From Bacillota bacterium (GTDB lineage Bacteria; Bacillota; Clostridia; Lachnospirales; Anaerotignaceae): a stretch of DNA of 64,000 nt. Each line of letters starts with the position of its first letter. Position 1 is the first letter of the stretch. The position numbers and the translations under genes are program-made. A model generated the notes under the pieces. It was not told the DNA's origin. It was given only the letters and a program-made list of their open reading frames with translations, and did not search any database. The DNA lies in assembly GCA_021768705.1 (NCBI GenBank), contig JAETUG010000004.1, positions 52,425 through 116,424 of the forward strand. Direction: 5' to 3'. Of the stretch, positions 1 through 64,000 are shown one piece after another.

Positions 1-611
1 GCCATTAGGAAAAGCTGATGATAGACCAGACCCGTCAAGCCCAGCCCCAGATACATCAAATAGCTGAACTGGGGATTGAACCAGGGGCGCAGCACGGAAG
101 AAACGGGCATGACCTGGGCCATCCCCTCGTCAACACTACTGCCGGAAGCTACATAGCTTTTCACGGCAATCTCGGTAGAAATGGTCTTAACTACCTGCAT
201 GACAGAAACGATAGCACTATTGCCCACCAGATTGTTGGCACTGTTTACGCCAACCAATACCTCTGCCTGCTGTCCCAGCTGCAATGCTCTGGTATAATTT
301 TCAGGAATGACGATGATGCCTTCCACCTCCCCGGCCTCCAGCATCCGTTTTGCCTCCTCCGTATCCTGCAAAACCGCCGTTACATCGAAACGGTCAGATT
401 CATCGAAGGCACGGATCAATTCTCTGGTCTTTGCCGAGGAAGCAGTATCCACCGCCGCCAGAGGAATGTGGTTGACGATGCCGTTCTGAAAAGCACCACA
501 GACCACGATATTCAATAACAACGGGGCAATCAGAAACATGAACAGCCCCCTGGGGTCTTTCAAGAGACGTATCAGCTCTCGCCAGAACCCTTTGAAAAAT
601 GTCAGGATCAT
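1..611 (-). CDS. ABC-2 type transporter permease (partial, runs off window start)
   Basis: Reverse-strand translation MILTFFKGFWRELIRLLKDPRGLFMFLIAPLLLNIVVCGAFQNGIV...; the start overlaps the stop of the HlyD gene (ATGA). Confidence 0.85.
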   Translation of the reverse strand, partial: MILTFFKGFWRELIRLLKDPRGLFMFLIAPLLLNIVVCGAFQNGIVNHIPLAAVDTASSAKTRELIRAFDESDRFDVTAVLQDTEEAKRMLEAGEVEGIIVIPENYTRALQLGQQAEVLVGVNSANNLVGNSAIVSVMQVVKTISTEIAVKSYVASGSSVDEGMAQVMPVSSVLRPWFNPQFSYLMYLGLGLTGLVYHQLFLM

Positions 612-1630
612 TGCGCCTCACCCACTTTATCCAGGTCTACGCGCACCAGCATACCAGGGTAAAGCATCACGTCATCTTCCCCGGAAAGGGCGATCTTCAC
701 TGCGTATGTAACCACATCCTGATCGTTCAGCTCATTGGTAGATTTTTTAACGGCAAAATCAGGATTTTTGCTGATATTGACGATCTTGCCGTGGAAAACC
801 GTGTCGGGGTAAGCCTTACTGGTCAGGGGAATTTCCTGACCGATCCGCAGCTTGCCGATCTCATATTCATCCACATTTGCCATGATCCAACGGTCACCGT
901 AATCTGTCAAAGTTACGATCGTAGTCCCTGTGCCGATCAGTTCCCCTACGGAAGAGGAGATCATGGTAACCGTACCGTTGCAGGGTGCATACTGGGAAGT
1001 CTGGCTCAGGTTCAAATTCACCTCTGCCAAAACGCCCTTGGCTGCCTGCAGTTGTCCTGTTGCCGCTCCATATTGTCCTGTTGCCGCTTCATACTGCCCT
1101 TGGGCTGCCTGCTGCTGAGAAAGTGCCGCCTGTGCATCCAGCTTTGCTGCCTCCAACTGGGTTGCCAGCTTATCCATGTTATCCTCAGATACGGCGTCCA
1201 TGGCATACAATTCCTGATATTTTGCATATTCTGTTTCCAAAAGCTGCACATTAGCATTTGCCTTATCCACTACGGCTGCCGCTGCCTCCACGGCATTCTT
1301 TGCAGCCTGCACCTGTCCTGCCGCTGCTTCCACCTGCCCTGCTGCCGCCTGGGCCGTTGCAGAAGCCTGAGTCTGTTTCACCTGTACGTCCCGCTGGTCT
1401 GTAGAGAACAGCAGATCGCCTTCCTTGATCTCCTGCCCTTCCTCAATGGGGATATCCGTCAGATAGCCGGGAATCTTCGCACGAACGTAAACCTCTTTAC
1501 ATTCTACCGTACCTGTCACAAAATTCCCCTGTTCCGCCTGTTCTGTGTCTTCCGCCTGGGTGCCACAGCCGCTAAAGGCACAGCAGCCTGCCAACAATAC
1601 TGCTAAAACTGTCTTTTTTCCGTTCCGCAT
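608..1630 (-). CDS. HlyD/EmrA-family membrane fusion (efflux periplasmic adaptor-like) lipoprotein
   Basis: N-terminal lipobox (LLAGCCAFSGC), Ala/Gln-rich coiled coil, barrel-sandwich sequence; operonic with the ABC permease. Confidence 0.88.
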   Translation of the reverse strand: MRNGKKTVLAVLLAGCCAFSGCGTQAEDTEQAEQGNFVTGTVECKEVYVRAKIPGYLTDIPIEEGQEIKEGDLLFSTDQRDVQVKQTQASATAQAAAGQVEAAAGQVQAAKNAVEAAAAVVDKANANVQLLETEYAKYQELYAMDAVSEDNMDKLATQLEAAKLDAQAALSQQQAAQGQYEAATGQYGAATGQLQAAKGVLAEVNLNLSQTSQYAPCNGTVTMISSSVGELIGTGTTIVTLTDYGDRWIMANVDEYEIGKLRIGQEIPLTSKAYPDTVFHGKIVNISKNPDFAVKKSTNELNDQDVVTYAVKIALSGEDDVMLYPGMLVRVDLDKVGEAQ

Positions 1631-1687
1631 CTGTCCTCATACTCCTTTACTGTTTTTCTTGGTTTTTCCTATTTTATATGCCTGTCG

Positions 1688-2269
1688 TTACGATGGAATC
1701 AATATCTGGAAAATAGGACGAACCATTTTCTCCGCCAATTCCATCATTTCTTCTTTGGAAAGCGTCATCCCCTCCATCAGCCATTGCTTCACCATGCCCA
1801 TGGCACCGCAGGCGATAAATTGATGCACATAATCTATTTGGGGTATTTCCGTTTCCAGCCCCATAGAACGGCGCACCTCCATTCCCTTGCGTTTCATGAT
1901 CTCTGTCAGCTTTCCTGCCAAACGATCGCTTCTGGAATTTAACAGCAAGCAACGGCATAGCTGAGGATTCTCTACAATATAATCGCAAATATGCCCGATC
2001 ACGGGATATTCCCAATCTTCATCCGGTCGGATCTCCATCCGATCCACCATCTGAGCGAATTTTTCCACTACCTCATTTTCCATCTCATCCAATAATCCAA
2101 ATACATTATTATAATGGAGATAAAATGTGGCACGGTTCAGATCCGCCTTGGAGGTAATATCCTTCGCCGTGATATCGCCGAAGGGTTTTTCATCCATCAA
2201 TGCGATCAGCGCATCCCGCATCAATCCCTTCGTCCGCTTCACTCTGCGATCCTGCTTTTCTGAAATCAT
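1688..2269 (-). CDS. TetR/AcrR family transcriptional regulator
   Basis: N-terminal HTH (RVKRTKGLMRDALIALMDEKPFGDITAKDITSKADLNRATFYLHYNN); upstream of the efflux genes; start chosen at MISEKQD. Confidence 0.88.
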   Translation of the reverse strand: MISEKQDRRVKRTKGLMRDALIALMDEKPFGDITAKDITSKADLNRATFYLHYNNVFGLLDEMENEVVEKFAQMVDRMEIRPDEDWEYPVIGHICDYIVENPQLCRCLLLNSRSDRLAGKLTEIMKRKGMEVRRSMGLETEIPQIDYVHQFIACGAMGMVKQWLMEGMTLSKEEMMELAEKMVRPIFQILIPS

Positions 2270-2532
2270 ATTCCGCCTCCTTTTCCAATTTCTCTCACCT
2301 TTTTGCTGTATCATACCACACCCACAAAAGATAATCAACAATTTTCGTTAAATAGAATATTTTTGACTAATTCGCCGTGTTTCTCTATGTATACAATGGA
2401 CAAAAAACATTTTTGTGTGTATCACAAAGACATCTGTCCGTCATTTTTACCAGTCCTTTTCGTTATTTTTCTATCAAAATTTGCTTGTTCTGCCAAAATA
2501 TAAGGTGGGACAAAAAAAATCCCATTTTTTAG

Positions 2533-2560
2533 TTGACTGAAATTTCTAAAGTGCTATAAT
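2533..2560 (+). promoter_or_regulatory. Probable sigma-A promoter for the serC operon
   Basis: TTGACT - 16 bp - TATAAT about 70 bp upstream of serC. Confidence 0.7.
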
Positions 2561-2628
2561 TTCCCTATCGGCAATGTCCGCATTGGGCGGTCATGTGTCT
2601 GCCAATAAATACCTAAGGAGGCTTATCT

Positions 2629-3714
2629 ATGGAAAAAAGAGTATACAACTTCTCAGCAGGTCCTTCCATGCTGCCCTTGGAAGTTCTGGAACAAGCACAG
2701 CGCGAGCTGGTCTGTTACCCTTCAGCGGGCATGTCAGTCATGGAGATGAGCCACCGTTCAAAAGTTTTCGAATCTATTTTGGAAAAAGCGAAGGCTGATC
2801 TCAAAGAATTGATGCATATCCCCGATAACTATAAAATCTTGTTCCTGCAGGGCGGCGGCTCAACACAGTTCGCCATGATCCCCATGAACCTGATGAACAA
2901 AAACAACAAGGCGGATTATGTGATCACAGGCCAATGGGCGAAAAAAGCGGCAGAAGAAGCAAAACGTTACGGCAAAGTCAACATCGTTGCTTCCTCAGCA
3001 GACTCAACCTTCGACCATATCCCTGAACTGGACAAATCTAAATTCGACCCCGAAGCGGATTATTTCTATATCACACTAAACAACACCATTTACGGCACAC
3101 GCTGGACGGAACTGCCCGATACAGGCAATGTGCCTCTGGTGGGCGATATGTCCTCTTCCATCCTCTCTCAGGAGATCGATATTACCAAATTCGGCCTGCT
3201 GTTCGCAGGGGCACAGAAAAATCTGGGTCCTGCCGGCGTAACAGTGGTCATCGTGAGAGAAGACCTGTTGGGCAACGCCATGGATTTCACACCGACCATG
3301 CTGCGTTATGATATCCACGCAGAAAATAATTCCCTTTACAACACACCCCCTACCTATGGCATCTACTTTATGGGTCTGGTATTCGATTGGGTGAAGAGAC
3401 AGGGCGGCATTGAGGCTCTGCAGAAGATCAATGAACATAAGGCTGGCATCCTCTATGATTTCTTAGACCAGTCTAAGCTGTTCAAAGGTACTGTTGTAAA
3501 GAAAGACCGTTCCCTGATGAATGCGCCCTTTGTTCTGCCTACGGAAGAGCTGAACGCCAAATTCATCCAGGAAGCCAAAGCCCAGGGCTTTGAAAACCTG
3601 AAAGGTCACCGCACTGTCGGCGGCATGCGCGCTAGTATGTATAACGCAATGCCCGTGGAAGGCGTGGAAAAATTAGTGGAATTCATGAAGAAATTCGAGA
3701 TGGAAAATAAATGA
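2629..3714 (+). CDS. serC: Phosphoserine aminotransferase
   Basis: VYNFSAGPSMLPLEVLEQAQREL, PLP-Lys region AGAQKNLGPAGVTVVIVRE, C-terminal GHRTVGGMRASMYNAMP. Confidence 0.97.
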   Translation: MEKRVYNFSAGPSMLPLEVLEQAQRELVCYPSAGMSVMEMSHRSKVFESILEKAKADLKELMHIPDNYKILFLQGGGSTQFAMIPMNLMNKNNKADYVITGQWAKKAAEEAKRYGKVNIVASSADSTFDHIPELDKSKFDPEADYFYITLNNTIYGTRWTELPDTGNVPLVGDMSSSILSQEIDITKFGLLFAGAQKNLGPAGVTVVIVREDLLGNAMDFTPTMLRYDIHAENNSLYNTPPTYGIYFMGLVFDWVKRQGGIEALQKINEHKAGILYDFLDQSKLFKGTVVKKDRSLMNAPFVLPTEELNAKFIQEAKAQGFENLKGHRTVGGMRASMYNAMPVEGVEKLVEFMKKFEMENK

Positions 3715-3717
3715 TTT

Positions 3718-3746
3718 CGAAAGGGTCGTGAAAACGACCCTTTTCT
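3718..3746 (+). terminator. Hairpin AAAGGGTCGTgaaaACGACCCTTTT between serC and serA
   Basis: Perfect inverted repeat followed by T-run. Confidence 0.7.
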
Positions 3747-3800
3747 TGTATCAAAAACTTTTCGCGCATATATTAGAATAGAAAAAGGAGAATAGATCAT

Positions 3801-4976
3801 ATGTATACCATTCGTACTCTGAACAACATCGCTGAAACAGGACTGGCAAAACTGCCTGAAAACAAATTCGTTGTAGACAACAACGCTGAAGACCCCGAAG
3901 GCATTATCCTGCGCAGCTTCGATATGCACAAAATGGAACTGAACAAAGGTCTGCTGGCGGTTGCCCGGGCCGGCGCAGGCACCAACAATATCCCCATCGA
4001 CCGCTGCACAGAAATGGGCGTGCCTGTATTCAACACCCCCGGTGCCAATGCCAATGCCGTAAAGGAACTGGTGCTGGCTGCCCTGTTCGCATCCTCCAGA
4101 CGGATCATCGCCGGTGCAAACTGGGTACAGACCCTGAAGGACAGCGGTGAAGACGTAGAAAAAGCCGTGGAAGCAGGCAAAAAGAAATACACAGGCCCCG
4201 AGATTGCCGGAAAGACATTGGGCGTCATCGGTCTGGGTGCCATCGGCGTGCAGGTTGCCAATGCAGCCTTGGATCTGGGCATGAACGTTATCGGCTACGA
4301 TCCCTTCCTGTCTCTGGAAAGCGCATGGCATCTGTCCCCTGCCGTGGAACATGAAGAATCCATGGAAGAGCTGGTTTCCAAGAGTGATTACATCACATTG
4401 CATATTCCTCTGAACGACAAAACAAGAAATACCTTTGATGAAAAGCTGTTCTCCGTAACAAAACCCGGCGCCCGCCTGCTGAATTTTGCCCGGGGCGGTC
4501 TGGTAGACAATAACGCACTGAAAAAAGCCATTGCAGACGGTATCATCGCCCGCTATATGACAGACTTCCCCAGCGAAGACCTGTTGGGCGACCCTTGGAA
4601 CATCATCGTGACCCCCCACCTGGGTGCTTCCACCCCCGAAAGCGAAGAAAACTGCGCCATCATGGCGGCACAGGAGATCAGAGAATATCTGATTTACGGC
4701 AATATCAAAAATTCTGTAAACTTCCCCAACTGCGTGGTGCCCTACAACGGCAAGCCCCGTATTGCAATTTCCCATAAAAACATCGTCAACATGATCGGTC
4801 AGCTGGGTGCTGTTTTCACCAAATATCATGTCAATATCGATAAACTGGTAAACAACTCCAAAGGCGACCTTGCATATAACATTGTTGTATGCGATAATTT
4901 ACCTGAGAATGTGCAGGATATGATCGATGACCTGTATGCCATCAATACTGTTATTAAAGTACGCATTTTAGAATAA
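3801..4976 (+). CDS. serA: D-3-phosphoglycerate dehydrogenase with C-terminal ACT-like region
   Basis: NAD-binding GKTLGVIGLGAIGVQVANAA, TPHLGASTPESEENCA, C-terminal ACT-like sequence. Confidence 0.95.
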   Translation: MYTIRTLNNIAETGLAKLPENKFVVDNNAEDPEGIILRSFDMHKMELNKGLLAVARAGAGTNNIPIDRCTEMGVPVFNTPGANANAVKELVLAALFASSRRIIAGANWVQTLKDSGEDVEKAVEAGKKKYTGPEIAGKTLGVIGLGAIGVQVANAALDLGMNVIGYDPFLSLESAWHLSPAVEHEESMEELVSKSDYITLHIPLNDKTRNTFDEKLFSVTKPGARLLNFARGGLVDNNALKKAIADGIIARYMTDFPSEDLLGDPWNIIVTPHLGASTPESEENCAIMAAQEIREYLIYGNIKNSVNFPNCVVPYNGKPRIAISHKNIVNMIGQLGAVFTKYHVNIDKLVNNSKGDLAYNIVVCDNLPENVQDMIDDLYAINTVIKVRILE

Positions 4977-5003
4977 GCTTTTGAAAAAAAGGAGGAAACC
5001 TCT

Positions 5004-6251
5004 ATGGCAACCATCAGACCTTTTATGGCCATCCGCCCTGCGGCAAATTACGCAAAAGACGTGGCGGCACTGCCCTATGATGTAATGAACAGCGAAGAAG
5101 CAAGAGAAATGGTGAAGGACAAACCCTGGTCCTTCCTCCATGTAGATAAGGCAGAGGTAGACCTGCCCGTGGGCACAGATATTTACAGCCCAGAGGTCTA
5201 CGCAAAGGCAAAAGAAAATCTGGACAACATGGTGGCAAACGGTGTAATGGGTCAAGATTTACTGCCGAATCTGTACATCTACCGCCTGACGATGAACGGC
5301 AAAAGCCAGACCGGTCTGGTCTGCTGTACTTCTGTAGATGAATATATTGACGGCACCATCAAAAAACACGAGCTGACCCGTGCAGACAAAGAAGCAGACC
5401 GCATCCGCCATGTGGATACCCTGAACGCCAACACAGGCCCGATTTTCTTGGCTTATAAAGAAAACCCTGATGCCAAAGCCATCATCGATGGCTGGACAGC
5501 TTCCGTTGCGCCTGTCTACGATTTTGTTTCCGAAGACGGCATCGGTCATACTGTTTGGGTCATCGACAGCGATACAGAAATCGGTATGTTGGTGCAGTCC
5601 TTCCAAAATGTTAAAAATCTCTATATTGCCGATGGTCACCATAGAAACGCTTCCGCCGTCAAAGTAGCCCTGAAGCGCAGAGAGGCAAAGCCTGATTACA
5701 CCGGTGAGGAAGAATTCAACTATTATCTGTCCGTGCTTTTTGCAGCAGATGATCTGTATATCATGGACTACAACCGTGTAGTCAAAGACCTGAATGGTTA
5801 TGATGCCGTTGGCTTCTTAGAAGAAATCGGCAAGAAATTTATCGTAGAGCCTTATAACGGCGATGATCCCTACAAACCGGAAGAAATCCACACCTTCGGG
5901 CTGTATCTGGAGGGCAAATGGTTCAAGATGACAGCGAAGGAGGAGATCATCACTGATGACCCTGTGCTGGGCTTAGACGTTTCCATCCTGCAGAAGGAAC
6001 TGCTGGAGCCTGTTCTTGCCATTGGCGACCCCAGAACGGATAAGCGCATCGATTTTGTCGGCGGCATCCGTGGGCTGGAGGAATTGGAACGCAGAGTAGA
6101 CAGCGGCGAAATGAAACTGGCCTTCTCCATGTTCCCCACTTCCATGGCGGAACTGATGGATGTGGCGGATGAAGGGATGACCATGCCGCCCAAGTCCACA
6201 TGGTTTGAGCCCAAACTAAGAAGCGGATTATTCATCCACGACTTAGGTTGA
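5004..6251 (+). CDS. DUF1015 family protein (ParB/sulfiredoxin-like fold by family knowledge)
   Basis: IRPFMAIRPAANYAKDVAALPYDVMNSEEAREM and ADGHHRNASAVKVA motifs; directly downstream of serA. Confidence 0.9.
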   Translation: MATIRPFMAIRPAANYAKDVAALPYDVMNSEEAREMVKDKPWSFLHVDKAEVDLPVGTDIYSPEVYAKAKENLDNMVANGVMGQDLLPNLYIYRLTMNGKSQTGLVCCTSVDEYIDGTIKKHELTRADKEADRIRHVDTLNANTGPIFLAYKENPDAKAIIDGWTASVAPVYDFVSEDGIGHTVWVIDSDTEIGMLVQSFQNVKNLYIADGHHRNASAVKVALKRREAKPDYTGEEEFNYYLSVLFAADDLYIMDYNRVVKDLNGYDAVGFLEEIGKKFIVEPYNGDDPYKPEEIHTFGLYLEGKWFKMTAKEEIITDDPVLGLDVSILQKELLEPVLAIGDPRTDKRIDFVGGIRGLEELERRVDSGEMKLAFSMFPTSMAELMDVADEGMTMPPKSTWFEPKLRSGLFIHDLG

Positions 6252-6324
6252 TTTGCCACAAAAGACCTTGGGGACGCTGTCCCCAACACCCCTGTAAGGA
6301 GCTCAGCCCCTTGACCCGATACGA

Positions 6325-6361
6325 AAAAAGAGGTTTTCCAAATGGAAAACCTCTTTTTTAA
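6325..6361. terminator. Bidirectional terminator AAAAAAGAGGTTTTCCaaatGGAAAACCTCTTTTTT
   Basis: Perfect stem with flanking A/T runs between convergent genes. Confidence 0.8.
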
Positions 6362-6421
6362 TGAAAGTTTAGGTCCACCCTTTTCAAAGGGTGGCAGGGT
6401 GTGGGACAGCGTCCCACAAAC

Positions 6422-7498
6422 TTAAAGATCAAGCTTCAAGTCGTTTTCTTTGATCCAGCCTGACTTGCGCATGAAATACGCAATCACCCAAGACAGTACC
6501 GCAGGCAGAAGGAAGCATACTAAGCCCATGCCCATCCAGTCCATAGCCGTGATCGCCGTCTTTGCGCCACTGGCAATATCATTCAGCCAGCCTGTATACA
6601 CGCCAATCTGCCCTACCAGACCGCAAGTACCCATACCTGCCGCTACCGCATCGCCGTTCATTTCCATATGGAAGATGCAAGTTGCAATAGGCCCTGTGAT
6701 GGCAGAAGCCAATGTTGGAGGCAACCAGATACGGGGGTTCTTCATGATATTGGGCACCTGCAGCATAGAAGTACCAATGCCCTGTGCCAGCAGACCGCCC
6801 CATTTGTTTTCTTTGAAACTCATTACAGCAAAGCCTACCATCTGGGCACAGCAGCCTGCTACAGCCGCACCGCCTGCCAAACCGGTCAGTCCCAGTGCCG
6901 CACAGATCGCCGCACTGCTGATAGGCAGGGTCAGTGCCAGCCCCACGATAACGGAAACAACGATGCCCATAAAGAAAGGCTGCAATTCTGTTGCCCATTT
7001 GATGGCATTGCCCACGGCACTTGCCGCCGCACCGATGGAAGGCGCCCACCACATGGAAAGCAGCACGCCCACGCAAATGGTAACAGAAGGTGTCACGATA
7101 ATATCCACTTTTGTTTCTTTGGAAACCAGCTTACCAAATTCCGCCGCAAAGATGGTCACAACAAGTACTGCCAAAGGACCACCGGCACCGCCCAACTGAT
7201 TGGCTGCACCGCCCACGGCGATCAGGGAAAACAGTACCAACGGGGGACATTTCAAGGCGTACCCAATGGCTACTGCCATAGCAGGGCCTGTCCCACCCTG
7301 GGCAAACGCGCCGATCTCTACCAAAGTTTCAATGCCGAGCTGCTGTCCCAGTGTTTTCAAAATAGTGCCGATGAGCAAAGATGCGAAAAGCCCCTGCGCC
7401 ATAGCACCTAATGCGTCAATGCCGTATCGTTTTGCTGAAAAAACGATATCTTTTTTTGCTAAAAAGGCTTTAAAGCCTTTTTGGTTTGTATTTTCCAT
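6422..7498 (-). CDS. PTS sugar transporter subunit IIC-like membrane protein
   Basis: Multi-TM protein with GTGPAMAVAIGYALKCPP...GGAANQLGGAGGP resembling the PTS_EIIC_2 family. Confidence 0.75.
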   Translation of the reverse strand: MENTNQKGFKAFLAKKDIVFSAKRYGIDALGAMAQGLFASLLIGTILKTLGQQLGIETLVEIGAFAQGGTGPAMAVAIGYALKCPPLVLFSLIAVGGAANQLGGAGGPLAVLVVTIFAAEFGKLVSKETKVDIIVTPSVTICVGVLLSMWWAPSIGAAASAVGNAIKWATELQPFFMGIVVSVIVGLALTLPISSAAICAALGLTGLAGGAAVAGCCAQMVGFAVMSFKENKWGGLLAQGIGTSMLQVPNIMKNPRIWLPPTLASAITGPIATCIFHMEMNGDAVAAGMGTCGLVGQIGVYTGWLNDIASGAKTAITAMDWMGMGLVCFLLPAVLSWVIAYFMRKSGWIKENDLKLDL

Positions 7499-7664
7499 TT
7501 TTTACTCCTTTACCATAATACCTTTACAGATGACAAGACATTATTTTTATTATATGATATCCCTTCCATAAAGTCAATCAAACCTTTTTTCGAAAAAATA
7601 AATCTTTCCGGCAGGATAAACCGTTCTTTTCGGCTCATACTAACCATATCAAAGGAGGGATAAC

Positions 7665-7835
7665 ATGAACAAATTTACCACAGGCATACTCATTGGCGGT
7701 GCCATGACTATGGCAGGCATCGGCTATATGATGAAAGACAAAAGAACCTATCAGAAGGTTGCAAAAAAAGGGAAAAAGATGGTAGCAAAGGCGGAGGAAG
7801 CCATTGATGATATGATGGACAGCATGATGCCTTGA
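7665..7835 (+). CDS. Small YtxH-like membrane protein (56 aa)
   Basis: Not in ORF track; RBS AAAGGAGGG then MNKFTTGILIGGAMTMAGIGYMMKDKRTYQKVAKKGKKMVAKAEEAIDDMMDSMMP. Confidence 0.7.
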   Translation: MNKFTTGILIGGAMTMAGIGYMMKDKRTYQKVAKKGKKMVAKAEEAIDDMMDSMMP

Positions 7836-8122
7836 TGATCCAAAAACATCTGTAAATCTCCATGAAAAAAAGAGAATTGACAAACCATGCAAATTCGTTT
7901 GTCTCTTCTCTTTTTTTACTGCTTTTTCTACTTGTTACAATTTAAAAAGGGGGAGGGTATATTATGTTTACAAAAGGTGGTCCGTTCCTTTTGATATTCT
8001 TATCCTATCATATCTTTTTGAATGACATTTGTACAAAAACAGACGATTTTTTTAAGAAATCCTGAATAATTTATGAACATAAGAAAAGGAACGGATTTTT
8101 TCTCCGTTCCTTCGTTCTTTTT

Positions 8123-9571
8123 TTATTTACTCAGCAGTTCGATGCCTTTTTTGATTCTTCTGATCGATTCTTCTTTTCCCAGAATATCTGCCAGTTCCAT
8201 AGCACCGCCGGGGGATGTAGGTTCACCGGAAAGGGCTGTTCTGACAGGCCACAGCAACTGACCGTTCTTGATGCCCAGTTCACCAACCAGAGCCATCAGG
8301 CTGTCATGGATGGCGGTTTCGTTCCAATCAGGCAGGTTTTCCAGTACAGGCAGAGCCGCCTGCAGGGATGCCAGTGCGATCTCATCGTTTGTTTTCATTT
8401 TCTTATGGGTATACAGTTCTGTGCCATATGCAGGCAGTTCCTTGAAGAAGGCAACCAGACGAGGGATGTCGTTCAGTGTTTCCAGACGTTTCTGCAGCAG
8501 AGCAGCGATCTTTTTCAGATCAAGGTCTGTACCGGTCAGAGCTTCTTCCAGCTTGGGTCTTGCCAATTCGAAATATCGATCGAAATCCATAGCCTTCAGG
8601 TATTCGCTGTTCATCCATGTCAGCTTCTTAATATCGAAGATGGAAGGAGATTTGCTTAAGCCTGCGATATCGAATTTTTCTTCCAGTTCCTTCAGGGAGA
8701 AGATTTCAGTGTTATCGGAAGGGCTCCAACCCAGCAAAGCGATATAGTTTACGATCGCTTCTACAACATAGCCTTCGTTCACCAAATCTTCAAAGGATTT
8801 ATCGCCATGACGTTTGGACAGTTTATGGTGTGCATCCCTCATAACCGCAGGCAGATGCACATATACGGGAGGTTCCCAGCCAAATGCCTTGTACAGCAGG
8901 TTATATTTGGGTGTGGAGGACAGATATTCGCTGCCACGGACAACATGGGTAATATTCATCAGGTGGTCATCCACAACATTTGCAAAGTTATAAGTGGGGA
9001 AACCATCGGCTTTCATCAGGATCTGGTCATCCAGTTCCGCATTGTCTACGGTAATATCGCCATAAACAACATCGCTGAAGGAGGTTGTCCCTGTATCAGG
9101 CATTTTCTGGCGGATAACGAAAGGCTCGCCGGCATCCAGTTTTGCCTGCACTTCTTCCTTAGACAGACCCAGACAATGACGGTCATATTTTGCGAAAGCA
9201 GCACCCTCTGCGTTGCTTTCCTTCAGGCTTTCCAGTCTTTCCTTGGTACAGAAGCAATAGTAGGCTTCGCCCTTTTCCACCAGTTCCAGAGCATATTTCA
9301 TATACATGCCCATACGTTCGCTCTGCACATAGGGACCATACTCGCCGCCCACATCGGGGCCTTCATCATGCTGCAGACCTGTCATTTTCATGGTTTTATA
9401 GATGACATCTACAGAGCCTTCCACCAGACGGCCCTGGTCTGTATCTTCGATACGCAGGATGAATTTCCCACCCTGAGATTTTGCGATCAGATATTCATAA
9501 AGAGCGGTACGCAGGTTACCGATATGCATATACCCCGTAGGAGAAGGGGCAAATCTTGTTCTAACTTCCAT
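8123..9571 (-). CDS. gltX: Glutamyl-tRNA synthetase
   Basis: [41 protein letters not shown]. Confidence 0.97.
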
Positions 9572-9753
9572 TGTTTTTCTTCCTTTCTGAAAATAGTCGG
9601 ATGTTCCTTAGAATAGTTTATACGCAAATCCCCTTTGTGTAAAGGAAAAAGCAAAGAAAATCTTAAGAATCTTCCTGTTCTCTTGCGAGAAAAATCCTTT
9701 TTATGTTATACTCCTTCATAATAAAGGAAACCATTCTATGAGGAGTTGATCTC

Positions 9754-10905
9754 ATGCAATTAGATAAAGAAACCATCCGCAAGCTGCGGGGGCTCATCCT
9801 GTTCACGCTGGTGACTCTGGTTGGGCTTTTGCGGTTCGATATGGTGCTGGGGGCAGTCAGATTTGTTCTGCATATCCTGTTCCCCTTCCTGCTGGGCGGC
9901 ACCATCGCCTTTGTGCTGAGCGTACCCATGGGGCGCATCGAAAAACGCTGTTTTGGCAGCGTGAAACCAAACAGTAAGCTGAAAAAATCTGCCGCCCCCC
10001 TAAGCCTCGTCCTAACACTGATCTTCGTTCTGGCCCTTTTGGGGCTTGTGGTGGTCGTTGTTCTGCCGGAACTGGGCAGCACCATTGCTACCCTGGGCAA
10101 GACCCTGCCGGAAAAAGTTCCCCTTCTGCTGAAACAGGTTGAACTGCTTTTTGCAAACAACCCTGACCTGATCCAATATATCGAAGAGATCGAAAGCAAC
10201 CTGAATTGGGAAGAGATCATCAATCAGCTGGTAAATTTCTTCCGCTTCGGCGCAAATACCATGCTGGATTCTACCATCAGCGTGGCAAAGGGCATCGTCA
10301 GCGGCATAGGTACCTTCTTCATTTCCTTTGTTTTCGCCTGCTATATCCTGCTGCAGCAGGAAGCCTTGGGCAGACAAGCCAGAAAGCTGCTTTTTGCCTA
10401 TCTAAAAAAAGAACGGGCAGAGGAGATCCTGCGTATCTGCGCCCTGACCCACCGCACCTTCACCAATTTCCTGACAGGACAATGCTTGGAAGCTGTCATT
10501 TTGGGCGTAATGTTCTTTCTCGCCATGACGATTTTGCGATTCCCCTTTGCGGTTTTGGTGGGTGTACTGATTGCTTTTACAGCACTGATCCCAATTTTCG
10601 GGGCATTCGTAGGCTGCGCCGTGGGAACATTTCTGATCCTGACAGTAAATCCGCCCCAGGCTTTGGCATTCATCGTTCTGTTCTTGATTTTGCAACAGAT
10701 CGAAGGCAATCTGATTTACCCAAAGGTGGTGGGCGGCTCCATCGGTCTGCCTGCCATCTGGGTGCTGGCGGCAGTATCTTTGGGCGGCAGTTTGTTTGGC
10801 GTTGTGGGGATGCTGGTGTTTATCCCCATCGTTTCTGTGCTGTATACCCTGCTGAAGGAAAATGTCCATAACCGATTGAAGAAAAAACAAATCGATGTAA
10901 AATAA
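9754..10905 (+). CDS. AI-2E family transporter
   Basis: Multi-TM protein; GTFFISFVFACYILLQQE, LIAFTALIPIFGAFVGCAVG, LQQIEGNLIYPKVVGGSIGLPAIWVLAAV. Confidence 0.92.
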   Translation: MQLDKETIRKLRGLILFTLVTLVGLLRFDMVLGAVRFVLHILFPFLLGGTIAFVLSVPMGRIEKRCFGSVKPNSKLKKSAAPLSLVLTLIFVLALLGLVVVVVLPELGSTIATLGKTLPEKVPLLLKQVELLFANNPDLIQYIEEIESNLNWEEIINQLVNFFRFGANTMLDSTISVAKGIVSGIGTFFISFVFACYILLQQEALGRQARKLLFAYLKKERAEEILRICALTHRTFTNFLTGQCLEAVILGVMFFLAMTILRFPFAVLVGVLIAFTALIPIFGAFVGCAVGTFLILTVNPPQALAFIVLFLILQQIEGNLIYPKVVGGSIGLPAIWVLAAVSLGGSLFGVVGMLVFIPIVSVLYTLLKENVHNRLKKKQIDVK

Positions 10906-10908
10906 TAA

Positions 10909-10942
10909 AATCCGCAAACACACCAGTTTGCGGATTTTATTT
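10909..10942. terminator. Hairpin AAAATCCGCAAAC..GTTTGCGGATTTT
   Basis: Perfect inverted repeat between convergent genes. Confidence 0.75.
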
Positions 10943-11176
10943 TCTTCTCTCATAAGGCTCTGGATTATCTGTCAGCCCAACCAGATAATCCACACTTGTT
11001 CCATAAAATTCTGCTAATTTTATTACAATATCCAAGGGATAGTTCAATACACCTATTTCATACTGAGAGTATGTATTTTGCTTTACATTCAAATATAAGG
11101 CTACCTGAGACTGGGTAAGACCTTTATCTATTCGAAGATTTCTAATTCTTTCGTATTTCAAAACCTCATTTCTCAT
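10937..11176 (-). CDS. XRE-family helix-turn-helix regulator (79 aa)
   Basis: IRNLRIDKGLTQSQVALYLNVKQNTYSQYEIGVLNYPLDIVIKLAEFYGTSVDYLVGLT. Confidence 0.92.
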   Translation of the reverse strand: MRNEVLKYERIRNLRIDKGLTQSQVALYLNVKQNTYSQYEIGVLNYPLDIVIKLAEFYGTSVDYLVGLTDNPEPYERRK

Positions 11177-11196
11177 GCCATCACCAATTTTATTGT

Positions 11197-11245
11197 AAAT
11201 ATCTTAAAAAAAGATATTTCATTTTATCTTAAATTAAGATAAAAT
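11197..11245. promoter_or_regulatory. Two adjacent palindromic operators, core ATCTT-N5-AAGAT
   Basis: AAATATCTTaaaaaAAGATATTT (11197-11219) and ATTTTATCTTaaattAAGATAAAAT (11221-11245) in the divergent promoter region. Confidence 0.7.
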
Positions 11246-11262
11246 TAGTTTGGGTGATAAAT

Positions 11263-11550
11263 ATGAATCTATACAATGAAATTAAAAAACACTTTCCAAA
11301 AATGGCAATATTCCTTTCTCTAAAATCTCTAAAAGAGTTTTTAGAATGTGATTACGAGCATTTATGTTTTTATCATTTTGGTTTTGGAACTTGGATCAGA
11401 AATGAACTTTTACAAGAAAATCAGCCCTTATATGATGCCTTTCTTTCTTGCGGTATCTCACAAAAAGACGACATGTCTTTTTTGATGATTCAACTATTTT
11501 ATGTCTACTTAAAACCAAAATATAATCAAAAATTTTATGGCAAAAAATAA
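11263..11550 (+). CDS. Small hypothetical protein with HFGFGTWIRNELL motif (DUF6794-like, tentative)
   Basis: NLYNEIKKHF...CFYHFGFGTWIRNELLQENQPLYDAFLSCGISQKDDMSFLMIQLFYVYLK. Confidence 0.6.
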   Translation: MNLYNEIKKHFPKMAIFLSLKSLKEFLECDYEHLCFYHFGFGTWIRNELLQENQPLYDAFLSCGISQKDDMSFLMIQLFYVYLKPKYNQKFYGKK

Positions 11551-11648
11551 GAAAGACCCTTTAAGAAAGTAGCAATAAGAAAACAAGAAATTCTTAAATT
11601 ATGTTTTCCTAAACTGCAACTATGTAAAAGAGTCTTTCTGGTATGAAT

Positions 11649-12452
11649 TTATGAAATTTCTGCACTTTCCAGATACCTGCAAATGGCTCGATAATACGCC
11701 GCCGCTGCCATTTTGCAGCCTTCCTCCGTACCGAATTTTTCCACATCATCCGCATTGGTGACAAAGCACTGCTCCGCCAAAACCGCAGGACAATCCATAT
11801 TTTTCAGCATCCCGAAGGTATCATAATCATAGATTTCCGTATCGCTGGAATCCACCAGCAGCTTTTCACCGTTTGCATCATAATAGCCAAAACGCACACC
11901 GTCGGTGCCACGTAGCTTCGCCCCTACGGTTTGCATTTCCTCCGCCAAAAGCTCCGCAAAGGCAAGGCTGACCTCGTGATTTTCATAGCCCGGTGGGGAA
12001 GGATAGCACTCAAAGCCCTTGGCACTGCTGGCATCATTGGAGTTGCCATGGATGGAAAGCATCAAATCGGGATGATGCCGCCGCAGTTTTTCATTCCGCT
12101 CGGTGATGGATTTTCCTTCCCCTTCCTTACGGGAAAGTATGATGCGAAATCGCCCATCTTCTTCCAAAAGGGTCTGCAATTCCGCCACCGTGCGCTCCGT
12201 CAGCTCTACTTCGTTGATGATGCCCTCTGCCCCTATGTCTACGCCGCCATGACCGGCGTCCAGGGCAATCGTGTAGGGTTTACCGAAGGTATAATATATC
12301 AGAAAGCCAAAATAGCCAATGGCAAATAAAAGCACTGCCCATTTCAGTTTTTTGAGCAAGCCGCCCTTTCGTTTGCGGCGGTGGGTCCGTTGCTCTCGTG
12401 TGGTCCTTGGCTGCCGCTGTGGCTCAAATTCCCTCCAATTCTTCCCTTTCAT
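11649..12452 (-). CDS. N-acetylmuramoyl-L-alanine amidase (Amidase_3)
   Basis: IALDAGHGGVDIGAEGIINEVELT, LMLSIHGNSNDASSAKGFECY, AVLAEQCFVTN. Confidence 0.92.
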   Translation of the reverse strand: MKGKNWREFEPQRQPRTTREQRTHRRKRKGGLLKKLKWAVLLFAIGYFGFLIYYTFGKPYTIALDAGHGGVDIGAEGIINEVELTERTVAELQTLLEEDGRFRIILSRKEGEGKSITERNEKLRRHHPDLMLSIHGNSNDASSAKGFECYPSPPGYENHEVSLAFAELLAEEMQTVGAKLRGTDGVRFGYYDANGEKLLVDSSDTEIYDYDTFGMLKNMDCPAVLAEQCFVTNADDVEKFGTEEGCKMAAAAYYRAICRYLESAEIS

Positions 12453-12538
12453 CCTTTTTCCTTCTCCCCAAAAGTTTTTTCTTTCAGTATAAATCAAAAT
12501 TCACAAAAAAAATTAAAGATTTCTTTAATATTTCCCGA

Positions 12539-13228
12539 TTAAATTTCAAATTTTTCATTTTCCGCCGTAATCTTCCGGATCGTTTCCCCATAACCCAGTT
12601 CCTTCAAAAGATCACACACCTCGAAATGTCCCCAGAAATGCATGGGGAACAACACCCTTGCGCCAACGGTTTTCAAGAAATAATTCACTGCCCAGAAATA
12701 TTTATCCTGCAGGCGCAGATCGGCAGGCACAAATGCCACATCGATCTGCTCCCCTTTCAGCTTATCGATCTCTGTGGTATAGCTGCGTGCAATGTCATTA
12801 TTGAAATCGTCAGACTCCCCATTCCAGTGCCACCAGTTCAGGTCACCGGCGTGGTAGATGGTCTTGCCATCGGCTTTCACCAGAAAAGCCACGCCTTCGT
12901 CATTAGACTGCAGTGTTTCAATATGGATGCCGCCAAAATCATGGCTTTCATGGGGATTTACTGTCAGCACTTCTCCCTGAAATTCCAGTTCCGTCCGCAC
13001 ATCGGAGGACAGGACATACTTTACATGGGGCAATTTCCCCCAATCCAGAATACGTCTGTCGTAATGATCCTCATGGGCATGGGAAACGAATACAAAAATA
13101 TCCTTATCGCCATAAGCGGTGGGATCGAAATACGCCTTGCGTCCCCCTTCTGTATAATAATCGAACAGCAGTACCTTTGTCTCCGTCTCCACGGAAAAAC
13201 CGCTGTGGTGCAGATAGGTTATTTGCAT
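12539..13228 (-). CDS. MBL-fold metallohydrolase (UlaG-like)
   Basis: VFVSHAHEDHYDRRIL, IYHAGDLNWWHW, VLFPMHFWGHFE. Confidence 0.88.
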   Translation of the reverse strand: MQITYLHHSGFSVETETKVLLFDYYTEGGRKAYFDPTAYGDKDIFVFVSHAHEDHYDRRILDWGKLPHVKYVLSSDVRTELEFQGEVLTVNPHESHDFGGIHIETLQSNDEGVAFLVKADGKTIYHAGDLNWWHWNGESDDFNNDIARSYTTEIDKLKGEQIDVAFVPADLRLQDKYFWAVNYFLKTVGARVLFPMHFWGHFEVCDLLKELGYGETIRKITAENEKFEI

Positions 13229-13321
13229 AAGATCGCTCCTTTTCGTGATATTGTTTCCATCTTATCACAAACGAAAAGGGAGCGCAAACACAGTACGCTC
13301 CCTTTCTTCATAAATACGTTC

Positions 13322-15958
13322 TTATAAATACTGTTCGGGGTCCTGATAAATCCCATTCAGCTGAATTTCATAATGGCAATGAATCCCTGTTGCCATACCC
13401 GTTTTGCCGCTCAATCCAAGGGCATCTCCCTTTTTCACGGTATCGCCGGCTTTCACATCCAGTTGGGAAAGGTGTGCATAAAGGGTCGTGAAGCCGTTCA
13501 GATGATTGAGCTTCACATAATTTCCCCTAGTGGCATCAAAGCCCGCTTCCAGCACAATGCCATCTGCCGTAGCAGAAACGGGGATATTTTTCCCTTCGGA
13601 AGAAAAGTCTGTTCCCAGATGCTTCACCTCGCTATTCGTTATAGGATTCTTTCTGGTGGAAAAGGGGGCGGAAATGGTTCTGCTTTCGGTGGGATAGCCG
13701 GAGGGAATATTGCTGTTCTCTGCCGCTTCTTCCGCAGGAATTTTTTCCCAATACCCCTGTCTGACTTCCGTAATAATGTCATTTCCGTTTTCGTCTTTTT
13801 CAAAGCCAAGGGTAAAACTTCCACCATAACCGATACTTTCATTTTTCAGCCATTTGGTCCATTCTTCCCTTGTCATGGTATAAGGATCTTCCCCCACTTC
13901 ACCCATAATGATGACCGCATCTTCTGCTACTTCAAATACACCGCCCTGTTCCAGATACAGGTCGAAATAGCCATTATTTGTTCTGCCTGTCGCATCGGAA
14001 ATACGGATCTTGCGCTCTACTGTAACTGCATCCTCCCATTTTGTAGGAGAAATGTATGCAAACCAACCATCTGCCGGCTCCTCCTTATAACATGCTTTCG
14101 ATGCAACATTTTTGTTCTCAAATGTAATTGTATGGGGATTGCCATCATCGTTGTAAAGACAGAAGGTATCCGGATAACAGGTATCCTCGTAAATGCGCCC
14201 TTCGCCCGGCAATACTTCACAGGTAAAGCGCATATAGCTATTGCTTTCCTGCTGTTGATAATATTCCTGATATAAAATATCATACTCTTTACTGCCTCGA
14301 TTCTTCAGCTTCTTGAGAAAAGAAGTTTCTGCGGGGTCTGCAAAACAGTTGCGGTGCAGAATCTGCAGTCCGAAATCTACGGTCACTTCATCCCTGCCAT
14401 TTGCCAGCCGTTTTCGTTCCACATTGGTGATATTGAAATTAAATTCTTCCAACTCATAAATCTGCCAACTACTCTGGCTGATCATTCCAACTACACTCTG
14501 ATACAAGAAGTCCCAGATACCTTCATCCAATTCCATGCCCTTTCTGCCGATGACAGGATGCACCTTACCATCCTCCCAATACAGATTGGAGGTCAGATAG
14601 CTTTCCACCACTGTTTTGCCATTTTCTTCTCCAAATTTCAGCAGCTCCTTCATGGTATACTGCTGGGGTGTGCTGTCCTGCATGGTATAGGTAATGATAG
14701 CGACATTTTCCTTATCCTCCACGGCATAGGACATGACCCAAGGGCTGGACCAGCCGATGCTATAACTCCATTCCTCTCCATCCAAGCTCTTTTGTTCTTC
14801 AATAAATTGTGCTTTGGCTGTCTCACCCATGCGGTCATAGCGAACCTTCCCATCCCTTTGGGAAAGGGCTTCCGCCCAAAGCTCTACAATCTCCTGCTGT
14901 TCCGTTGTGAGGGCAGTGTTTCTTTCTGCCGTTTCCATGGCAGATTCATCTTCCCCACCATAGCTGACCAGACAGCCGCAGGTCAATGCCAGCACCAATG
15001 TCATGGCAACCAGCGCCATGCCCCGTTTTCGTTTTTCTCCATTCAAAATTTCCACCAGCCTTTCCTGTAATGCCTTTTTCCCATCGGTAAAGCAAGTCGT
15101 CAGTGCTGCCTGCTTTTGTAAGCTATGCTCCGCCACCTGCAAAATCATCAGGCTATATGCTTTGCGGTATGCAGCATCCTTGCCCTGTACCGCTTCTCCG
15201 TCGCAGGAAATCTCCAAATCTCTGTTTGCCCGCTTCACCAACAACCACACCAAAGGGTTGAACCAATGAAGGCTCCTTGCCAGAAGTAGAATCAGTTTAT
15301 ACCATAAATCCCTTCTGCGCCAATGAATCAGCTCGTGACGGAAAATCATTTCCATCTCCTGCGGACGATATCCTTCATGGGGCAGATATATTTTCGTCTG
15401 AAATAGTCCCACCGCCATGGGTGTTTCCAAAGCAGGGCAAATGATTAGGGGCGGTCGTTTTTCTCCTGCCATTTCCCTGTAAAAATCCATTGTTTCCGCC
15501 GAGGGCTGCTTTTCCCATCGCTTCAACAGCTGCTTCATCCGCAAAGTTGATGCCACTGTACGCAGCATGGAAATTGCCGCCCCTGCCAACCATAGGGCAA
15601 AGAAAATTTCCATGGGCGTGATGGCGGAAATCGGCTCTTCTACAGGCTGTTTTTCCCCATCTGCCACGACCACAGGGGTCATGTCTGCTTTTGCGGCGGC
15701 ATCCAACGCATCTCCGCCCAAGGCAACAGGCACCCACTGCATAGCGGTCTCCCTGGGAATATCCAAATGGATGGGGGCTGTTTCCTGCGGCAGCGTCAGA
15801 TTCCACGGAACCAGAAGCCGTACCGCCACAACCAACCACACCCCATAGGATACCTTTGCCGTATATCGATTGGAAAGCCGTGGCAAAAGCCACAACGCCA
15901 AAAGGATGAACGGTACCATCCAAAGGCTGACCTTGATATATTCCAGAAAAATACCCAT
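13322..15958 (-). CDS. BlaR1-type M56 metallopeptidase fused to a C-terminal M23 (LytM) peptidase domain
   Basis: M56 motif FRHELIHWRRRDLWYK; C-terminal M23 motifs HLGTDF, LYAHLS, GIHCHYEIQLNG. Confidence 0.9.
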   Translation of the reverse strand: MGIFLEYIKVSLWMVPFILLALWLLPRLSNRYTAKVSYGVWLVVAVRLLVPWNLTLPQETAPIHLDIPRETAMQWVPVALGGDALDAAAKADMTPVVVADGEKQPVEEPISAITPMEIFFALWLAGAAISMLRTVASTLRMKQLLKRWEKQPSAETMDFYREMAGEKRPPLIICPALETPMAVGLFQTKIYLPHEGYRPQEMEMIFRHELIHWRRRDLWYKLILLLARSLHWFNPLVWLLVKRANRDLEISCDGEAVQGKDAAYRKAYSLMILQVAEHSLQKQAALTTCFTDGKKALQERLVEILNGEKRKRGMALVAMTLVLALTCGCLVSYGGEDESAMETAERNTALTTEQQEIVELWAEALSQRDGKVRYDRMGETAKAQFIEEQKSLDGEEWSYSIGWSSPWVMSYAVEDKENVAIITYTMQDSTPQQYTMKELLKFGEENGKTVVESYLTSNLYWEDGKVHPVIGRKGMELDEGIWDFLYQSVVGMISQSSWQIYELEEFNFNITNVERKRLANGRDEVTVDFGLQILHRNCFADPAETSFLKKLKNRGSKEYDILYQEYYQQQESNSYMRFTCEVLPGEGRIYEDTCYPDTFCLYNDDGNPHTITFENKNVASKACYKEEPADGWFAYISPTKWEDAVTVERKIRISDATGRTNNGYFDLYLEQGGVFEVAEDAVIIMGEVGEDPYTMTREEWTKWLKNESIGYGGSFTLGFEKDENGNDIITEVRQGYWEKIPAEEAAENSNIPSGYPTESRTISAPFSTRKNPITNSEVKHLGTDFSSEGKNIPVSATADGIVLEAGFDATRGNYVKLNHLNGFTTLYAHLSQLDVKAGDTVKKGDALGLSGKTGMATGIHCHYEIQLNGIYQDPEQYL

Positions 15959-15962
15959 CGAA

Positions 15963-16340
15963 TCACCCCTTCGTTTTCTGCTCGATGAATGTCTTTAAAT
16001 CTTCCAATTCCTCCTTCGTCACGGAATGGTTTTCGTATAAGCACGCCACCAAATCCCGCAGAGAACCGCCCGTCCATTTTCGGAAATAACGGCGGCTGTC
16101 CTCTGCCAGATAGTCTTCCTCTGTCACCAGCGGATCATAAAAACGGCTTTTGCCCCGTTTTTCTGTGGCAAGAAACCCTCTATTCACCAGCCTGCCCAAA
16201 AGAGTCTGCAAAGCAGAGAGATTCCATGGACGTTCCTTCTGCAGTTCTTCCCGAATGGCAGAAGTGCTGATGGGCGTTTCGCTATGCCAAATGACCTGCA
16301 TCACCTTTAATTCCGTATCCGGCAATTTTTGTTTTTCCAT
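15963..16340 (-). CDS. BlaI/MecI/CopY family transcriptional repressor
   Basis: LPDTELKVMQVIWHSETPISTSAIREELQKERPWNLSALQTLLGRLVNRGFLATEKRGKSRFYDPLVTEEDYL; adjacent to M56 gene. Confidence 0.93.
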   Translation of the reverse strand: MEKQKLPDTELKVMQVIWHSETPISTSAIREELQKERPWNLSALQTLLGRLVNRGFLATEKRGKSRFYDPLVTEEDYLAEDSRRYFRKWTGGSLRDLVACLYENHSVTKEELEDLKTFIEQKTKG

Positions 16341-16470
16341 ACGCTCACCTCTTTTGCCTACATTTGTATGTTTATTTATAACATACATCCGTATGTCTAT
16401 TTTGTCAAGAAAAAAATACCAATCCCCTAAAACGTAAGAAATTGGTATTTTATAAACTGAAATAACTCTC

Positions 16471-17019
16471 TTAAATGGCTCTCACTGCCCCTGTATGAGG
16501 ATCCATGATAAAGCCCAGTACCTCCAGATCCTTCGGCAGGAGAGGATGATTTTCGATGGCATCCACCGTACTCTGCACCGAATCATAAATATCACCGAAG
16601 CCTGTCAGCCATTGCTCCACATTCTTGTGGTTTTCATCCACATGGTTGATGGCTTCTTGAGAAATGCCCCGTTCCTTCATTTTTGCGATCATTTTCTTGG
16701 GGTCCAACAATCTGCCGCCGCAATCGTCATGCCCGATGACGAGGACAGTATCCACGCCCAACTCATAGACCGCCACCAGCAAGCTGAAAATCACACTGCC
16801 ATAGGGGTGCATCACACGTCCCCCTGCGTTTTTGATCAGCTTCACATCGCCGTTTTTCAGCCCCAGTGCCGCAGGCAGCAGCTCTGTCATGCGGGTATCC
16901 ATGCAAGCCAAAATAGCAATCTTGCGATCGGGATATTTTGTAGTCTCGTATTTTTCATACAAACCATGCTCAACAAATACACGATTATATTCCAGCATCT
17001 TTTTTACAAATTCATTCAT
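16471..17019 (-). CDS. Beta-carbonic anhydrase
   Basis: ILACMDTRMTELLPAALGLKNGDVKLIKNAGGRV, VLVIGHDDCGG zinc-ligand motifs. Confidence 0.93.
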   Translation of the reverse strand: MNEFVKKMLEYNRVFVEHGLYEKYETTKYPDRKIAILACMDTRMTELLPAALGLKNGDVKLIKNAGGRVMHPYGSVIFSLLVAVYELGVDTVLVIGHDDCGGRLLDPKKMIAKMKERGISQEAINHVDENHKNVEQWLTGFGDIYDSVQSTVDAIENHPLLPKDLEVLGFIMDPHTGAVRAI

Positions 17020-17102
17020 ATCTGTATCACCTCATGTCAAAGATTCCCTATTATTATACTGCATTTTCAGGGAATTGGAAAGAGGCGGCTGCTAAGGGCC
17101 TT

Positions 17103-17405
17103 TTATCGTATCGTCAAAAGAATTTCAATCAAATCCGAAACGATTTTTTGATGCTTCGGTATCAATTTTCTGTAACCAGAAAGCAGCTTATTTCCCTCCC
17201 GCATTGTGTTTACGCCTAGAAGTTCATCTGTCGTCACATCAAGAAGTTTTGCCAATGAGATCAGGTCATCAAAAGCAGGTTCATTTCTGCCGCTTTCATA
17301 ATTGGCGATGGCAGTATAGCCATAATGCAGTTTTTTTCCCAAATCTGCCTGAGAATATTTTTTTTGCTTTCGGAAATATTTTAAATTTTTTGCAAAATCC
17401 GACAT
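17103..17405 (-). CDS. XRE-family helix-turn-helix regulator (100 aa)
   Basis: LKYFRKQKKYSQADLGKKLHYGYTAIANYESGRNEPAFDDLISLAKLLDVTTDELLG. Confidence 0.92.
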   Translation of the reverse strand: MSDFAKNLKYFRKQKKYSQADLGKKLHYGYTAIANYESGRNEPAFDDLISLAKLLDVTTDELLGVNTMREGNKLLSGYRKLIPKHQKIVSDLIEILLTIR

Positions 17406-17467
17406 AGAATCACCTCATATTTATTCCAAGCTTATATATTACTTTATATTACTTTATATTTAAAATC

Positions 17468-17493
17468 AATACTAAATAATATTTTATAGTATT
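17468..17493. promoter_or_regulatory. Palindrome AATACTA-N12-TAGTATT in XRE/RHH divergent region
   Basis: 7-bp inverted repeat just upstream of the first RHH gene. Confidence 0.55.
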
Positions 17494-17513
17494 GTTTTTG
17501 AGAGGTGATTTCC

Positions 17514-17675
17514 ATGGATACATTAAAGAAAAAACAACTCAGTGTCACATTAGATGAAGATTTAATCGAAGAAATCAAAGCTGTCGCAGAAGAATGCGAC
17601 CGTCCTTTTTCGCAATATGTCAATCTTGTTTTACGAGACTATTTGAAAAAGCAGAAGGAAACTCCACAGAATTGA
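17514..17675 (+). CDS. Ribbon-helix-helix (CopG/Arc-like) small protein, copy 1
   Basis: MDTLKKKQLSVTLDEDLIEEIKAVAEECDRPFSQYVNLVLRDYLKKQKETPQN, manual translation; RBS GAGGTGA. Confidence 0.8.
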   Translation: MDTLKKKQLSVTLDEDLIEEIKAVAEECDRPFSQYVNLVLRDYLKKQKETPQN

Positions 17676-17685
17676 GGTGTATAGA

Positions 17686-17847
17686 TTGAGACCCTTAAAG
17701 AAACGTGTCAGTATCGTTGTAGATCGAGAAATTTATGAGGAAATTAAAATTTTGGCAGAAAACAGCGACCGTTCCCTTTCCCAATATATCAATATGATCT
17801 TAAAGGAACATTTAACGGGAAAAAAACAAAAGGATATTTTTGATTAA
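17686..17847 (+). CDS. Ribbon-helix-helix small protein, copy 2 (TTG start)
   Basis: LRPLKKRVSIVVDREIYEEIKILAENSDRSLSQYINMILKEHLTGKKQKDIFD; RBS GAGGTG. Confidence 0.78.
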   Translation: MRPLKKRVSIVVDREIYEEIKILAENSDRSLSQYINMILKEHLTGKKQKDIFD

Positions 17848-17968
17848 ATAAGATTTTCCGAATGGAAAGTCTTGTTTTTTCTCGTTTAAATCAACCGCTT
17901 ATGAAAAAATAACGACTATATCTAAAACATTAAACCTTTCAACAGCTATTTTAATTGAGGTGAGAAAT

Positions 17969-18142
17969 TTGAGACCATTAAAACAAAAAGTTAGCGTAAC
18001 ATTGGATGAAGATATTGTAGAAAAAGTAAGAGAGCTTTCGGAAGAAAGCCAACGCTCTTTTTCCCAATATGTCAATTTAGTTTTGACCGAACATTTGAAA
18101 CGCTTGGAAAAAGGCGAACAAGAAGATATTTTCCAAAAATAA
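17969..18142 (+). CDS. Ribbon-helix-helix small protein, copy 3 (TTG start)
   Basis: LRPLKQKVSVTLDEDIVEKVRELSEESQRSFSQYVNLVLTEHLKRLEKGEQEDIFQK; RBS GAGGTGAG. Confidence 0.8.
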   Translation: MRPLKQKVSVTLDEDIVEKVRELSEESQRSFSQYVNLVLTEHLKRLEKGEQEDIFQK

Positions 18143-18152
18143 ACGCACACAA

Positions 18153-18183
18153 AAACACCTTCCGAATGGAAGGTGTTCAACTT
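18153..18183 (+). terminator. Hairpin AACACCTTCCgaatGGAAGGTGTT
   Basis: Inverted repeat after RHH copy 3. Confidence 0.65.
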
Positions 18184-18382
18184 TAGGCGAAGTAATTTTC
18201 TGCGCTTTACTTTGCAAAGCCACTTTGTGGCATCCCCATCCAGCAAAAAATACTTTTCCGAACTGTCTGAGCCTGCGTCTCTGTGAGGAAAAGTTTATTT
18301 TTGTGGATCGGGATAGATGCCACTGTGGCGTCCCCACATACAAAAAACACCTTCCGAACGAAAGGTGTTTTTTGCGTATAAA

Positions 18383-18722
18383 TGAGAGCAAGCCTGTAAG
18401 CCGGGTTCTGTTTTTCAGACAGCCATCTATCTTGGTCCGCTGTTGCCAGCGGCATCGTGCGACTTTTTCGAGACGGAACGAGCAGCCCCATGATCTCTGT
18501 TTGTCTTGCTTCGGGCGGAGTTTACATTGACCCATGATGTTACCACCACAGCGGTGGGCTCTTACCCCACCTTTCCATTATGACCTGCCAAGGCAGGCTA
18601 CCTATTTCTGTTGCACTTGTCCTGGAGTCGCCTCCGCCGGCCGTTAGCCGGCACCCTGCTCTGCGAAGCCCGGACTTTCCTCACTCACATAAAACGGCGA
18701 GCGCGACTGTCCAGCTTACTCA
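18383..18722 (-). ncRNA. rnpB: RNase P RNA
   Basis: Minus strand 5' AAGCTGGACAGTCGC...GAGGAAAGTCCGGGCTTCGCAGAGCAGGGTGCCGGCTAACGGCCGG...AGTGCAACAGAAA...ACAGAACCCGGCTTAC 3'; ends approximate. Confidence 0.95.
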
Positions 18723-18756
18723 CAAATAAAAATTATAATCTATTTTATTCCCTCTG

Positions 18757-20418
18757 TCAAACCTTAAAGCAGCTTCCGCCAACAAATTCCTTGATGAGGG
18801 AGTTATTGGGAATTTCCAATCCGGGTGCCGCCAGGAAATAGCCCAGGAATTTGATGAGACGTTTTGCCGTCACATATTCGGGCATGGAAGGATCAATGGC
18901 GAAAAGCTGGGGTTCCGCATACTGCTTCAACACGCTCAATTCATACAATGTAGCAGAATTGAACACTGCATCGGCATTTTCCTGGAAGGGGAAGATATTA
19001 TCCTCTTCGCCCTGGGTCACTTCGTTCCAAGAGGAGATGGTTGTAACTGCGCTTCTGCCACGGAACTGGAAATCCCGCACCATACGGCGGATCAGGCGGC
19101 TATCAGAGGTGGAAATGCGGTTATGGTCATCAATATTCAACTGCGTGATCGCACTGATGAAGATTTTGAATTTATTTTCCGCAGGGATTTCCGGCGTCAG
19201 GCGGTCATTCAAACCATGGATGCCTTCCATCACCAGAATCTCCCCATCCCCCAACTGAACAAAATCACCATGATATTCCCGTTTGCCTGTTACGAAATTA
19301 TAGAAGGGCAGTTCCACTTTCTCCCCTGCGATGATCTTTTTCAGGTCATCGTTCAACAGTTTCAGGTCAAGGGCTTCGATGCGTTCAAAATTTTTCTTTC
19401 CGTTTTCATCCAGAGGGGTATCCTCCCGATTGATGAAATAATCATCCAGAGAAACCTTGTGGGGCTTCACCCCCAAGGCCCGCAGCTGGATGCACAGGCG
19501 GTTGGCAAAGGAAGTCTTGCCGGAGGAGGAAGGCCCTGCGATCAGCACCACCTTCACTTTATCCATTTTACGATAGATCTGGTCGGCAATCTGGGCGATC
19601 TTCTTTTCATGGAGGGCTTCATTGATGCGGATCAGTTCACCAAATTTCCCCTCTACGATGCTGTTATTCAGATCTGCCACATTAGAAACTTCCATCAGCT
19701 GACACCAGCGCATCTGTTCCATGAAAGTGTCGCTGATTTTCGGAGAATCCTGAAATGGCAGCAGTTCCCCGGGATTTTCAGGGTCGGGAAAACGCAGCAA
19801 AAAACCATTTTCATAGGGCATCAGCCCAAACAGCTGCAGTGCGCCCGCAGAAAGAGGCATATAGCCGTAGAAATAATCATAAAATCCATCCAATTCATAC
19901 AGGTTGATATTGGAGGCACGGCGGAAACGGAACAGCTCCGCTTTATCCTTCATACCCTGTTTTTTCGCAATGTTGATGGCGATATCCTTGCGGAAGGTCC
20001 GTTTCAGGATAGGCAGGTCTGCCGCCACATATTCTTTCATTTTATTTTCCAGCTGAGAAAGCAGTGCTTCTGTGATCTCTATGGCAGGCTTGCGAATTTC
20101 ACAGTAGAGATTGCCCCGCAGGGAATGTTCGATCACAACCAGAGCATCTTCCCCAATGACATCTCTTGCCGCCTTTACCAAAAGGAAGGAAACCCCACGG
20201 TGATACAGCCGCATGCCTTCTTCATCCCGCAGGTCAAGAAAAGAGATATCATCCGCATCTGTAATCTCATAATCCAGTTCTTTCAGCACATTCCCCTGCT
20301 TTGCCAGCAGGATGGCAGAAGGGAACTCCCCCTGAAATTCTTTCGCCAATTCACCAAAGGTCACACCTTCGGGAATCTGCATTTCTTTTCCCATGACATT
20401 TACTTTATTCGTTTCCAC
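18757..20418 (-). CDS. Nucleoside (uridine) kinase with N-terminal TGS/ThrRS-like domains
   Basis: P-loop VVLIAGPSSSGKTSFANRLCIQL; N-terminal TGS-like MQIPEGVTFGELAKEF. Confidence 0.88.
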   Translation of the reverse strand: METNKVNVMGKEMQIPEGVTFGELAKEFQGEFPSAILLAKQGNVLKELDYEITDADDISFLDLRDEEGMRLYHRGVSFLLVKAARDVIGEDALVVIEHSLRGNLYCEIRKPAIEITEALLSQLENKMKEYVAADLPILKRTFRKDIAINIAKKQGMKDKAELFRFRRASNINLYELDGFYDYFYGYMPLSAGALQLFGLMPYENGFLLRFPDPENPGELLPFQDSPKISDTFMEQMRWCQLMEVSNVADLNNSIVEGKFGELIRINEALHEKKIAQIADQIYRKMDKVKVVLIAGPSSSGKTSFANRLCIQLRALGVKPHKVSLDDYFINREDTPLDENGKKNFERIEALDLKLLNDDLKKIIAGEKVELPFYNFVTGKREYHGDFVQLGDGEILVMEGIHGLNDRLTPEIPAENKFKIFISAITQLNIDDHNRISTSDSRLIRRMVRDFQFRGRSAVTTISSWNEVTQGEEDNIFPFQENADAVFNSATLYELSVLKQYAEPQLFAIDPSMPEYVTAKRLIKFLGYFLAAPGLEIPNNSLIKEFVGGSCFKV

Positions 20419-20433
20419 TCTGCATGCCTCCTT

Positions 20434-21555
20434 TTAAATCGTCCAGAAGGTCTGCCCGTTTTCCTCGGAACAGACAACTTCGATATTCCATCCATTTTTC
20501 TGTGCCGCTTCCATCAACTTTTTTTGCAGGACAGGCACAATCAATACTTCGCTGGCGTAATGGGTCACATCTGCCACAGCAATTCCCAGTTCCACAGCTT
20601 TTTGCGCTTCGTGATATTTGATATCCCCCGTCAGGTAGGCATCACAGCCCTTGGCAGCCGCAAGGGATACAAAATCCACTCCTGCGCCGGTGCAAAGACC
20701 GACTTTCTTCACCAATTTATCCCCATCGCCCACCAAGCGGATATGGTCCAGCTGCAGTTTTTTCCGCAGCATTTCCGCAAATTCCCGAAAAGGTACAGCT
20801 TCGGGCAGCTCGCCCATACGGCCGATGCCCTCTTTTTTGCCTTTCTGCTCTACGGGATAAATATCATAGGCCGCTTCTTCATAAGGATGGGCGGCGATCA
20901 TCGCTTTTACCACTGCATTGACCTTTTCCGCAGGAACGATGGTCTCCAAACGGATTTCATCGGCCACTTCCAGCTTGCCCTGTTCGCCGAGGAAGGGGTT
21001 CGTTCCCTCCAAGGGTAAGAATGTGCCTTTGCCGGCAGCACCAAAGGTGCAGTGGGAATAGGCACCGATATGACCGGCACCTGCTTCGCACATGGCACTG
21101 CGTACGGCTTCTTCGTAGCCTACAGGCACATAAGCCACGATCTTTTTCAGTTCCTGCGCCCATGTCTCTTCCAGAATCTCGATCTCTTCCAAACCTGCCA
21201 ACTCCGCCAGCACATCGTTGGTACCGCCCTCTGCCACATCCAGATTGGTGTGAGCAGAGAAAGCGGCAATGCCGTTTTCAATCAAGGCATAGATCCGTTT
21301 GCCCAAGGGGTTATCCGCCGTAATGCTTTCGATTTTTTTGAACAAAAGCATCGGATGATGGGTGACAATCATATCCGCACCGATGCACTTTGCTTCTTCG
21401 ATGACAGACTCAATCACATCCAAAGCCACCAAAATCTTTTTTACTTCTTTTTCAGGGTCGCCGATGGCAAGACCGGGCTTATCCCAGCCCTCTGCCAATT
21501 TTGCAGGAGCGATCGTTTCCATCACGCCCATGATATCCTTCACTTTTACAGACAT
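20434..21555 (-). CDS. Nif3-like dinuclear metal center protein
   Basis: MIVTHHPMLLFKKIESI, AFSAHTNLDVAEGGTNDVLAE, DAYLTGDIKYHEAQ. Confidence 0.93.
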   Translation of the reverse strand: MSVKVKDIMGVMETIAPAKLAEGWDKPGLAIGDPEKEVKKILVALDVIESVIEEAKCIGADMIVTHHPMLLFKKIESITADNPLGKRIYALIENGIAAFSAHTNLDVAEGGTNDVLAELAGLEEIEILEETWAQELKKIVAYVPVGYEEAVRSAMCEAGAGHIGAYSHCTFGAAGKGTFLPLEGTNPFLGEQGKLEVADEIRLETIVPAEKVNAVVKAMIAAHPYEEAAYDIYPVEQKGKKEGIGRMGELPEAVPFREFAEMLRKKLQLDHIRLVGDGDKLVKKVGLCTGAGVDFVSLAAAKGCDAYLTGDIKYHEAQKAVELGIAVADVTHYASEVLIVPVLQKKLMEAAQKNGWNIEVVCSEENGQTFWTI

Positions 21556-22232
21556 GCCAATGCCTCCCTCATCAGAGCCAGCTTTTCTTCCACCTCCGGC
21601 AGACGCTTCTGGGCGTTTTCCGTGGGGTTGTTTTTCAGTTTTTCGAAAAGACGACTATATTTTCCTTCTTCATGCAATAACAATTCTTTCAACAGAGGTT
21701 CTTTTTTCTCCAAAAGCTTTTTGCCGTAGAGATAATCGATCTCCCTGTCATATTTTTCTTCTTCCTTCTTACAGCGCATCACTACATAGGGCTTATTGTC
21801 TTCTTTCAGCATATGCTCTTCTTGAATGGCAAAACCGATTTCATGCAAATATTTTCTGACCTCACCAAAATCACGCTGGGGGGAAAGCACCAATTCTTTC
21901 AGGCTTTCCGCCACCTCCGGGCTATCCTGCAGGATATGTACGATAAGCATACCGCCCATGCCTGCCATAATGGCTGTTTCCGCTTCAAAGGGCCGCAAGG
22001 GCATCATTCCGCTGCCCAACCGTGTTTCAATGGCATTTTCCGCCCCATGGAGTGCAATATTCTGTCTGCATTTTTCCAAGGGGCCTTTCCGTACATCGCA
22101 GGCATAGGCTTTTTTGATCTTCCCCTGCAAATATAGATAAATGGGCACATAGCCGTGGTCTGTCCCGATATCCGCTATGGTATCATGGGTGACCAGGCTT
22201 GCCACCAGTTCCAGTCGCTTTGATAGTTCCAT
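21546..22232 (-). CDS. trmK: tRNA (adenine-22-N1)-methyltransferase
   Basis: LVTHDTIADIGTDHGYVPIYLYLQGKIKKAYACDVRKGPLEKCRQNI; overlaps Nif3 gene start. Confidence 0.9.
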   Translation of the reverse strand: MELSKRLELVASLVTHDTIADIGTDHGYVPIYLYLQGKIKKAYACDVRKGPLEKCRQNIALHGAENAIETRLGSGMMPLRPFEAETAIMAGMGGMLIVHILQDSPEVAESLKELVLSPQRDFGEVRKYLHEIGFAIQEEHMLKEDNKPYVVMRCKKEEEKYDREIDYLYGKKLLEKKEPLLKELLLHEEGKYSRLFEKLKNNPTENAQKRLPEVEEKLALMREALACL

Positions 22233-22389
22233 ACTTCCTCCCTCTTTGAGGACGCTGTCCTCAAACTCCTGCCAAGGGGGGACACCCCCTTGGAACCCAA
22301 TACGCAAAAGCATTCGCTTTTGCAAGGATAAAATTCATTTATAAAAAGGGCGACACAAATTTGTGTCCGCCCTCTTTTCTTTCTCCCTA

Positions 22390-23472
22390 TTATTCCAAAT
22401 AATCCTTCAATTTTTTACTTCTGCTGGGATGGCGCAGCTTACGGAGAGCCTTCGCCTCAATCTGGCGGATACGTTCTCTGGTAACATTAAATTCCTTGCC
22501 CACTTCTTCCAGCGTTCTTGCTCTGCCGTCATCCAGCCCGAAACGCAGACGCAGTACTTTTTCTTCTCTTTCTGTCAGAGTATCCAGCACCTCGATCAGC
22601 TGTTCCTTCAGCAGCGTGAAAGCTGCTGCTTCCGCAGGGGCAGGAATATCATCATCGGGAATAAAATCGCCCAGATGGCTGTCTTCTTCCTCGCCGATGG
22701 GCGTTTCCAGAGAAACGGGCTCCTGGGCGATCTTCATGATCTCCCGAACCTTTTCCTCGGGCATCTGCATTTCCACAGCCAATTCTTCCGCAGTCGGTTC
22801 ACGGCCCAATTCCTGCAGCAGCTGTCTGGAAATGCGAATCAGTTTATTGATGGTCTCAACCATGTGTACGGGGATACGGATGGTACGCGCCTGATCCGCA
22901 ATAGCACGGGTGATGGCCTGTCTGATCCACCATGTTGCATAAGTAGAGAATTTGAAGCCTTTATGGAAGTCGAATTTTTCAACAGCTTTGATCAAGCCCA
23001 AATTCCCTTCCTGGATCAGGTCAAGGAACAGCATCCCACGGCCCACATATCTTTTCGCAATGCTGACAACCAGACGCAGGTTGGCTTCTGCCAGTTTCTT
23101 TTTGGCTGCTTCCCCTTCGGGGCCGCCTTCTTCCATTTTTTGCGCCAGTTCGATCTCTTCTTCCGCTGTCAGCAAAGGCACTTTACCGATCTCTTTCAGA
23201 TACATACGCACAGGGTCATCAATATTGATGCCTTCGGGCAGTGTCAGGTCAATCTCTTTTTCGACCTCTTCTTCCGCTTCAATATTCCCGAGGATATCGA
23301 TACCCTGGCTTTCCAGATATTCATAGATACGATCGATACGGTCAGGATCCAAGTCCAAATCCGCCAGATGATCCATAATCTCCTTATATTCCAATACACT
23401 TTTTTTCTTTTTGCCCATCTGAACCAATTCTTCCAGTCTGGTCAATAATGTTGTTTCTTCGACGGATTTCAA
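22390..23472 (-). CDS. rpoD: RNA polymerase primary sigma factor
   Basis: [85 protein letters not shown]. Confidence 0.98.
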
Positions 23473-23511
23473 CGCAATCCTTCCTTTCTCTGTTCATATA
23501 GTCTAACCATA

Positions 23512-25290
23512 TCAAATGGTAATATACAGGGAATCCAGTTTTCTCTTGGCTTCCACCAGCCTTTGGATCTCTTCCACGGTGGTGGCGTTTGCCGTCAAAT
23601 GGTCGATTTTTGTCCGTTTCAGCCGCCGCACCTGTTCATTGATGGCTTTTTCCATATCCGCACCGTTTTCCGCAGGCAGCTGCACCGCAAAGATTTCTGT
23701 GACCATTTTTTGTTCTTTTGTTTCCTCAAAACGGCTCACCAGATCGGCTGGGAACACATGGCCCGAGGAACTCCAAAGTTCACCGATATAGCCGAAGGCT
23801 CTGCGAAAAACTTCTTCCGTGAAATCGTCTTCCTCTATGATGGTTTTGAGGATATCATATACGCCCTGATGCTGGGCACAATAGTATAACAAGCTTCTCT
23901 GGGCTTCCATCAGCCCTTTTTCTGTTTTCCTGCCCTCTATGCTGTAAGTCTTCAAATTCTGCTGCCGTCTTTCTGCTTCCTTTTGGAAAGCCTCATCTTC
24001 TTTTCGCATCAATTTTCCGATCTCACTGCGGATGGCTTCTTCTTCCACGCCTGTGACCCGGCTGACTTCGCCAAGGTAGACGTTGCGTTCGATCTCGCTG
24101 TCCAGTTTTGCCAGGATTTCCGCAGCTTCAGTGGCAAAACGCACCCGATGCTCAGGGTTTTTCAGGTTATATTTCCGCTGGATACAAGCGATCTCGAAAG
24201 ATATATAATGCACAGCATTGATTAACAATTTAGAAAATTCCGCTGCGCCCTTTGCCTTGATAAATTCGTCCGGGTCCTTCCCATCGGGCACTTGGGTGAC
24301 CTTCACACGGAACCCATTTTTCACCAGCACGGGAATCGCCCGCAATGCCGCATTGGTTCCGGCTTCATCGCTGTCATAGAGCAGGATGACATCATCGGCG
24401 AAACGCTTCAATGTCCTTGCGTGCTCCTGATTGAAAGCTGTGCCCAGGGATGCCACAACATTGTGAAACCCTGCCTGATAGATGGAAAGCATGTCCATAT
24501 AGCCCTCCACCAGAATCAATTCCCGTTTCCTTGCCGCTTTGGCAAAATTCAAACCATAGAGGTTTCTGCTCTTGCTGAACAGGATGGTTTCGGGAGAATT
24601 CAAATATTTTGGTTCGCCCTTGGCAAGGATACGTCCGCCGAAGCCGACGACCCGCCCCTGCACATCGAAAATGGGGAACATCAGCCGACCACGAAAACGG
24701 TCATGATAGCCTTTGCCATCTTTATTTTCCAGCACCAGCCCTGTTTTCAGGATATCCGATACGCTGAAGCCCTTTTCCTTCAGATGTTTGAAGAGGGCAT
24801 CATAACGCTCGGGGGAATAACCGATGCCAAATTTTCTTGCGATTCTAGGGTCCATCTGCCGTTTTTGCAGATAGGCTCTTGCCTCTTTCCCCTCCTCGCT
24901 CTGCAGGCAATCGTAAAAAAATCTGCCTGCGGTGGTGTGTATGTCGAACAGCCTTTGCTTCAACTGCTCTGCGGCGATAGCCTGAGCGTTTTTTTCTGGC
25001 TCCGGCAGAGCGATATGGGCTCTGTCCGCCAGCCGCTTCATCGCTTCGGGGAAATCGCAGTTTTCCATTTCCATCAGAAAGGAAAATACATTCCCCGCCG
25101 CACCGCAGCCAAAGCAGTAGTAAAACTGTTTTTCGCTGTTGACGGAAAAAGAAGCAGTCTTTTCGTTATGAAAAGGGCAAAGCCCAAAATAGGAACTGCC
25201 CTTCTGCTTCAGTGGAACATACTGGGAAATGACTTCAACGATATCGTTCTGCAGGCGCACTTCATCGACGACCTCTCTCGGATATCTCAT
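23512..25290 (-). CDS. dnaG: DNA primase
   Basis: Zn finger CPFHNEKTASFSVNSEKQFYYCFGCGAAG, Toprim LVEGYMDMLSIYQAG. Confidence 0.98.
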   Translation of the reverse strand: MRYPREVVDEVRLQNDIVEVISQYVPLKQKGSSYFGLCPFHNEKTASFSVNSEKQFYYCFGCGAAGNVFSFLMEMENCDFPEAMKRLADRAHIALPEPEKNAQAIAAEQLKQRLFDIHTTAGRFFYDCLQSEEGKEARAYLQKRQMDPRIARKFGIGYSPERYDALFKHLKEKGFSVSDILKTGLVLENKDGKGYHDRFRGRLMFPIFDVQGRVVGFGGRILAKGEPKYLNSPETILFSKSRNLYGLNFAKAARKRELILVEGYMDMLSIYQAGFHNVVASLGTAFNQEHARTLKRFADDVILLYDSDEAGTNAALRAIPVLVKNGFRVKVTQVPDGKDPDEFIKAKGAAEFSKLLINAVHYISFEIACIQRKYNLKNPEHRVRFATEAAEILAKLDSEIERNVYLGEVSRVTGVEEEAIRSEIGKLMRKEDEAFQKEAERRQQNLKTYSIEGRKTEKGLMEAQRSLLYYCAQHQGVYDILKTIIEEDDFTEEVFRRAFGYIGELWSSSGHVFPADLVSRFEETKEQKMVTEIFAVQLPAENGADMEKAINEQVRRLKRTKIDHLTANATTVEEIQRLVEAKRKLDSLYITI

Positions 25291-25513
25291 TCCATCACCC
25301 CCATCGCTTTCGCTGAATTACAGTCGAAAAGGAAGCGATTTCACTTCCTTTTTACTATATAGTTTCGACATTTTTGGGGAAAATCCTTCTCCATTGTATA
25401 CATTTTGTAGGGATGAACAAAAAAATTGCAAAAACCCCTTGACTTTTTCAAACTTTGTGCAAAATGCAATAATGATTTCAATCAAATTTGTTCCGTTTTT
25501 CAACCGTATCTTC

Positions 25514-26527
25514 TCAAAGAATCGTCCATTCCTGGGGGATAAACAGCTCCTTATATTTTGCCACAGCAAAGCGATCTGTCATGCAGGCAATATAATCGCA
25601 GACCACCTGACGCACCGGGTCCCCATCCTCCAGCAACACCTGGAATTCCGAGGACATTTCTTCGGGGTATTCCAAATAATAATCGAACAGATCACCAACG
25701 ATCTTTTCCGCTTTTTTATGCTCCGCAACGGCGATATCGCTGGCATAGACATGCTTAAACATAAAAGCCCGCAGGTCTTTCAAAGTTGTGCGCATTTCCT
25801 CACTCATGCGGATATCGTTGAGATTCATGCTGTTTTGGATGGTATCCCGTACCATGGCGTTGATGCGGCTGCTGGAACGGGTGCCGATACGGGCAACGAT
25901 CTCTCTTGGAATATCCCGAGGACGCAGCATCCCCGCACGAATGGCATCATCGATATCATGGTTGGTATAAGCGATCTTATCGGAAAGCTGTACGATCTTC
26001 CCTTCCAAAGTGGCAGGGGTTCCGCTGGTGCGGTGGTTTAAAATGCCATCCCGCACTTCCCAAGTCAGATTTAGCCCACGACCGTCTTTTTCCAGCCGTT
26101 CCACCACCCGCAGGCTCTGCTCATTATGGGCAAAGCCGCCGCTGTCCCTGCAAAGGGCGTCCAGCTTTCGTTCCCCTGCATGGCCAAAAGGAGTATGACC
26201 CAAATCGTGGCCCAAAGCAATGGCCTCCGTCAGATCCTCATTCAGGCGCAGCGCACGGGCAATGCTCCTGGCGATCTGGGAAACCTCCAGGGTATGGGTC
26301 AGGCGGGTACGGTAATGGTCTCCTTCTGGAGAGATAAACACCTGTGTTTTATGCTTCATGCGGCGAAAGGATTTGCAATGGATGATACGGTCTCTGTCCC
26401 GCTGGAAATCCGTACGGATATCGCATTTTTCCTCTTCCCTCTGCCGACCTTTTGTATGGATACTTTTTGTAGCATACTGCCCCAACATCTTTTCTTCCAG
26501 TTCTTCCTGAAGCTGCCGTAATTCCAT
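25514..26527 (-). CDS. dgt: dGTPase / HD-domain dNTP triphosphohydrolase
   Basis: SFRRMKHKTQVFISPEGDHYRTRLTHTLEVSQIARSIARAL, LGHDLGHTPFGHAGE. Confidence 0.94.
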   Translation of the reverse strand: MELRQLQEELEEKMLGQYATKSIHTKGRQREEEKCDIRTDFQRDRDRIIHCKSFRRMKHKTQVFISPEGDHYRTRLTHTLEVSQIARSIARALRLNEDLTEAIALGHDLGHTPFGHAGERKLDALCRDSGGFAHNEQSLRVVERLEKDGRGLNLTWEVRDGILNHRTSGTPATLEGKIVQLSDKIAYTNHDIDDAIRAGMLRPRDIPREIVARIGTRSSSRINAMVRDTIQNSMNLNDIRMSEEMRTTLKDLRAFMFKHVYASDIAVAEHKKAEKIVGDLFDYYLEYPEEMSSEFQVLLEDGDPVRQVVCDYIACMTDRFAVAKYKELFIPQEWTIL

Positions 26528-26695
26528 AGCTTTCCCTCCTTCTTATCCAAAAGTACAAATTTCTCCTATTACTTTTAGAATACGCCGTTTCCCTTGAAAA
26601 TCCTCTTTTTCCCATAGAAAAAGCCCTCTTTTTGAGAGGACTTTCTATATCATGTCCGATATTTTTTTATTTCGCCTTTATCTGGTTTCTCCAAC

Positions 26696-27484
26696 TCACT
26701 GGGGAACCTTGCCGCCGCCGTGGTATTCCGCATATTTCTTCCCTCGCACCTGCACAAATTCCATTTCAGGATAGCGCAGTGCCGTCAAATATCCGCCATA
26801 AACACAGCCCTGGTCGATATCCACGGTACGATTGACAATCTCCGGCTCTTCCACCACCGTATGTCCATAGACCACAAAGGGCTTCCCGTCATATTCCGCC
26901 GCCCAATCCAGCCGTTCCGGCTTGCCGTTTTCATCGAATCGTCCTGTGGTTTCCCCATAAAGGCAGACCGCGCGAATCTTATTGGAAAATTTTCCAATGG
27001 ATTCGGGGCGCAGACCGCCATGGACAATCGCCAGCTGTTTTCTGTCCAACAGCAGATAGAAGCACTGGCTTTCATAGCAGCGCATATAGCGGTTGCGAAA
27101 GGCTGTGCGTTCTTCCTTGGGCAGCTTGTCCAGCTCCGCTACAGTGTTCTCCAAACCATGGGACAGGTGGACACGGTTGCCGAGGAAATACCGATACAGC
27201 TTGTTACAATGGTTTCCATGAACCCAGAAGGCACCACCATGGTTCACTTGGTCGATCCAGAAATTCAGGCAGGCCAGATTTTTGTGTCCTTTATCCGCCA
27301 CATCCCCCACAGAAATGAGCCTTCTGCCTTCGGGATGGACATAACAGTTGTCCTTTTTTTCATAACCCAGTTTTCGGATCAGCTCCATCAGCTCATCGTA
27401 GCAGCCATGGACATCCCCGACGATATCAAATTTATTTTCTCGAAATTCCAATATACGGAAGTTTCGTTCTCTACGCTCCTTCAT
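26696..27484 (-). CDS. Metallophosphoesterase (PPP-like)
   Basis: DIVGDVHGCYDELMELI, LISVGDVADKGHKN, FWVHGNHCNKL, VYGHTVVEEPEI. Confidence 0.9.
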   Translation of the reverse strand: MKERRERNFRILEFRENKFDIVGDVHGCYDELMELIRKLGYEKKDNCYVHPEGRRLISVGDVADKGHKNLACLNFWIDQVNHGGAFWVHGNHCNKLYRYFLGNRVHLSHGLENTVAELDKLPKEERTAFRNRYMRCYESQCFYLLLDRKQLAIVHGGLRPESIGKFSNKIRAVCLYGETTGRFDENGKPERLDWAAEYDGKPFVVYGHTVVEEPEIVNRTVDIDQGCVYGGYLTALRYPEMEFVQVRGKKYAEYHGGGKVPQ

Positions 27485-27625
27485 GTACAGCTTCCTTTCA
27501 GGAGTTTTTCTGATCTCAGACTTTTCTAATATAATCATACCACAAAAATGTGTTTATTTATAGGAGAAAACATAAAAAACTTTTGGAAGCATATATATAA
27601 GGAAAGAAAATTCACGGAGGTTCCC

Positions 27626-27862
27626 ATGTATTCCAACAAAAATATTCCCGCACCCTTTAATCAGCCCCGATCCACGAACAGCCAAAAAGAAAAACCGGTA
27701 GGCGAACTGTCCACACCCACGCTACAAAATAGAGCGGTAGAAAAAGATGTAGTTCCAATCACTGCCAAGAAAAAAACGGTACAAAAAAAAGCAGCTTCCC
27801 CAAACACTTCGCCTTTACTGGCAGTTTTATTATTCGATATTCTTTCCAATAAAGAAGGGTGA
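27626..27862 (+). CDS. Hypothetical protein, Lys/Pro-rich (78 aa)
   Basis: RBS ACGGAGG; MYSNKNIPAPFNQPRSTNSQKEKPVGELSTPTLQNRAVEKD... Confidence 0.55.
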   Translation: MYSNKNIPAPFNQPRSTNSQKEKPVGELSTPTLQNRAVEKDVVPITAKKKTVQKKAASPNTSPLLAVLLFDILSNKEG

Positions 27863-27893
27863 TGCAATCAAATTGCATCACCCTTTTGCACGG

Positions 27894-28151
27894 TCACAGT
27901 CCCAGCATTGCCATGATCTGTGCCAATTGTGCCTGTTCCTCCTTGGGCAGGCTTGCCGCCACTGCTGCCAGTAGAGCTTTCTGTTCTTCCGGAGGAAGCT
28001 GCCCGCCCTCTGATAATTTTTCACCATATTCCAGGAAAATATCCAATCGTTCCATGTCGGTTTTCCCCTTGCATTTTTCCGCCGCTTCCCGCATGAGCTG
28101 CAGCCGTTCCTCTCCCAAAGCCTGCACTTCCGGAGTATCCCATGTATTCAT
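27894..28151 (-). CDS. Hypothetical helical protein (85 aa)
   Basis: MNTWDTPEVQALGEERLQLMREAAEKC...EEQKALLAAVAASLPKEEQAQLAQIMAMLGL; start overlaps the stop of the next gene. Confidence 0.7.
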   Translation of the reverse strand: MNTWDTPEVQALGEERLQLMREAAEKCKGKTDMERLDIFLEYGEKLSEGGQLPPEEQKALLAAVAASLPKEEQAQLAQIMAMLGL

Positions 28152-28606
28152 TTCAAGCCCTCCCGTTCCATGATCTCTTTCATATCCATCATTCTCAATA
28201 GGGTCTGCATCTGGCCTCTCTCATCCGGCGGCAGATATTCCTGGACTGCCCACAGCATTTTCCGCTGCCGCAGGCGGGGCGGTTCCTCCTGCCGTTCCCT
28301 TGCTTCCAGCAGACCTCCGCTCAATACTCTCTGCATTTCCATCAGGCGAACAACGATATACAAATCCCGCTGATATTCCCGATTCAAAAAAGGAATGGCT
28401 GCGGTGATCATATTTTCATTTCGATTGCGGGCAAAAAGCTCCCCTTCCTCTTTTCTCTCCACAGGAGGGGTGGGCGGTTGGGTTGCCGCAGGCCCCATAA
28501 GCCGCTGCAGCCTTTGGATTCGCTGCATCATCTTCAGGGCATCCTGCCCCTGCTCTCCCATCAATGCCGAAAGCATCTCCATTCCGTTTTTTTCTGCCAC
28601 AGACAT
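28148..28606 (-). CDS. Hypothetical helical protein (152 aa) with internally repeated motif
   Basis: ENMITAAIPFLNREYQRDLYIVVRLMEMQRVL and RKMLWAVQEYLPPDERGQMQTLLRMMDMKEIM. Confidence 0.7.
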   Translation of the reverse strand: MSVAEKNGMEMLSALMGEQGQDALKMMQRIQRLQRLMGPAATQPPTPPVERKEEGELFARNRNENMITAAIPFLNREYQRDLYIVVRLMEMQRVLSGGLLEARERQEEPPRLRQRKMLWAVQEYLPPDERGQMQTLLRMMDMKEIMEREGLK

Positions 28607-28886
28607 CCTCTCCTTTTTCTTCCTAAAATAAAGGTATGCCCCAAAGTCCCCAAAAATGCTTTTTTACATACTTTAGTAAAGAAAGGAGATGCTTGCCATG
28701 TCGTTGATGAAACACCTTTTTTCTGCGGAGCTGTCTGCATCTGCAGGCAAGCGGAGGCTCTCCATCGCTTTTCTGGATACGGGGATCTCTCCCGTGGAGG
28801 ATTTTATACTGCCGGAAAACCGTATCGTGGCTTTTCGGGATCTGATCAATGGGAAACGGGAGCCTTACGATGATAACGGTCACGGC

Positions 28887-28902
28887 ACCCATGTCACGGG
28901 TA
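28887..28902. repeat. Left 16-bp direct repeat (attL core)
   Basis: ACCCATGTCACGGGTA. Confidence 0.9.
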
Positions 28903-28928
28903 CAGAAAGCAATTCTTTCGGCAAACGA

Positions 28929-28962
28929 AAAACCCTCGTCTGTTTCCAGACGAGGGTTTTCC
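28929..28962. terminator. Hairpin AAAACCCTCGTCTGtttcCAGACGAGGGTTTT
   Basis: Perfect stem with A/T runs just inside the left end; plausible terminator for the TRAP operon and for reads from the protease fragment. Confidence 0.8.
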
Positions 28963-29014
28963 CGGAGTTCAATATGAGCTACATCTAATTGGGATAGATG
29001 AAGGTCATCGAGTT

Positions 29015-29104
29015 TCAACCATAATAGTAGAACATACAAAGTGCTGTCATCAAAATGATGCCGCAGTCCAGCATACTTTGTACAATTTTTTTTGAAATAC
29101 TCAT
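29015..29104 (-). CDS. 29-aa small hydrophobic peptide downstream of dctM
   Basis: RBS AAGGAG 9 nt upstream of ATG; MSISKKIVQSMLDCGIILMTALCMFYYYG*, manual translation. Confidence 0.55.
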   Translation of the reverse strand: MSISKKIVQSMLDCGIILMTALCMFYYYG

Positions 29105-29143
29105 ATCAATCAACTCCTTGAGAAGCTTTTAACAATACTGTTC

Positions 29144-30433
29144 TTAGCCCATCAGGTTAGGCAAGAACATGGAAATTGCAGGAATATAAGTGATGCACAG
29201 CAACGTGATAATCATCAGTGCCAGGAAAGGAATGATACCCTTGATGACAGTATCCAGCGTGGTTTCGCCTACACGGGATGCAACGAACAGGTTTACGCCC
29301 AGTGGAGGTGTGATGAAGCCGATGGCCAGGTTAACAACCATGATGATACCAAAGTGTGTAACATCTACGCCCATTGCTGTTACAACGGGGTACAGGATAG
29401 GTGCCAGAATCATGATAGCACACAGCGTTTCCATGAAGCAGCCAACGATCAGCAGCAGGATGTTGATCAGCAGCAGGATAATGATCTTACTATCTGTCAG
29501 AGCCAGCATAGCAGATGCAACTGTGGTAGGGATACGGCCCAGTGTCAGGACTTTGGAGAAGCCTGCAGCACAGCCGATAACGATCAGGATGGATGCTGTT
29601 GTTTCACAAGCATTCTTTGTGCACTGGATCAGTTTTTTCACATCCAGTTCTCTGTAGATCAGACAGCCAACAATGATACTGTAGATAACGGATACAGCCG
29701 CTGCTTCTGTTGGTGTGAAGATACCACCGTAGATACCGCCCAGGATGATAACGGGAGACAGGATCGCCCAGAAGCCTTCTTTTGTTTCGTGAAGTGCTCT
29801 CTTTATGCTGAAGGGTTCGTCGTCACCTTTGTAGCCCATTTTCTTAGCGTATACATAGGAGTACAGAATCAGTACCAGACCGATCAGAATACCGGGTACG
29901 AAACCAGCCAGGAACAGAGTAGATACGGAGCTGTTTGTTGTTACAGCGTAAATTACCATAGGGATACTGGGAGGGATGATAACACCGATGGAACCGGCTG
30001 CTGCGATCAGAGCCAGTACGAATTTTTTATCATAGCCTTTTTCCAGCATTGTGGGGATAACCATACCACCTACAGCAGCAACTGTAGCGGGACCGGAACC
30101 GGAAATCGCTGCGAAGAACATACATACAACGACTGTTACGATTGCCAGACCACCCTGGATTCTGCCGAAGAATACGTTGGCCAGATTCAGCAGTCTCTTG
30201 GAGATACCGCCGCCGCCCATCAGTTCACCGGCAAAGATGAAGAAGGGGATCGCCATGGTAGGGAAAGAGTCACAGCCGGTTACCATGTTCTGTGCAACAA
30301 AGCCCAGTGTCAGCTGTTTTGTATAAAGGATATAGCCCAGAGATGCAATACCCAGGGAGAAACCGATGGGAACTGTCAGCACCAGACATGCAATCAATGT
30401 AAGAAATACTACTGCAGCAATAGAACCTGTCAT
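29144..30433 (-). CDS. dctM: TRAP transporter large permease (DctM)
   Basis: 12-TM-like; PTMAIPFFIFAGELMGGGGISKRLLNLANVFFGRIQGGLAIVTVVVCMFFAAISGSGPATVAAVG. Confidence 0.95.
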   Translation of the reverse strand: MTGSIAAVVFLTLIACLVLTVPIGFSLGIASLGYILYTKQLTLGFVAQNMVTGCDSFPTMAIPFFIFAGELMGGGGISKRLLNLANVFFGRIQGGLAIVTVVVCMFFAAISGSGPATVAAVGGMVIPTMLEKGYDKKFVLALIAAAGSIGVIIPPSIPMVIYAVTTNSSVSTLFLAGFVPGILIGLVLILYSYVYAKKMGYKGDDEPFSIKRALHETKEGFWAILSPVIILGGIYGGIFTPTEAAAVSVIYSIIVGCLIYRELDVKKLIQCTKNACETTASILIVIGCAAGFSKVLTLGRIPTTVASAMLALTDSKIIILLLINILLLIVGCFMETLCAIMILAPILYPVVTAMGVDVTHFGIIMVVNLAIGFITPPLGVNLFVASRVGETTLDTVIKGIIPFLALMIITLLCITYIPAISMFLPNLMG

Positions 30434-30918
30434 GCTTCAGCCACCTCCTCGTGATTTTTCAATGCTTTTACGCGTCTAACGATACACTGGATCTGACGGA
30501 TCGCTGTCAACGCCATACCGATCATGGGTGCAGCATATACAAACTGCATGGGGATACGCATAGCGGGAGACATCTGACCAGACCAGGCGATTTTGCCGAA
30601 TACAGTATAGCCTGTAACCGCAATGAAGATAGCGAAGCCCAGAACGATCAGTTCGCTGAGGATTTCAATATAAGGACGTGCTTTTTTAGGATACAGATTG
30701 ATCGCAGCGTCGATACGGATATGTTTTTCTCTTCTTGCTGTGTAACTTACAGAGAAGTATACCAGCCATACGAACATATATCTTGCCAATTCTTCAGACC
30801 ATGTCAGGGAGCTCTGGAATACATAACGCATAACTACCTGAACGAAAATAACGATACTCATTGCAAAAATCAGTGGAATCATGAAAAATTCTTCCAAATG
30901 ATCCATAAACCATTTCAT
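30430..30918 (-). CDS. dctQ: TRAP transporter small permease (DctQ)
   Basis: VVMRYVFQSSLTWSEELARYMFVWLVYFSVSYTARREKHIRID; overlaps dctM. Confidence 0.94.
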   Translation of the reverse strand: MKWFMDHLEEFFMIPLIFAMSIVIFVQVVMRYVFQSSLTWSEELARYMFVWLVYFSVSYTARREKHIRIDAAINLYPKKARPYIEILSELIVLGFAIFIAVTGYTVFGKIAWSGQMSPAMRIPMQFVYAAPMIGMALTAIRQIQCIVRRVKALKNHEEVAEA

Positions 30919-30940
30919 TGTTTTTCCGCCCCTTTCCTAA

Positions 30941-32065
30941 TTAACCTTCAGCAGGGAATTTTGCCTTTGCTTTTTCCACTTCGCTGTACAGCAGGTCTAC
31001 AACAGAAGGATCTGTTACTTTCTCGTAAGCCATTTCCTTCAGACCTTCACAAGCTGCCACCATTTCTGCTTTTGCTTCGGGGGACAGGTCGCTGTATTCC
31101 ATGGAACCGCAATTTTTGATGTTTTCGATGGCAACCGCTTCGTATTCGGAACATCTTTCACGTTCGTAAGCAACTGCTTCGTCGGAAACCTTCAGTACGA
31201 TTTCCTGCTGTTCGGGTGTCAGACCATCGAATTTATCCTTACTCATCAGGATCAGGTAAGGAGAATAGATGTGTTTTGTATATGTATAGTGGCTCTGTAC
31301 TTCATAGAATTTTGTCTGCCATGTCAGTTCGGCGCCGTTATCCTGTGCGTCTACTGTTTTCTGCTGCAGTGCTGTAAACAGTTCAGTGAAGGCCATGGGT
31401 GTGGGGTTTGCACCGTAGTTTTTCCACTGCTGCAGCTGCAGTTCGTTTTCCATGATACGGATTTTGATACCCTGCAGATCGGACATGGAGTTGATGGGTT
31501 TGTTGGTGGACAGAGTACGGAAGGAGTTTTCCTGCCACTGCAGCAGTTTAAAGCCGGAATCTTCCAGGCCTTCTGCCAATCTGTCGCCCAGAGGGCCATC
31601 CAAAACTTCGTATACCTGCTGTTTGTTATCGAACAGCCAAGGGATATCCAGACAGAAGATATCATTTTCAAAAGAAGCTACTGTTGCGTTTGTTGCCAGT
31701 ACGATGTCGTAGTTACCAAACTGGCAGCCTTCCAACAGTTCACGTTCAGAACCAAGTACGTTGTCAGTGTAAATATCGCAGCTTAATGTGCCGCCGGATT
31801 CCTGTTCCAGACGCATTTTGAAGAATTTTGCAGCGTCGATTGTCGCAGGAGCGTTACCCAGTGCGTAGATGAAATGATAGCAGTCATCTGTCAGTTCTAC
31901 GCCGGATTCAAAGTTTACAGGTTCTACTTTCTTTTCTACAAAATCTGTATTTGTTGCTGTTGTGTTTTCGTCTGTTGCAGCTTCATCAGAAGAACCGCCG
32001 CAGCCGGCCAGACCAAACACTGTGACCGCCGCCAACATGGCAGCCAGACCTCTTTTTAAGATCAT
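30941..32065 (-). CDS. dctP: TRAP transporter substrate-binding lipoprotein (DctP)
   Basis: Lipobox VFGLAGCGG; SDLQGIKIRIMENELQLQQWKNYGANPTPMAFTELFTALQQKTVDAQDNG. Confidence 0.95.
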   Translation of the reverse strand: MILKRGLAAMLAAVTVFGLAGCGGSSDEAATDENTTATNTDFVEKKVEPVNFESGVELTDDCYHFIYALGNAPATIDAAKFFKMRLEQESGGTLSCDIYTDNVLGSERELLEGCQFGNYDIVLATNATVASFENDIFCLDIPWLFDNKQQVYEVLDGPLGDRLAEGLEDSGFKLLQWQENSFRTLSTNKPINSMSDLQGIKIRIMENELQLQQWKNYGANPTPMAFTELFTALQQKTVDAQDNGAELTWQTKFYEVQSHYTYTKHIYSPYLILMSKDKFDGLTPEQQEIVLKVSDEAVAYERERCSEYEAVAIENIKNCGSMEYSDLSPEAKAEMVAACEGLKEMAYEKVTDPSVVDLLYSEVEKAKAKFPAEG

Positions 32066-32635
32066 ACAATTCCCTCCTCAATATTGAACTGATTAGCCCG
32101 GTATGTGTTGCTTCTCTCAATCCGTTTTCCTTTCATTTGGACCAATGGAAAACGGAAGGTTTCTTTTGTACTGTTGCTTTGTTTTTTCTTTTGTAACACA
32201 AAATCCACTTAACAAAACTTCTTTTTTCGCGAAAAAAACTTTTTAAAGACTTAAAACGTCTTTTTTTGCATTATAATACTCTAATTTTCCAGTGTCAATA
32301 AACAATAAATCCAAAAAGAAGTTGTTTTTTCGTCTAAATTAAACTCTTTTTTGGTAAAATCAACTAAATTTATATCAATTTCATCTTTTCCGTGTCTTTC
32401 ACGAGACAACTTTTGTCCCATATGTGACTTCCATTTTGCAGTTTTGCAGTTATTTTTGATCGAAAATAAAGTTTTAAAATCATTTTTTATTTTTTTCTAT
32501 GTCTCAAAATCAAAAAAAGATGTTGTTTTTTAAAAATCAATAGACTTTTTTAAAACAAAGGTGTATAATATAAAATACGTTATTGAGGAACCTGCCTTTC
32601 AGGGAATAGTAGAATTTGAAAGAAGGTGCGATATT

Positions 32636-33349
32636 TTGAAGGGAACTGATCGCAGTGACGAATCAGCAGGGAAAAAACTCACACTGACAGATAAAATCTA
32701 TCAGGATATCAAGGATGATATCTCATCTAAGGCATTCCAGCCTGGGGAAAAATTAAACATCAAAGAACTTGCCAGGAAATATCAGGTTAGCGATACACCG
32801 GTAAAACAAGCCTTACAACGGCTGGCAGAAGAAAAACTGGTCATCAATACACCCAATAAGGGTATGAGTGTTCGGGCGTTGACACCTCATGAACTGCAGG
32901 ATATTTTCGATATGCGACTGATGATGGATACCTTTTTCATAAAGGATATCGTTACAACGCTGAACTATAATCAGGCTCTGCGCCAGCAGCTGATCGACTG
33001 TCTGGAAGCGCAGCGCAAATTCATTGAAACCGATGATTCCAATCACAAACCCGATGAATTCTTTGAACTGGATATGGATTTTCATACATTATATTTGGCG
33101 GCTTCCGGCAACCAGAAAGCCGTAGATGTTTTCAGAGATCTGCAGCCCTTTACTTATGCTTCCGGCACATATGTCAGTCAGCCTCATTACAGAGACTGCG
33201 AATGTGTAGATGAACATCAGGCTATCCTGGATGCAGCATTGGCATCCGATCTCGATGCATTGGTAGCAGCAGTGACGACCCATCTGAATAATTCCAGCAA
33301 AGCATTGCAGTTGATCTTCAAGGTAAATCAGATGGTTTACCCCGAATAA
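32636..33349 (+). CDS. GntR/FCD-family transcriptional regulator (TTG start proposed)
   Basis: LTDKIYQDIKDDISSKAFQPGEKLNIKELARKYQVSDTPVKQALQRLAEEKLVINTPNKGMSVRALT; FCD-like C-terminus; divergent from dctP. Confidence 0.9.
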   Translation: MKGTDRSDESAGKKLTLTDKIYQDIKDDISSKAFQPGEKLNIKELARKYQVSDTPVKQALQRLAEEKLVINTPNKGMSVRALTPHELQDIFDMRLMMDTFFIKDIVTTLNYNQALRQQLIDCLEAQRKFIETDDSNHKPDEFFELDMDFHTLYLAASGNQKAVDVFRDLQPFTYASGTYVSQPHYRDCECVDEHQAILDAALASDLDALVAAVTTHLNNSSKALQLIFKVNQMVYPE

Positions 33350-33378
33350 AAAAAGAGTCCTTTCGGACTCTTTTTTGT
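33349..33378 (+). terminator. Terminator AAAAAAAGAGTCCtttcGGACTCTTTTTT after GntR gene
   Basis: Perfect stem and T-run. Confidence 0.8.
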
Positions 33379-33382
33379 TGAA

Positions 33383-33417
33383 ACGAAAACCATTCATTCG
33401 TAAAGCTTCGCCTTACT
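33383..33417. repeat. Hairpin repeat copy A (ACGAAAACCATTCATTCGTAAAGCTTCGCCTTACT)
   Basis: Nearly identical to copy B. Confidence 0.75.
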
Positions 33418-33467
33418 TCTATGCCCTAACAGGTTCACAGTCCTTCGGACTATGTGATGTCTATCTT

Positions 33468-33521
33468 ACGAAAACCATTCATTCGTAAGGCTTTGCCTTA
33501 CTCATGTGCTTGCTCCGCAAG
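33468..33521. repeat. Hairpin repeat copy B (CATTCGTAAGGCTTTGCCTTACTCATGTGCTTGCTCCGCAAG)
   Basis: Shares the 5' part with copy A and the 3' part with copy C. Confidence 0.8.
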
Positions 33522-33532
33522 CCTACGAAACA

Positions 33533-33582
33533 AAAAAAGCCCACGATCAAGCATAAATGCTTGATCGTGGGCTTTTTATTGT
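33533..33582. terminator. Hairpin AAAAAAAGCCCACGATCAAGCATaaATGCTTGATCGTGGGCTTTTT
   Basis: Long perfect stem; bidirectional. Confidence 0.8.
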
Positions 33583-33600
33583 TTCTATGGTTTTCTACGT

Positions 33601-34200
33601 TTAAATCACGTACAACAGCTGTGTCTGATGGGCTTCCATAGACATTTCTGTCCAATAAGTACGGAAGGTATCTTCGTCCAATTCCGCTTCATTCGTCAGC
33701 ACACAGATATCATAGGCCGTACCGCCTTCCTGCAGAGAGAAATCATCAAAAACTTTCAGAACCTCAAAGTTTCTTGTATAATAAAAATCCCGATCCTCAT
33801 CCTCAGATTCATATCCGCTTCTTGTTTCATCTGTTACCAGCAGATAGCCTGTCTCCACGCTATAGTACAAATAATCCAAGATTGCGCCATCAAACTGACT
33901 ATACTGGCAGATGACAACAGAAGTCTCCTTTCCCGCTTCACTGGCGGTCAGAAAGGCATCCCATGCTTCCTGCCCCCCTGCCACTGCGCCATCATTGATG
34001 GTAAAGAAGCCTTCCTCCACCGCAGTCTCTGCCGGAATTTCCGCAGGCTGTTCCTTCAAATACGCAAGCATCTCTTCCTCTTTCGCTTCTGCTGCTGTTT
34101 TCTGTGTTTCCTGTGTCGGTTCTGTCTCTGTTTTTCCGCAGCCCGCAACACCACAAACCATCATGGCAGCAAAAAGCACTGCTAACATTCTCTTTCTCAT
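33601..34200 (-). CDS. Hypothetical lipoprotein (200 codons)
   Basis: MRKRMLAVLFAAMMVCGVAGCGKTETEPTQE; 19 nt after the recombinase stop. Confidence 0.75.
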   Translation of the reverse strand: MRKRMLAVLFAAMMVCGVAGCGKTETEPTQETQKTAAEAKEEEMLAYLKEQPAEIPAETAVEEGFFTINDGAVAGGQEAWDAFLTASEAGKETSVVICQYSQFDGAILDYLYYSVETGYLLVTDETRSGYESEDEDRDFYYTRNFEVLKVFDDFSLQEGGTAYDICVLTNEAELDEDTFRTYWTEMSMEAHQTQLLYVI

Positions 34201-34219
34201 CTTTCCTTCCTCCTTAAAA

Positions 34220-35176
34220 TCACTTTTGTATTTCGACCACAGGGGAATTTCTCGTTCCAAAGGGCGATTTGCACCTTTGTTTCATCCTTCTCCCCACTGC
34301 ATCGAATATTTCCTGTTTTATGATAGCTTCGTGGGTATTTTCCACCACAATCCATCGATCTTTCGGCAATTCTCGGGTCTTTTTCTCCTTAAAGCTAATC
34401 TTTTCTTCTTTGCCCTGAGCCATGTGTCCCAGATAGACAGGATTTTGCAGGATCTTTCGTATCGTTCCCACAGACCATGTTTTGCAGTCCTTCCTGCCCA
34501 TGTCCTGCCCCCGCTGTTTCTTCACCTGGGTGGGCGTGGGGATCGCCTCTGCCGTCAATCGTTCTGCAATCATTTTACAGGAAAGCCCCGATAAGTACAA
34601 GTCATATATTTTTTCCACGATCTGCGCCGTTTCCCGATCCACGATCAAATGATGGCGGCAGGCAGGATCTTTCAAATAACCATAGGGAGCATAATTGCCA
34701 AGAAACTGCCCCTCCTCCATCTTGCGGCGAAATACGGCCCGAATATTTTCCGAAAGCTCCTCTGAATACCATTCATTCACCAGGCTGTTGATCTGCCGTG
34801 CTTTTTTGTTGGCCCGCAAAGCCGTATCCACATGATCCACCACCGTGATAAAACGGATGCCCCATAAGGGAAACAATTCGTGGAAATATCGTTCCGCCGT
34901 GACGGCGTTTCTGGTAAAACGGGATTGGGTCTTGCATAATAGGATGGAGAATTTCCCTTCTTCCGCTTCTTTCAACATCTGCCGAAAGGCAGGTCTGTCC
35001 TCCCGCAGACCAGAATAATCCTCATCGGCATAAATGCCATAGACCCCCCAGCCTTGCTTATGGGCATATTCCAAGAGAAGGGCTTTCTGATTCTGGATGC
35101 TTTCGCTTTCTGCCACGCCCTTTTCCCGATCCTCTACAGAAAGCCTGCAATAGATGGCCGCTGTTTCCTGCTTCAT
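34220..35176 (-). CDS. Serine recombinase (resolvase N-terminal + Recombinase domain), short form lacking zinc ribbon
   Basis: AAIYCRLSVEDREKGVAESESIQNQKALLLEYAHKQGW...YADEDYSGLREDRPAFRQMLKEAEEGKFSILLCKTQSRFTRNAVTAERYF; LQNPVYLGHMAQGKEEKISFKEKKTRELPKDRWIVVENTHEAII. Confidence 0.93.
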   Translation of the reverse strand: MKQETAAIYCRLSVEDREKGVAESESIQNQKALLLEYAHKQGWGVYGIYADEDYSGLREDRPAFRQMLKEAEEGKFSILLCKTQSRFTRNAVTAERYFHELFPLWGIRFITVVDHVDTALRANKKARQINSLVNEWYSEELSENIRAVFRRKMEEGQFLGNYAPYGYLKDPACRHHLIVDRETAQIVEKIYDLYLSGLSCKMIAERLTAEAIPTPTQVKKQRGQDMGRKDCKTWSVGTIRKILQNPVYLGHMAQGKEEKISFKEKKTRELPKDRWIVVENTHEAIIKQEIFDAVGRRMKQRCKSPFGTRNSPVVEIQK

Positions 35177-35245
35177 GCCCGCCGCTCCTTTTTTCTTTCT
35201 TAGAAAAAATATACGGTAATCCTTTTATTTTATCCATAAAAAAAG

Positions 35246-35289
35246 CATTCGTAAGGCTTTGCCTTACTCATTGATTTGCTCCGCAAATC
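35246..35289. repeat. Hairpin repeat copy C (CATTCGTAAGGCTTTGCCTTACTCATTGATTTGCTCCGCAAATC)
   Basis: Matches copy B at 33480 with a compensated second stem. Confidence 0.8.
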
Positions 35290-35377
35290 TTTTTCAATTC
35301 CTATATTGACTGCACCTTACAAGCAAAGTCAGTCAATACAGGAACTGAAATGCTTTTCTCCGCTTTTACAAAAAAAA

Positions 35378-35405
35378 CCGCAATCGATGGATGCGGTTTT
35401 TAAGC
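35378..35405 (-). terminator. Hairpin AAAAACCGCAatcgatggaTGCGGTTTTT
   Basis: Stem with flanking A/T runs, downstream of the zinc-ribbon gene. Confidence 0.6.
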
Positions 35406-35410
35406 AAATC

Positions 35411-35647
35411 TTAAAGTCCTCTGAAGATATATTTCTGACACTTGGGACAAACAGAATCCTCATGAATCTTGCGGCGGCAATCCAGCCCTTTGCCACAATG
35501 GGGACATCTATACAGTTTTACTTCCAGGAAAATATCCAAGGCTACAATTATAATCATCAACGGGATATTCCTCGCAAATACGAAAGCCATCGCCGCCAGC
35601 GCATAAAGCACCAAACTTATTTTCTGGAATTTTTTAAACTTCGCCAT
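35411..35647 (-). CDS. Small membrane protein with C-terminal zinc ribbon
   Basis: MAKFKKFQKISLVLYALAAMAFVFARNIPLMIIIVALDIFLEVKLYRCPHCGKGLDCRRKIHEDSVCPKCQKYIFRGL. Confidence 0.7.
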   Translation of the reverse strand: MAKFKKFQKISLVLYALAAMAFVFARNIPLMIIIVALDIFLEVKLYRCPHCGKGLDCRRKIHEDSVCPKCQKYIFRGL

Positions 35648-35782
35648 CAGCGCAGTTCCTTTTTCTGATAAGGCTTGCACAATTTTTCCCTCCTTTTTTC
35701 GGATTCTTTCTCTTTATTTTACAACAAATGTATGCAAAATGCAATAAGAAAGAGAACTTGTCCCGAAAAGGAGGAATATCCC

Positions 35783-36478
35783 GTGACCCATGTCACGGGT
35801 ATCGCCTGCGGTAATGGCTGGAATTCGGACGGAATCTATCGAGGCATCGCCCCCGATGTAAATATCGTTTCCGTAAAAATATTGGATCGGTATGGGCAGG
35901 GAAATTCCACCCATGCGGTACTGGGTCTCAGATGGATAATGGACAATGCCCGTAAATATAATATTAAAGTAGTAAATCTCTCCATCGGCACCAATGACAG
36001 AAAAGTCAACCTGCCTTTGAAGGAAGCCGTCGAACGGCTCTGGCAAATGGGCATCGTGGTAGTGGCTGCCGCAGGAAATCCCGATGGAAGAAACGGCTAT
36101 CGTCCGCCTCCTGCCGTCAGCAGCGGGGTCATTTCCGTTGGGGCATGGGAGGACAGAAGCTATTTCCAGACTTCCTCCTTTTCCTTTTTTACCCAAGGGG
36201 AAATGCCCGACCTTTGGGCACCCGGGGAAAATGTCATTTCCGTCCTTTCCCCGGATTATGATTTTAGCCTGCCCAATCGCAGCCGCAGCAGCATCGTCAA
36301 GCAAAACTATATCACCATGAGCGGTGCATCTATGGCAACGCCCCTCATCAGTGGTGCAGCTGCCCTGCTTTTGGCACGAAATCCCCGTGCCCGCCCCGCA
36401 GAGATCAAAAAACTGCTGCTGCAAAAAGCCAGACCCTTCGGCGGACTTCTGACAGAGGAGGTCTGCCGCACATTTTGA
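35783..36478 (+). pseudogene. Subtilisin-like (S8) serine protease, 3' fragment
   Basis: THVTGIACGNGWNSDGIYRGIAPDVNIVSVKILDRYGQG...VVNLSIGTN...VVAAAGNPDG...MSGASMATPLISGAAALLL; contains the Ser motif; lacks Asp; possible GTG restart at 35783. Confidence 0.9.
35786..35801. repeat. Right 16-bp direct repeat (attR core)
   Basis: ACCCATGTCACGGGTA, identical to 28887-28902. Confidence 0.9.
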
Positions 36479-36495
36479 AGAAAGGTGGTTTTCTT

Positions 36496-36924
36496 ATGTC
36501 CGAAAACACTGTCTACACCCTCGCAAAGACCCTCCAGAAAACCGATGGACTGGAAAAGGATTTTTCCGAAATGCTTTCCAGTCTGCGGAACACCATTGAA
36601 AAAGAATATCTGCTGAAAATCCGCTCCGCCGCCAACTCGGAAAAATCCTTCGCTGTGGAACATCCGCCCCGGGAAGTAACTTTGCTCCGAGCCATGTCCG
36701 CCTTTATGGACGAAAACGGCAAACAGCAGATCGACCGCATGACAAAAAGCCTGCTGTTCCTGCATACCATGCAGCATATCCAGCAAGGCGTGGAGGATTT
36801 TTCCGCCGGAAATCTGCTGGAGGCCCGCAGCGCAGAGGGCGGCACCCCCGAAAGCCTGCCTTCTCCCCAATCCGCCAAAATGGCTGGATTATTGCTCACC
36901 TTGGCTCTTGCTGACCAGTTTTAA
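36496..36924 (+). CDS. Hypothetical helical protein
   Basis: RBS AAAGGTGG; MSENTVYTLAKTLQKTDGLEKDFSEMLSSLRNTIEKEYLL...VTLLRAMSAFMDENGKQQIDRMTKSLLFLHTMQHIQQG. Confidence 0.7.
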   Translation: MSENTVYTLAKTLQKTDGLEKDFSEMLSSLRNTIEKEYLLKIRSAANSEKSFAVEHPPREVTLLRAMSAFMDENGKQQIDRMTKSLLFLHTMQHIQQGVEDFSAGNLLEARSAEGGTPESLPSPQSAKMAGLLLTLALADQF

Positions 36925-36930
36925 AAGGAA

Positions 36931-36960
36931 AAAGCCTCAAGCCCTTTTCGGGTTTGAGGC
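36931..36960. terminator. Hairpin AGCCTCAAGCCCttttcGGGTTTGAGGCT
   Basis: Near-perfect stem between convergent genes. Confidence 0.75.
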
Positions 36961-36974
36961 TGCTCTGCTCCTTC

Positions 36975-37703
36975 TTATGCGTGATCACTCACAACGAACA
37001 TATTCATTTTTTTCAATACACGGATATCTTCTTTGGAAACAGACAGTTCCTCTTTCAGTTCATCATCTTCTTCCAAAATGTGGGGAGAAAGGATAAATTT
37101 GAAGCAGGCAGGCAGGATCGGCTGTGTAGACAGACCACAATATAACCCCGCCATTCTGCCGCTGTGGCTGAAGGAATTGATGGCATAGAGGAAAGCCCTC
37201 TCTACCTTATTGTTCTGATTTTCAAAATTGAAGTTGACGAAAGTATCATAGCGGCGCATGGTGCCATGATACAGCAGCTTGCACTGATAATAGTTCGTAA
37301 AATCCTCCAGATACGCATACATATTTGCATCGAAAACGCCGTTCTCCTCTCCGCCGTCCTGCACTTCGATGACGTTGCGGGCAATGCGGCTGCGTCTGCC
37401 ATCGTAAAAATACATATAATATCTGCTTCTGCCCAGCTTGCGTTTGGTGGATTCTCCTTCTTCCCCCATTGTTTCGCCGGCATCTTCATAATCGATTAGC
37501 TGATTTACAGAAATCCCCAAAGCCTGGGCAATGATAAATAGTGTTTCGATATCAATGGAGATATCCCCATTCTCATATTTAGAAACCGTTGCTTTGCTTT
37601 TATGGATCATCCCCGCAAATGCTTCGATGGTCAGATTCTTCGTTTTTCGGTACAAACGGATCCTCTGCCCCACATGGATACTGATTTCTTTCATCTCTTT
37701 CAC
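36975..37703 (-). CDS. XRE-family regulator with C-terminal sensory-like domain
   Basis: HVGQRIRLYRKTKNLTIEAFAGMIHKSKATVSKYENGDISIDIETLFIIAQALGISVNQLIDY. Confidence 0.9.
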   Translation of the reverse strand: MKEMKEISIHVGQRIRLYRKTKNLTIEAFAGMIHKSKATVSKYENGDISIDIETLFIIAQALGISVNQLIDYEDAGETMGEEGESTKRKLGRSRYYMYFYDGRRSRIARNVIEVQDGGEENGVFDANMYAYLEDFTNYYQCKLLYHGTMRRYDTFVNFNFENQNNKVERAFLYAINSFSHSGRMAGLYCGLSTQPILPACFKFILSPHILEEDDELKEELSVSKEDIRVLKKMNMFVVSDHA

Positions 37704-38432
37704 CTACGTTTTCTCCTAATTGTTTTCTAACATATTTCTCTATGATATCATGTAAAGAATGAACTTTTTTATATCAGGTTTATTATAGTATAAAGATTTC
37801 TATAAAAAAAGTATTCTTTCCAATACTTCATGTATTTTTATAGAAACTTAACATGAGAATTTTCACAAAAGGACAACCACCCAATTCCCGAAAAAACTGT
37901 TTCCTGACACTACTACTGCTCATAAAAAAATACAACGCCTTTTTCGGGCATTTCGAGGCATTTTCCCTTCAAAAGTTTCTTTACACTTGATTTTTTCCAT
38001 TTATTTACAGTTCATAGAAAAATTTATTGTACATCATTGTAACATATAAACAGAAAAAAATTCATATTTTTTCGACATAGCTCCTAAAATCATTCAGAAA
38101 AACACCAATGTCTTTATGGGATTTGACAAATACATTTTCGATAAATCACCTTTCCGCATCTTCCTATATTGACATTATGTCAATTTCATAATAATAAGAA
38201 AATCTATGAATTCTCGTCGTTTTTCATATGTTTCTATCGAAAATAGCAGATTTAAACACCCTTTTTCTACTCTGAATATAAAAACAAGACCTTTCGTTTC
38301 ACTAAATTATTTTTCATCCATTTGCCGAAATTTTATTTTTCAGGCATAATACAGTTTGTAGAACAACCGAAGCACTTTCACTTCGGTATATTTAGAAAAA
38401 AGTAAGAATGAGAATTAGGAGGAGTTCAATCT

Positions 38433-39752
38433 ATGCGTAAAAAAACAAGTTTGAAGGACATTGCAGTAATTGGGCTGGCATTGTTTGCAATGTTTTTTGG
38501 TGCCGGCAATCTGATTTTTCCCCCTCACCTAGGCACAAATGCAGGCAGTGAGTGGTTCTTGGGCTTTATGTGCTTTTTTGTGGCTGACGTAGGCCTAGCT
38601 CTGGTAGCAATCCTTTCCATGATCAAAAGTGGTGACGTTTCCATTCAGGGCGTAACCAAAAAGCTGGGTTCCGTTCCTTCTGTTATCATCAATACTCTGA
38701 TCGTTCTGTGTATTGGGCCTTTCCTGGCAATCCCCCGTACTGCAGCAACAACCTTCGAAATGGGCGTAATGCCTCTGTTCCCCAGCATCAACAGCTGGAT
38801 GTTCGGCGCAGTTTTCTTCGGTTTGGTATTAATGTTTACCGTACGTCCTTCCGGTGTTGTTGATGTAATCGGTAAATATCTGACACCTGTACTGGTTGCT
38901 TGTCTGTTGGCGATGATCGTGATCGGCTTCGTAAACCCCATCGGCGATATCAGCGCAGTAGCAAAATTCGACACAGTAAAAGAAGGCATTATGTCCGGTT
39001 ATCAGACCATGGACGTTCTGGCTTCCATCGTATTCGTTATCATTATCATTTCCGCCGCAAAGGATAAAGGCTATACAGAAACAAAAGACACCATGAACGT
39101 TGTAATCAAATCCAGCATTTTCGCTGCCATCGCTCTGTTCGTGATCTATGGCGGTCTGGCATTCCTGGGTGCAACAACATCCGCCGGCGGTTTTGAATCT
39201 TATAACCAGACAGGTCTGGTAGTAGCAATCACACAGTCTCTGATCGGCAGCTATGGCGTGCTGGTTCTGGCAATCATCGTATTCTTTGCCTGCCTGACCA
39301 CAGCAATCGGTTTGGTTTCTTCCTGTGCATCCTATTTCGAAGACCTGACAAAAGGGAAAGTTTCCTATACAAAGGTAGTTGTCCTGACCGTTGTTTTCAG
39401 CTACATTGTATCCAATTTTGGTATTTCTACCATCATCAGCATCGCTTCTCCCGTACTGAGCCTGCTGTACCCTGTTGTTCTGGTAATGATCGTGCTGAAT
39501 TTCTTCGGCAGCCGCATTAAAAACAACAACATCTATATCTTTGCAGCAGCCTTCGCTCTGGCAGCAAGTGCGGCAGAAGTCCTGTGCGGCTTTGGTCTTC
39601 CTCTGGAATTCATCCATAAACTGCCTCTGGGCTCCTTCCAGTGCGGTTGGATCGTTCCTGCCATCGTCGGCGGCATCATCGGCAAATTTGTGCCTGCGCC
39701 CAAAAGAAGCTTCTCCTTCAGCAAAGAAAAAAAAGATATCGATGCGATTTAA
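38433..39752 (+). CDS. brnQ: Branched-chain amino acid transport system II carrier protein
   Basis: LKDIAVIGLALFAMFFGAGNLIFPPHLGTNAGSEWFLGFMCFFVADVGLALVAILSM. Confidence 0.94.
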   Translation: MRKKTSLKDIAVIGLALFAMFFGAGNLIFPPHLGTNAGSEWFLGFMCFFVADVGLALVAILSMIKSGDVSIQGVTKKLGSVPSVIINTLIVLCIGPFLAIPRTAATTFEMGVMPLFPSINSWMFGAVFFGLVLMFTVRPSGVVDVIGKYLTPVLVACLLAMIVIGFVNPIGDISAVAKFDTVKEGIMSGYQTMDVLASIVFVIIIISAAKDKGYTETKDTMNVVIKSSIFAAIALFVIYGGLAFLGATTSAGGFESYNQTGLVVAITQSLIGSYGVLVLAIIVFFACLTTAIGLVSSCASYFEDLTKGKVSYTKVVVLTVVFSYIVSNFGISTIISIASPVLSLLYPVVLVMIVLNFFGSRIKNNNIYIFAAAFALAASAAEVLCGFGLPLEFIHKLPLGSFQCGWIVPAIVGGIIGKFVPAPKRSFSFSKEKKDIDAI

Positions 39753-39773
39753 TGAAATCTATGATAGAATAGA

Positions 39774-39801
39774 CACCGTAAAAAATACGGTGTCTTTTTT
39801 T
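39774..39801 (+). terminator. Terminator ACACCGTAaaaaaTACGGTGTCTTTTTTT
   Basis: Perfect stem and T-run after brnQ. Confidence 0.85.
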
Positions 39802-39919
39802 ATGAAAAAATTTTCTATTTGGCAAACTTTTTTGTCCTCCATCCCATCTATACTACAGAAAACGAAATCAAAGTTTTCCAAGCTGACCGGAAAGCAATAG
39901 AAACAGGAGGTACCCCTAT

Positions 39920-40408
39920 ATGCAGGACATTTATGACTGCACTGTGCAATATATCATTGAAAATCAAAATAAGTTTTATCGTCTGGCATACAGCTATGTT
40001 CAGGAAGAGCAAGCCGCACTGGATGTGGTGCAAAATGCCATCTGCCGTGCCCTGGAAGGCTGCTTCGGACTGAAAAACCCCTTAGCACTGAAAACGTGGT
40101 TTTACCGCATCCTTGTCAATGAATCACTGCAATATCTGCGCAAGCGAAAAAAAGAAACGACGCTGACAGAAGAACCTACAGCCGTACTCACCTATTGCGA
40201 GCCTGCCTTTGAAGAGGATAAACAGACCTATGAAGCCGTGATGCAGCTGCCCGAAGCCATGAAAAACGTCGTACTCCTCCATTATTATGAGGACCTGACT
40301 CTAAAACAGATTGCAGAAATCACCGACACCCCCCTCAGCACCGTAAAGACCCGACTCTACAGTGCCCTAAAAAAACTCAAATCCACCCTAAAGGAGGAAG
40401 CTTTATGA
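39920..40408 (+). CDS. RNA polymerase ECF-type sigma factor
   Basis: FYRLAYSYVQEEQAALDVVQNAICRALEG...LVNESLQYLRKRKKE...QLPEAMKNVVLLHYYEDLTLKQIAEITDTPLSTVKTRLYSALKKLKS. Confidence 0.92.
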   Translation: MQDIYDCTVQYIIENQNKFYRLAYSYVQEEQAALDVVQNAICRALEGCFGLKNPLALKTWFYRILVNESLQYLRKRKKETTLTEEPTAVLTYCEPAFEEDKQTYEAVMQLPEAMKNVVLLHYYEDLTLKQIAEITDTPLSTVKTRLYSALKKLKSTLKEEAL

Positions 40409-41325
40409 ACCCTGAAAACGGCAAAAAGACTTATGAGTCCATTGAGATCCCCGAAAAACTGAATGAAATGGTGACCCAGACGATCGCTTCTAAAAATAAG
40501 GAGGAATTACGCATGAAATATGAAGAACAGAAAAAGGCAACAAAACCCGCATCCCATCGCCCCGTTTGGAGAGGCTGTGTGGCTGCAGCTGCGGCAATCT
40601 TGGTGGCAGGCACAGTTGGCCTGAACGCCAGCCCTGTCTTTGCGGAAGAAATGAGCAAAGTGCCCGTCATCGGACAGCTGGCACAGGTATTGACCTTCCG
40701 TTCCTTCCAGGGAACCGAGGGCGATGTAGAGCTGAATGTCAATGTACCCGTGGTAAAGGGTGCAGACGGCAAGGAACTGCCTGCAAAGGTAAACGCTCAG
40801 ATCCAGCAGATCACTGCCAACTATGAAGCCGAGGCAAAGGCAGAAATGGAGGAATACAAAAAAGCCTTCTTTGAAACAGGCGGCACAGAAGAAGAATGGG
40901 CAGGACGCACCATGGATCTGTTCATTGATTATGACGTAAAATATTTTACAGACGATATCCTCTCTCTGGAAGTGACCACAGGCAAAAGTTGGGTTTCTGC
41001 CGATGAAGAACGCACCTACTACAACATCGATCTGAAAAACGACAAAGAACTGACACTGGAAGATCTGCTGGGCAAAGATTATGTTTCCATCTGCAACAAG
41101 AGCATTGTGGAACAGATCAATGAGCGGATCGCCGCAGATGAAAACGTTTCCTTCTTCGGTTATGGCAAAGATACAGATGAGATCGGTTCCATTGGCGGCT
41201 TTGAAACTGTAGATGCAAGCACATCCTTCTACCTGAACGCCGATGGTGAAGTCGTGATCTCCTTCCCCGAATATTCCATCGCTCCCGGCTACATGGGGAT
41301 TCAGGAATTTGTAATTACTCCCTAA
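40405..41325 (+). CDS. RsiV-like anti-sigma factor with DUF4163/DUF3298-like extracytoplasmic region
   Basis: Single TM (GCVAAAAAILVAGTVGLNASPVFA), overlaps sigma gene stop; C-terminal YFTDDILSLEVTTGKSW...YNIDLKNDKELTLEDLLG. Confidence 0.85.
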   Translation: MNPENGKKTYESIEIPEKLNEMVTQTIASKNKEELRMKYEEQKKATKPASHRPVWRGCVAAAAAILVAGTVGLNASPVFAEEMSKVPVIGQLAQVLTFRSFQGTEGDVELNVNVPVVKGADGKELPAKVNAQIQQITANYEAEAKAEMEEYKKAFFETGGTEEEWAGRTMDLFIDYDVKYFTDDILSLEVTTGKSWVSADEERTYYNIDLKNDKELTLEDLLGKDYVSICNKSIVEQINERIAADENVSFFGYGKDTDEIGSIGGFETVDASTSFYLNADGEVVISFPEYSIAPGYMGIQEFVITP

Positions 41326-41415
41326 GGGCTCTGCCCTTAGAATCCCGCAAGGGAAATAATTTCCCTTGACCCTTATACACGCAAAAACTCCGTTTTTGCA
41401 AAAGGATAATAAGAA

Positions 41416-41452
41416 AAGGTATCTCTATCATAATGACAGGGATACCTTTTTT
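41416..41452. terminator. Hairpin AAAAGGTATCtctatcataatgacagGGATACCTTTTTT
   Basis: Stem with flanking A/T runs between convergent genes. Confidence 0.7.
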
Positions 41453-41462
41453 ATTAATTGCG

Positions 41463-42848
41463 TTATTTTTTATTCAAAATTTGATCGGCTACATACATAC
41501 CATTCGCCGCCGCCTGAGACAGAGAACGGGTAAAGCCTGCGCCATCGCCGATGGCATAAATACCGGGGCAGCCGTCGATCTCAAACTCCGTACATTTGGG
41601 ACGAGCGGAATAATATTTACATTCAATGCCATAGAGCAGGGTATCATGGTTCGCCGTACCGGGGGCGATCTTGTCCAATGCGTGGAGGGTCTCAATGATA
41701 TTATCCAGCTGGCGTTTTGGCATGCAAAGGCTCAGGTCCCCTGCCACTGCCTTCAGGGTCGGCCGTGTGGTGGATTTTGCTATGCGGCTTTCATCGGAAC
41801 GTCTGCCCTGTTCCAAATCCCCCAGTCTCTGCACCATAACGCTGCCGCCGCTGATGAGGTTCGCCAGGCTTGCCACATATCTTGCGTATTCGATGGGCTG
41901 GCGGAAGGGTTCTGTAAAACGGATGGTAGAGAGCAATGCGAAGTTGGAATTTTCCGTTTTTCTCGCCTGTTCCCGATAGGAATGACCATTGACCGTCAGC
42001 ACACCGCCGGTATTTTCCGTCACCACCTGTCCGCCTTCATTAAAGCAGAACATTCTGGTGATATCGCCATACTGCTTGGAACGATACCAAATCTTGGGCT
42101 CATAAATCTTCTGGCTAAAATGATCCCAGATCATACGGGGCAGTTCTACTCGAACGCCGATATCCACCTGATTATTTTTCAAGGGAATCTGATTCTTTTC
42201 GCACCATGCGGAAAAGAAACGGCTGCCTGCCCGCCCCACGGCAAAAACGATCTGCTCCGCAGTGATGGTCTGTTCTTCCCCATGACAGGAAAGCAGGATT
42301 TCCCGTGTATCCTTATTGATATCCAGCGCCGCTGTATCTGTAGCAATATGGATTTTCGTTTCCAGATATTCGATCAGCTTTCGCATGGTATCAAAATTGC
42401 TGTCTGTGCCCAGATGCTTCAGCTGTGCCTGGCTCATGTGCAGATCATGCTGCAGGCAAAGGCGTTTCAGCTCATTGCTGGGCATGAACCGTTCTGTGGT
42501 GGCGCCGAATTTCACCAAAACGCTGTCTGCTTCTTCAATATAATGGATAACCGTCTGGGGTTCCAAAAATTCCGTCAGCCAGCCGCCGTATTCCGTAGAA
42601 ATAACATATTTCCCGTCGGAAAAGGCGCCGGCCCCCGCCATGCCTTCCATAATGGCACAGGATGCGCATTTTACGCATTTATCTACCTTACCCAGCACAA
42701 TCGGGCAGCTCCGCTGTTTGATGGCGTGACCTTTCTCCACGATCAGCACCTGCAGCTCCGGTTTATTTTCGATCAAACGATAGGCAGTCATGATGCCGCC
42801 GATCCCACCGCCAATGATGGCTACGTCATAGTGTTTTTTCAGTTTCAT
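41463..42848 (-). CDS. FAD-dependent oxidoreductase
   Basis: YDVAIIGGGIGGIMTAYRLIENKPELQVLIVEKG; IVFAVGRAGS; GIYAIGDGAGFTRSLSQAAANGMYVADQIL. Confidence 0.9.
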   Translation of the reverse strand: MKLKKHYDVAIIGGGIGGIMTAYRLIENKPELQVLIVEKGHAIKQRSCPIVLGKVDKCVKCASCAIMEGMAGAGAFSDGKYVISTEYGGWLTEFLEPQTVIHYIEEADSVLVKFGATTERFMPSNELKRLCLQHDLHMSQAQLKHLGTDSNFDTMRKLIEYLETKIHIATDTAALDINKDTREILLSCHGEEQTITAEQIVFAVGRAGSRFFSAWCEKNQIPLKNNQVDIGVRVELPRMIWDHFSQKIYEPKIWYRSKQYGDITRMFCFNEGGQVVTENTGGVLTVNGHSYREQARKTENSNFALLSTIRFTEPFRQPIEYARYVASLANLISGGSVMVQRLGDLEQGRRSDESRIAKSTTRPTLKAVAGDLSLCMPKRQLDNIIETLHALDKIAPGTANHDTLLYGIECKYYSARPKCTEFEIDGCPGIYAIGDGAGFTRSLSQAAANGMYVADQILNKK

Positions 42849-43149
42849 TTTTCCTACGCCTCCTACCGGCTGTCACCAGCTTCATATTTATAAAACAAAA
42901 TGTATAAAAACACCATTTTACACAAAAAGAAAGCGAAGCCATTCTTCTTTGTAAGGAATGTTTTGCTTCGCTTACGATTTATTCTAACCCCAAACCCCAT
43001 TTTTGTCAATCATATTTCACAAGGGATATCCTTCCTTGTTTCTATAAAAAATATTCCTGCTTTTCTATATTCTGCATAATCATTCAAATATAGACTGTTT
43101 TCACTGCGCCTTATGCAAAAGGAAGATTCTCCCGATTATGGAAAGAAAA

Positions 43150-43177
43150 ACCGATGGGTCTCCCCATCGGTTTTTTA
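43150..43177. terminator. Hairpin ACCGATGGGtctCCCCATCGGTTTTTT
   Basis: Perfect stem next to alaS 3' end. Confidence 0.75.
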
Positions 43178-43180
43178 TGA

Positions 43181-45823
43181 TTATTTGATCTGTTCAGCAA
43201 CGATTTCTTTTGCTTTTTCCAGTGCTTCGCCGATCTTGGAAGCATCCTTACCGCCAGCCTGGGCCATATTGGGACGACCGCCGCCACCACCGCCGCAAAC
43301 TGCCGCAGCAGCTTTGATGATGTTGCCTGCGTGTGCGCCCTTCTTCACCACATCATCCGTTGCCATTGCCATCAGGCTTACTTTGCCGCCTGCAGCACCA
43401 GCCAGAACGATGATGCCGCTGCCCAGCTTATTCTTCAGCTGGTCGCCCAGAGTACGCATTGCGTTGGCATCCATATCTTTCACTTCAGCAGCCAGAACCG
43501 CTACACCGTTGATATCCACCTTCTGGTTCAGGATTTCATCTGCTGCACCGCCTGCCATTTTTGCTTTCAGTTTTTCCAATTCTTTTGCCAGTTCCTTCTG
43601 TTCTGCCAGCAGCTGTTCCACTCTTGTCACCAGCTTATCAGGTGTTGTTTTCACCATCTGGCTCAGGGTACGCACTTCGTCCTCCTGTGCCTGATAATGC
43701 TGCAGTGCGCCTTCCCCTGTCAAGGCTTCGATACGTCTGACACCTGCTGCAACGCCGTTTTCGGAAATGATCTTAAAGGAGCCCACCTGTGCTGTATTTT
43801 TCAGGTGTGCGCCGCCGCAAAGCTCGATACTATAGCCGCCCATATCAACGACACGAACCACATCGCCATATTTTTCGCCGAACAACGCCATTGCGCCTTT
43901 TTCCCTGGCTGCGTCGATGCTCATTTCATCTGTATCGATGGCATAGCTTGCAAATACAGCTTCGTTGACCAATCTTTCTACTTCTTTGATCTCATCGGGT
44001 GTCATTGCTGTAAAGTGGGTGAAGTCGAAACGCAGTCTTTCTGCACTGACATAGGAACCTGCCTGTTCTACATGGGTTCCCAGAACAGTTCTCAAGGCTT
44101 TATGCAGCAAGTGTGTTGCGGAGTGGTTTCTGGAGGAAGCCATTCTGTGGTGCAGATCGATAGAAGCGCATACAGTCTCATCCAGAGAGATGGAGCCTTC
44201 TGCCACTTTCCCCATATGAGCGATCTTGCCGCCAACGACCTTCACGCAGTCTGTTACTTCTACCAGACCGTTTGCAGTTTTGATAATACCATGGTCGCCC
44301 ACCTGACCACCGCTTTCAGCATAGAAAGGTGTTCTATCCAGGAATACGGCAACTGTGTCGCCAGCCTGGGCGATACCGGAAATTTCATCATTTGCCACCA
44401 AAGCAACCACTTTTGCATCAGCTACTTCGTTTACATCATAACCGGCAAAAGCTGTCACCATTTCTGCGGACAATTCATTGTATACCGTTTCCGCAGCACC
44501 CATATAGTTGGATTTTGCTCTTGCAGAACGGGCACGTTCCTTCTGCGCCTGCATTTCAGCCGTGAAAGCATCTTCGTCTACGCTCATGCCTGCTTCTTCC
44601 AAAATTTCCTTTGTCAGGTCGATGGGGAAGCCATATGTGTCATAGAGGCGGAAGGATTTTTCACCGCTCATAACTGTCTGCCCTGCGGCTTTCATTTCTT
44701 CCATATCTTCTTTCAGGATTTCCATGCCTTTATCGATCGTCTTATAGAAGCTGTTTTCTTCCGTGGACAAAATTTTGAAGATATATTCCTGTTTGTCTAC
44801 CAGTTCAGGGTATGCATCACCACTGCAAGCGATTACGGCTTTGGACAGTTCTGCCAAAAATTCACCCTGGATGCCCAGCAGCTTGCCATGACGGGCAGCT
44901 CTTCTCAGCAGTCTTCTCAGCACATAGCCGCGGCCTTCGTTGGAAGGCAGAACGCCATCTGCTGTCATCATAGTTACGGAACGAACATGGTCTGTGATGA
45001 CACGGACGGAAACATCGATCTTGTGTTCTTTGCCATATTCCACACCGGCTTTTGCACAAACGGTATCACGGATGGATTTTACAGTATCTACGTCGAAAAT
45101 GGAATCCACACCCTGCATGATGGTCGCCATACGTTCCAGACCCATGCCGGTATCTACGTTTTTGGATGCCAATTCGGAATACGTACCATCCTCTTCCGCA
45201 TTGAACTGTGTCAATACCAGATTCCAGAATTCCATATATCTGTCACAATCGCAGCCTACGCCGCAGGTAGGGCTGTTGCAGCCATATTCGGGGCCACGGT
45301 CATAGTAAATTTCCGTACAAGGACCGCAGGGGCCTGTGCCATGTTCCCAAAAGTTGTCTTCCTTCCCCAGTTTTACGATTCTGTCCCAGGGCAGACCAAC
45401 CTTTTCATGCCAGATCACGCCTGTTTCATCGTCCTCTTCATAAATGGTAACATACAGCTTGTCTTCGGGAATCTCCAGCCATTTTGTGATAAATTCCCAA
45501 GACCAGGGGATGATCTCATTTTTGAAGTAATCGCCAAAGGAGAAGTTGCCCAGCATTTCAAAGAATGTGCCGTGACGAGCGGTTTTCCCAACGTTGTCGA
45601 TATCACCTGTACGGATACATTTCTGGCAGGTGGTCACACGGTTTCTGGGGGGAATTTCCTGCCCTGTAAAGTAAGCCTTCATAGGTGCCATACCGGAGTT
45701 GATCAACAGCAGGCTGTTGTCGTTATGGGGCACCAGAGAGAAGGATTTCAGACGCAGGTGATCTTTTGTTTCAAAGAATTTCAGAAATTCTTCTCTGATT
45801 TCATTTACACCGAGATTTTTCAT
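43181..45823 (-). CDS. alaS: Alanyl-tRNA synthetase
   Basis: FLKFFETKDHLRLKSFSLVPHNDNSLLLINSGMAPMKAYFTG; RNHSATHLLHKALRTVLGTHVEQAGS; start at MKNLGVNEIREEF. Confidence 0.97.
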   Translation of the reverse strand: MKNLGVNEIREEFLKFFETKDHLRLKSFSLVPHNDNSLLLINSGMAPMKAYFTGQEIPPRNRVTTCQKCIRTGDIDNVGKTARHGTFFEMLGNFSFGDYFKNEIIPWSWEFITKWLEIPEDKLYVTIYEEDDETGVIWHEKVGLPWDRIVKLGKEDNFWEHGTGPCGPCTEIYYDRGPEYGCNSPTCGVGCDCDRYMEFWNLVLTQFNAEEDGTYSELASKNVDTGMGLERMATIMQGVDSIFDVDTVKSIRDTVCAKAGVEYGKEHKIDVSVRVITDHVRSVTMMTADGVLPSNEGRGYVLRRLLRRAARHGKLLGIQGEFLAELSKAVIACSGDAYPELVDKQEYIFKILSTEENSFYKTIDKGMEILKEDMEEMKAAGQTVMSGEKSFRLYDTYGFPIDLTKEILEEAGMSVDEDAFTAEMQAQKERARSARAKSNYMGAAETVYNELSAEMVTAFAGYDVNEVADAKVVALVANDEISGIAQAGDTVAVFLDRTPFYAESGGQVGDHGIIKTANGLVEVTDCVKVVGGKIAHMGKVAEGSISLDETVCASIDLHHRMASSRNHSATHLLHKALRTVLGTHVEQAGSYVSAERLRFDFTHFTAMTPDEIKEVERLVNEAVFASYAIDTDEMSIDAAREKGAMALFGEKYGDVVRVVDMGGYSIELCGGAHLKNTAQVGSFKIISENGVAAGVRRIEALTGEGALQHYQAQEDEVRTLSQMVKTTPDKLVTRVEQLLAEQKELAKELEKLKAKMAGGAADEILNQKVDINGVAVLAAEVKDMDANAMRTLGDQLKNKLGSGIIVLAGAAGGKVSLMAMATDDVVKKGAHAGNIIKAAAAVCGGGGGGRPNMAQAGGKDASKIGEALEKAKEIVAEQIK

Positions 45824-45984
45824 AATATGTTCCTCCTTAATTAACGGGTTTTGCTGCGTTTTGAGAAGCGAACAAGTAAGCGAAGCTTGCGTGAGCGCCG
45901 ATTGCAGCAAAAGGTTAGTGATCTTTTCCGAAAGGAAAAGAAATGACCTTAAGAATTTGTTTCAAAGCCAACAGGCAAATACCA

Positions 45985-46255
45985 AATAAAAAAGCCCCTG
46001 AACTACTGTTCAGGGACGAATTTACCGTGGTACCACCCTCGTTACGACCGTCATGAGCCGTCACTCAAAGCCGTTAACGCCGACATACGCCGTGGTATAC
46101 TCTTCCTTTTCCACCACGAAGCTGTGTCCAAAAAGGACCGAAAAGACTGCTTCCACCCTGCGCTGCTGAGGCATTTCCACCTTTCTGCCTCTCTCTGAAA
46201 GTCCTGACCGGGATGTACTCCTTCTTTTCATGGCTTTTTCTAATAATGATTTGAT
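45985..46255 (-). promoter_or_regulatory. T-box leader of alaS
   Basis: Minus strand AGGGTGGTACCACGGTAAATTCGTCCCTGAACAGTAGTTCAGGGGCTTTTTT (T-box plus terminator) upstream of alaS; 5' end approximate. Confidence 0.93.
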
Positions 46256-46296
46256 TATAGACATCCGTTCTCCATTTGTCAAGGCGAATGGTGCAA

Positions 46297-47736
46297 TTAT
46301 CCCTCAAAGATATGGAAAACCTTCATCTCTCTCAGCGTATCTCCCATTCGCTTCAGCCCCACTTCTATTTTGTCATCGCTAAGGTTCGCGAAGCTGAGAC
46401 GGACATGTCTGTCATCTTCTCCGCTGATATCATACTGACTGCCGGGGGTCAGGATCACGTTTTTCTCCAGCATACGACTGCAGAAGGCTTCCGCCCCCAC
46501 CCCCTTGGGCAGCTCCACCCAAAGGCTGACACCCCCATTGGGATGTCCGTATTTCGCCACGTCGGAAAGATACTTCCTTGCCGCCGAAAGGGTCTTGCGA
46601 TATTTTTCACTGCCATAGCGGCGGGTCTCTGCGGCGTGTTTTTCCCAGCCATTTTCCCTAAGATAATATTCCAACGCCCGCTGAATGAAGCCGGAGGTGG
46701 AAATATCTGTGGTATATTTTGCTTCCATCACCGCTTGATGGATCTTTTTCGGCAGGACGATCAGCCCCATACGAAGCCCCGGCATCAAAATCTTGGAAAA
46801 GCTCTTGATATAAATGACACGATTCTTATAATCCAGGGCTTTCAGGGGAACCAAAGGCTCCTTGCCATAATGGAAATCATAAAAGTCATCTTCTTCAATG
46901 ATATAGGTATCATATTTTTCCGCCAACTCCAACAAACGGCGTTTTTTCTCCATAGAATAGGAAATGCCCGTAGGAGTCTGGTAATAGGCCATCATATAGA
47001 TGAATTTGGGCTGATACAGCTTCAAAAAATCCTCTAGAATCATCATATCCATGCCGTCGTTTTCCATGGGAATCTCCACCAGCTTGCCCCCCCTGGAAAG
47101 AAATGCCCCTGCCGCACCATAGAAGGTCGGCTTTTCCACAAAAACCACATCCCCATAGCGAAGCATCGCCTTGGAAATGATATCGATGCCCTGCTGGGCA
47201 CCGGAAATGACCTGCACATTTTCCACGGAAGTCTTGATGCCGTAGGTTTTCAGATAGCGGCAAAGCTGTTCCCGCAAGGGCTCATAGCCCATACTGTCCA
47301 TATATTGGAAGGCACCGCCCTTTTCCCGTTCCAGCACTTCGTCAAAGGCCTTTTTGAAAGCATCCACCGGAAACATTTCATTGGGCAGGGATGTGCTGGT
47401 AAAGTTGATAGCATTTTCCATGGATAACCCACTGTCGAAGGAGCGCAGATTACGATTGGTCACGGGTTCGGGGATATGCTCCACAGGCAGAGGGGAAACG
47501 AAGGTGCCGCTGCCCACTCTGGAATAGACCAGCTGCTTATTTTCCAGGTATTTATAGGCATTTACAATGGTCACGGAATTGACCCCAAAATGCTCCGCCA
47601 TTTTCCGAATAGGGGGCAATTTGCTGTTTGCCGGCAAAATGTCATCGGTAATCAGAGCTTCAATACCCTGTGCCAACTGCTGATATAAGGGGGTGTTCCC
47701 TGTTTTTTCCAACCGGATTTGAAAAATTTCTTCCAT
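46297..47736 (-). CDS. MocR-type PLP-dependent regulator (GntR HTH + aminotransferase-like)
   Basis: IRLEKTGNTPLYQQLAQGIEALITDDILPANSKLPPIRKMAEHFGVNSVTIVNAYKYLENKQLVYSRVGSGTFV; IYIKSFSKILMPGLRMGLIVLP. Confidence 0.94.
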   Translation of the reverse strand: MEEIFQIRLEKTGNTPLYQQLAQGIEALITDDILPANSKLPPIRKMAEHFGVNSVTIVNAYKYLENKQLVYSRVGSGTFVSPLPVEHIPEPVTNRNLRSFDSGLSMENAINFTSTSLPNEMFPVDAFKKAFDEVLEREKGGAFQYMDSMGYEPLREQLCRYLKTYGIKTSVENVQVISGAQQGIDIISKAMLRYGDVVFVEKPTFYGAAGAFLSRGGKLVEIPMENDGMDMMILEDFLKLYQPKFIYMMAYYQTPTGISYSMEKKRRLLELAEKYDTYIIEEDDFYDFHYGKEPLVPLKALDYKNRVIYIKSFSKILMPGLRMGLIVLPKKIHQAVMEAKYTTDISTSGFIQRALEYYLRENGWEKHAAETRRYGSEKYRKTLSAARKYLSDVAKYGHPNGGVSLWVELPKGVGAEAFCSRMLEKNVILTPGSQYDISGEDDRHVRLSFANLSDDKIEVGLKRMGDTLREMKVFHIFEG

Positions 47737-47769
47737 ATTATATACTCCGAATCGTTTCAAAATGTTCAA

Positions 47770-49146
47770 CTATCTTCCTGCATAAACTTTACGCCCACTC
47801 GCACCACTGATGCCCATGGCTTCTCTATACTTTGCCACCGTGCGGCGGGAAATCTGCAAGCCTTCCGCAGCGAGCAGCTCCGTCAGTTCCCGATCGCTGA
47901 GGGGCTTCTGTTTATTTTCCCCGTCTATGATGGCACGGAGGCGTTCCTTGACGCTATCGGCAGAAACAGCGCCCTCCTCCTCTGTTTTTGCCACGGCTTT
48001 GGAAAAGAAGGCATAGAGGGGAAACACCCCTCTTTCGCACTGGAGATATTTTTCCTTCACTGCACGGCTGACGGTGGATTCATGAATCTCCAAGCCTTCC
48101 GCCACATCTGCCATCCGCAGGGGTGCCAGCTGCCCATGGGGGCAGAGAAAAAATTCCTTCTGGTGCTGCACGATATATTCCGCCACCTGCTGCAGGGTGC
48201 TTTCTCGCTTGGTAATGCATTGCAGGGTCCATTCTGCCTGCTTCAGCTTATCGGCAATGTATGCTTCTGTTTCAGCATCCGCCTTTTCCCGCAGCAGTTT
48301 CACATAGGCATGACTGATATGTAATCGAGGCAGCATGGCGCCGTTGACTGTGACCGCCAGTTCCTCTCCTTTTCTCTCCACCAATACATCGGGGATGACA
48401 TATTCCACCGTTTCCTCCCCTGCAAAGCCGCTGCCGGGCTTGGGCTGGCAGGAGCGAATCTCCTGCAAGGCTGCCATCAGCTCTTCCACGGAAACCTTCA
48501 TCTGCTTCGCAATGTGGGAAAGTCGGTTCTTCGCCAGTGCATCCAAATGGTTTTCTACCACTTTATATGCCAATGACGATGCGTTTTTCTGTTTCAGCTG
48601 GATCAGCAGACATTCCCGCAGATTTCTCGCCCCCACGCCAGGAGGGTCCAAGGTCTGAAATTCCGCCAGGATACGGGCAGCCGTAGTATCCTTCAACTGA
48701 TACCTTTCGATCAGGCATTCTACGGCATCGGGCTCCAGATAACCGCTTTCCGCCGTGCTTTCCGCCAGAAACCGCAGTACCTTTTTATTGTCCTCCGGTA
48801 TTTTTAAAATATTAATCTGGAAAAGAAGATATTCCCTAAGACTCTGACCTTCTTTTCTGCCAAAACGGCTGTCTTCCCTTTCCCGTTCCTCCTGTTCATG
48901 TTCCACCCGATAAAAGCTGCGGTTCTGTTCATCGGCTTCTTCCAGCCATTCCAGCTTCTGCAGCAGCTTTTCCCCACGGCTCTTCAAGGGCTCCTCTTCC
49001 TGGCTCCATTCCAGAAGGGGATTTTCTTCTGCCAAGTCACGGGCATATTCCGAAAGGGCAAGGGCATTCATCTGCAAAATCTCCACAGATTGCTGCATTT
49101 TTTGAGACAATATCTGTTTTTGCTGCAATTGTAATGAAAGTTCCAT
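47770..49146 (-). CDS. rpoN: RNA polymerase sigma-54 factor
   Basis: Gln-rich N-terminus LSLQLQQKQILSQKMQQSVEILQMNALALSEY; RpoN-box region ELLAAEGLQISRRTVAKYREAMGISGASGRK. Confidence 0.97.
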   Translation of the reverse strand: MELSLQLQQKQILSQKMQQSVEILQMNALALSEYARDLAEENPLLEWSQEEEPLKSRGEKLLQKLEWLEEADEQNRSFYRVEHEQEEREREDSRFGRKEGQSLREYLLFQINILKIPEDNKKVLRFLAESTAESGYLEPDAVECLIERYQLKDTTAARILAEFQTLDPPGVGARNLRECLLIQLKQKNASSLAYKVVENHLDALAKNRLSHIAKQMKVSVEELMAALQEIRSCQPKPGSGFAGEETVEYVIPDVLVERKGEELAVTVNGAMLPRLHISHAYVKLLREKADAETEAYIADKLKQAEWTLQCITKRESTLQQVAEYIVQHQKEFFLCPHGQLAPLRMADVAEGLEIHESTVSRAVKEKYLQCERGVFPLYAFFSKAVAKTEEEGAVSADSVKERLRAIIDGENKQKPLSDRELTELLAAEGLQISRRTVAKYREAMGISGASGRKVYAGR

Positions 49147-49651
49147 ACTTTTCCCCTTCCTTCCCTTTCTTGATGTTTTGTTTCTATTTTATCATGTCCA
49201 TTCCCCGGGCGCAAGGCACGTCCGCTCCCGTCCTTCCCTTCCATTTTCTTTCTAAAAAATGCGATCGTTTGGCAATTTATTCTGAAAAAACGACTAAAAA
49301 CATCCTAAGATTATGGTAATAAATTAACATTTACTTTTATAGATAATAAGTGTACACTAGTATGCGGAGATTCATTCGCATACAAACAAATCCTGTACAA
49401 GCGGATGCAACCTTCATTTTTTCAGATACGGCAGGAATCCGATTTCGATAGATTTTTGGAGGAAATATTTCATCAAAGTGAAAATATCTTTTTTTATGAA
49501 AAGTTTTTTCGCTTTTTTTCTGCAAAAATATTGAGAAATTCTTATTTTTGTATTAAAATATTGCTGTTATATATAGCTATATTTTTATAAAAGTATAACT
49601 GCAACCCGCGCCTTCCCAGGCGCACAACTAATTTGAACAGAGGGGGATAAT

Positions 49652-51046
49652 ATGCAAGCTTTAACGTTCAAACGTGGGGTACATCCTCCTGATGGGAAGG
49701 AACTGGCAAAGGACCAGCCCATCAAGGTGATTATGCCCAAAGAAAACTCTGAATTGTTCTACCCTATGAGCCAGCACATCGGTGCTCCTTGTGATCCACT
49801 GGTAGCTGTTGGCGATCATGTAAAAGTAGGACAGAAAATCGCTGAGTCCGGCGCATTCATGTCTTCTCCAATCTTCGCCAGTGTTTCCGGTGAAGTAGTA
49901 GACATCAGACCTATGCTGGTGCCCGGCGGTGCAATGGTTAAGTCTATCGTTGTGAAAAACGATGGCAAAATGGAAGAGATCGAAGGTCTCAACGAAGGTA
50001 AAGATTACACAACTATGACAAACGACGAAATCCTGGCAGCAATCAAAAATGCCGGCGTTGTTGGTCTGGGTGGTGCAGGTTTCCCTACACACGTAAAACT
50101 GAACCCTCCCAAAGACACACCCATCGATCACATCCTCATCAATGCGGCTGAATGTGAACCTTACCTCACATGCGACTACCGCCTGATGCTGGAAGAACCC
50201 GAAAGAATCGTAAGAGGTCTGCAGATCATGCTGAAACTGCACCCCAATGCAAAAGGCGTGATCGGTATCGAAATGAACAAGCCCGAAGCAATCGCTTCCA
50301 TGACAAAGGCTTGCGAAGGCATCGATAACATCACAGTACAGCCTCTGGTAACAAAATTCCCTCAGGGTTCTGAAAAACACCTGATTTACGCTATCACAAA
50401 GAGAGAAGTAAAATCCGGTGCCCTGCCCGCATCCGCAGGCTGTATCGTAGACAACGTTGACACAGTTGTTGCGATCGAAAGAGCAATCTGCAAAGGCAGA
50501 CCTCTGATGAGAAGAATCGTTACAGTTTCCGGTAAAGGTATCAAAAACCCCGGCAACTACAAGATCAGAATCGGTATGACACTGAGAGATCTGGTAGATG
50601 CTATCGGCGGTTTCAATGAAGAAAACCCTCCCGTAAAACTGATCGCAGGTGGTCCTATGATGGGTCCCACCCTGTACACACTGGATGTTGCATCCGTAAA
50701 AACAACTTCCGGTCTGCTGTGCTTCACAAAAGACGAAGCATACATTCCCGAAGAAAGAAACTGCATCCGTTGCGGTAAATGTGTAGAACATTGCCCTATG
50801 GGCCTGATGCCCTTCATGCTGAACGCTTGCGCGATCAAAGGCGACGGCGAAGGCTTCGTAAAACATCACGGTCTGGATTGTATCGAATGTGGTTCCTGCT
50901 CTTACGAATGTCCTGCAAAACGTCAGCTGGCTCAGTCCATCAGAGCTACTAAGAAGATCGAAGCAGGCAAAAAAGCAGCAGCGGCCGCAGCAGCAAGAGC
51001 AAAAGCAGAAGCTGAGAAAAAAGCAGCAGAAGCTGAAAAGAAATAA
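49652..51046 (+). CDS. rnfC: Electron transport complex subunit RnfC
   Basis: FKRGVHPPDGKELAKDQPIKVIMP; GLGGAGFPTHVKL; CIRCGKCVEHCPMGLMP; CIECGSCSYECPAKRQLAQ. Confidence 0.97.
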   Translation: MQALTFKRGVHPPDGKELAKDQPIKVIMPKENSELFYPMSQHIGAPCDPLVAVGDHVKVGQKIAESGAFMSSPIFASVSGEVVDIRPMLVPGGAMVKSIVVKNDGKMEEIEGLNEGKDYTTMTNDEILAAIKNAGVVGLGGAGFPTHVKLNPPKDTPIDHILINAAECEPYLTCDYRLMLEEPERIVRGLQIMLKLHPNAKGVIGIEMNKPEAIASMTKACEGIDNITVQPLVTKFPQGSEKHLIYAITKREVKSGALPASAGCIVDNVDTVVAIERAICKGRPLMRRIVTVSGKGIKNPGNYKIRIGMTLRDLVDAIGGFNEENPPVKLIAGGPMMGPTLYTLDVASVKTTSGLLCFTKDEAYIPEERNCIRCGKCVEHCPMGLMPFMLNACAIKGDGEGFVKHHGLDCIECGSCSYECPAKRQLAQSIRATKKIEAGKKAAAAAAARAKAEAEKKAAEAEKK

Positions 51047-51064
51047 GAAGGGGGAGAATAAAAC

Positions 51065-52024
51065 ATGGCTAACTTTGTAGTATCCGGTACCCCTCATGTG
51101 CGTTCCAAAGAATCTATCCAGAGCATCATGCGTGATGTTATCATCGCTCTGGTACCCGCAACAGCGATGGGTATTTATTATTTCGGCCTGAGAGCACTGA
51201 TTCTGATCGTAGCTGCGATCGTTTCCGCTGTTTTCTTTGAATGGCTGTATGAAAAAATCACAAAAAAACCCGTTACAATCAGCGACTTGTCCGCAGTTGT
51301 AACCGGTCTGTTACTGGCAATGAACCTTCCTGCAGCTGCACCTATCTGGGTGCCTATCGTAGGTAGTGCATTTGCTATTATCTTTGCAAAACAGCTGTTT
51401 GGTGGTCTGGGTCAGAACTTCATCAACCCTGCACTGGCAGGTCGTGCGTTCCTGCTGGCTTCCTACCCTACAGAAATGACAACATGGACAGCACCCACAG
51501 GCTTCAGCGGCGCAGACGCAGTAGCAGTTGCTACACCTCTGTCCGAACTGAAAGCAGGCACAGGTCTGTCTGCTTCCCTGGGTGATCTGGTTATGGGTAA
51601 TGTAGGCGGTTGTATCGGTGAAACATGTGCCATCGCACTGATCATCGGCGGTATCTACCTGCTGTACAAACATGTAATCAGCTGGAAGATTCCCGTAATC
51701 TACATCGCAACAGTATTCATCCTGTTTGCTGTAATCGGCAGACACGGCGTAAGAATGCCCGTTCAGGAAATCTTTGCCGGCGGCGTAATGCTGGGCGGTA
51801 TCTTCATGGCAACAGACTACGCTTCTTCTCCCGTAACACCTAAGGGTCAGATCATCTTCGCTATCGGCGCTGGTTTGATTACATATCTGATCCGTACATT
51901 CGGCGGTTACCCCGAAGGCGTATCCTATTCCATCCTGCTCATGAACGTTTGTGTACCTCTGATCGAAAGATTCACTGAACCTACGATCTTCGGTGCATTA
52001 CCTAAAACAAAGGAGGCGAAATAA
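51065..52024 (+). CDS. rnfD: Electron transport complex subunit RnfD
   Basis: SGTPHVRSKESIQSIMRDVIIALVPATAMGIYYFG; FINPALAGRAFLLASYPTEMTTW. Confidence 0.96.
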   Translation: MANFVVSGTPHVRSKESIQSIMRDVIIALVPATAMGIYYFGLRALILIVAAIVSAVFFEWLYEKITKKPVTISDLSAVVTGLLLAMNLPAAAPIWVPIVGSAFAIIFAKQLFGGLGQNFINPALAGRAFLLASYPTEMTTWTAPTGFSGADAVAVATPLSELKAGTGLSASLGDLVMGNVGGCIGETCAIALIIGGIYLLYKHVISWKIPVIYIATVFILFAVIGRHGVRMPVQEIFAGGVMLGGIFMATDYASSPVTPKGQIIFAIGAGLITYLIRTFGGYPEGVSYSILLMNVCVPLIERFTEPTIFGALPKTKEAK

Positions 52025-52026
52025 GC

Positions 52027-52566
52027 ATGAACTCTAAAGCAGTAGTAAAACCCGCTATCGTTCTGCTGGTTATCGCCGGTGTAGCAGCAGCTCTTCTGGG
52101 CGTTGTTTCCGAAGTAACAGCAGCTCCCATTGCAGCGCAGGCTGAAAAAACATTGAACGAAAGTATGCAGGCAGTTATGCCTGAAGCAAGCAGCTTTGAA
52201 GAATTGACAGATGTTGAAAAAACAGGTACAATTCAGGCTATTTATGCCGCAGATAACGGCGGTTACGTTGTCACAACAGCTCCCGGCGGTTTCGGCGGCG
52301 CTGTAAACACAATGGTAGGCGTTGGTCCCGACGGCGTAATCACAGGTCTGCGTGTAACAGGTCACTCTGAAACACCCGGTCTGGGCGCAAAGGCAACAGA
52401 TCCTTCCTTCTTCGAACAGTTCGCAGGCAAATCCGGTTCTGTTGCTGTAACAAAAGATAACGGCGAAATCGTTCCTATCACAAGTGCAACAATCACTTCC
52501 AGAGCCGTATGCGCTGGTGCGCAGGAAGCTTTGGATTGGGTCGCAGCGAATGGAGGTGCTAATTGA
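52027..52566 (+). CDS. rnfG: Electron transport complex subunit RnfG
   Basis: FMN-binding region; ETPGLGAKATDPSFFEQFAGKSG; ITSATITSRAVC. Confidence 0.95.
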   Translation: MNSKAVVKPAIVLLVIAGVAAALLGVVSEVTAAPIAAQAEKTLNESMQAVMPEASSFEELTDVEKTGTIQAIYAADNGGYVVTTAPGGFGGAVNTMVGVGPDGVITGLRVTGHSETPGLGAKATDPSFFEQFAGKSGSVAVTKDNGEIVPITSATITSRAVCAGAQEALDWVAANGGAN

Positions 52567-53162
52567 TGGCTAACCCTGTAAAAATCATTAAAAATGGTAT
52601 TATCAATGAAAACCCCACCTTCATTCAGGTTATCGGTATGTGTCCTACACTGGCGGTAACATCCTCCGCGATCAACGGTATCGGCATGGGGCTTTCCACA
52701 ACAGCAGTATTGATTTTTGCGAATATCTTCGTATCTCTGCTGAGAAAAGTAATCCCTGATACAGTACGTATCCCTTGCTTTATCGTAGTTATCGCTACAT
52801 TCGTAACAATCATCGAATTTATGCTGAAGGCATATTTGCCTGCATTGAACGCATCTCTGGGTCTGTATATTCCACTGATCGTAGTTAACTGTATCATCCT
52901 GGCTCGTGCAGAAGCATTCGCTTCCAAGAATGGTCCTTTTTCCTCCGCTTGCGATGGTATCGGTATGGGTCTTGGTTTCACACTGGCTCTGGGTGTTCTG
53001 GGTCTGGTTCGTGAATTCATCGGCGCTGGTACACTGTTCGACATCACAGTTCTGCCCGAAGCATTCCCCAGAACTCTGCTGTTCGTAATGGCTCCCGGTG
53101 CGTTCTTCACACTGGCTTGCCTGATGGCTATTCTGAACCATTTCAGAAATAAAAAAGCGTAA
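52563..53162 (+). CDS. rnfE: Electron transport complex subunit RnfE
   Basis: NGIINENPTFIQVIGMCPTLAVTSSAINGIGMGLSTTAVLI. Confidence 0.96.
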   Translation: MMANPVKIIKNGIINENPTFIQVIGMCPTLAVTSSAINGIGMGLSTTAVLIFANIFVSLLRKVIPDTVRIPCFIVVIATFVTIIEFMLKAYLPALNASLGLYIPLIVVNCIILARAEAFASKNGPFSSACDGIGMGLGFTLALGVLGLVREFIGAGTLFDITVLPEAFPRTLLFVMAPGAFFTLACLMAILNHFRNKKA

Positions 53163-53178
53163 GAAGGAGGGGAAATAA

Positions 53179-53757
53179 ATGAATCTGATCTTATTGATTT
53201 TGGCTGGCATTTTCGTAAATAACTACGTTATGTCCCAGTTCTTAGGTATCTGTCCCTTCCTCGGTGTTTCCAAGAAGGTAGATACAGCGGCCGGCATGGG
53301 TATGGCCGTAATCTTCGTTATGTCCCTGGCGGCAGCAGCAGCATGGCTGGTATATAGCCTGATTCTGGTGCCCCTGAACATCACATATCTGTACAACATC
53401 GCGTTCATTCTGCTGATCGCATCTCTGGTACAGTTCGTAGAAATGTTCCTGAAAAAATCCGCACCTGCTCTGTATCAGGCACTGGGTGTATTCCTGCCCC
53501 TGATCACAACAAACTGTGCGGTACTGGGTGTAGCCGTAACAAACATGCAGAAAGGCTACAACTTCATCGAATCCGTTCTGAACGCAGTTGGTGGTGCGGC
53601 TGGTTTCGCACTGGCAATCATTCTGTTCGCTGGTATTCGTGAAAGAATCGCTGACAATGACACACCGAAAGCCTTCGATGGTTTCCCTATGGCTCTGATC
53701 ACAGCTGGTCTGATGTCCATCGCATTCCTGGGCTTCTCCGGTCTGATTAAACTGTAA
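53179..53757 (+). CDS. rnfA: Electron transport complex subunit RnfA
   Basis: ILAGIFVNNYVMSQFLGICPFLGVSKKVDTAAGMGMAVIFV. Confidence 0.96.
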   Translation: MNLILLILAGIFVNNYVMSQFLGICPFLGVSKKVDTAAGMGMAVIFVMSLAAAAAWLVYSLILVPLNITYLYNIAFILLIASLVQFVEMFLKKSAPALYQALGVFLPLITTNCAVLGVAVTNMQKGYNFIESVLNAVGGAAGFALAIILFAGIRERIADNDTPKAFDGFPMALITAGLMSIAFLGFSGLIKL

Positions 53758-53777
53758 GAGAAGGAGGGTAAAAGAAT

Positions 53778-54665
53778 ATGGATCCAATGAGTATTGTATT
53801 CCCCGTCCTGAGTATTGGCGGTATGGGCGTTGTTTTCGGCGCATGCCTGGGTGTTGCAAGTGAAGTCTTCAAAGTTGATGAAGATCCTAGAATCGGTCAG
53901 ATTCTGGAAGTACTGCCCGGTGCAAACTGTGGTGGTTGCGGCTTCCCCGGCTGCGGCGGTTGTGCAGGTGCTATCGTTGCCGGTACAGCTCCCGTAAATG
54001 CTTGCCCCGTTGGTGGTGCAGCAGTTGCTGAAAAAGTAGGCGCAATCATGGGTGTCGAAGCATCTTCCTCCGAACCCCTTGCTGCTTTTGTAAAATGCGG
54101 CGGTACTTGCGACAAGGCAAAAAATAAATATGATTATGAAGGTATCGATGACTGTAATTTCGCAGTACAGTTGGCTGGTCAGGGTGCAAAATCCTGTTCC
54201 TATGGCTGTCTGGGTCTGGGCAGCTGTAAGAAAGCATGTGCTTTCGGTGCCATTGAAATCGTTGACGGCGTAGCTGTGATCGATAAAGATAAATGTGTAG
54301 CTTGTGGTAAATGTGTATCCGCATGTCCTAAACATATCATCGAACTGCTGCCCGCTAAGAAGAAAGTTAAAGTACAGTGTTCTTCCAAAGATATGGGTAA
54401 GAACGTAATCCCCAACTGCTCCGTTGGTTGTATCGCATGTAAGATCTGTGAAAAGAACTGTCCTTTCGATGCAATCCACGTAATCGATAACCTGGCTGTA
54501 ATCGACTACGATAAATGTAAAGCATGTGGTATCTGTGCGAACAAATGTCCTAAGGGCGTTCTGACAGGCAAGAGACCTGCTCAGCCTGCTGCTCCTGCAG
54601 CACCCGCTGCACAGGCTGCTCCTGCTGCTGAAGCTCCTGCACAGGAAGCTCCCAAGGCTGAATGA
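53778..54665 (+). CDS. rnfB: Electron transport complex subunit RnfB
   Basis: ILEVLPGANCGGCGFPGCGGCAGAIV; CVACGKCVSACPKHII; CIACKICEKNCPFDAI; CKACGICANKCPKGVL. Confidence 0.97.
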   Translation: MDPMSIVFPVLSIGGMGVVFGACLGVASEVFKVDEDPRIGQILEVLPGANCGGCGFPGCGGCAGAIVAGTAPVNACPVGGAAVAEKVGAIMGVEASSSEPLAAFVKCGGTCDKAKNKYDYEGIDDCNFAVQLAGQGAKSCSYGCLGLGSCKKACAFGAIEIVDGVAVIDKDKCVACGKCVSACPKHIIELLPAKKKVKVQCSSKDMGKNVIPNCSVGCIACKICEKNCPFDAIHVIDNLAVIDYDKCKACGICANKCPKGVLTGKRPAQPAAPAAPAAQAAPAAEAPAQEAPKAE

Positions 54666-54680
54666 TAATTCTAGCCTTCA

Positions 54681-54713
54681 AAGACTCTCCGAGAAATCGG
54701 AGGGTCTTTTTTT
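54681..54713 (+). terminator. Terminator GACTCTCCGAgaaaTCGGAGGGTCTTTTTTT after the rnf operon
   Basis: Stem plus T-run. Confidence 0.85.
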
Positions 54714-54791
54714 ATGTTTTGTTCCCTTTACCCCTCCCCTCTTTTATGCTAAAATAGTGGAATGAAAAAACGAAGCAAAGGAGGATTTTCT

Positions 54792-55052
54792 ATGAGAGGT
54801 CGTTCCTCACAAAATATATGGATACTAGTTCTGCTGCTTTTAGCAGGGGTTGTACTGGGCGGTTTCATCGCAAATATGCTGAGCGGTATTCCGGCACTGA
54901 GTTGGCTGGCCTATGGCAGCAGCTTCGGTCTTTCCTCTCCCCTGGTTCTGGATCTGGGGGTATTGACGCTGCAGTTTGGTCTGACTATCCGCTTCACCAT
55001 CGCAGGCATCATCGGCATTGTTTTGGCATTTTTGATCTACAGAAAGTTATGA
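54792..55052 (+). CDS. DUF4321-like small membrane protein
   Basis: MRGRSSQNIWILVLLLLAGVVLGGFIANMLSGIPALSWLAYGSSFGLSSPLVLDLGVLTLQFGLTIRFTIAGIIGIVLAFLIYRKL. Confidence 0.8.
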   Translation: MRGRSSQNIWILVLLLLAGVVLGGFIANMLSGIPALSWLAYGSSFGLSSPLVLDLGVLTLQFGLTIRFTIAGIIGIVLAFLIYRKL

Positions 55053-55251
55053 TAACAAAGGGCACATAAAATGCCCTTTTTTCTGTAGAAATCCATCCAT
55101 AAAATCCATGCTTTTTTTCGAAAAATACAATGCTTTTCTTGAAAAGAAAGCAAAAAAGCGGTATGATTAAATGTAAGGCAAAATTCAAGAGAATCAACGG
55201 CTGCGGCAAATTGGCGGCAGCGTTTTCCAATAATGAAAGGGGTAAAAATCA

Positions 55252-56283
55252 ATGTTTGTTTCTAAAGATATGGGAATCGACCTGGGTACTGCCAATACTC
55301 TGGTTTATATGAAAGAAAAAGGCATTATTGTAAATGAACCTTCCGTTGTTGCAATCAACACACAAACAAGAGAAGTTCTGGCTGTGGGCAATGAAGCAAA
55401 GGACATGATCGGTCGTACACCCGGCAATATCGTTGCCATCCGTCCCATGAAGGACGGCGTGATCGCCGACTTTGATGTGACACAGGCAATGCTGCGTTAT
55501 TTCATCAACAAGGCTTATGTGCGTTCCATGTTTGGCCCTAAACCCCGCATCGTCATTTGCGTGCCTTCCGGCGTAACAGAAGTAGAAAAACGCGCGGTCT
55601 TGGAAGCTGCCATCGCCGCAGGCTCCAAAGAAAAAGATACTTATCTGATCGAAGAACCCATGGCGGCTGCCATCGGCGCAGGTCTGCCCGTGGCAGAGCC
55701 TACCGGCAGCATGGTCGTTGATATCGGCGGCGGCACCAGCGAAGTGGCAATCATTTCTTTGGGCGGCATCGTCACCAGCACTTCTCTGCGCGTGGCAGGG
55801 GATGCACTGGATACTGCCATCGTAAGCTACATCAAAAAGGAATTTTCTCTTGCCATCGGTGACCGTACTGCGGAAGAGATCAAGATCACCATTGGCTCTG
55901 CATATCCTTTGGAAAGAGAAGAAAAAATGGAAATTCGCGGACGCGACCTGGTAAGCGGTCTGCCCAAGACCATCGAAGTCAACTCTATCCATATCAGGCA
56001 GGCCCTCAACGAGCCTGTAGATTCCATCATCAACAGCATCAAGCAGACACTGGAAGCAACCCCTCCCGAACTGGCTGCAGATATTATGGAATACGGCATT
56101 ACACTGACCGGCGGCGGCGCCCATCTGCGTGGTCTAGACCACCTGATCACAGCGGAAACAGGCATGCCCGTAAACATCGCCAACGAACCTCTGAACTGTG
56201 TTGCATTGGGCACAGGTATGGTTCTGGAGCAGATCGATAAACTGAAATCTGTGCTGATCTCCCCCAGAAAAGCACTGTTCTGA
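55252..56283 (+). CDS. mreB: Rod shape-determining protein MreB
   Basis: [52 protein letters not shown]. Confidence 0.97.
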
Positions 56284-56313
56284 TCCTAAAAACACCGAAA
56301 GGAGCATTTCAAC

Positions 56314-57246
56314 TTGCAGGAGTTTTTCTTAAAACATAAAAAGCATATCATCAGTGCGGGTATCGTGCTTCTGGTTTTGGTCACAGTCATTGCCAGCGGC
56401 AAAAAGCTGAACGCCACTCTGCTGGAAAGTGCCATCGGTGTCGTTGTTACCCCGTTTCAGGATCTGACCACGGGGATCAGCAGCTGGGTAGACGAAACGG
56501 TCACATCCGCCCGCAGCAAAACAGATTTGAAAGAAGAAAACGAAGACCTGAAAAACCAAATCGCTGAATTGATGGAAGAAAACAGACGTCTGTCCATGTA
56601 TGAAACGGAAAATGCCAAGCTTTCTTCCCTGCTGAAAATTGCCCAGAGATACCCCAACTACGAAAGCGTTGGTGCGAAGATCATCGCCAAAGACCCCGGT
56701 GTTTGGTATGACGACTTCGTCATCGATAAAGGCACATCCAGCGATATCAGCGCAAATATGGTGCTGATCGCCCCCGAAGGGCTGGTAGGCAAGGTGCTGG
56801 AAAGTGGTGCCACCTTCTCCAAGGCCCAGTCCATTCTGGACAGCCGTTCCTCCGTACCTGCCAAAAGTGTGCGTACAGGCGATCTGGGCGTAGTAAAAGG
56901 GGATTATGCCCTTTCCAACAACGGTCTTTGTAAAATGGAATATATCGACGGTGATGCGGAGATCATGGTAGGCGACGAAATCGTCACATCCCATCTGTCA
57001 GATATTTATCCCGAAGGGTTGACTATCGGCAAAGTGTTGGAAATCGAAACGGATACCAACGGCCTAACAAAATATGCTGTGATCGAGCCTTATGTGGATC
57101 TGAAGCATTTGGATACCATTTTGATTATTGATAAAAACAGCCCTCCCGTCGGCAAAACCGCCACACCTACTGCAGAAACAGCAGAAACAGGCGAAGAAGC
57201 CACAGAGCCTGAAGAAAACACTACAGGTATGGGGGTGGCTGAATGA
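56314..57246 (+). CDS. mreC: Rod shape-determining protein MreC
   Basis: Position after mreB; N-terminal TM, coiled coil, VGAKIIAKDPGVWYDDFVIDKGTS. Confidence 0.95.
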   Translation: MQEFFLKHKKHIISAGIVLLVLVTVIASGKKLNATLLESAIGVVVTPFQDLTTGISSWVDETVTSARSKTDLKEENEDLKNQIAELMEENRRLSMYETENAKLSSLLKIAQRYPNYESVGAKIIAKDPGVWYDDFVIDKGTSSDISANMVLIAPEGLVGKVLESGATFSKAQSILDSRSSVPAKSVRTGDLGVVKGDYALSNNGLCKMEYIDGDAEIMVGDEIVTSHLSDIYPEGLTIGKVLEIETDTNGLTKYAVIEPYVDLKHLDTILIIDKNSPPVGKTATPTAETAETGEEATEPEENTTGMGVAE

Positions 57247-57755
57247 GGATCGCCATTACCGCACTGATCGTATTCATCAATTTTATATTGCAATCGACCC
57301 TATTCCCCCATTTTGCCATTCAAGGGGTATTCCCCAATACGGCCCTCATCATCGTCACCTCCTACGCACTGCTGCGGGGCAGCAAGGAAGGTGCCTTGGT
57401 GGGCGTTGGCGCAGGGTTTCTGATGGATGTGTTTTTCAACACCTACATCGGCTTTTATACTGCGCTGTATCTGGGGTTCGGGCTATTGTTCGGCCGCAGC
57501 CAGAGCAACTTCTATCGTGAAAACTACGTTCTGCCTGTGATCTTCTGCGCGATTTCCACGGTGCTGTATCAGATCATATTATATGTAACGGGGTTTGTAT
57601 TTCATGGAGAAGGCAATATCATTTATTTCCTTTTCCACATCCTCTTACCCGAATTGGTCTATGCGGCTATCATTACGGTTCCCCTGTATCGTATCCTTTT
57701 TGGGATCAATGAATGGCTGGAACTAAAAGAAAAATACAAATACAGATTATTTTAA
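57243..57755 (+). CDS. mreD: Rod shape-determining protein MreD
   Basis: Multi-TM 170-aa protein overlapping mreC; LIIVTSYALLRGSKEGALVGVGAGFLMDVFF. Confidence 0.93.
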   Translation: MRIAITALIVFINFILQSTLFPHFAIQGVFPNTALIIVTSYALLRGSKEGALVGVGAGFLMDVFFNTYIGFYTALYLGFGLLFGRSQSNFYRENYVLPVIFCAISTVLYQIILYVTGFVFHGEGNIIYFLFHILLPELVYAAIITVPLYRILFGINEWLELKEKYKYRLF

Positions 57756-57958
57756 ATTCACAAAAAAGCTCAGACACTTCGTGTCTTCAAGCCTTTTTCT
57801 GGGGTGACAGATAAAAAACAGATAAGTTCCAGCGCAAGCTTGAAACTTGGTCAAAGCACTTGCCTGTGGCAAGCCGCCTGCGGCGGTGACGTTTTCTTCG
57901 CCATGCTCTACTGTTTCCCGAACCCTTCCGCTATAAATACGTTCCCTAGGAGGAATCG

Positions 57959-60793
57959 ATGAGACGATATTACGAACATTTTTTAGAATTATGTAAAAAC
58001 CGAATATTTGTTATGCTTTGCGGTGTGATCGTCCTCTTTGCCATCATCGTGCTCCGTCTGTTTTCTTTGCAGATCATCCACGGGGAAGAATACGAGGCAT
58101 CCATCACCGCTAGCGTTTCCAAAAACCTGCCCGTTCCCGCTTCCCGCGGGGGGATTTACGACCGCTACGGCAGACCCCTCGCCATCAATACGGTGGCATA
58201 TTCCGTACAGGTGGACGGCAGCCTGACGCTGGAGCTTTCCGATAACGAAAAACAGAAGCTTTCCAAAGATTTGATGCACTGGCTTTGGGAAAACGGTCAT
58301 CAACAGGTCAATTCCCTGCCCATTTCCCTGTCCTCTCCCTATACCTTCACCTATGAAGGCACCGAAGAGGAGATCGAAAAACAGGAAAACCGCTGGAAAG
58401 CTTCCATTGGCTTAGAAAAAAGACAGTATAAGATGACAGCAGAGGAATGTCTGACATATCTGTACGAAAAATACAACGTTCCCAGCAACTACAGCCCTCA
58501 GCAGAAACGGGCTTATCTTTCCCTGGTCATGTGCGATGACCGCAACTTGATGGCACTGACCCTTGCCCTGAAACTAAATGAATTTGGCGAGACCATCACC
58601 GATGAACTGCCTTTGGATACAGAGACACCCTACGCCTTCCAGTTTGGCGGCAATGCCAACCGGGAAAAAAGCTGGAAGGAAAGCATGCAGATGGAAGAAG
58701 AGCAGCTGAAATACAACTCTTTGCAGACGTTGGATTATCTGAGAGATTTCTTCGGTCTGCCGGAAGGCCTGCCCAATGACCTGGTACGGGATACACTGGG
58801 CATCCGCTATTCCCTCTATCTGAAACGCTATCAGCAGTTCCAGTCTGTCACCATCGCTACGGACGTCAGCGACAAGACACTGGCTTATATTGAAGAAAAT
58901 CAGGATACTTTCCCCAATGTAGTCATCGACACAGTATCCCTGCGGGAATATCCTGAAGGCAAATATTTTGCACATATCATCGGCTATATTCGTCAGATGA
59001 CGGAAAGCGACTATGCTCTGTACAAAGATGAGGTAGACGCGCAGGGCAACCCCCTCTACAGCCAAACGGATATCGTTGGGCAGGACGGCATGGAAAAGCT
59101 CTATGAAAGAGAATTGAACGGCGTGGACGGTAATGTCCAGATCGAAGTTGACAATCAGGGCCGTCGTATGAGTGTTATTGATTCCACAGAGCCTGTCTCC
59201 GGTAAGGATGTATTCCTTACATTGGACAGCGAACTGCAGAAAGTGACTTACGATACTCTGGAAAGCGAACTGCGGAAAGCTGTGTTGCACAAACTGACAG
59301 GCGGCGGAAAAAATTCTGTTTCCACCACCGAGCTGTTCATTTCCATGATCAATGTGAACCATATCTCCGCCCAGAAAATGCTGCAGGCGGCAGACGGCAC
59401 CCAAAAAGCCGTATATAACAAACTGAAACAGGCGAATCCCACCTTCCGTCCCGATCAGGACGATGCGGTAACGGTGGCAAAGGAATTTCTGATAGATGGA
59501 CTGGAAAACGGCACCATCAGCATCAAAGAGCTGACCCTGATGATGATCGAACAGGGGCATCTGCCTGTAACAGAAGAAGAAAAAGCAGGCATCGAAAATG
59601 GTGCCTCTCCCCTGAGCCTCATCATCAAAAAGCTGAGCAGTGGGGAAATATCCCCTGCGGATACGGGACTCGACCCTTGTACCGGTTCTGTTTTCGTGAC
59701 CCAAGTAGGCTCCGGTGAAGTTCTCGCCAGCGTAACCTATCCTTCTTACGATAACAATGAACTGGTCAATACCTTCAACAACGCATACTACAACGATCTG
59801 CTGCAGGATGGCAACACACCTTTGGTCAACCGTCCCTTGAAACAGAAAAAAGCACCCGGTTCCACCTTTAAAATGATTATTGCTCTGGCAGGGCTGGAAT
59901 CCGGCACCATTACGCCAAATACCCTCATCACAGATAAGGGGCTTTTCAAGGACGCAGGCATGCCCTATGCCCGCTGCTGGATTTATTCCAACACCGGCGG
60001 CACCCACGGCCCTGTAAACGTATCCCATGCACTGGAAGTATCCTGTAACTATTTCTTCTATGAACTGGCTTACCGCATGGGCAATGTAGACAACGGCAAC
60101 AGCAATCAGGCCATCACTACATTGAACGAATACATGGCAGCCTTTGGGATGAACGATTATACCGGTCTGGAACTGGATGAATATGGCCCTACCATGGCAT
60201 CTCCCGATAACAAAGAAAAGGCAGTAAAGACCTTCAACCCCGATGCTACCACCAGCCAGACCCGCTGGACCGATGGTGATACCATCCGTACTGCCATCGG
60301 GCAGTCCATCAACAGCTATACACCGGCCCAAATGACAAAATATGTCTCCACCCTTGCAAACGGCGGTACGCTGTATCGGCTGCACATGGTGGATCATATC
60401 CAAAACCCCAACGGCAGCCTTCATTCCGAAGTGGAAGAAGAAGTGGAGAACGTCACCAAATTCAAAGAGGAAAACCTGCAGGCCGTTTATGATGGTATGT
60501 ATCTGGTAACCAACGGCACCCGCGGCACACTCCGTACCGCCTTCAATGACCTGCCCATAAAAGTGGCAGCGAAAACAGGTACCGCCGAAGAAGACAAAAA
60601 CCGCAGTTCTCATACCTGGTTCGTCTGCTTCGCGCCCTATGATGACCCACAGATCGCCATCACCGTCATGATCCCCTTTGGCGAAGGCAGCGGCACCCCC
60701 GCGCCGGAAGTTGCCAAGGCGATCATCCGAGAATATCTGGGGTTGGATTATACGCCCACAAATACGACCATGCAGACAGTATTAGCTGAATAA
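57959..60793 (+). CDS. mrdA: Penicillin-binding protein 2 (class B transpeptidase)
   Basis: PVPASRGGIYDRYGRPLAIN; KKAPGSTFKM (SxxK), SCNYFFYEL (SxN), AAKTGTAEE (KTG). Confidence 0.95.
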   Translation: MRRYYEHFLELCKNRIFVMLCGVIVLFAIIVLRLFSLQIIHGEEYEASITASVSKNLPVPASRGGIYDRYGRPLAINTVAYSVQVDGSLTLELSDNEKQKLSKDLMHWLWENGHQQVNSLPISLSSPYTFTYEGTEEEIEKQENRWKASIGLEKRQYKMTAEECLTYLYEKYNVPSNYSPQQKRAYLSLVMCDDRNLMALTLALKLNEFGETITDELPLDTETPYAFQFGGNANREKSWKESMQMEEEQLKYNSLQTLDYLRDFFGLPEGLPNDLVRDTLGIRYSLYLKRYQQFQSVTIATDVSDKTLAYIEENQDTFPNVVIDTVSLREYPEGKYFAHIIGYIRQMTESDYALYKDEVDAQGNPLYSQTDIVGQDGMEKLYERELNGVDGNVQIEVDNQGRRMSVIDSTEPVSGKDVFLTLDSELQKVTYDTLESELRKAVLHKLTGGGKNSVSTTELFISMINVNHISAQKMLQAADGTQKAVYNKLKQANPTFRPDQDDAVTVAKEFLIDGLENGTISIKELTLMMIEQGHLPVTEEEKAGIENGASPLSLIIKKLSSGEISPADTGLDPCTGSVFVTQVGSGEVLASVTYPSYDNNELVNTFNNAYYNDLLQDGNTPLVNRPLKQKKAPGSTFKMIIALAGLESGTITPNTLITDKGLFKDAGMPYARCWIYSNTGGTHGPVNVSHALEVSCNYFFYELAYRMGNVDNGNSNQAITTLNEYMAAFGMNDYTGLELDEYGPTMASPDNKEKAVKTFNPDATTSQTRWTDGDTIRTAIGQSINSYTPAQMTKYVSTLANGGTLYRLHMVDHIQNPNGSLHSEVEEEVENVTKFKEENLQAVYDGMYLVTNGTRGTLRTAFNDLPIKVAAKTGTAEEDKNRSSHTWFVCFAPYDDPQIAITVMIPFGEGSGTPAPEVAKAIIREYLGLDYTPTNTTMQTVLAE

Positions 60794-60810
60794 ATACAGG
60801 AGGGGAAAAC

Positions 60811-61443
60811 ATGTATAACGAAAACTATGTAATCTTTAAAGGCACAAAGGACGGCGTAACCGTCATTTTCGACCCTGAAGTGTCTTTCGATATCCTCTGC
60901 AAGCAGCTGGAAAGAAAAGTAGAGGAGGCAGGCAGATTCTTCGACAACGTGAAAACATCCCTGGCCTTCAAGGGCCGTGTGTTCACGGAAGAGGAAGAAG
61001 AGATCCTGCTGAAGATCATTGCAAAATATACCACCATGGAGATCACCTTCGTGAAAACAGAAAACAACGAGCTGAAACGCCTGAGCGACCTGTTGGAAAA
61101 AGAAATGTCTCCCTATAATCTGACAAAGTTTCACAAAGGCTCTCTCAGAAACGGTCAGAAGATCGAATTTGACGGCAGTGTTGTTGTCGTTGGGGACGTA
61201 AACCCCGGCGCAGAGATCAAGGCAGCCGGCAACATCATCGTTTTGGGGCAGCTGAAGGGCGTCGCCCACGCAGGCTGCAAGGGCATGACAGATGCCTTTG
61301 TGACAGCCATTTATATGGCTCCTGTACAGCTTCGTATTGCTGATATCATCACCCGTTTTCCCGAAGAAAACAAAAGAGGGCCCAAGCCTCCTGAATATGC
61401 CTTTGTACAGGATGGGCAGATCTTCGTGATGGCCCTTTCCTGA
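60811..61443 (+). CDS. minC: Septum site-determining protein MinC
   Basis: SLRNGQKIEFDGSVVVVGDVNPGAEIKAAGNIIVLGQLKGVAHAGC. Confidence 0.96.
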   Translation: MYNENYVIFKGTKDGVTVIFDPEVSFDILCKQLERKVEEAGRFFDNVKTSLAFKGRVFTEEEEEILLKIIAKYTTMEITFVKTENNELKRLSDLLEKEMSPYNLTKFHKGSLRNGQKIEFDGSVVVVGDVNPGAEIKAAGNIIVLGQLKGVAHAGCKGMTDAFVTAIYMAPVQLRIADIITRFPEENKRGPKPPEYAFVQDGQIFVMALS

Positions 61444-61627
61444 TACCCTTTGGACAGCAGGAAAATGCTGTCGCATTTTAGGAAAAGTTCTCCTCTTTTG
61501 CTAAAAAAAAGGAGTGCAAAACAAGCATATTTTTGTTAATATAGAAATAGAAATCAGATATTTTCTCGAAGATAGGAAAACCTGCGAAAACACATAAAAT
61601 AAACTTCTGAGATTAGGAGGAACATCA

Positions 61628-62425
61628 ATGAGTGAAGTAATCGTAATCACCAGCGGCAAGGGCGGTGTTGGCAAAACAACAACCAGCGCCAATCTTGGCT
61701 GTGGTCTTGCAGTATTAGGCAAAAAAGTTGCACTGGTAGACGCGGATATCGGCCTGAGAAATCTGGACGTTGTCATGGGTCTGGAAAATCGTATCGTATA
61801 TGATCTGGTAGATGTCGTAGAAGGCAACTGCCGCCTGAAACAGGCTCTCATCAAAGACAAACGCTATGATGGTCTGTTTTTGCTGCCCGCAGCCCAGACA
61901 AGAGACAAAGATGCTGTTTCTCCCGAGCAGATGCAGAAGCTGTGCGACGATCTGAAGGAAGAAGGCTTTGACTATATCATCCTGGACTGCCCCGCCGGTA
62001 TCGAACAGGGCTTCAAAAACGCCATTGCCGGCGCAGACAGAGCGATCGTAGTCACAACACCCGAGGTTTCCGCAGTGCGTGATGCTGACCGTATCATTGG
62101 CCTGCTGGAAGCAAACGAACTGAGAAACCCTTCCCTGATCCTGAACCGTCTGCGTATCGACCTGGTACAGCGGGGCGAAATGATGAATATTGAGGACGTA
62201 GAAGAAATTTTGGCGATCGATATTCTGGGCGTGGTCCCCGATGATGAAAGCGTCGTGATCGCTACAAACAAAGGCGAACCTGCCGTAACCAGTCAGGAAT
62301 CCAAAGCCGGTCAGGCTTATAGAAACATCGTTCAGCGTCTGTTGGGTGAAGATGTGCCCATTATGACATTCGAACAGGAACCTGAAACCTTTATGGACAA
62401 GCTGAAAAAATTGTTCCGTAAATGA
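61628..62425 (+). CDS. minD: Septum site-determining protein MinD
   Basis: VIVITSGKGGVGKTTTSANLGCGLAVLGKKVALVDADIGLRNLDVVMGLENR. Confidence 0.98.
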   Translation: MSEVIVITSGKGGVGKTTTSANLGCGLAVLGKKVALVDADIGLRNLDVVMGLENRIVYDLVDVVEGNCRLKQALIKDKRYDGLFLLPAAQTRDKDAVSPEQMQKLCDDLKEEGFDYIILDCPAGIEQGFKNAIAGADRAIVVTTPEVSAVRDADRIIGLLEANELRNPSLILNRLRIDLVQRGEMMNIEDVEEILAIDILGVVPDDESVVIATNKGEPAVTSQESKAGQAYRNIVQRLLGEDVPIMTFEQEPETFMDKLKKLFRK

Positions 62426-62453
62426 TCCCTGACCCAGGAAAGGAAGTGTAACG

Positions 62454-62744
62454 ATGGATTTCTTTAGCTTTTTCCGCAAAAAACAGGCACCGCCCTCCGG
62501 CAGTGTTGCAAAGGACAGACTGAAACTGGTTCTGGTACACGACAGAGTGAATTGCTCTTCTCAGGTTCTGGAAATGCTGAAAACAGATATCATCAAGGTT
62601 ATTTCCAACTATATGGAAATCGACACAGAAGAACTGGATATCCAGATCACCCAGACCCAGTCTGAAGACAACAACGGCACTGTTCCCGTATTGTACGCGA
62701 ACATCCCCATCAAGAGCATGCGTAAGACGAATCACGACGACTGA
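62454..62744 (+). CDS. minE: Cell division topological specificity factor MinE
   Basis: AKDRLKLVLVHDRVNCSSQVLEMLKTDIIKVISNYMEIDTEELDIQI. Confidence 0.96.
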   Translation: MDFFSFFRKKQAPPSGSVAKDRLKLVLVHDRVNCSSQVLEMLKTDIIKVISNYMEIDTEELDIQITQTQSEDNNGTVPVLYANIPIKSMRKTNHDD

Positions 62745-62896
62745 TTCCTTACTTTGTAAAAAGACCACACAAAAGACCTTCAAAGCAGAATTTGATTCGT
62801 AACACTTGAAGGTCTTTTCGGGTTCTTCGGATAAGGCTCGCAAGCTGCAAGCCCTATCCGAAGCATCTGAAAAATCATTACTAGGAGTATTGCTAT

Positions 62897-64000
62897 ATGG
62901 ACATTAAAAAATATATTCAAAATCTGGACTGGTGGTTGGTAGGCGCAGTCTGCCTGCTGGCTCTTTTTGGACTGGTCTGCATCGCCAGTGCGACCCGCAT
63001 CAACCTGGGGGAAAGCCCTTCCAATGTCATCAAACAGGGGGTGTTCCTGCTGATCGGGATTGTTCTGATGATCGTTGCCGCCAATGTAGATTATGAATAT
63101 TTCTCACAATTTTATATCCCGATTTACATTTTGAATATCCTGCTGCTTTTGGCAGTACTGTTCCTTGGTACCAACAATAAGGGGGCGACCCGTTGGATCG
63201 CCATCGGCCCTCTGACCATTCAGCCTTCGGAATTTGCCAAGGTCATCATGATATTCTGTCTGGCAAAGATCATCACCATGCGGCAAAAAACATTGAATGA
63301 CCTGCAAACTCTGGGATTTCTCTGTGTGGCAACGGGCATCCCGCTGATTTTGATTCAGAAACAGCCCGCCCTTTCCGCCAGCTTGGTTTTGGTGGCTATT
63401 TTCTGTATCGAGCTGTTCATTGCAGGGCTGGATTGGAGGATCATCCGCAATGTGTTGGTAGTCATTGTACCCATCGTGGTGCTGATCCTGTTCGACGTTA
63501 GCAGAGAGAATCCCCTGTTTACGGATAAGATCTTTGCGGAGCATCAGTTCAATCGTATCCTGTCCTTCGTGGACCCCAGCCGAGATGCCAGTCTGTATTA
63601 TCAGACGGAAAAATCCATCTCTGCCATCGGTTCCGGCCAGCTGATCGGGAAGGGGCTCTTCCATGGCACCTTGAATCAGCTGAGCTATCTGCCGGAGCCC
63701 CATAACGACTTCATTTTTTCCGTCATCGGGGAAGAATTTGGATTCTTCGGATGTATATTTGTCCTAGCCGTATTGCTTTTTATCGTTTTTCGGTGTATAG
63801 TAATAGCAATATCGGCCAGGGATACCTTCAGCCAGTTATTGGCAGCAGGCATCGCCGGCATGTTTGCGTTCCAGACTTTTGTAAACGCAGGCGTAGCCAC
63901 CGGCATCCTACCGAACACAGGTATGTCATTACCTTTTGTCAGCTACGGGGGCAGTTCTATGTGGACAAACATGATAGCCATCGGACTGATGTTAAACATA
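62897..64000 (+). CDS. rodA: RodA/FtsW-family SEDS peptidoglycan polymerase (partial at window end)
   Basis: NLDWWLVGAVCLLALFGLVCIASATR...; GATRWIAIGPLTIQPSEFAKVIMI; LPEPHNDFIFSVIGEEFG; PFVSYGGSSM. Confidence 0.93.
   Translation, partial: MDIKKYIQNLDWWLVGAVCLLALFGLVCIASATRINLGESPSNVIKQGVFLLIGIVLMIVAANVDYEYFSQFYIPIYILNILLLLAVLFLGTNNKGATRWIAIGPLTIQPSEFAKVIMIFCLAKIITMRQKTLNDLQTLGFLCVATGIPLILIQKQPALSASLVLVAIFCIELFIAGLDWRIIRNVLVVIVPIVVLILFDVSRENPLFTDKIFAEHQFNRILSFVDPSRDASLYYQTEKSISAIGSGQLIGKGLFHGTLNQLSYLPEPHNDFIFSVIGEEFGFFGCIFVLAVLLFIVFRCIVIAISARDTFSQLLAAGIAGMFAFQTFVNAGVATGILPNTGMSLPFVSYGGSSMWTNMIAIGLMLNI

Follow-up and report, generated by a model that had tools for sequence, protein, structure and literature searches.

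The S8 protease gene at this locus is split in two by an element of 6,899 bp, and this raises the question whether the protease has been lost or whether its gene is rebuilt by excision. The window, that is, the whole 64-kb stretch of DNA that was analysed, has an exact 16-bp direct repeat, ACCCATGTCACGGGTA, whose two copies are separated by the length of the element and which has no further copy in the 1.86-Mb assembly. The Asp and His motifs (AFLDTG ... YDDNGHGTHVTG) are on the left part of the gene and the Ser motif GASMATP is on the right part. When the halves are joined at the repeat they give an in-frame ORF of 882 bp including the stop codon, which codes for 293 amino acids and brings DTG, GHGTH, and GASMATP together as the S8 Asp/His/Ser set in one domain. 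Thus, the repeat, the distribution of the motifs, and the 6.9-kb element with in-frame rejoining, all reported in a preliminary description of this DNA, were borne out. That description also expected a full-length alignment to S8 peptidases. The 3' half alone matches PF00082 (E 2e-36, profile positions 58-273), and the uninterrupted homologue L074, which belongs to a related genus, covers positions 1-277 of the 288 in this profile with an E-value of 9e-42. By our own estimate about 0.5 pairs of exact 16-bp repeats are expected by chance in 64 kb, so the repeat is not improbable alone; it is significant because of its place in the gene and the comparative data and not because of its length alone. 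The right copy sits in a perfect inverted repeat, CCCGTGA-CCCATG-TCACGGG. The protease looks like a small, cytoplasmic protein, and PADLOC gave only generic subtilase/IetS matches.

Table 1. Features of the split protease locus, with positions in the window
Feature	Position	Strand	Remarks
Conserved upstream neighbour, 152 aa	28148..28606	-	Shared by split loci and several uninterrupted ones; no family in Pfam and NCBIfam searches
Sigma-K/sigma-E-like -10 box	28667..28675	+	CATACTTTA; upstream of protease gene
S8 protease 5' half	28698..28891	+	Catalytic Asp; last bases are CA of catalytic His codon
Left 16-bp repeat copy (attL core region)	28887..28902	+	Presumed crossover dinucleotide CA at 28890-28891
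Strong terminator-like hairpin	28927..28962	-	Just inside left end; -28.5 kcal/mol, z = -5.3
TRAP transporter large permease DctM (cargo)	29144..30433	-	PF06808, TIGR00786
TRAP transporter small permease DctQ (cargo)	30430..30918	-	PF04290
TRAP solute-binding protein DctP (cargo)	30941..32065	-	PF03480, TIGR00787
GntR/FCD regulator (cargo)	32633..33349	+	PF00392, PF07729
Lipoprotein-like protein (cargo)	33601..34200	-	Found in genus g1 elements only
Resident short large-serine-type recombinase, 318 aa	34220..35176	-	PF00239 and PF07508 without PF13408
Sigma-E-like promoter of recombinase gene	35211..35235	-	GGATA-N15-CGTAT; consensus match
Membrane/zinc-ribbon protein, 89 aa	35411..35680	-	Companion frequent, not universal
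Right 16-bp repeat copy (attR core region)	35786..35801	+	Presumed crossover dinucleotide CA at 35789-35790
S8 protease 3' half	35786..36478	+	Catalytic Ser, GASMATP; PF00082
Conserved downstream neighbour, 142 aa	36496..36924	+	Shared by split loci and several uninterrupted ones; no credible family match in Pfam and NCBIfam searches

Comparison with related genomes for an intact gene had been set beforehand as the test that could refute the insertion. Among 51 related Anaerotignaceae genomes with both protease halves, the gene was uninterrupted in 14 and split at the identical codon in 37, the latter from at least 11 genera and including single-contig genomes corresponding to complete chromosomes (Anaerotignum sp. 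MB30-C6, Chakrabartyella piscis, and Clostridium sp. MD294/ASF356). The uninterrupted orthologues align with S8 peptidases over their full length. The CA of the catalytic His codon is the sole dinucleotide common to both ends in all 37 pairs, and the repeat is shorter or imperfect in genomes other than that of the window; the 16-bp repeat is thus an incidental identity around a probable 2-bp CA core. To the left of CA, GHGT is kept in every one of the 37 5' halves and the codons past CA drift to V/K/L/P/D/I or Gln. To the right of it, V-[T/A]-G-I is kept in all 37 3' halves. Frame conservation ends in the left half and begins in the right half at CA, with drift on the element side of each, and the CA join gives GHGTHV[T/A]GI in 37/37 with no stop or frameshift in either half. 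Both halves are under purifying selection (dN/dS mostly 0-0.3 for the 5' half and 0.03-0.21 for the 3' half). Only a join at CA of the His codon can account for the residues kept at either end, and we take the junctions to be excision-selected. The earlier proposals of a site-specific insertion at a conserved coding motif and, as far as the sequence goes, of exact restoration of the gene by excision are supported by these data. Outside the family, two Defluviitaleaceae loci (L143 and L149) are seemingly interrupted at the same motif; L149 has a recombinase with 63% identity about 8 kb upstream, and no 5' half of the protease gene was found in the stretch examined. No paper naming the split of this S8 gene was found among those available without subscription.

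The junctions bear on two explanations that do without excision. If an ordinary mobile insertion had inactivated the protease, the halves would be relics and excision would be merely theoretical. Serine integrases do commonly show target-site preference, but this explanation is already contradicted by the purifying selection that both halves show in the split lineages and by 37 genomes free of frameshifts and stops in which conservation stops and starts exactly at CA, and we consider it highly improbable. The halves might instead work unexcised, either as two separate chains that come together or with translation of the 3' half starting at a GTG of its own. This is suggested by AGGAGG and a GTG ahead of the 3' half in the window and by a GTG before the Thr codon in 23 of the 37 genomes. 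The Shine-Dalgarno-like sequence is, however, not conserved in close relatives, a start codon is missing at this place in some right halves, the GTG is part of the inverted repeat of the recombination site, and the left tail past CA is unconserved and in some genomes only a few codons long. A private start for the 3' half was rejected because it is not conserved, and there is very little chance that the unexcised halves make up the enzyme.

The window element carries the TRAP transporter, GntR, lipoprotein, recombinase, and small zinc-ribbon protein genes, and no phage genes were found in it; its PHROGs matches are to recombinase/invertase families and to GntR-like regulators of unknown function. 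The cargo varies between genera, and the TRAP operon is kept inside the element in three of them. The hairpin at the left end would halt leftward transcription of the TRAP operon ahead of the protease half. The resident recombinase has the catalytic and the recombinase DNA-binding domains without a zinc ribbon or coiled coil and so falls short of the phage-type large serine integrase set of catalytic, recombinase, and zinc-ribbon domains. The two members of the short clade that were tested lack PF13408, and two full-length relatives (541-542 aa) tested for comparison have it. The short recombinases (~300 aa, 29 sequences) are monophyletic with support of 100/99, their tree follows genera, and recombinase and protease distances correlate (Mantel r=0.916, n=26). 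The resident recombinase is also under purifying selection (dN/dS 0.05-0.24). Judged from these sequences, the short-recombinase element is old and vertically kept and its metabolic cargo changes.

Nine genomes have full-length recombinases at the protease site, genera g7, g13, g10, and g4 each include both split and uninterrupted genes, and the cargo differs between genera, as it would if related elements had inserted repeatedly and independently at a hot spot and there were no single ancient resident. For the short-recombinase elements this is already disfavoured by their one well-supported clade, which follows genera and correlates with the host gene at r=0.92, and we give it scant credence as a general explanation; repeated insertion is probably true for the full-length-recombinase minority, so that both processes occur. 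At the left end, relatives G003, G004, and G007 seem to have a further element with a full-length recombinase, and genus g11 encodes its short recombinase elsewhere in the genome, so that the resident enzyme is not necessarily the active one in every genome. Short recombinases also occur in another family of the order (G347 and G373), where they are free-standing and split no recognisable gene. With the recombinases as queries, viral contigs and phage records yielded distant matches only (22-45% identity) and no phage clearly using the protease site. A recurring small gene for a directionality factor was sought in 17 elements, and only the recombinase, besides its antisense ORFs, was present in all; the 89-aa zinc-ribbon protein was rejected for this role because it is absent in several genera. 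We tentatively propose, at somewhat less than even chances, that this is a domesticated developmental recombinase, an integrase without its directionality-control domain that would only excise, would need no element-encoded factor, and would have been kept for the age of the family as the essential partner of a permanently split protease gene that is also a safe harbour for metabolic cargo. A laboratory mutant of the Listeria LI integrase with its coiled coil deleted needs no directionality factor to recombine attL x attR, although its efficiency is low, and phiC31 integrase loses its activity with the coiled coil (PMC10754689). Unlike in the LI mutant, the loss here is natural and takes in the whole zinc-ribbon region, and recombinase activity is predicted only.

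When would excision take place? Nearly all genomes tested have CATAnnnT[A/G] upstream of the 5' half, mainly between -31 and -54 and in g4 at -73, with 0.00-0.23 expected per genome in shuffles and a background of 3/48 window genes and 7/117 other genes (about 6%). This mother-cell-type -10 box is found at split and uninterrupted orthologues alike. Nine short-recombinase genes of two genera are preceded by GGATA-N14-16-[CT][AG]TAT (0.00-0.01 expected for each in shuffles), and the box is absent or different in g7, g8, g9, and g11. The promoter calls for both protease and recombinase are consensus matches. Sigma-K/E-type factors are present in 58/58 family genomes and spoIIID in 57/58 and in that of the window (G000), and spoIIID and sometimes sigK are also split within Anaerotignaceae. 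The window's MAG (85% complete) yielded one sigma-K/E-like gene, at C16, beside another sporulation-type sigma gene, and sigma-K itself may be absent from this assembly. The Anaerotignaceae hosts are gut and sediment bacteria that carry spore-formation genes.

Excision could also be a matter of growing cells, as a phage-style regulatory switch or phase variation that turns the protease on in a subpopulation. The excision-selected junctions do not say when excision happens, yin of C. botulinum was excised at all time points (PMC10747680), and the full-length recombinases and repeated insertion show that mobile elements target the site as well. Nevertheless, this is unlikely given the mother-cell-type -10 box at split and uninterrupted orthologues and the splitting of the other mother-cell genes, and frequent loss in growing cells would endanger a TRAP operon that has been kept in three genera. 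The switch suggested in the preliminary description is better described as developmental, with a one-way event in the mother cell, than as reversible. We consider it probable that this is a skin/sigK-type gene-intervening element which occupies a new host gene, is old and passed on vertically, and is excised in the sporulating mother cell. We infer from sequence that excision occurs, that the resident recombinase performs it, that only the mother cell undergoes it, and that the protease has a role in sporulation. A mother-cell promoter of the sigma-K/sigma-E type would drive the protease gene, and the sigma-E-like promoter would have the short serine recombinase made during sporulation. The recombinase would then join attL x attR at the 2-bp CA core, the element would leave as a circle, and the protease gene would be rebuilt exactly. 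Because the crossover is inside the catalytic His codon, the enzyme could not be active before excision. Since the mother cell dies, the germ line would keep the element and its cargo, the TRAP transporter and GntR regulator.

What is known of gene-intervening elements comes mainly from single strains and from prophage-like elements. In this case the split is stable and shared by much of a bacterial family, the target gene is new, and the presumed crossover lies within a catalytic His codon. The 37 natural att pairs and about 30 compact recombinases make a data set on direction control without the usual C-terminal domain, and the organisms with a split locus include anaerobes that can be cultured (Anaerotignum propionicum, A. 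neopropionicum, and ASF356).

Excision at the time of sporulation has precedents (PMC4191935, PMC5025042, PMC5595907, PMC10747680). The likeness to skin in sigK of Bacillus subtilis and Clostridioides difficile that had been proposed earlier is supported by the serine recombinase, the single split gene, and a host with endospore genes. As in skin, which splits a mother-cell gene, the recombinase gene lies beside a gene half, and precise restoration and germ-line retention, both predicted for the present element, would be common to the two (PMC5025042). Unlike skin, the element is in a gene for a protease and not a sigma factor, its recombinase has no C-terminal zinc-ribbon/coiled-coil part, it has no recognisable directionality factor of its own, it is not prophage-like, and it is kept across at least 7 genera. 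The gin element in gerE of Bacillus cereus ATCC 10987 is likewise non-prophage, with serine recombinase(s) and a short core repeat, and joins gerE specifically in sporulation (PMC5595907). It has the 58-kDa GirC and the 42-aa GirX, whereas here there is a recombinase of ~300 aa and no other gene common to the elements. A sporulation protease gene, of the cysteine type, is interrupted by yin in yabG of Clostridium botulinum V73, an element described as unique to one strain, and both yin and SPbeta in spsM of B. subtilis restore the gene by excision (PMC10747680, PMC4191935). These two are prophage or prophage-like, whereas the present element is family-wide, inherited, and in an S8 serine protease gene. 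In heterocyst-forming cyanobacteria the serine recombinase XisF excises the fdxN element during development of a terminal cell type. This recombinase, a remote relative (NCBIfam NF041201, well below cut-off), is longer (model 465 aa), and the fdxN element belongs to another organism, gene, and developmental programme.

The window spans positions 52425-116424 on contig 5 of a 1.86 Mb assembly, a MAG that is 85% complete and whose named relatives belong to the family Anaerotignaceae, order Lachnospirales. The preliminary description held that an S8 protease gene is split here in its catalytic-His motif, and its repeat, coordinates, insert length and joined ORF were all reproduced in the sequence. 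The predicted joined protein has the Asp (AFLDTG), His (GHGTH) and Ser (GASMATP) motifs, and a full triad is impossible in either half before joining. An intact S8 relative, on which this reading depended, does exist: Pfam identifies the uninterrupted gene at locus L074 (294 aa) as a subtilase over its full length, and the closest solved structures to its product are subtilisin-like proteases, e.g. 3afg. Each protease half, as well as the recombinase, was searched for separately in 58 Anaerotignaceae genomes, and both halves were located and aligned in 51. The gene is contiguous in 14 of these, reading ...YDDNGHGTHV... unbroken, and the halves are apart in 37, with the identical codon split every time; these 37 genomes are related by descent and do not equal 37 independent events. 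The halves lie 2.2 to 8.2 kb apart in the split genomes measured inside one fetched stretch and, from match positions, about 20 kb apart in G068 and about 46 kb in G004. The split also occurs in single-contig assemblies matching complete chromosomes (Anaerotignum sp. MB30-C6, Chakrabartyella piscis and Clostridium sp. MD294/ASF356) and hence is no artefact of assembly; because proteins of 152 aa and 142 aa are conserved on either side, the split and uninterrupted genes occupy the same locus. The split is a trait of the family Anaerotignaceae.

Features of the split S8 protease locus in the window
Feature	Position	Strand	Remarks
Protease 5' half	28698-28891	plus	
Protease 3' half	35786-36478	plus	
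Direct repeat, 16 bp	28887-28902; 35786-35801		
Short recombinase	34220-35176	minus	complete resolvase and recombinase domains; stops where the zinc-ribbon domain would start
Repeat ATTCGTAAGGCTTTGCCTTACT	33396-33417; 33481-33502; 35247-35268		

The left and right junctions were compared across the 37 split genomes. Left and right agree in every genome at C and A, which open the His codon, and at the C lying two bases ahead of CA, and all remaining neighbouring positions mismatch in at least one genome; serine recombinases use a 2-bp core (PMC10754689). At the left junction the protease codons G-H-G-T are kept up to CA in 37/37 and the sequence degenerates past it, the next residue being V, K, L, I, P or D and the His codon being Gln in four of the 37. 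At the right junction it degenerates ahead of CA, where the Thr codon has become Ser or Ala in several genomes, and V-[T/A]-G-I follows in 37/37. When the left part through CA is joined to what follows CA on the right, GHGTHV[T/A]GI results in every one of the 37, and therefore selection acts on the joined gene and not on separate halves. The conservation pattern at CA is the strongest evidence in this analysis that the predicted excision is real. Within-genus pairs gave dN/dS values of 0.03-0.21 in the 3' half and 0.05-0.24 in the short recombinase. In the 5' half, compared over 50 codons, most values were 0-0.3, and two closely related pairs differing by very few changes reached 0.42 and 0.67. 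No stops or frameshifts were found in either half in the stretch tested in all split genomes.

The recombinase of the window's element lacks part of what makes up a phage-type serine integrase; the zinc-ribbon domain PF13408 is present in two full-length recombinases tested (541-542 aa) that lie at this locus elsewhere in the family. A second serine recombinase of the window's genome (G000:C37:2704-3624) is full-length (~541 aa). In a tree of 45 recombinases the 29 short ones (~295-320 aa) form one clade (support 100/99) whose branching follows genera. Distances among them are correlated with distances among the protease 3' halves (r=0.916, n=26, p=0.0005), the two diverging at about equal rates. 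Because of this, the short-recombinase element is probably ancestral, dating from the ancestor shared by, at least, genera g1 (the window's), g2, g7, g8, g9, g33 and g11. In g11 the short recombinase is now located outside the split gene. At three g11 loci (L169, L170 and L171, with ASF356 among the genomes) a short recombinase belonging to the resident clade stands free, flanked by gltX-like and thiM/thiE-like genes, with no obvious gene split by it there. Since ThiM/ThiE-like genes are also inside some S8 elements (G015, G046), this suggests that a recombinase-thi unit departed from the split gene in g11. Full-length recombinases adjoin the 5' half in nine genomes, some of which (e.g. G003, G007) also have the short recombinase at the 3' half, and look like later insertions at the same site. 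The left junctions of G003:C22/L054 and G007:C411/L060, in both of which the full-length enzyme adjoins the 5' half, and of G004:C7/L056 are unlike the short-element junction, and a second element has probably inserted at the same site in these three. Free-standing short serine recombinases of similar sequence (309-318 aa) occur in another family of the order (L198 in G347, L199 in G373). In Defluviitaleaceae MAGs, a different family, an S8 gene is seemingly interrupted too, at the THxAG motif (L143, L149), and L149 has a recombinase fragment (63% identity) ~8 kb upstream of it.

The cargo of the window's element includes a TRAP transporter operon together with a GntR/FCD regulator and a lipoprotein, and the TRAP-GntR block is retained in three genera; other elements carry ThiM- and ThiE-like genes, a ferritin-like gene or a MATE-like gene, named by eye from translations. 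Since the recombinase is the sole gene common to all 17 elements compared, from five genera, no element-borne directionality factor is apparent among them. LI integrase stripped of its coiled coil can, at low efficiency, recombine attL x attR with no help from its directionality factor, and phiC31 integrase without its coiled coil is inactive (PMC10754689). Excision of the element may be RDF-free. The tabulated short repeat occurs three times in the window, each time inside the element.

The promoters of the protease and the recombinase were assigned as consensus matches. CATAnnnT[A/G] matches the -10 consensus of mother-cell sigma-K and is near that of sigma-E. A candidate box of this form is found upstream of the 5' half in nearly all genomes with a placeable start (12 genera), at -31 to -54 in most; the background is 3/48 window genes and 7/117 other genes. 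Two g7 genomes have CATACTAAT in its place, the g4 match is at -73, though CATAAAATA is nearer the start, and in the exception G008 the start had been placed too far downstream. Uninterrupted orthologues carry the box as well and thus it is part of the protease gene and not of the element. A candidate sigma-E-like GGATA-N14-16-[CT][AG]TAT precedes the recombinase in g1 and g33 and is different in other genera.

SpoIIID was found in 57 of the 58 family genomes. In several, spoIIID is split in two with full-length serine recombinases in between, and at least G016 and G023 have sigK-like genes broken in two; therefore the family repeatedly uses such elements in mother-cell genes. The two-piece spoIIID loci are L172 (G022), L173 (G019) and L174/L175 (G010), with pieces of about codons 1-42 and 34-79 that are 6-30 kb apart when on one contig and intervening recombinases of 505-553 aa. 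Fragments also occur in G001, G002, G004, G012, G059, G067, G069, G070 and G072; the window's genome has this gene, which encodes a mother-cell transcription factor, in one piece. Locus L176 (G048, Chakrabartyella piscis) has an intact spoIIID, and the first ~38 codons of the gene recur there in several extra tandem copies, close to transposase-like genes and others. The two-piece sigK-like genes (G016:C12:224282-244455; G023:C83:22599-25849; G046, on C5 and C15) have pieces that overlap near codon 110-130, as in skin elements. The single sigma-K/E-like gene found in the window's MAG adjoins another sporulation-type sigma gene, and hence sigma-K may be located in the missing part.

The anatomy of the split, its shared site, the selection and the co-inheritance are seen directly in these genomes. 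We infer excision, its timing, the enzyme responsible and the role of the protease as follows. In the mother cell, sigma-E would drive expression of the recombinase and either sigma-K or sigma-E that of the protease, recombination at CA would release the element as a circle, and the cell would produce active protease and then lyse; the spore would retain the element. The element is thereby proposed to work like skin/sigK (PMC5025042), SPbeta/spsM (PMC4191935), gin/gerE (PMC5595907) and yin/yabG (PMC10747680). It has the structure of a gene-intervening element and is not prophage-like; a search of open papers found no published description of it. Unlike those four, it has a different target gene, a compact recombinase, no evident directionality gene and vertical, family-wide retention, and because of these differences we rank it as a novel form of a known kind of system.
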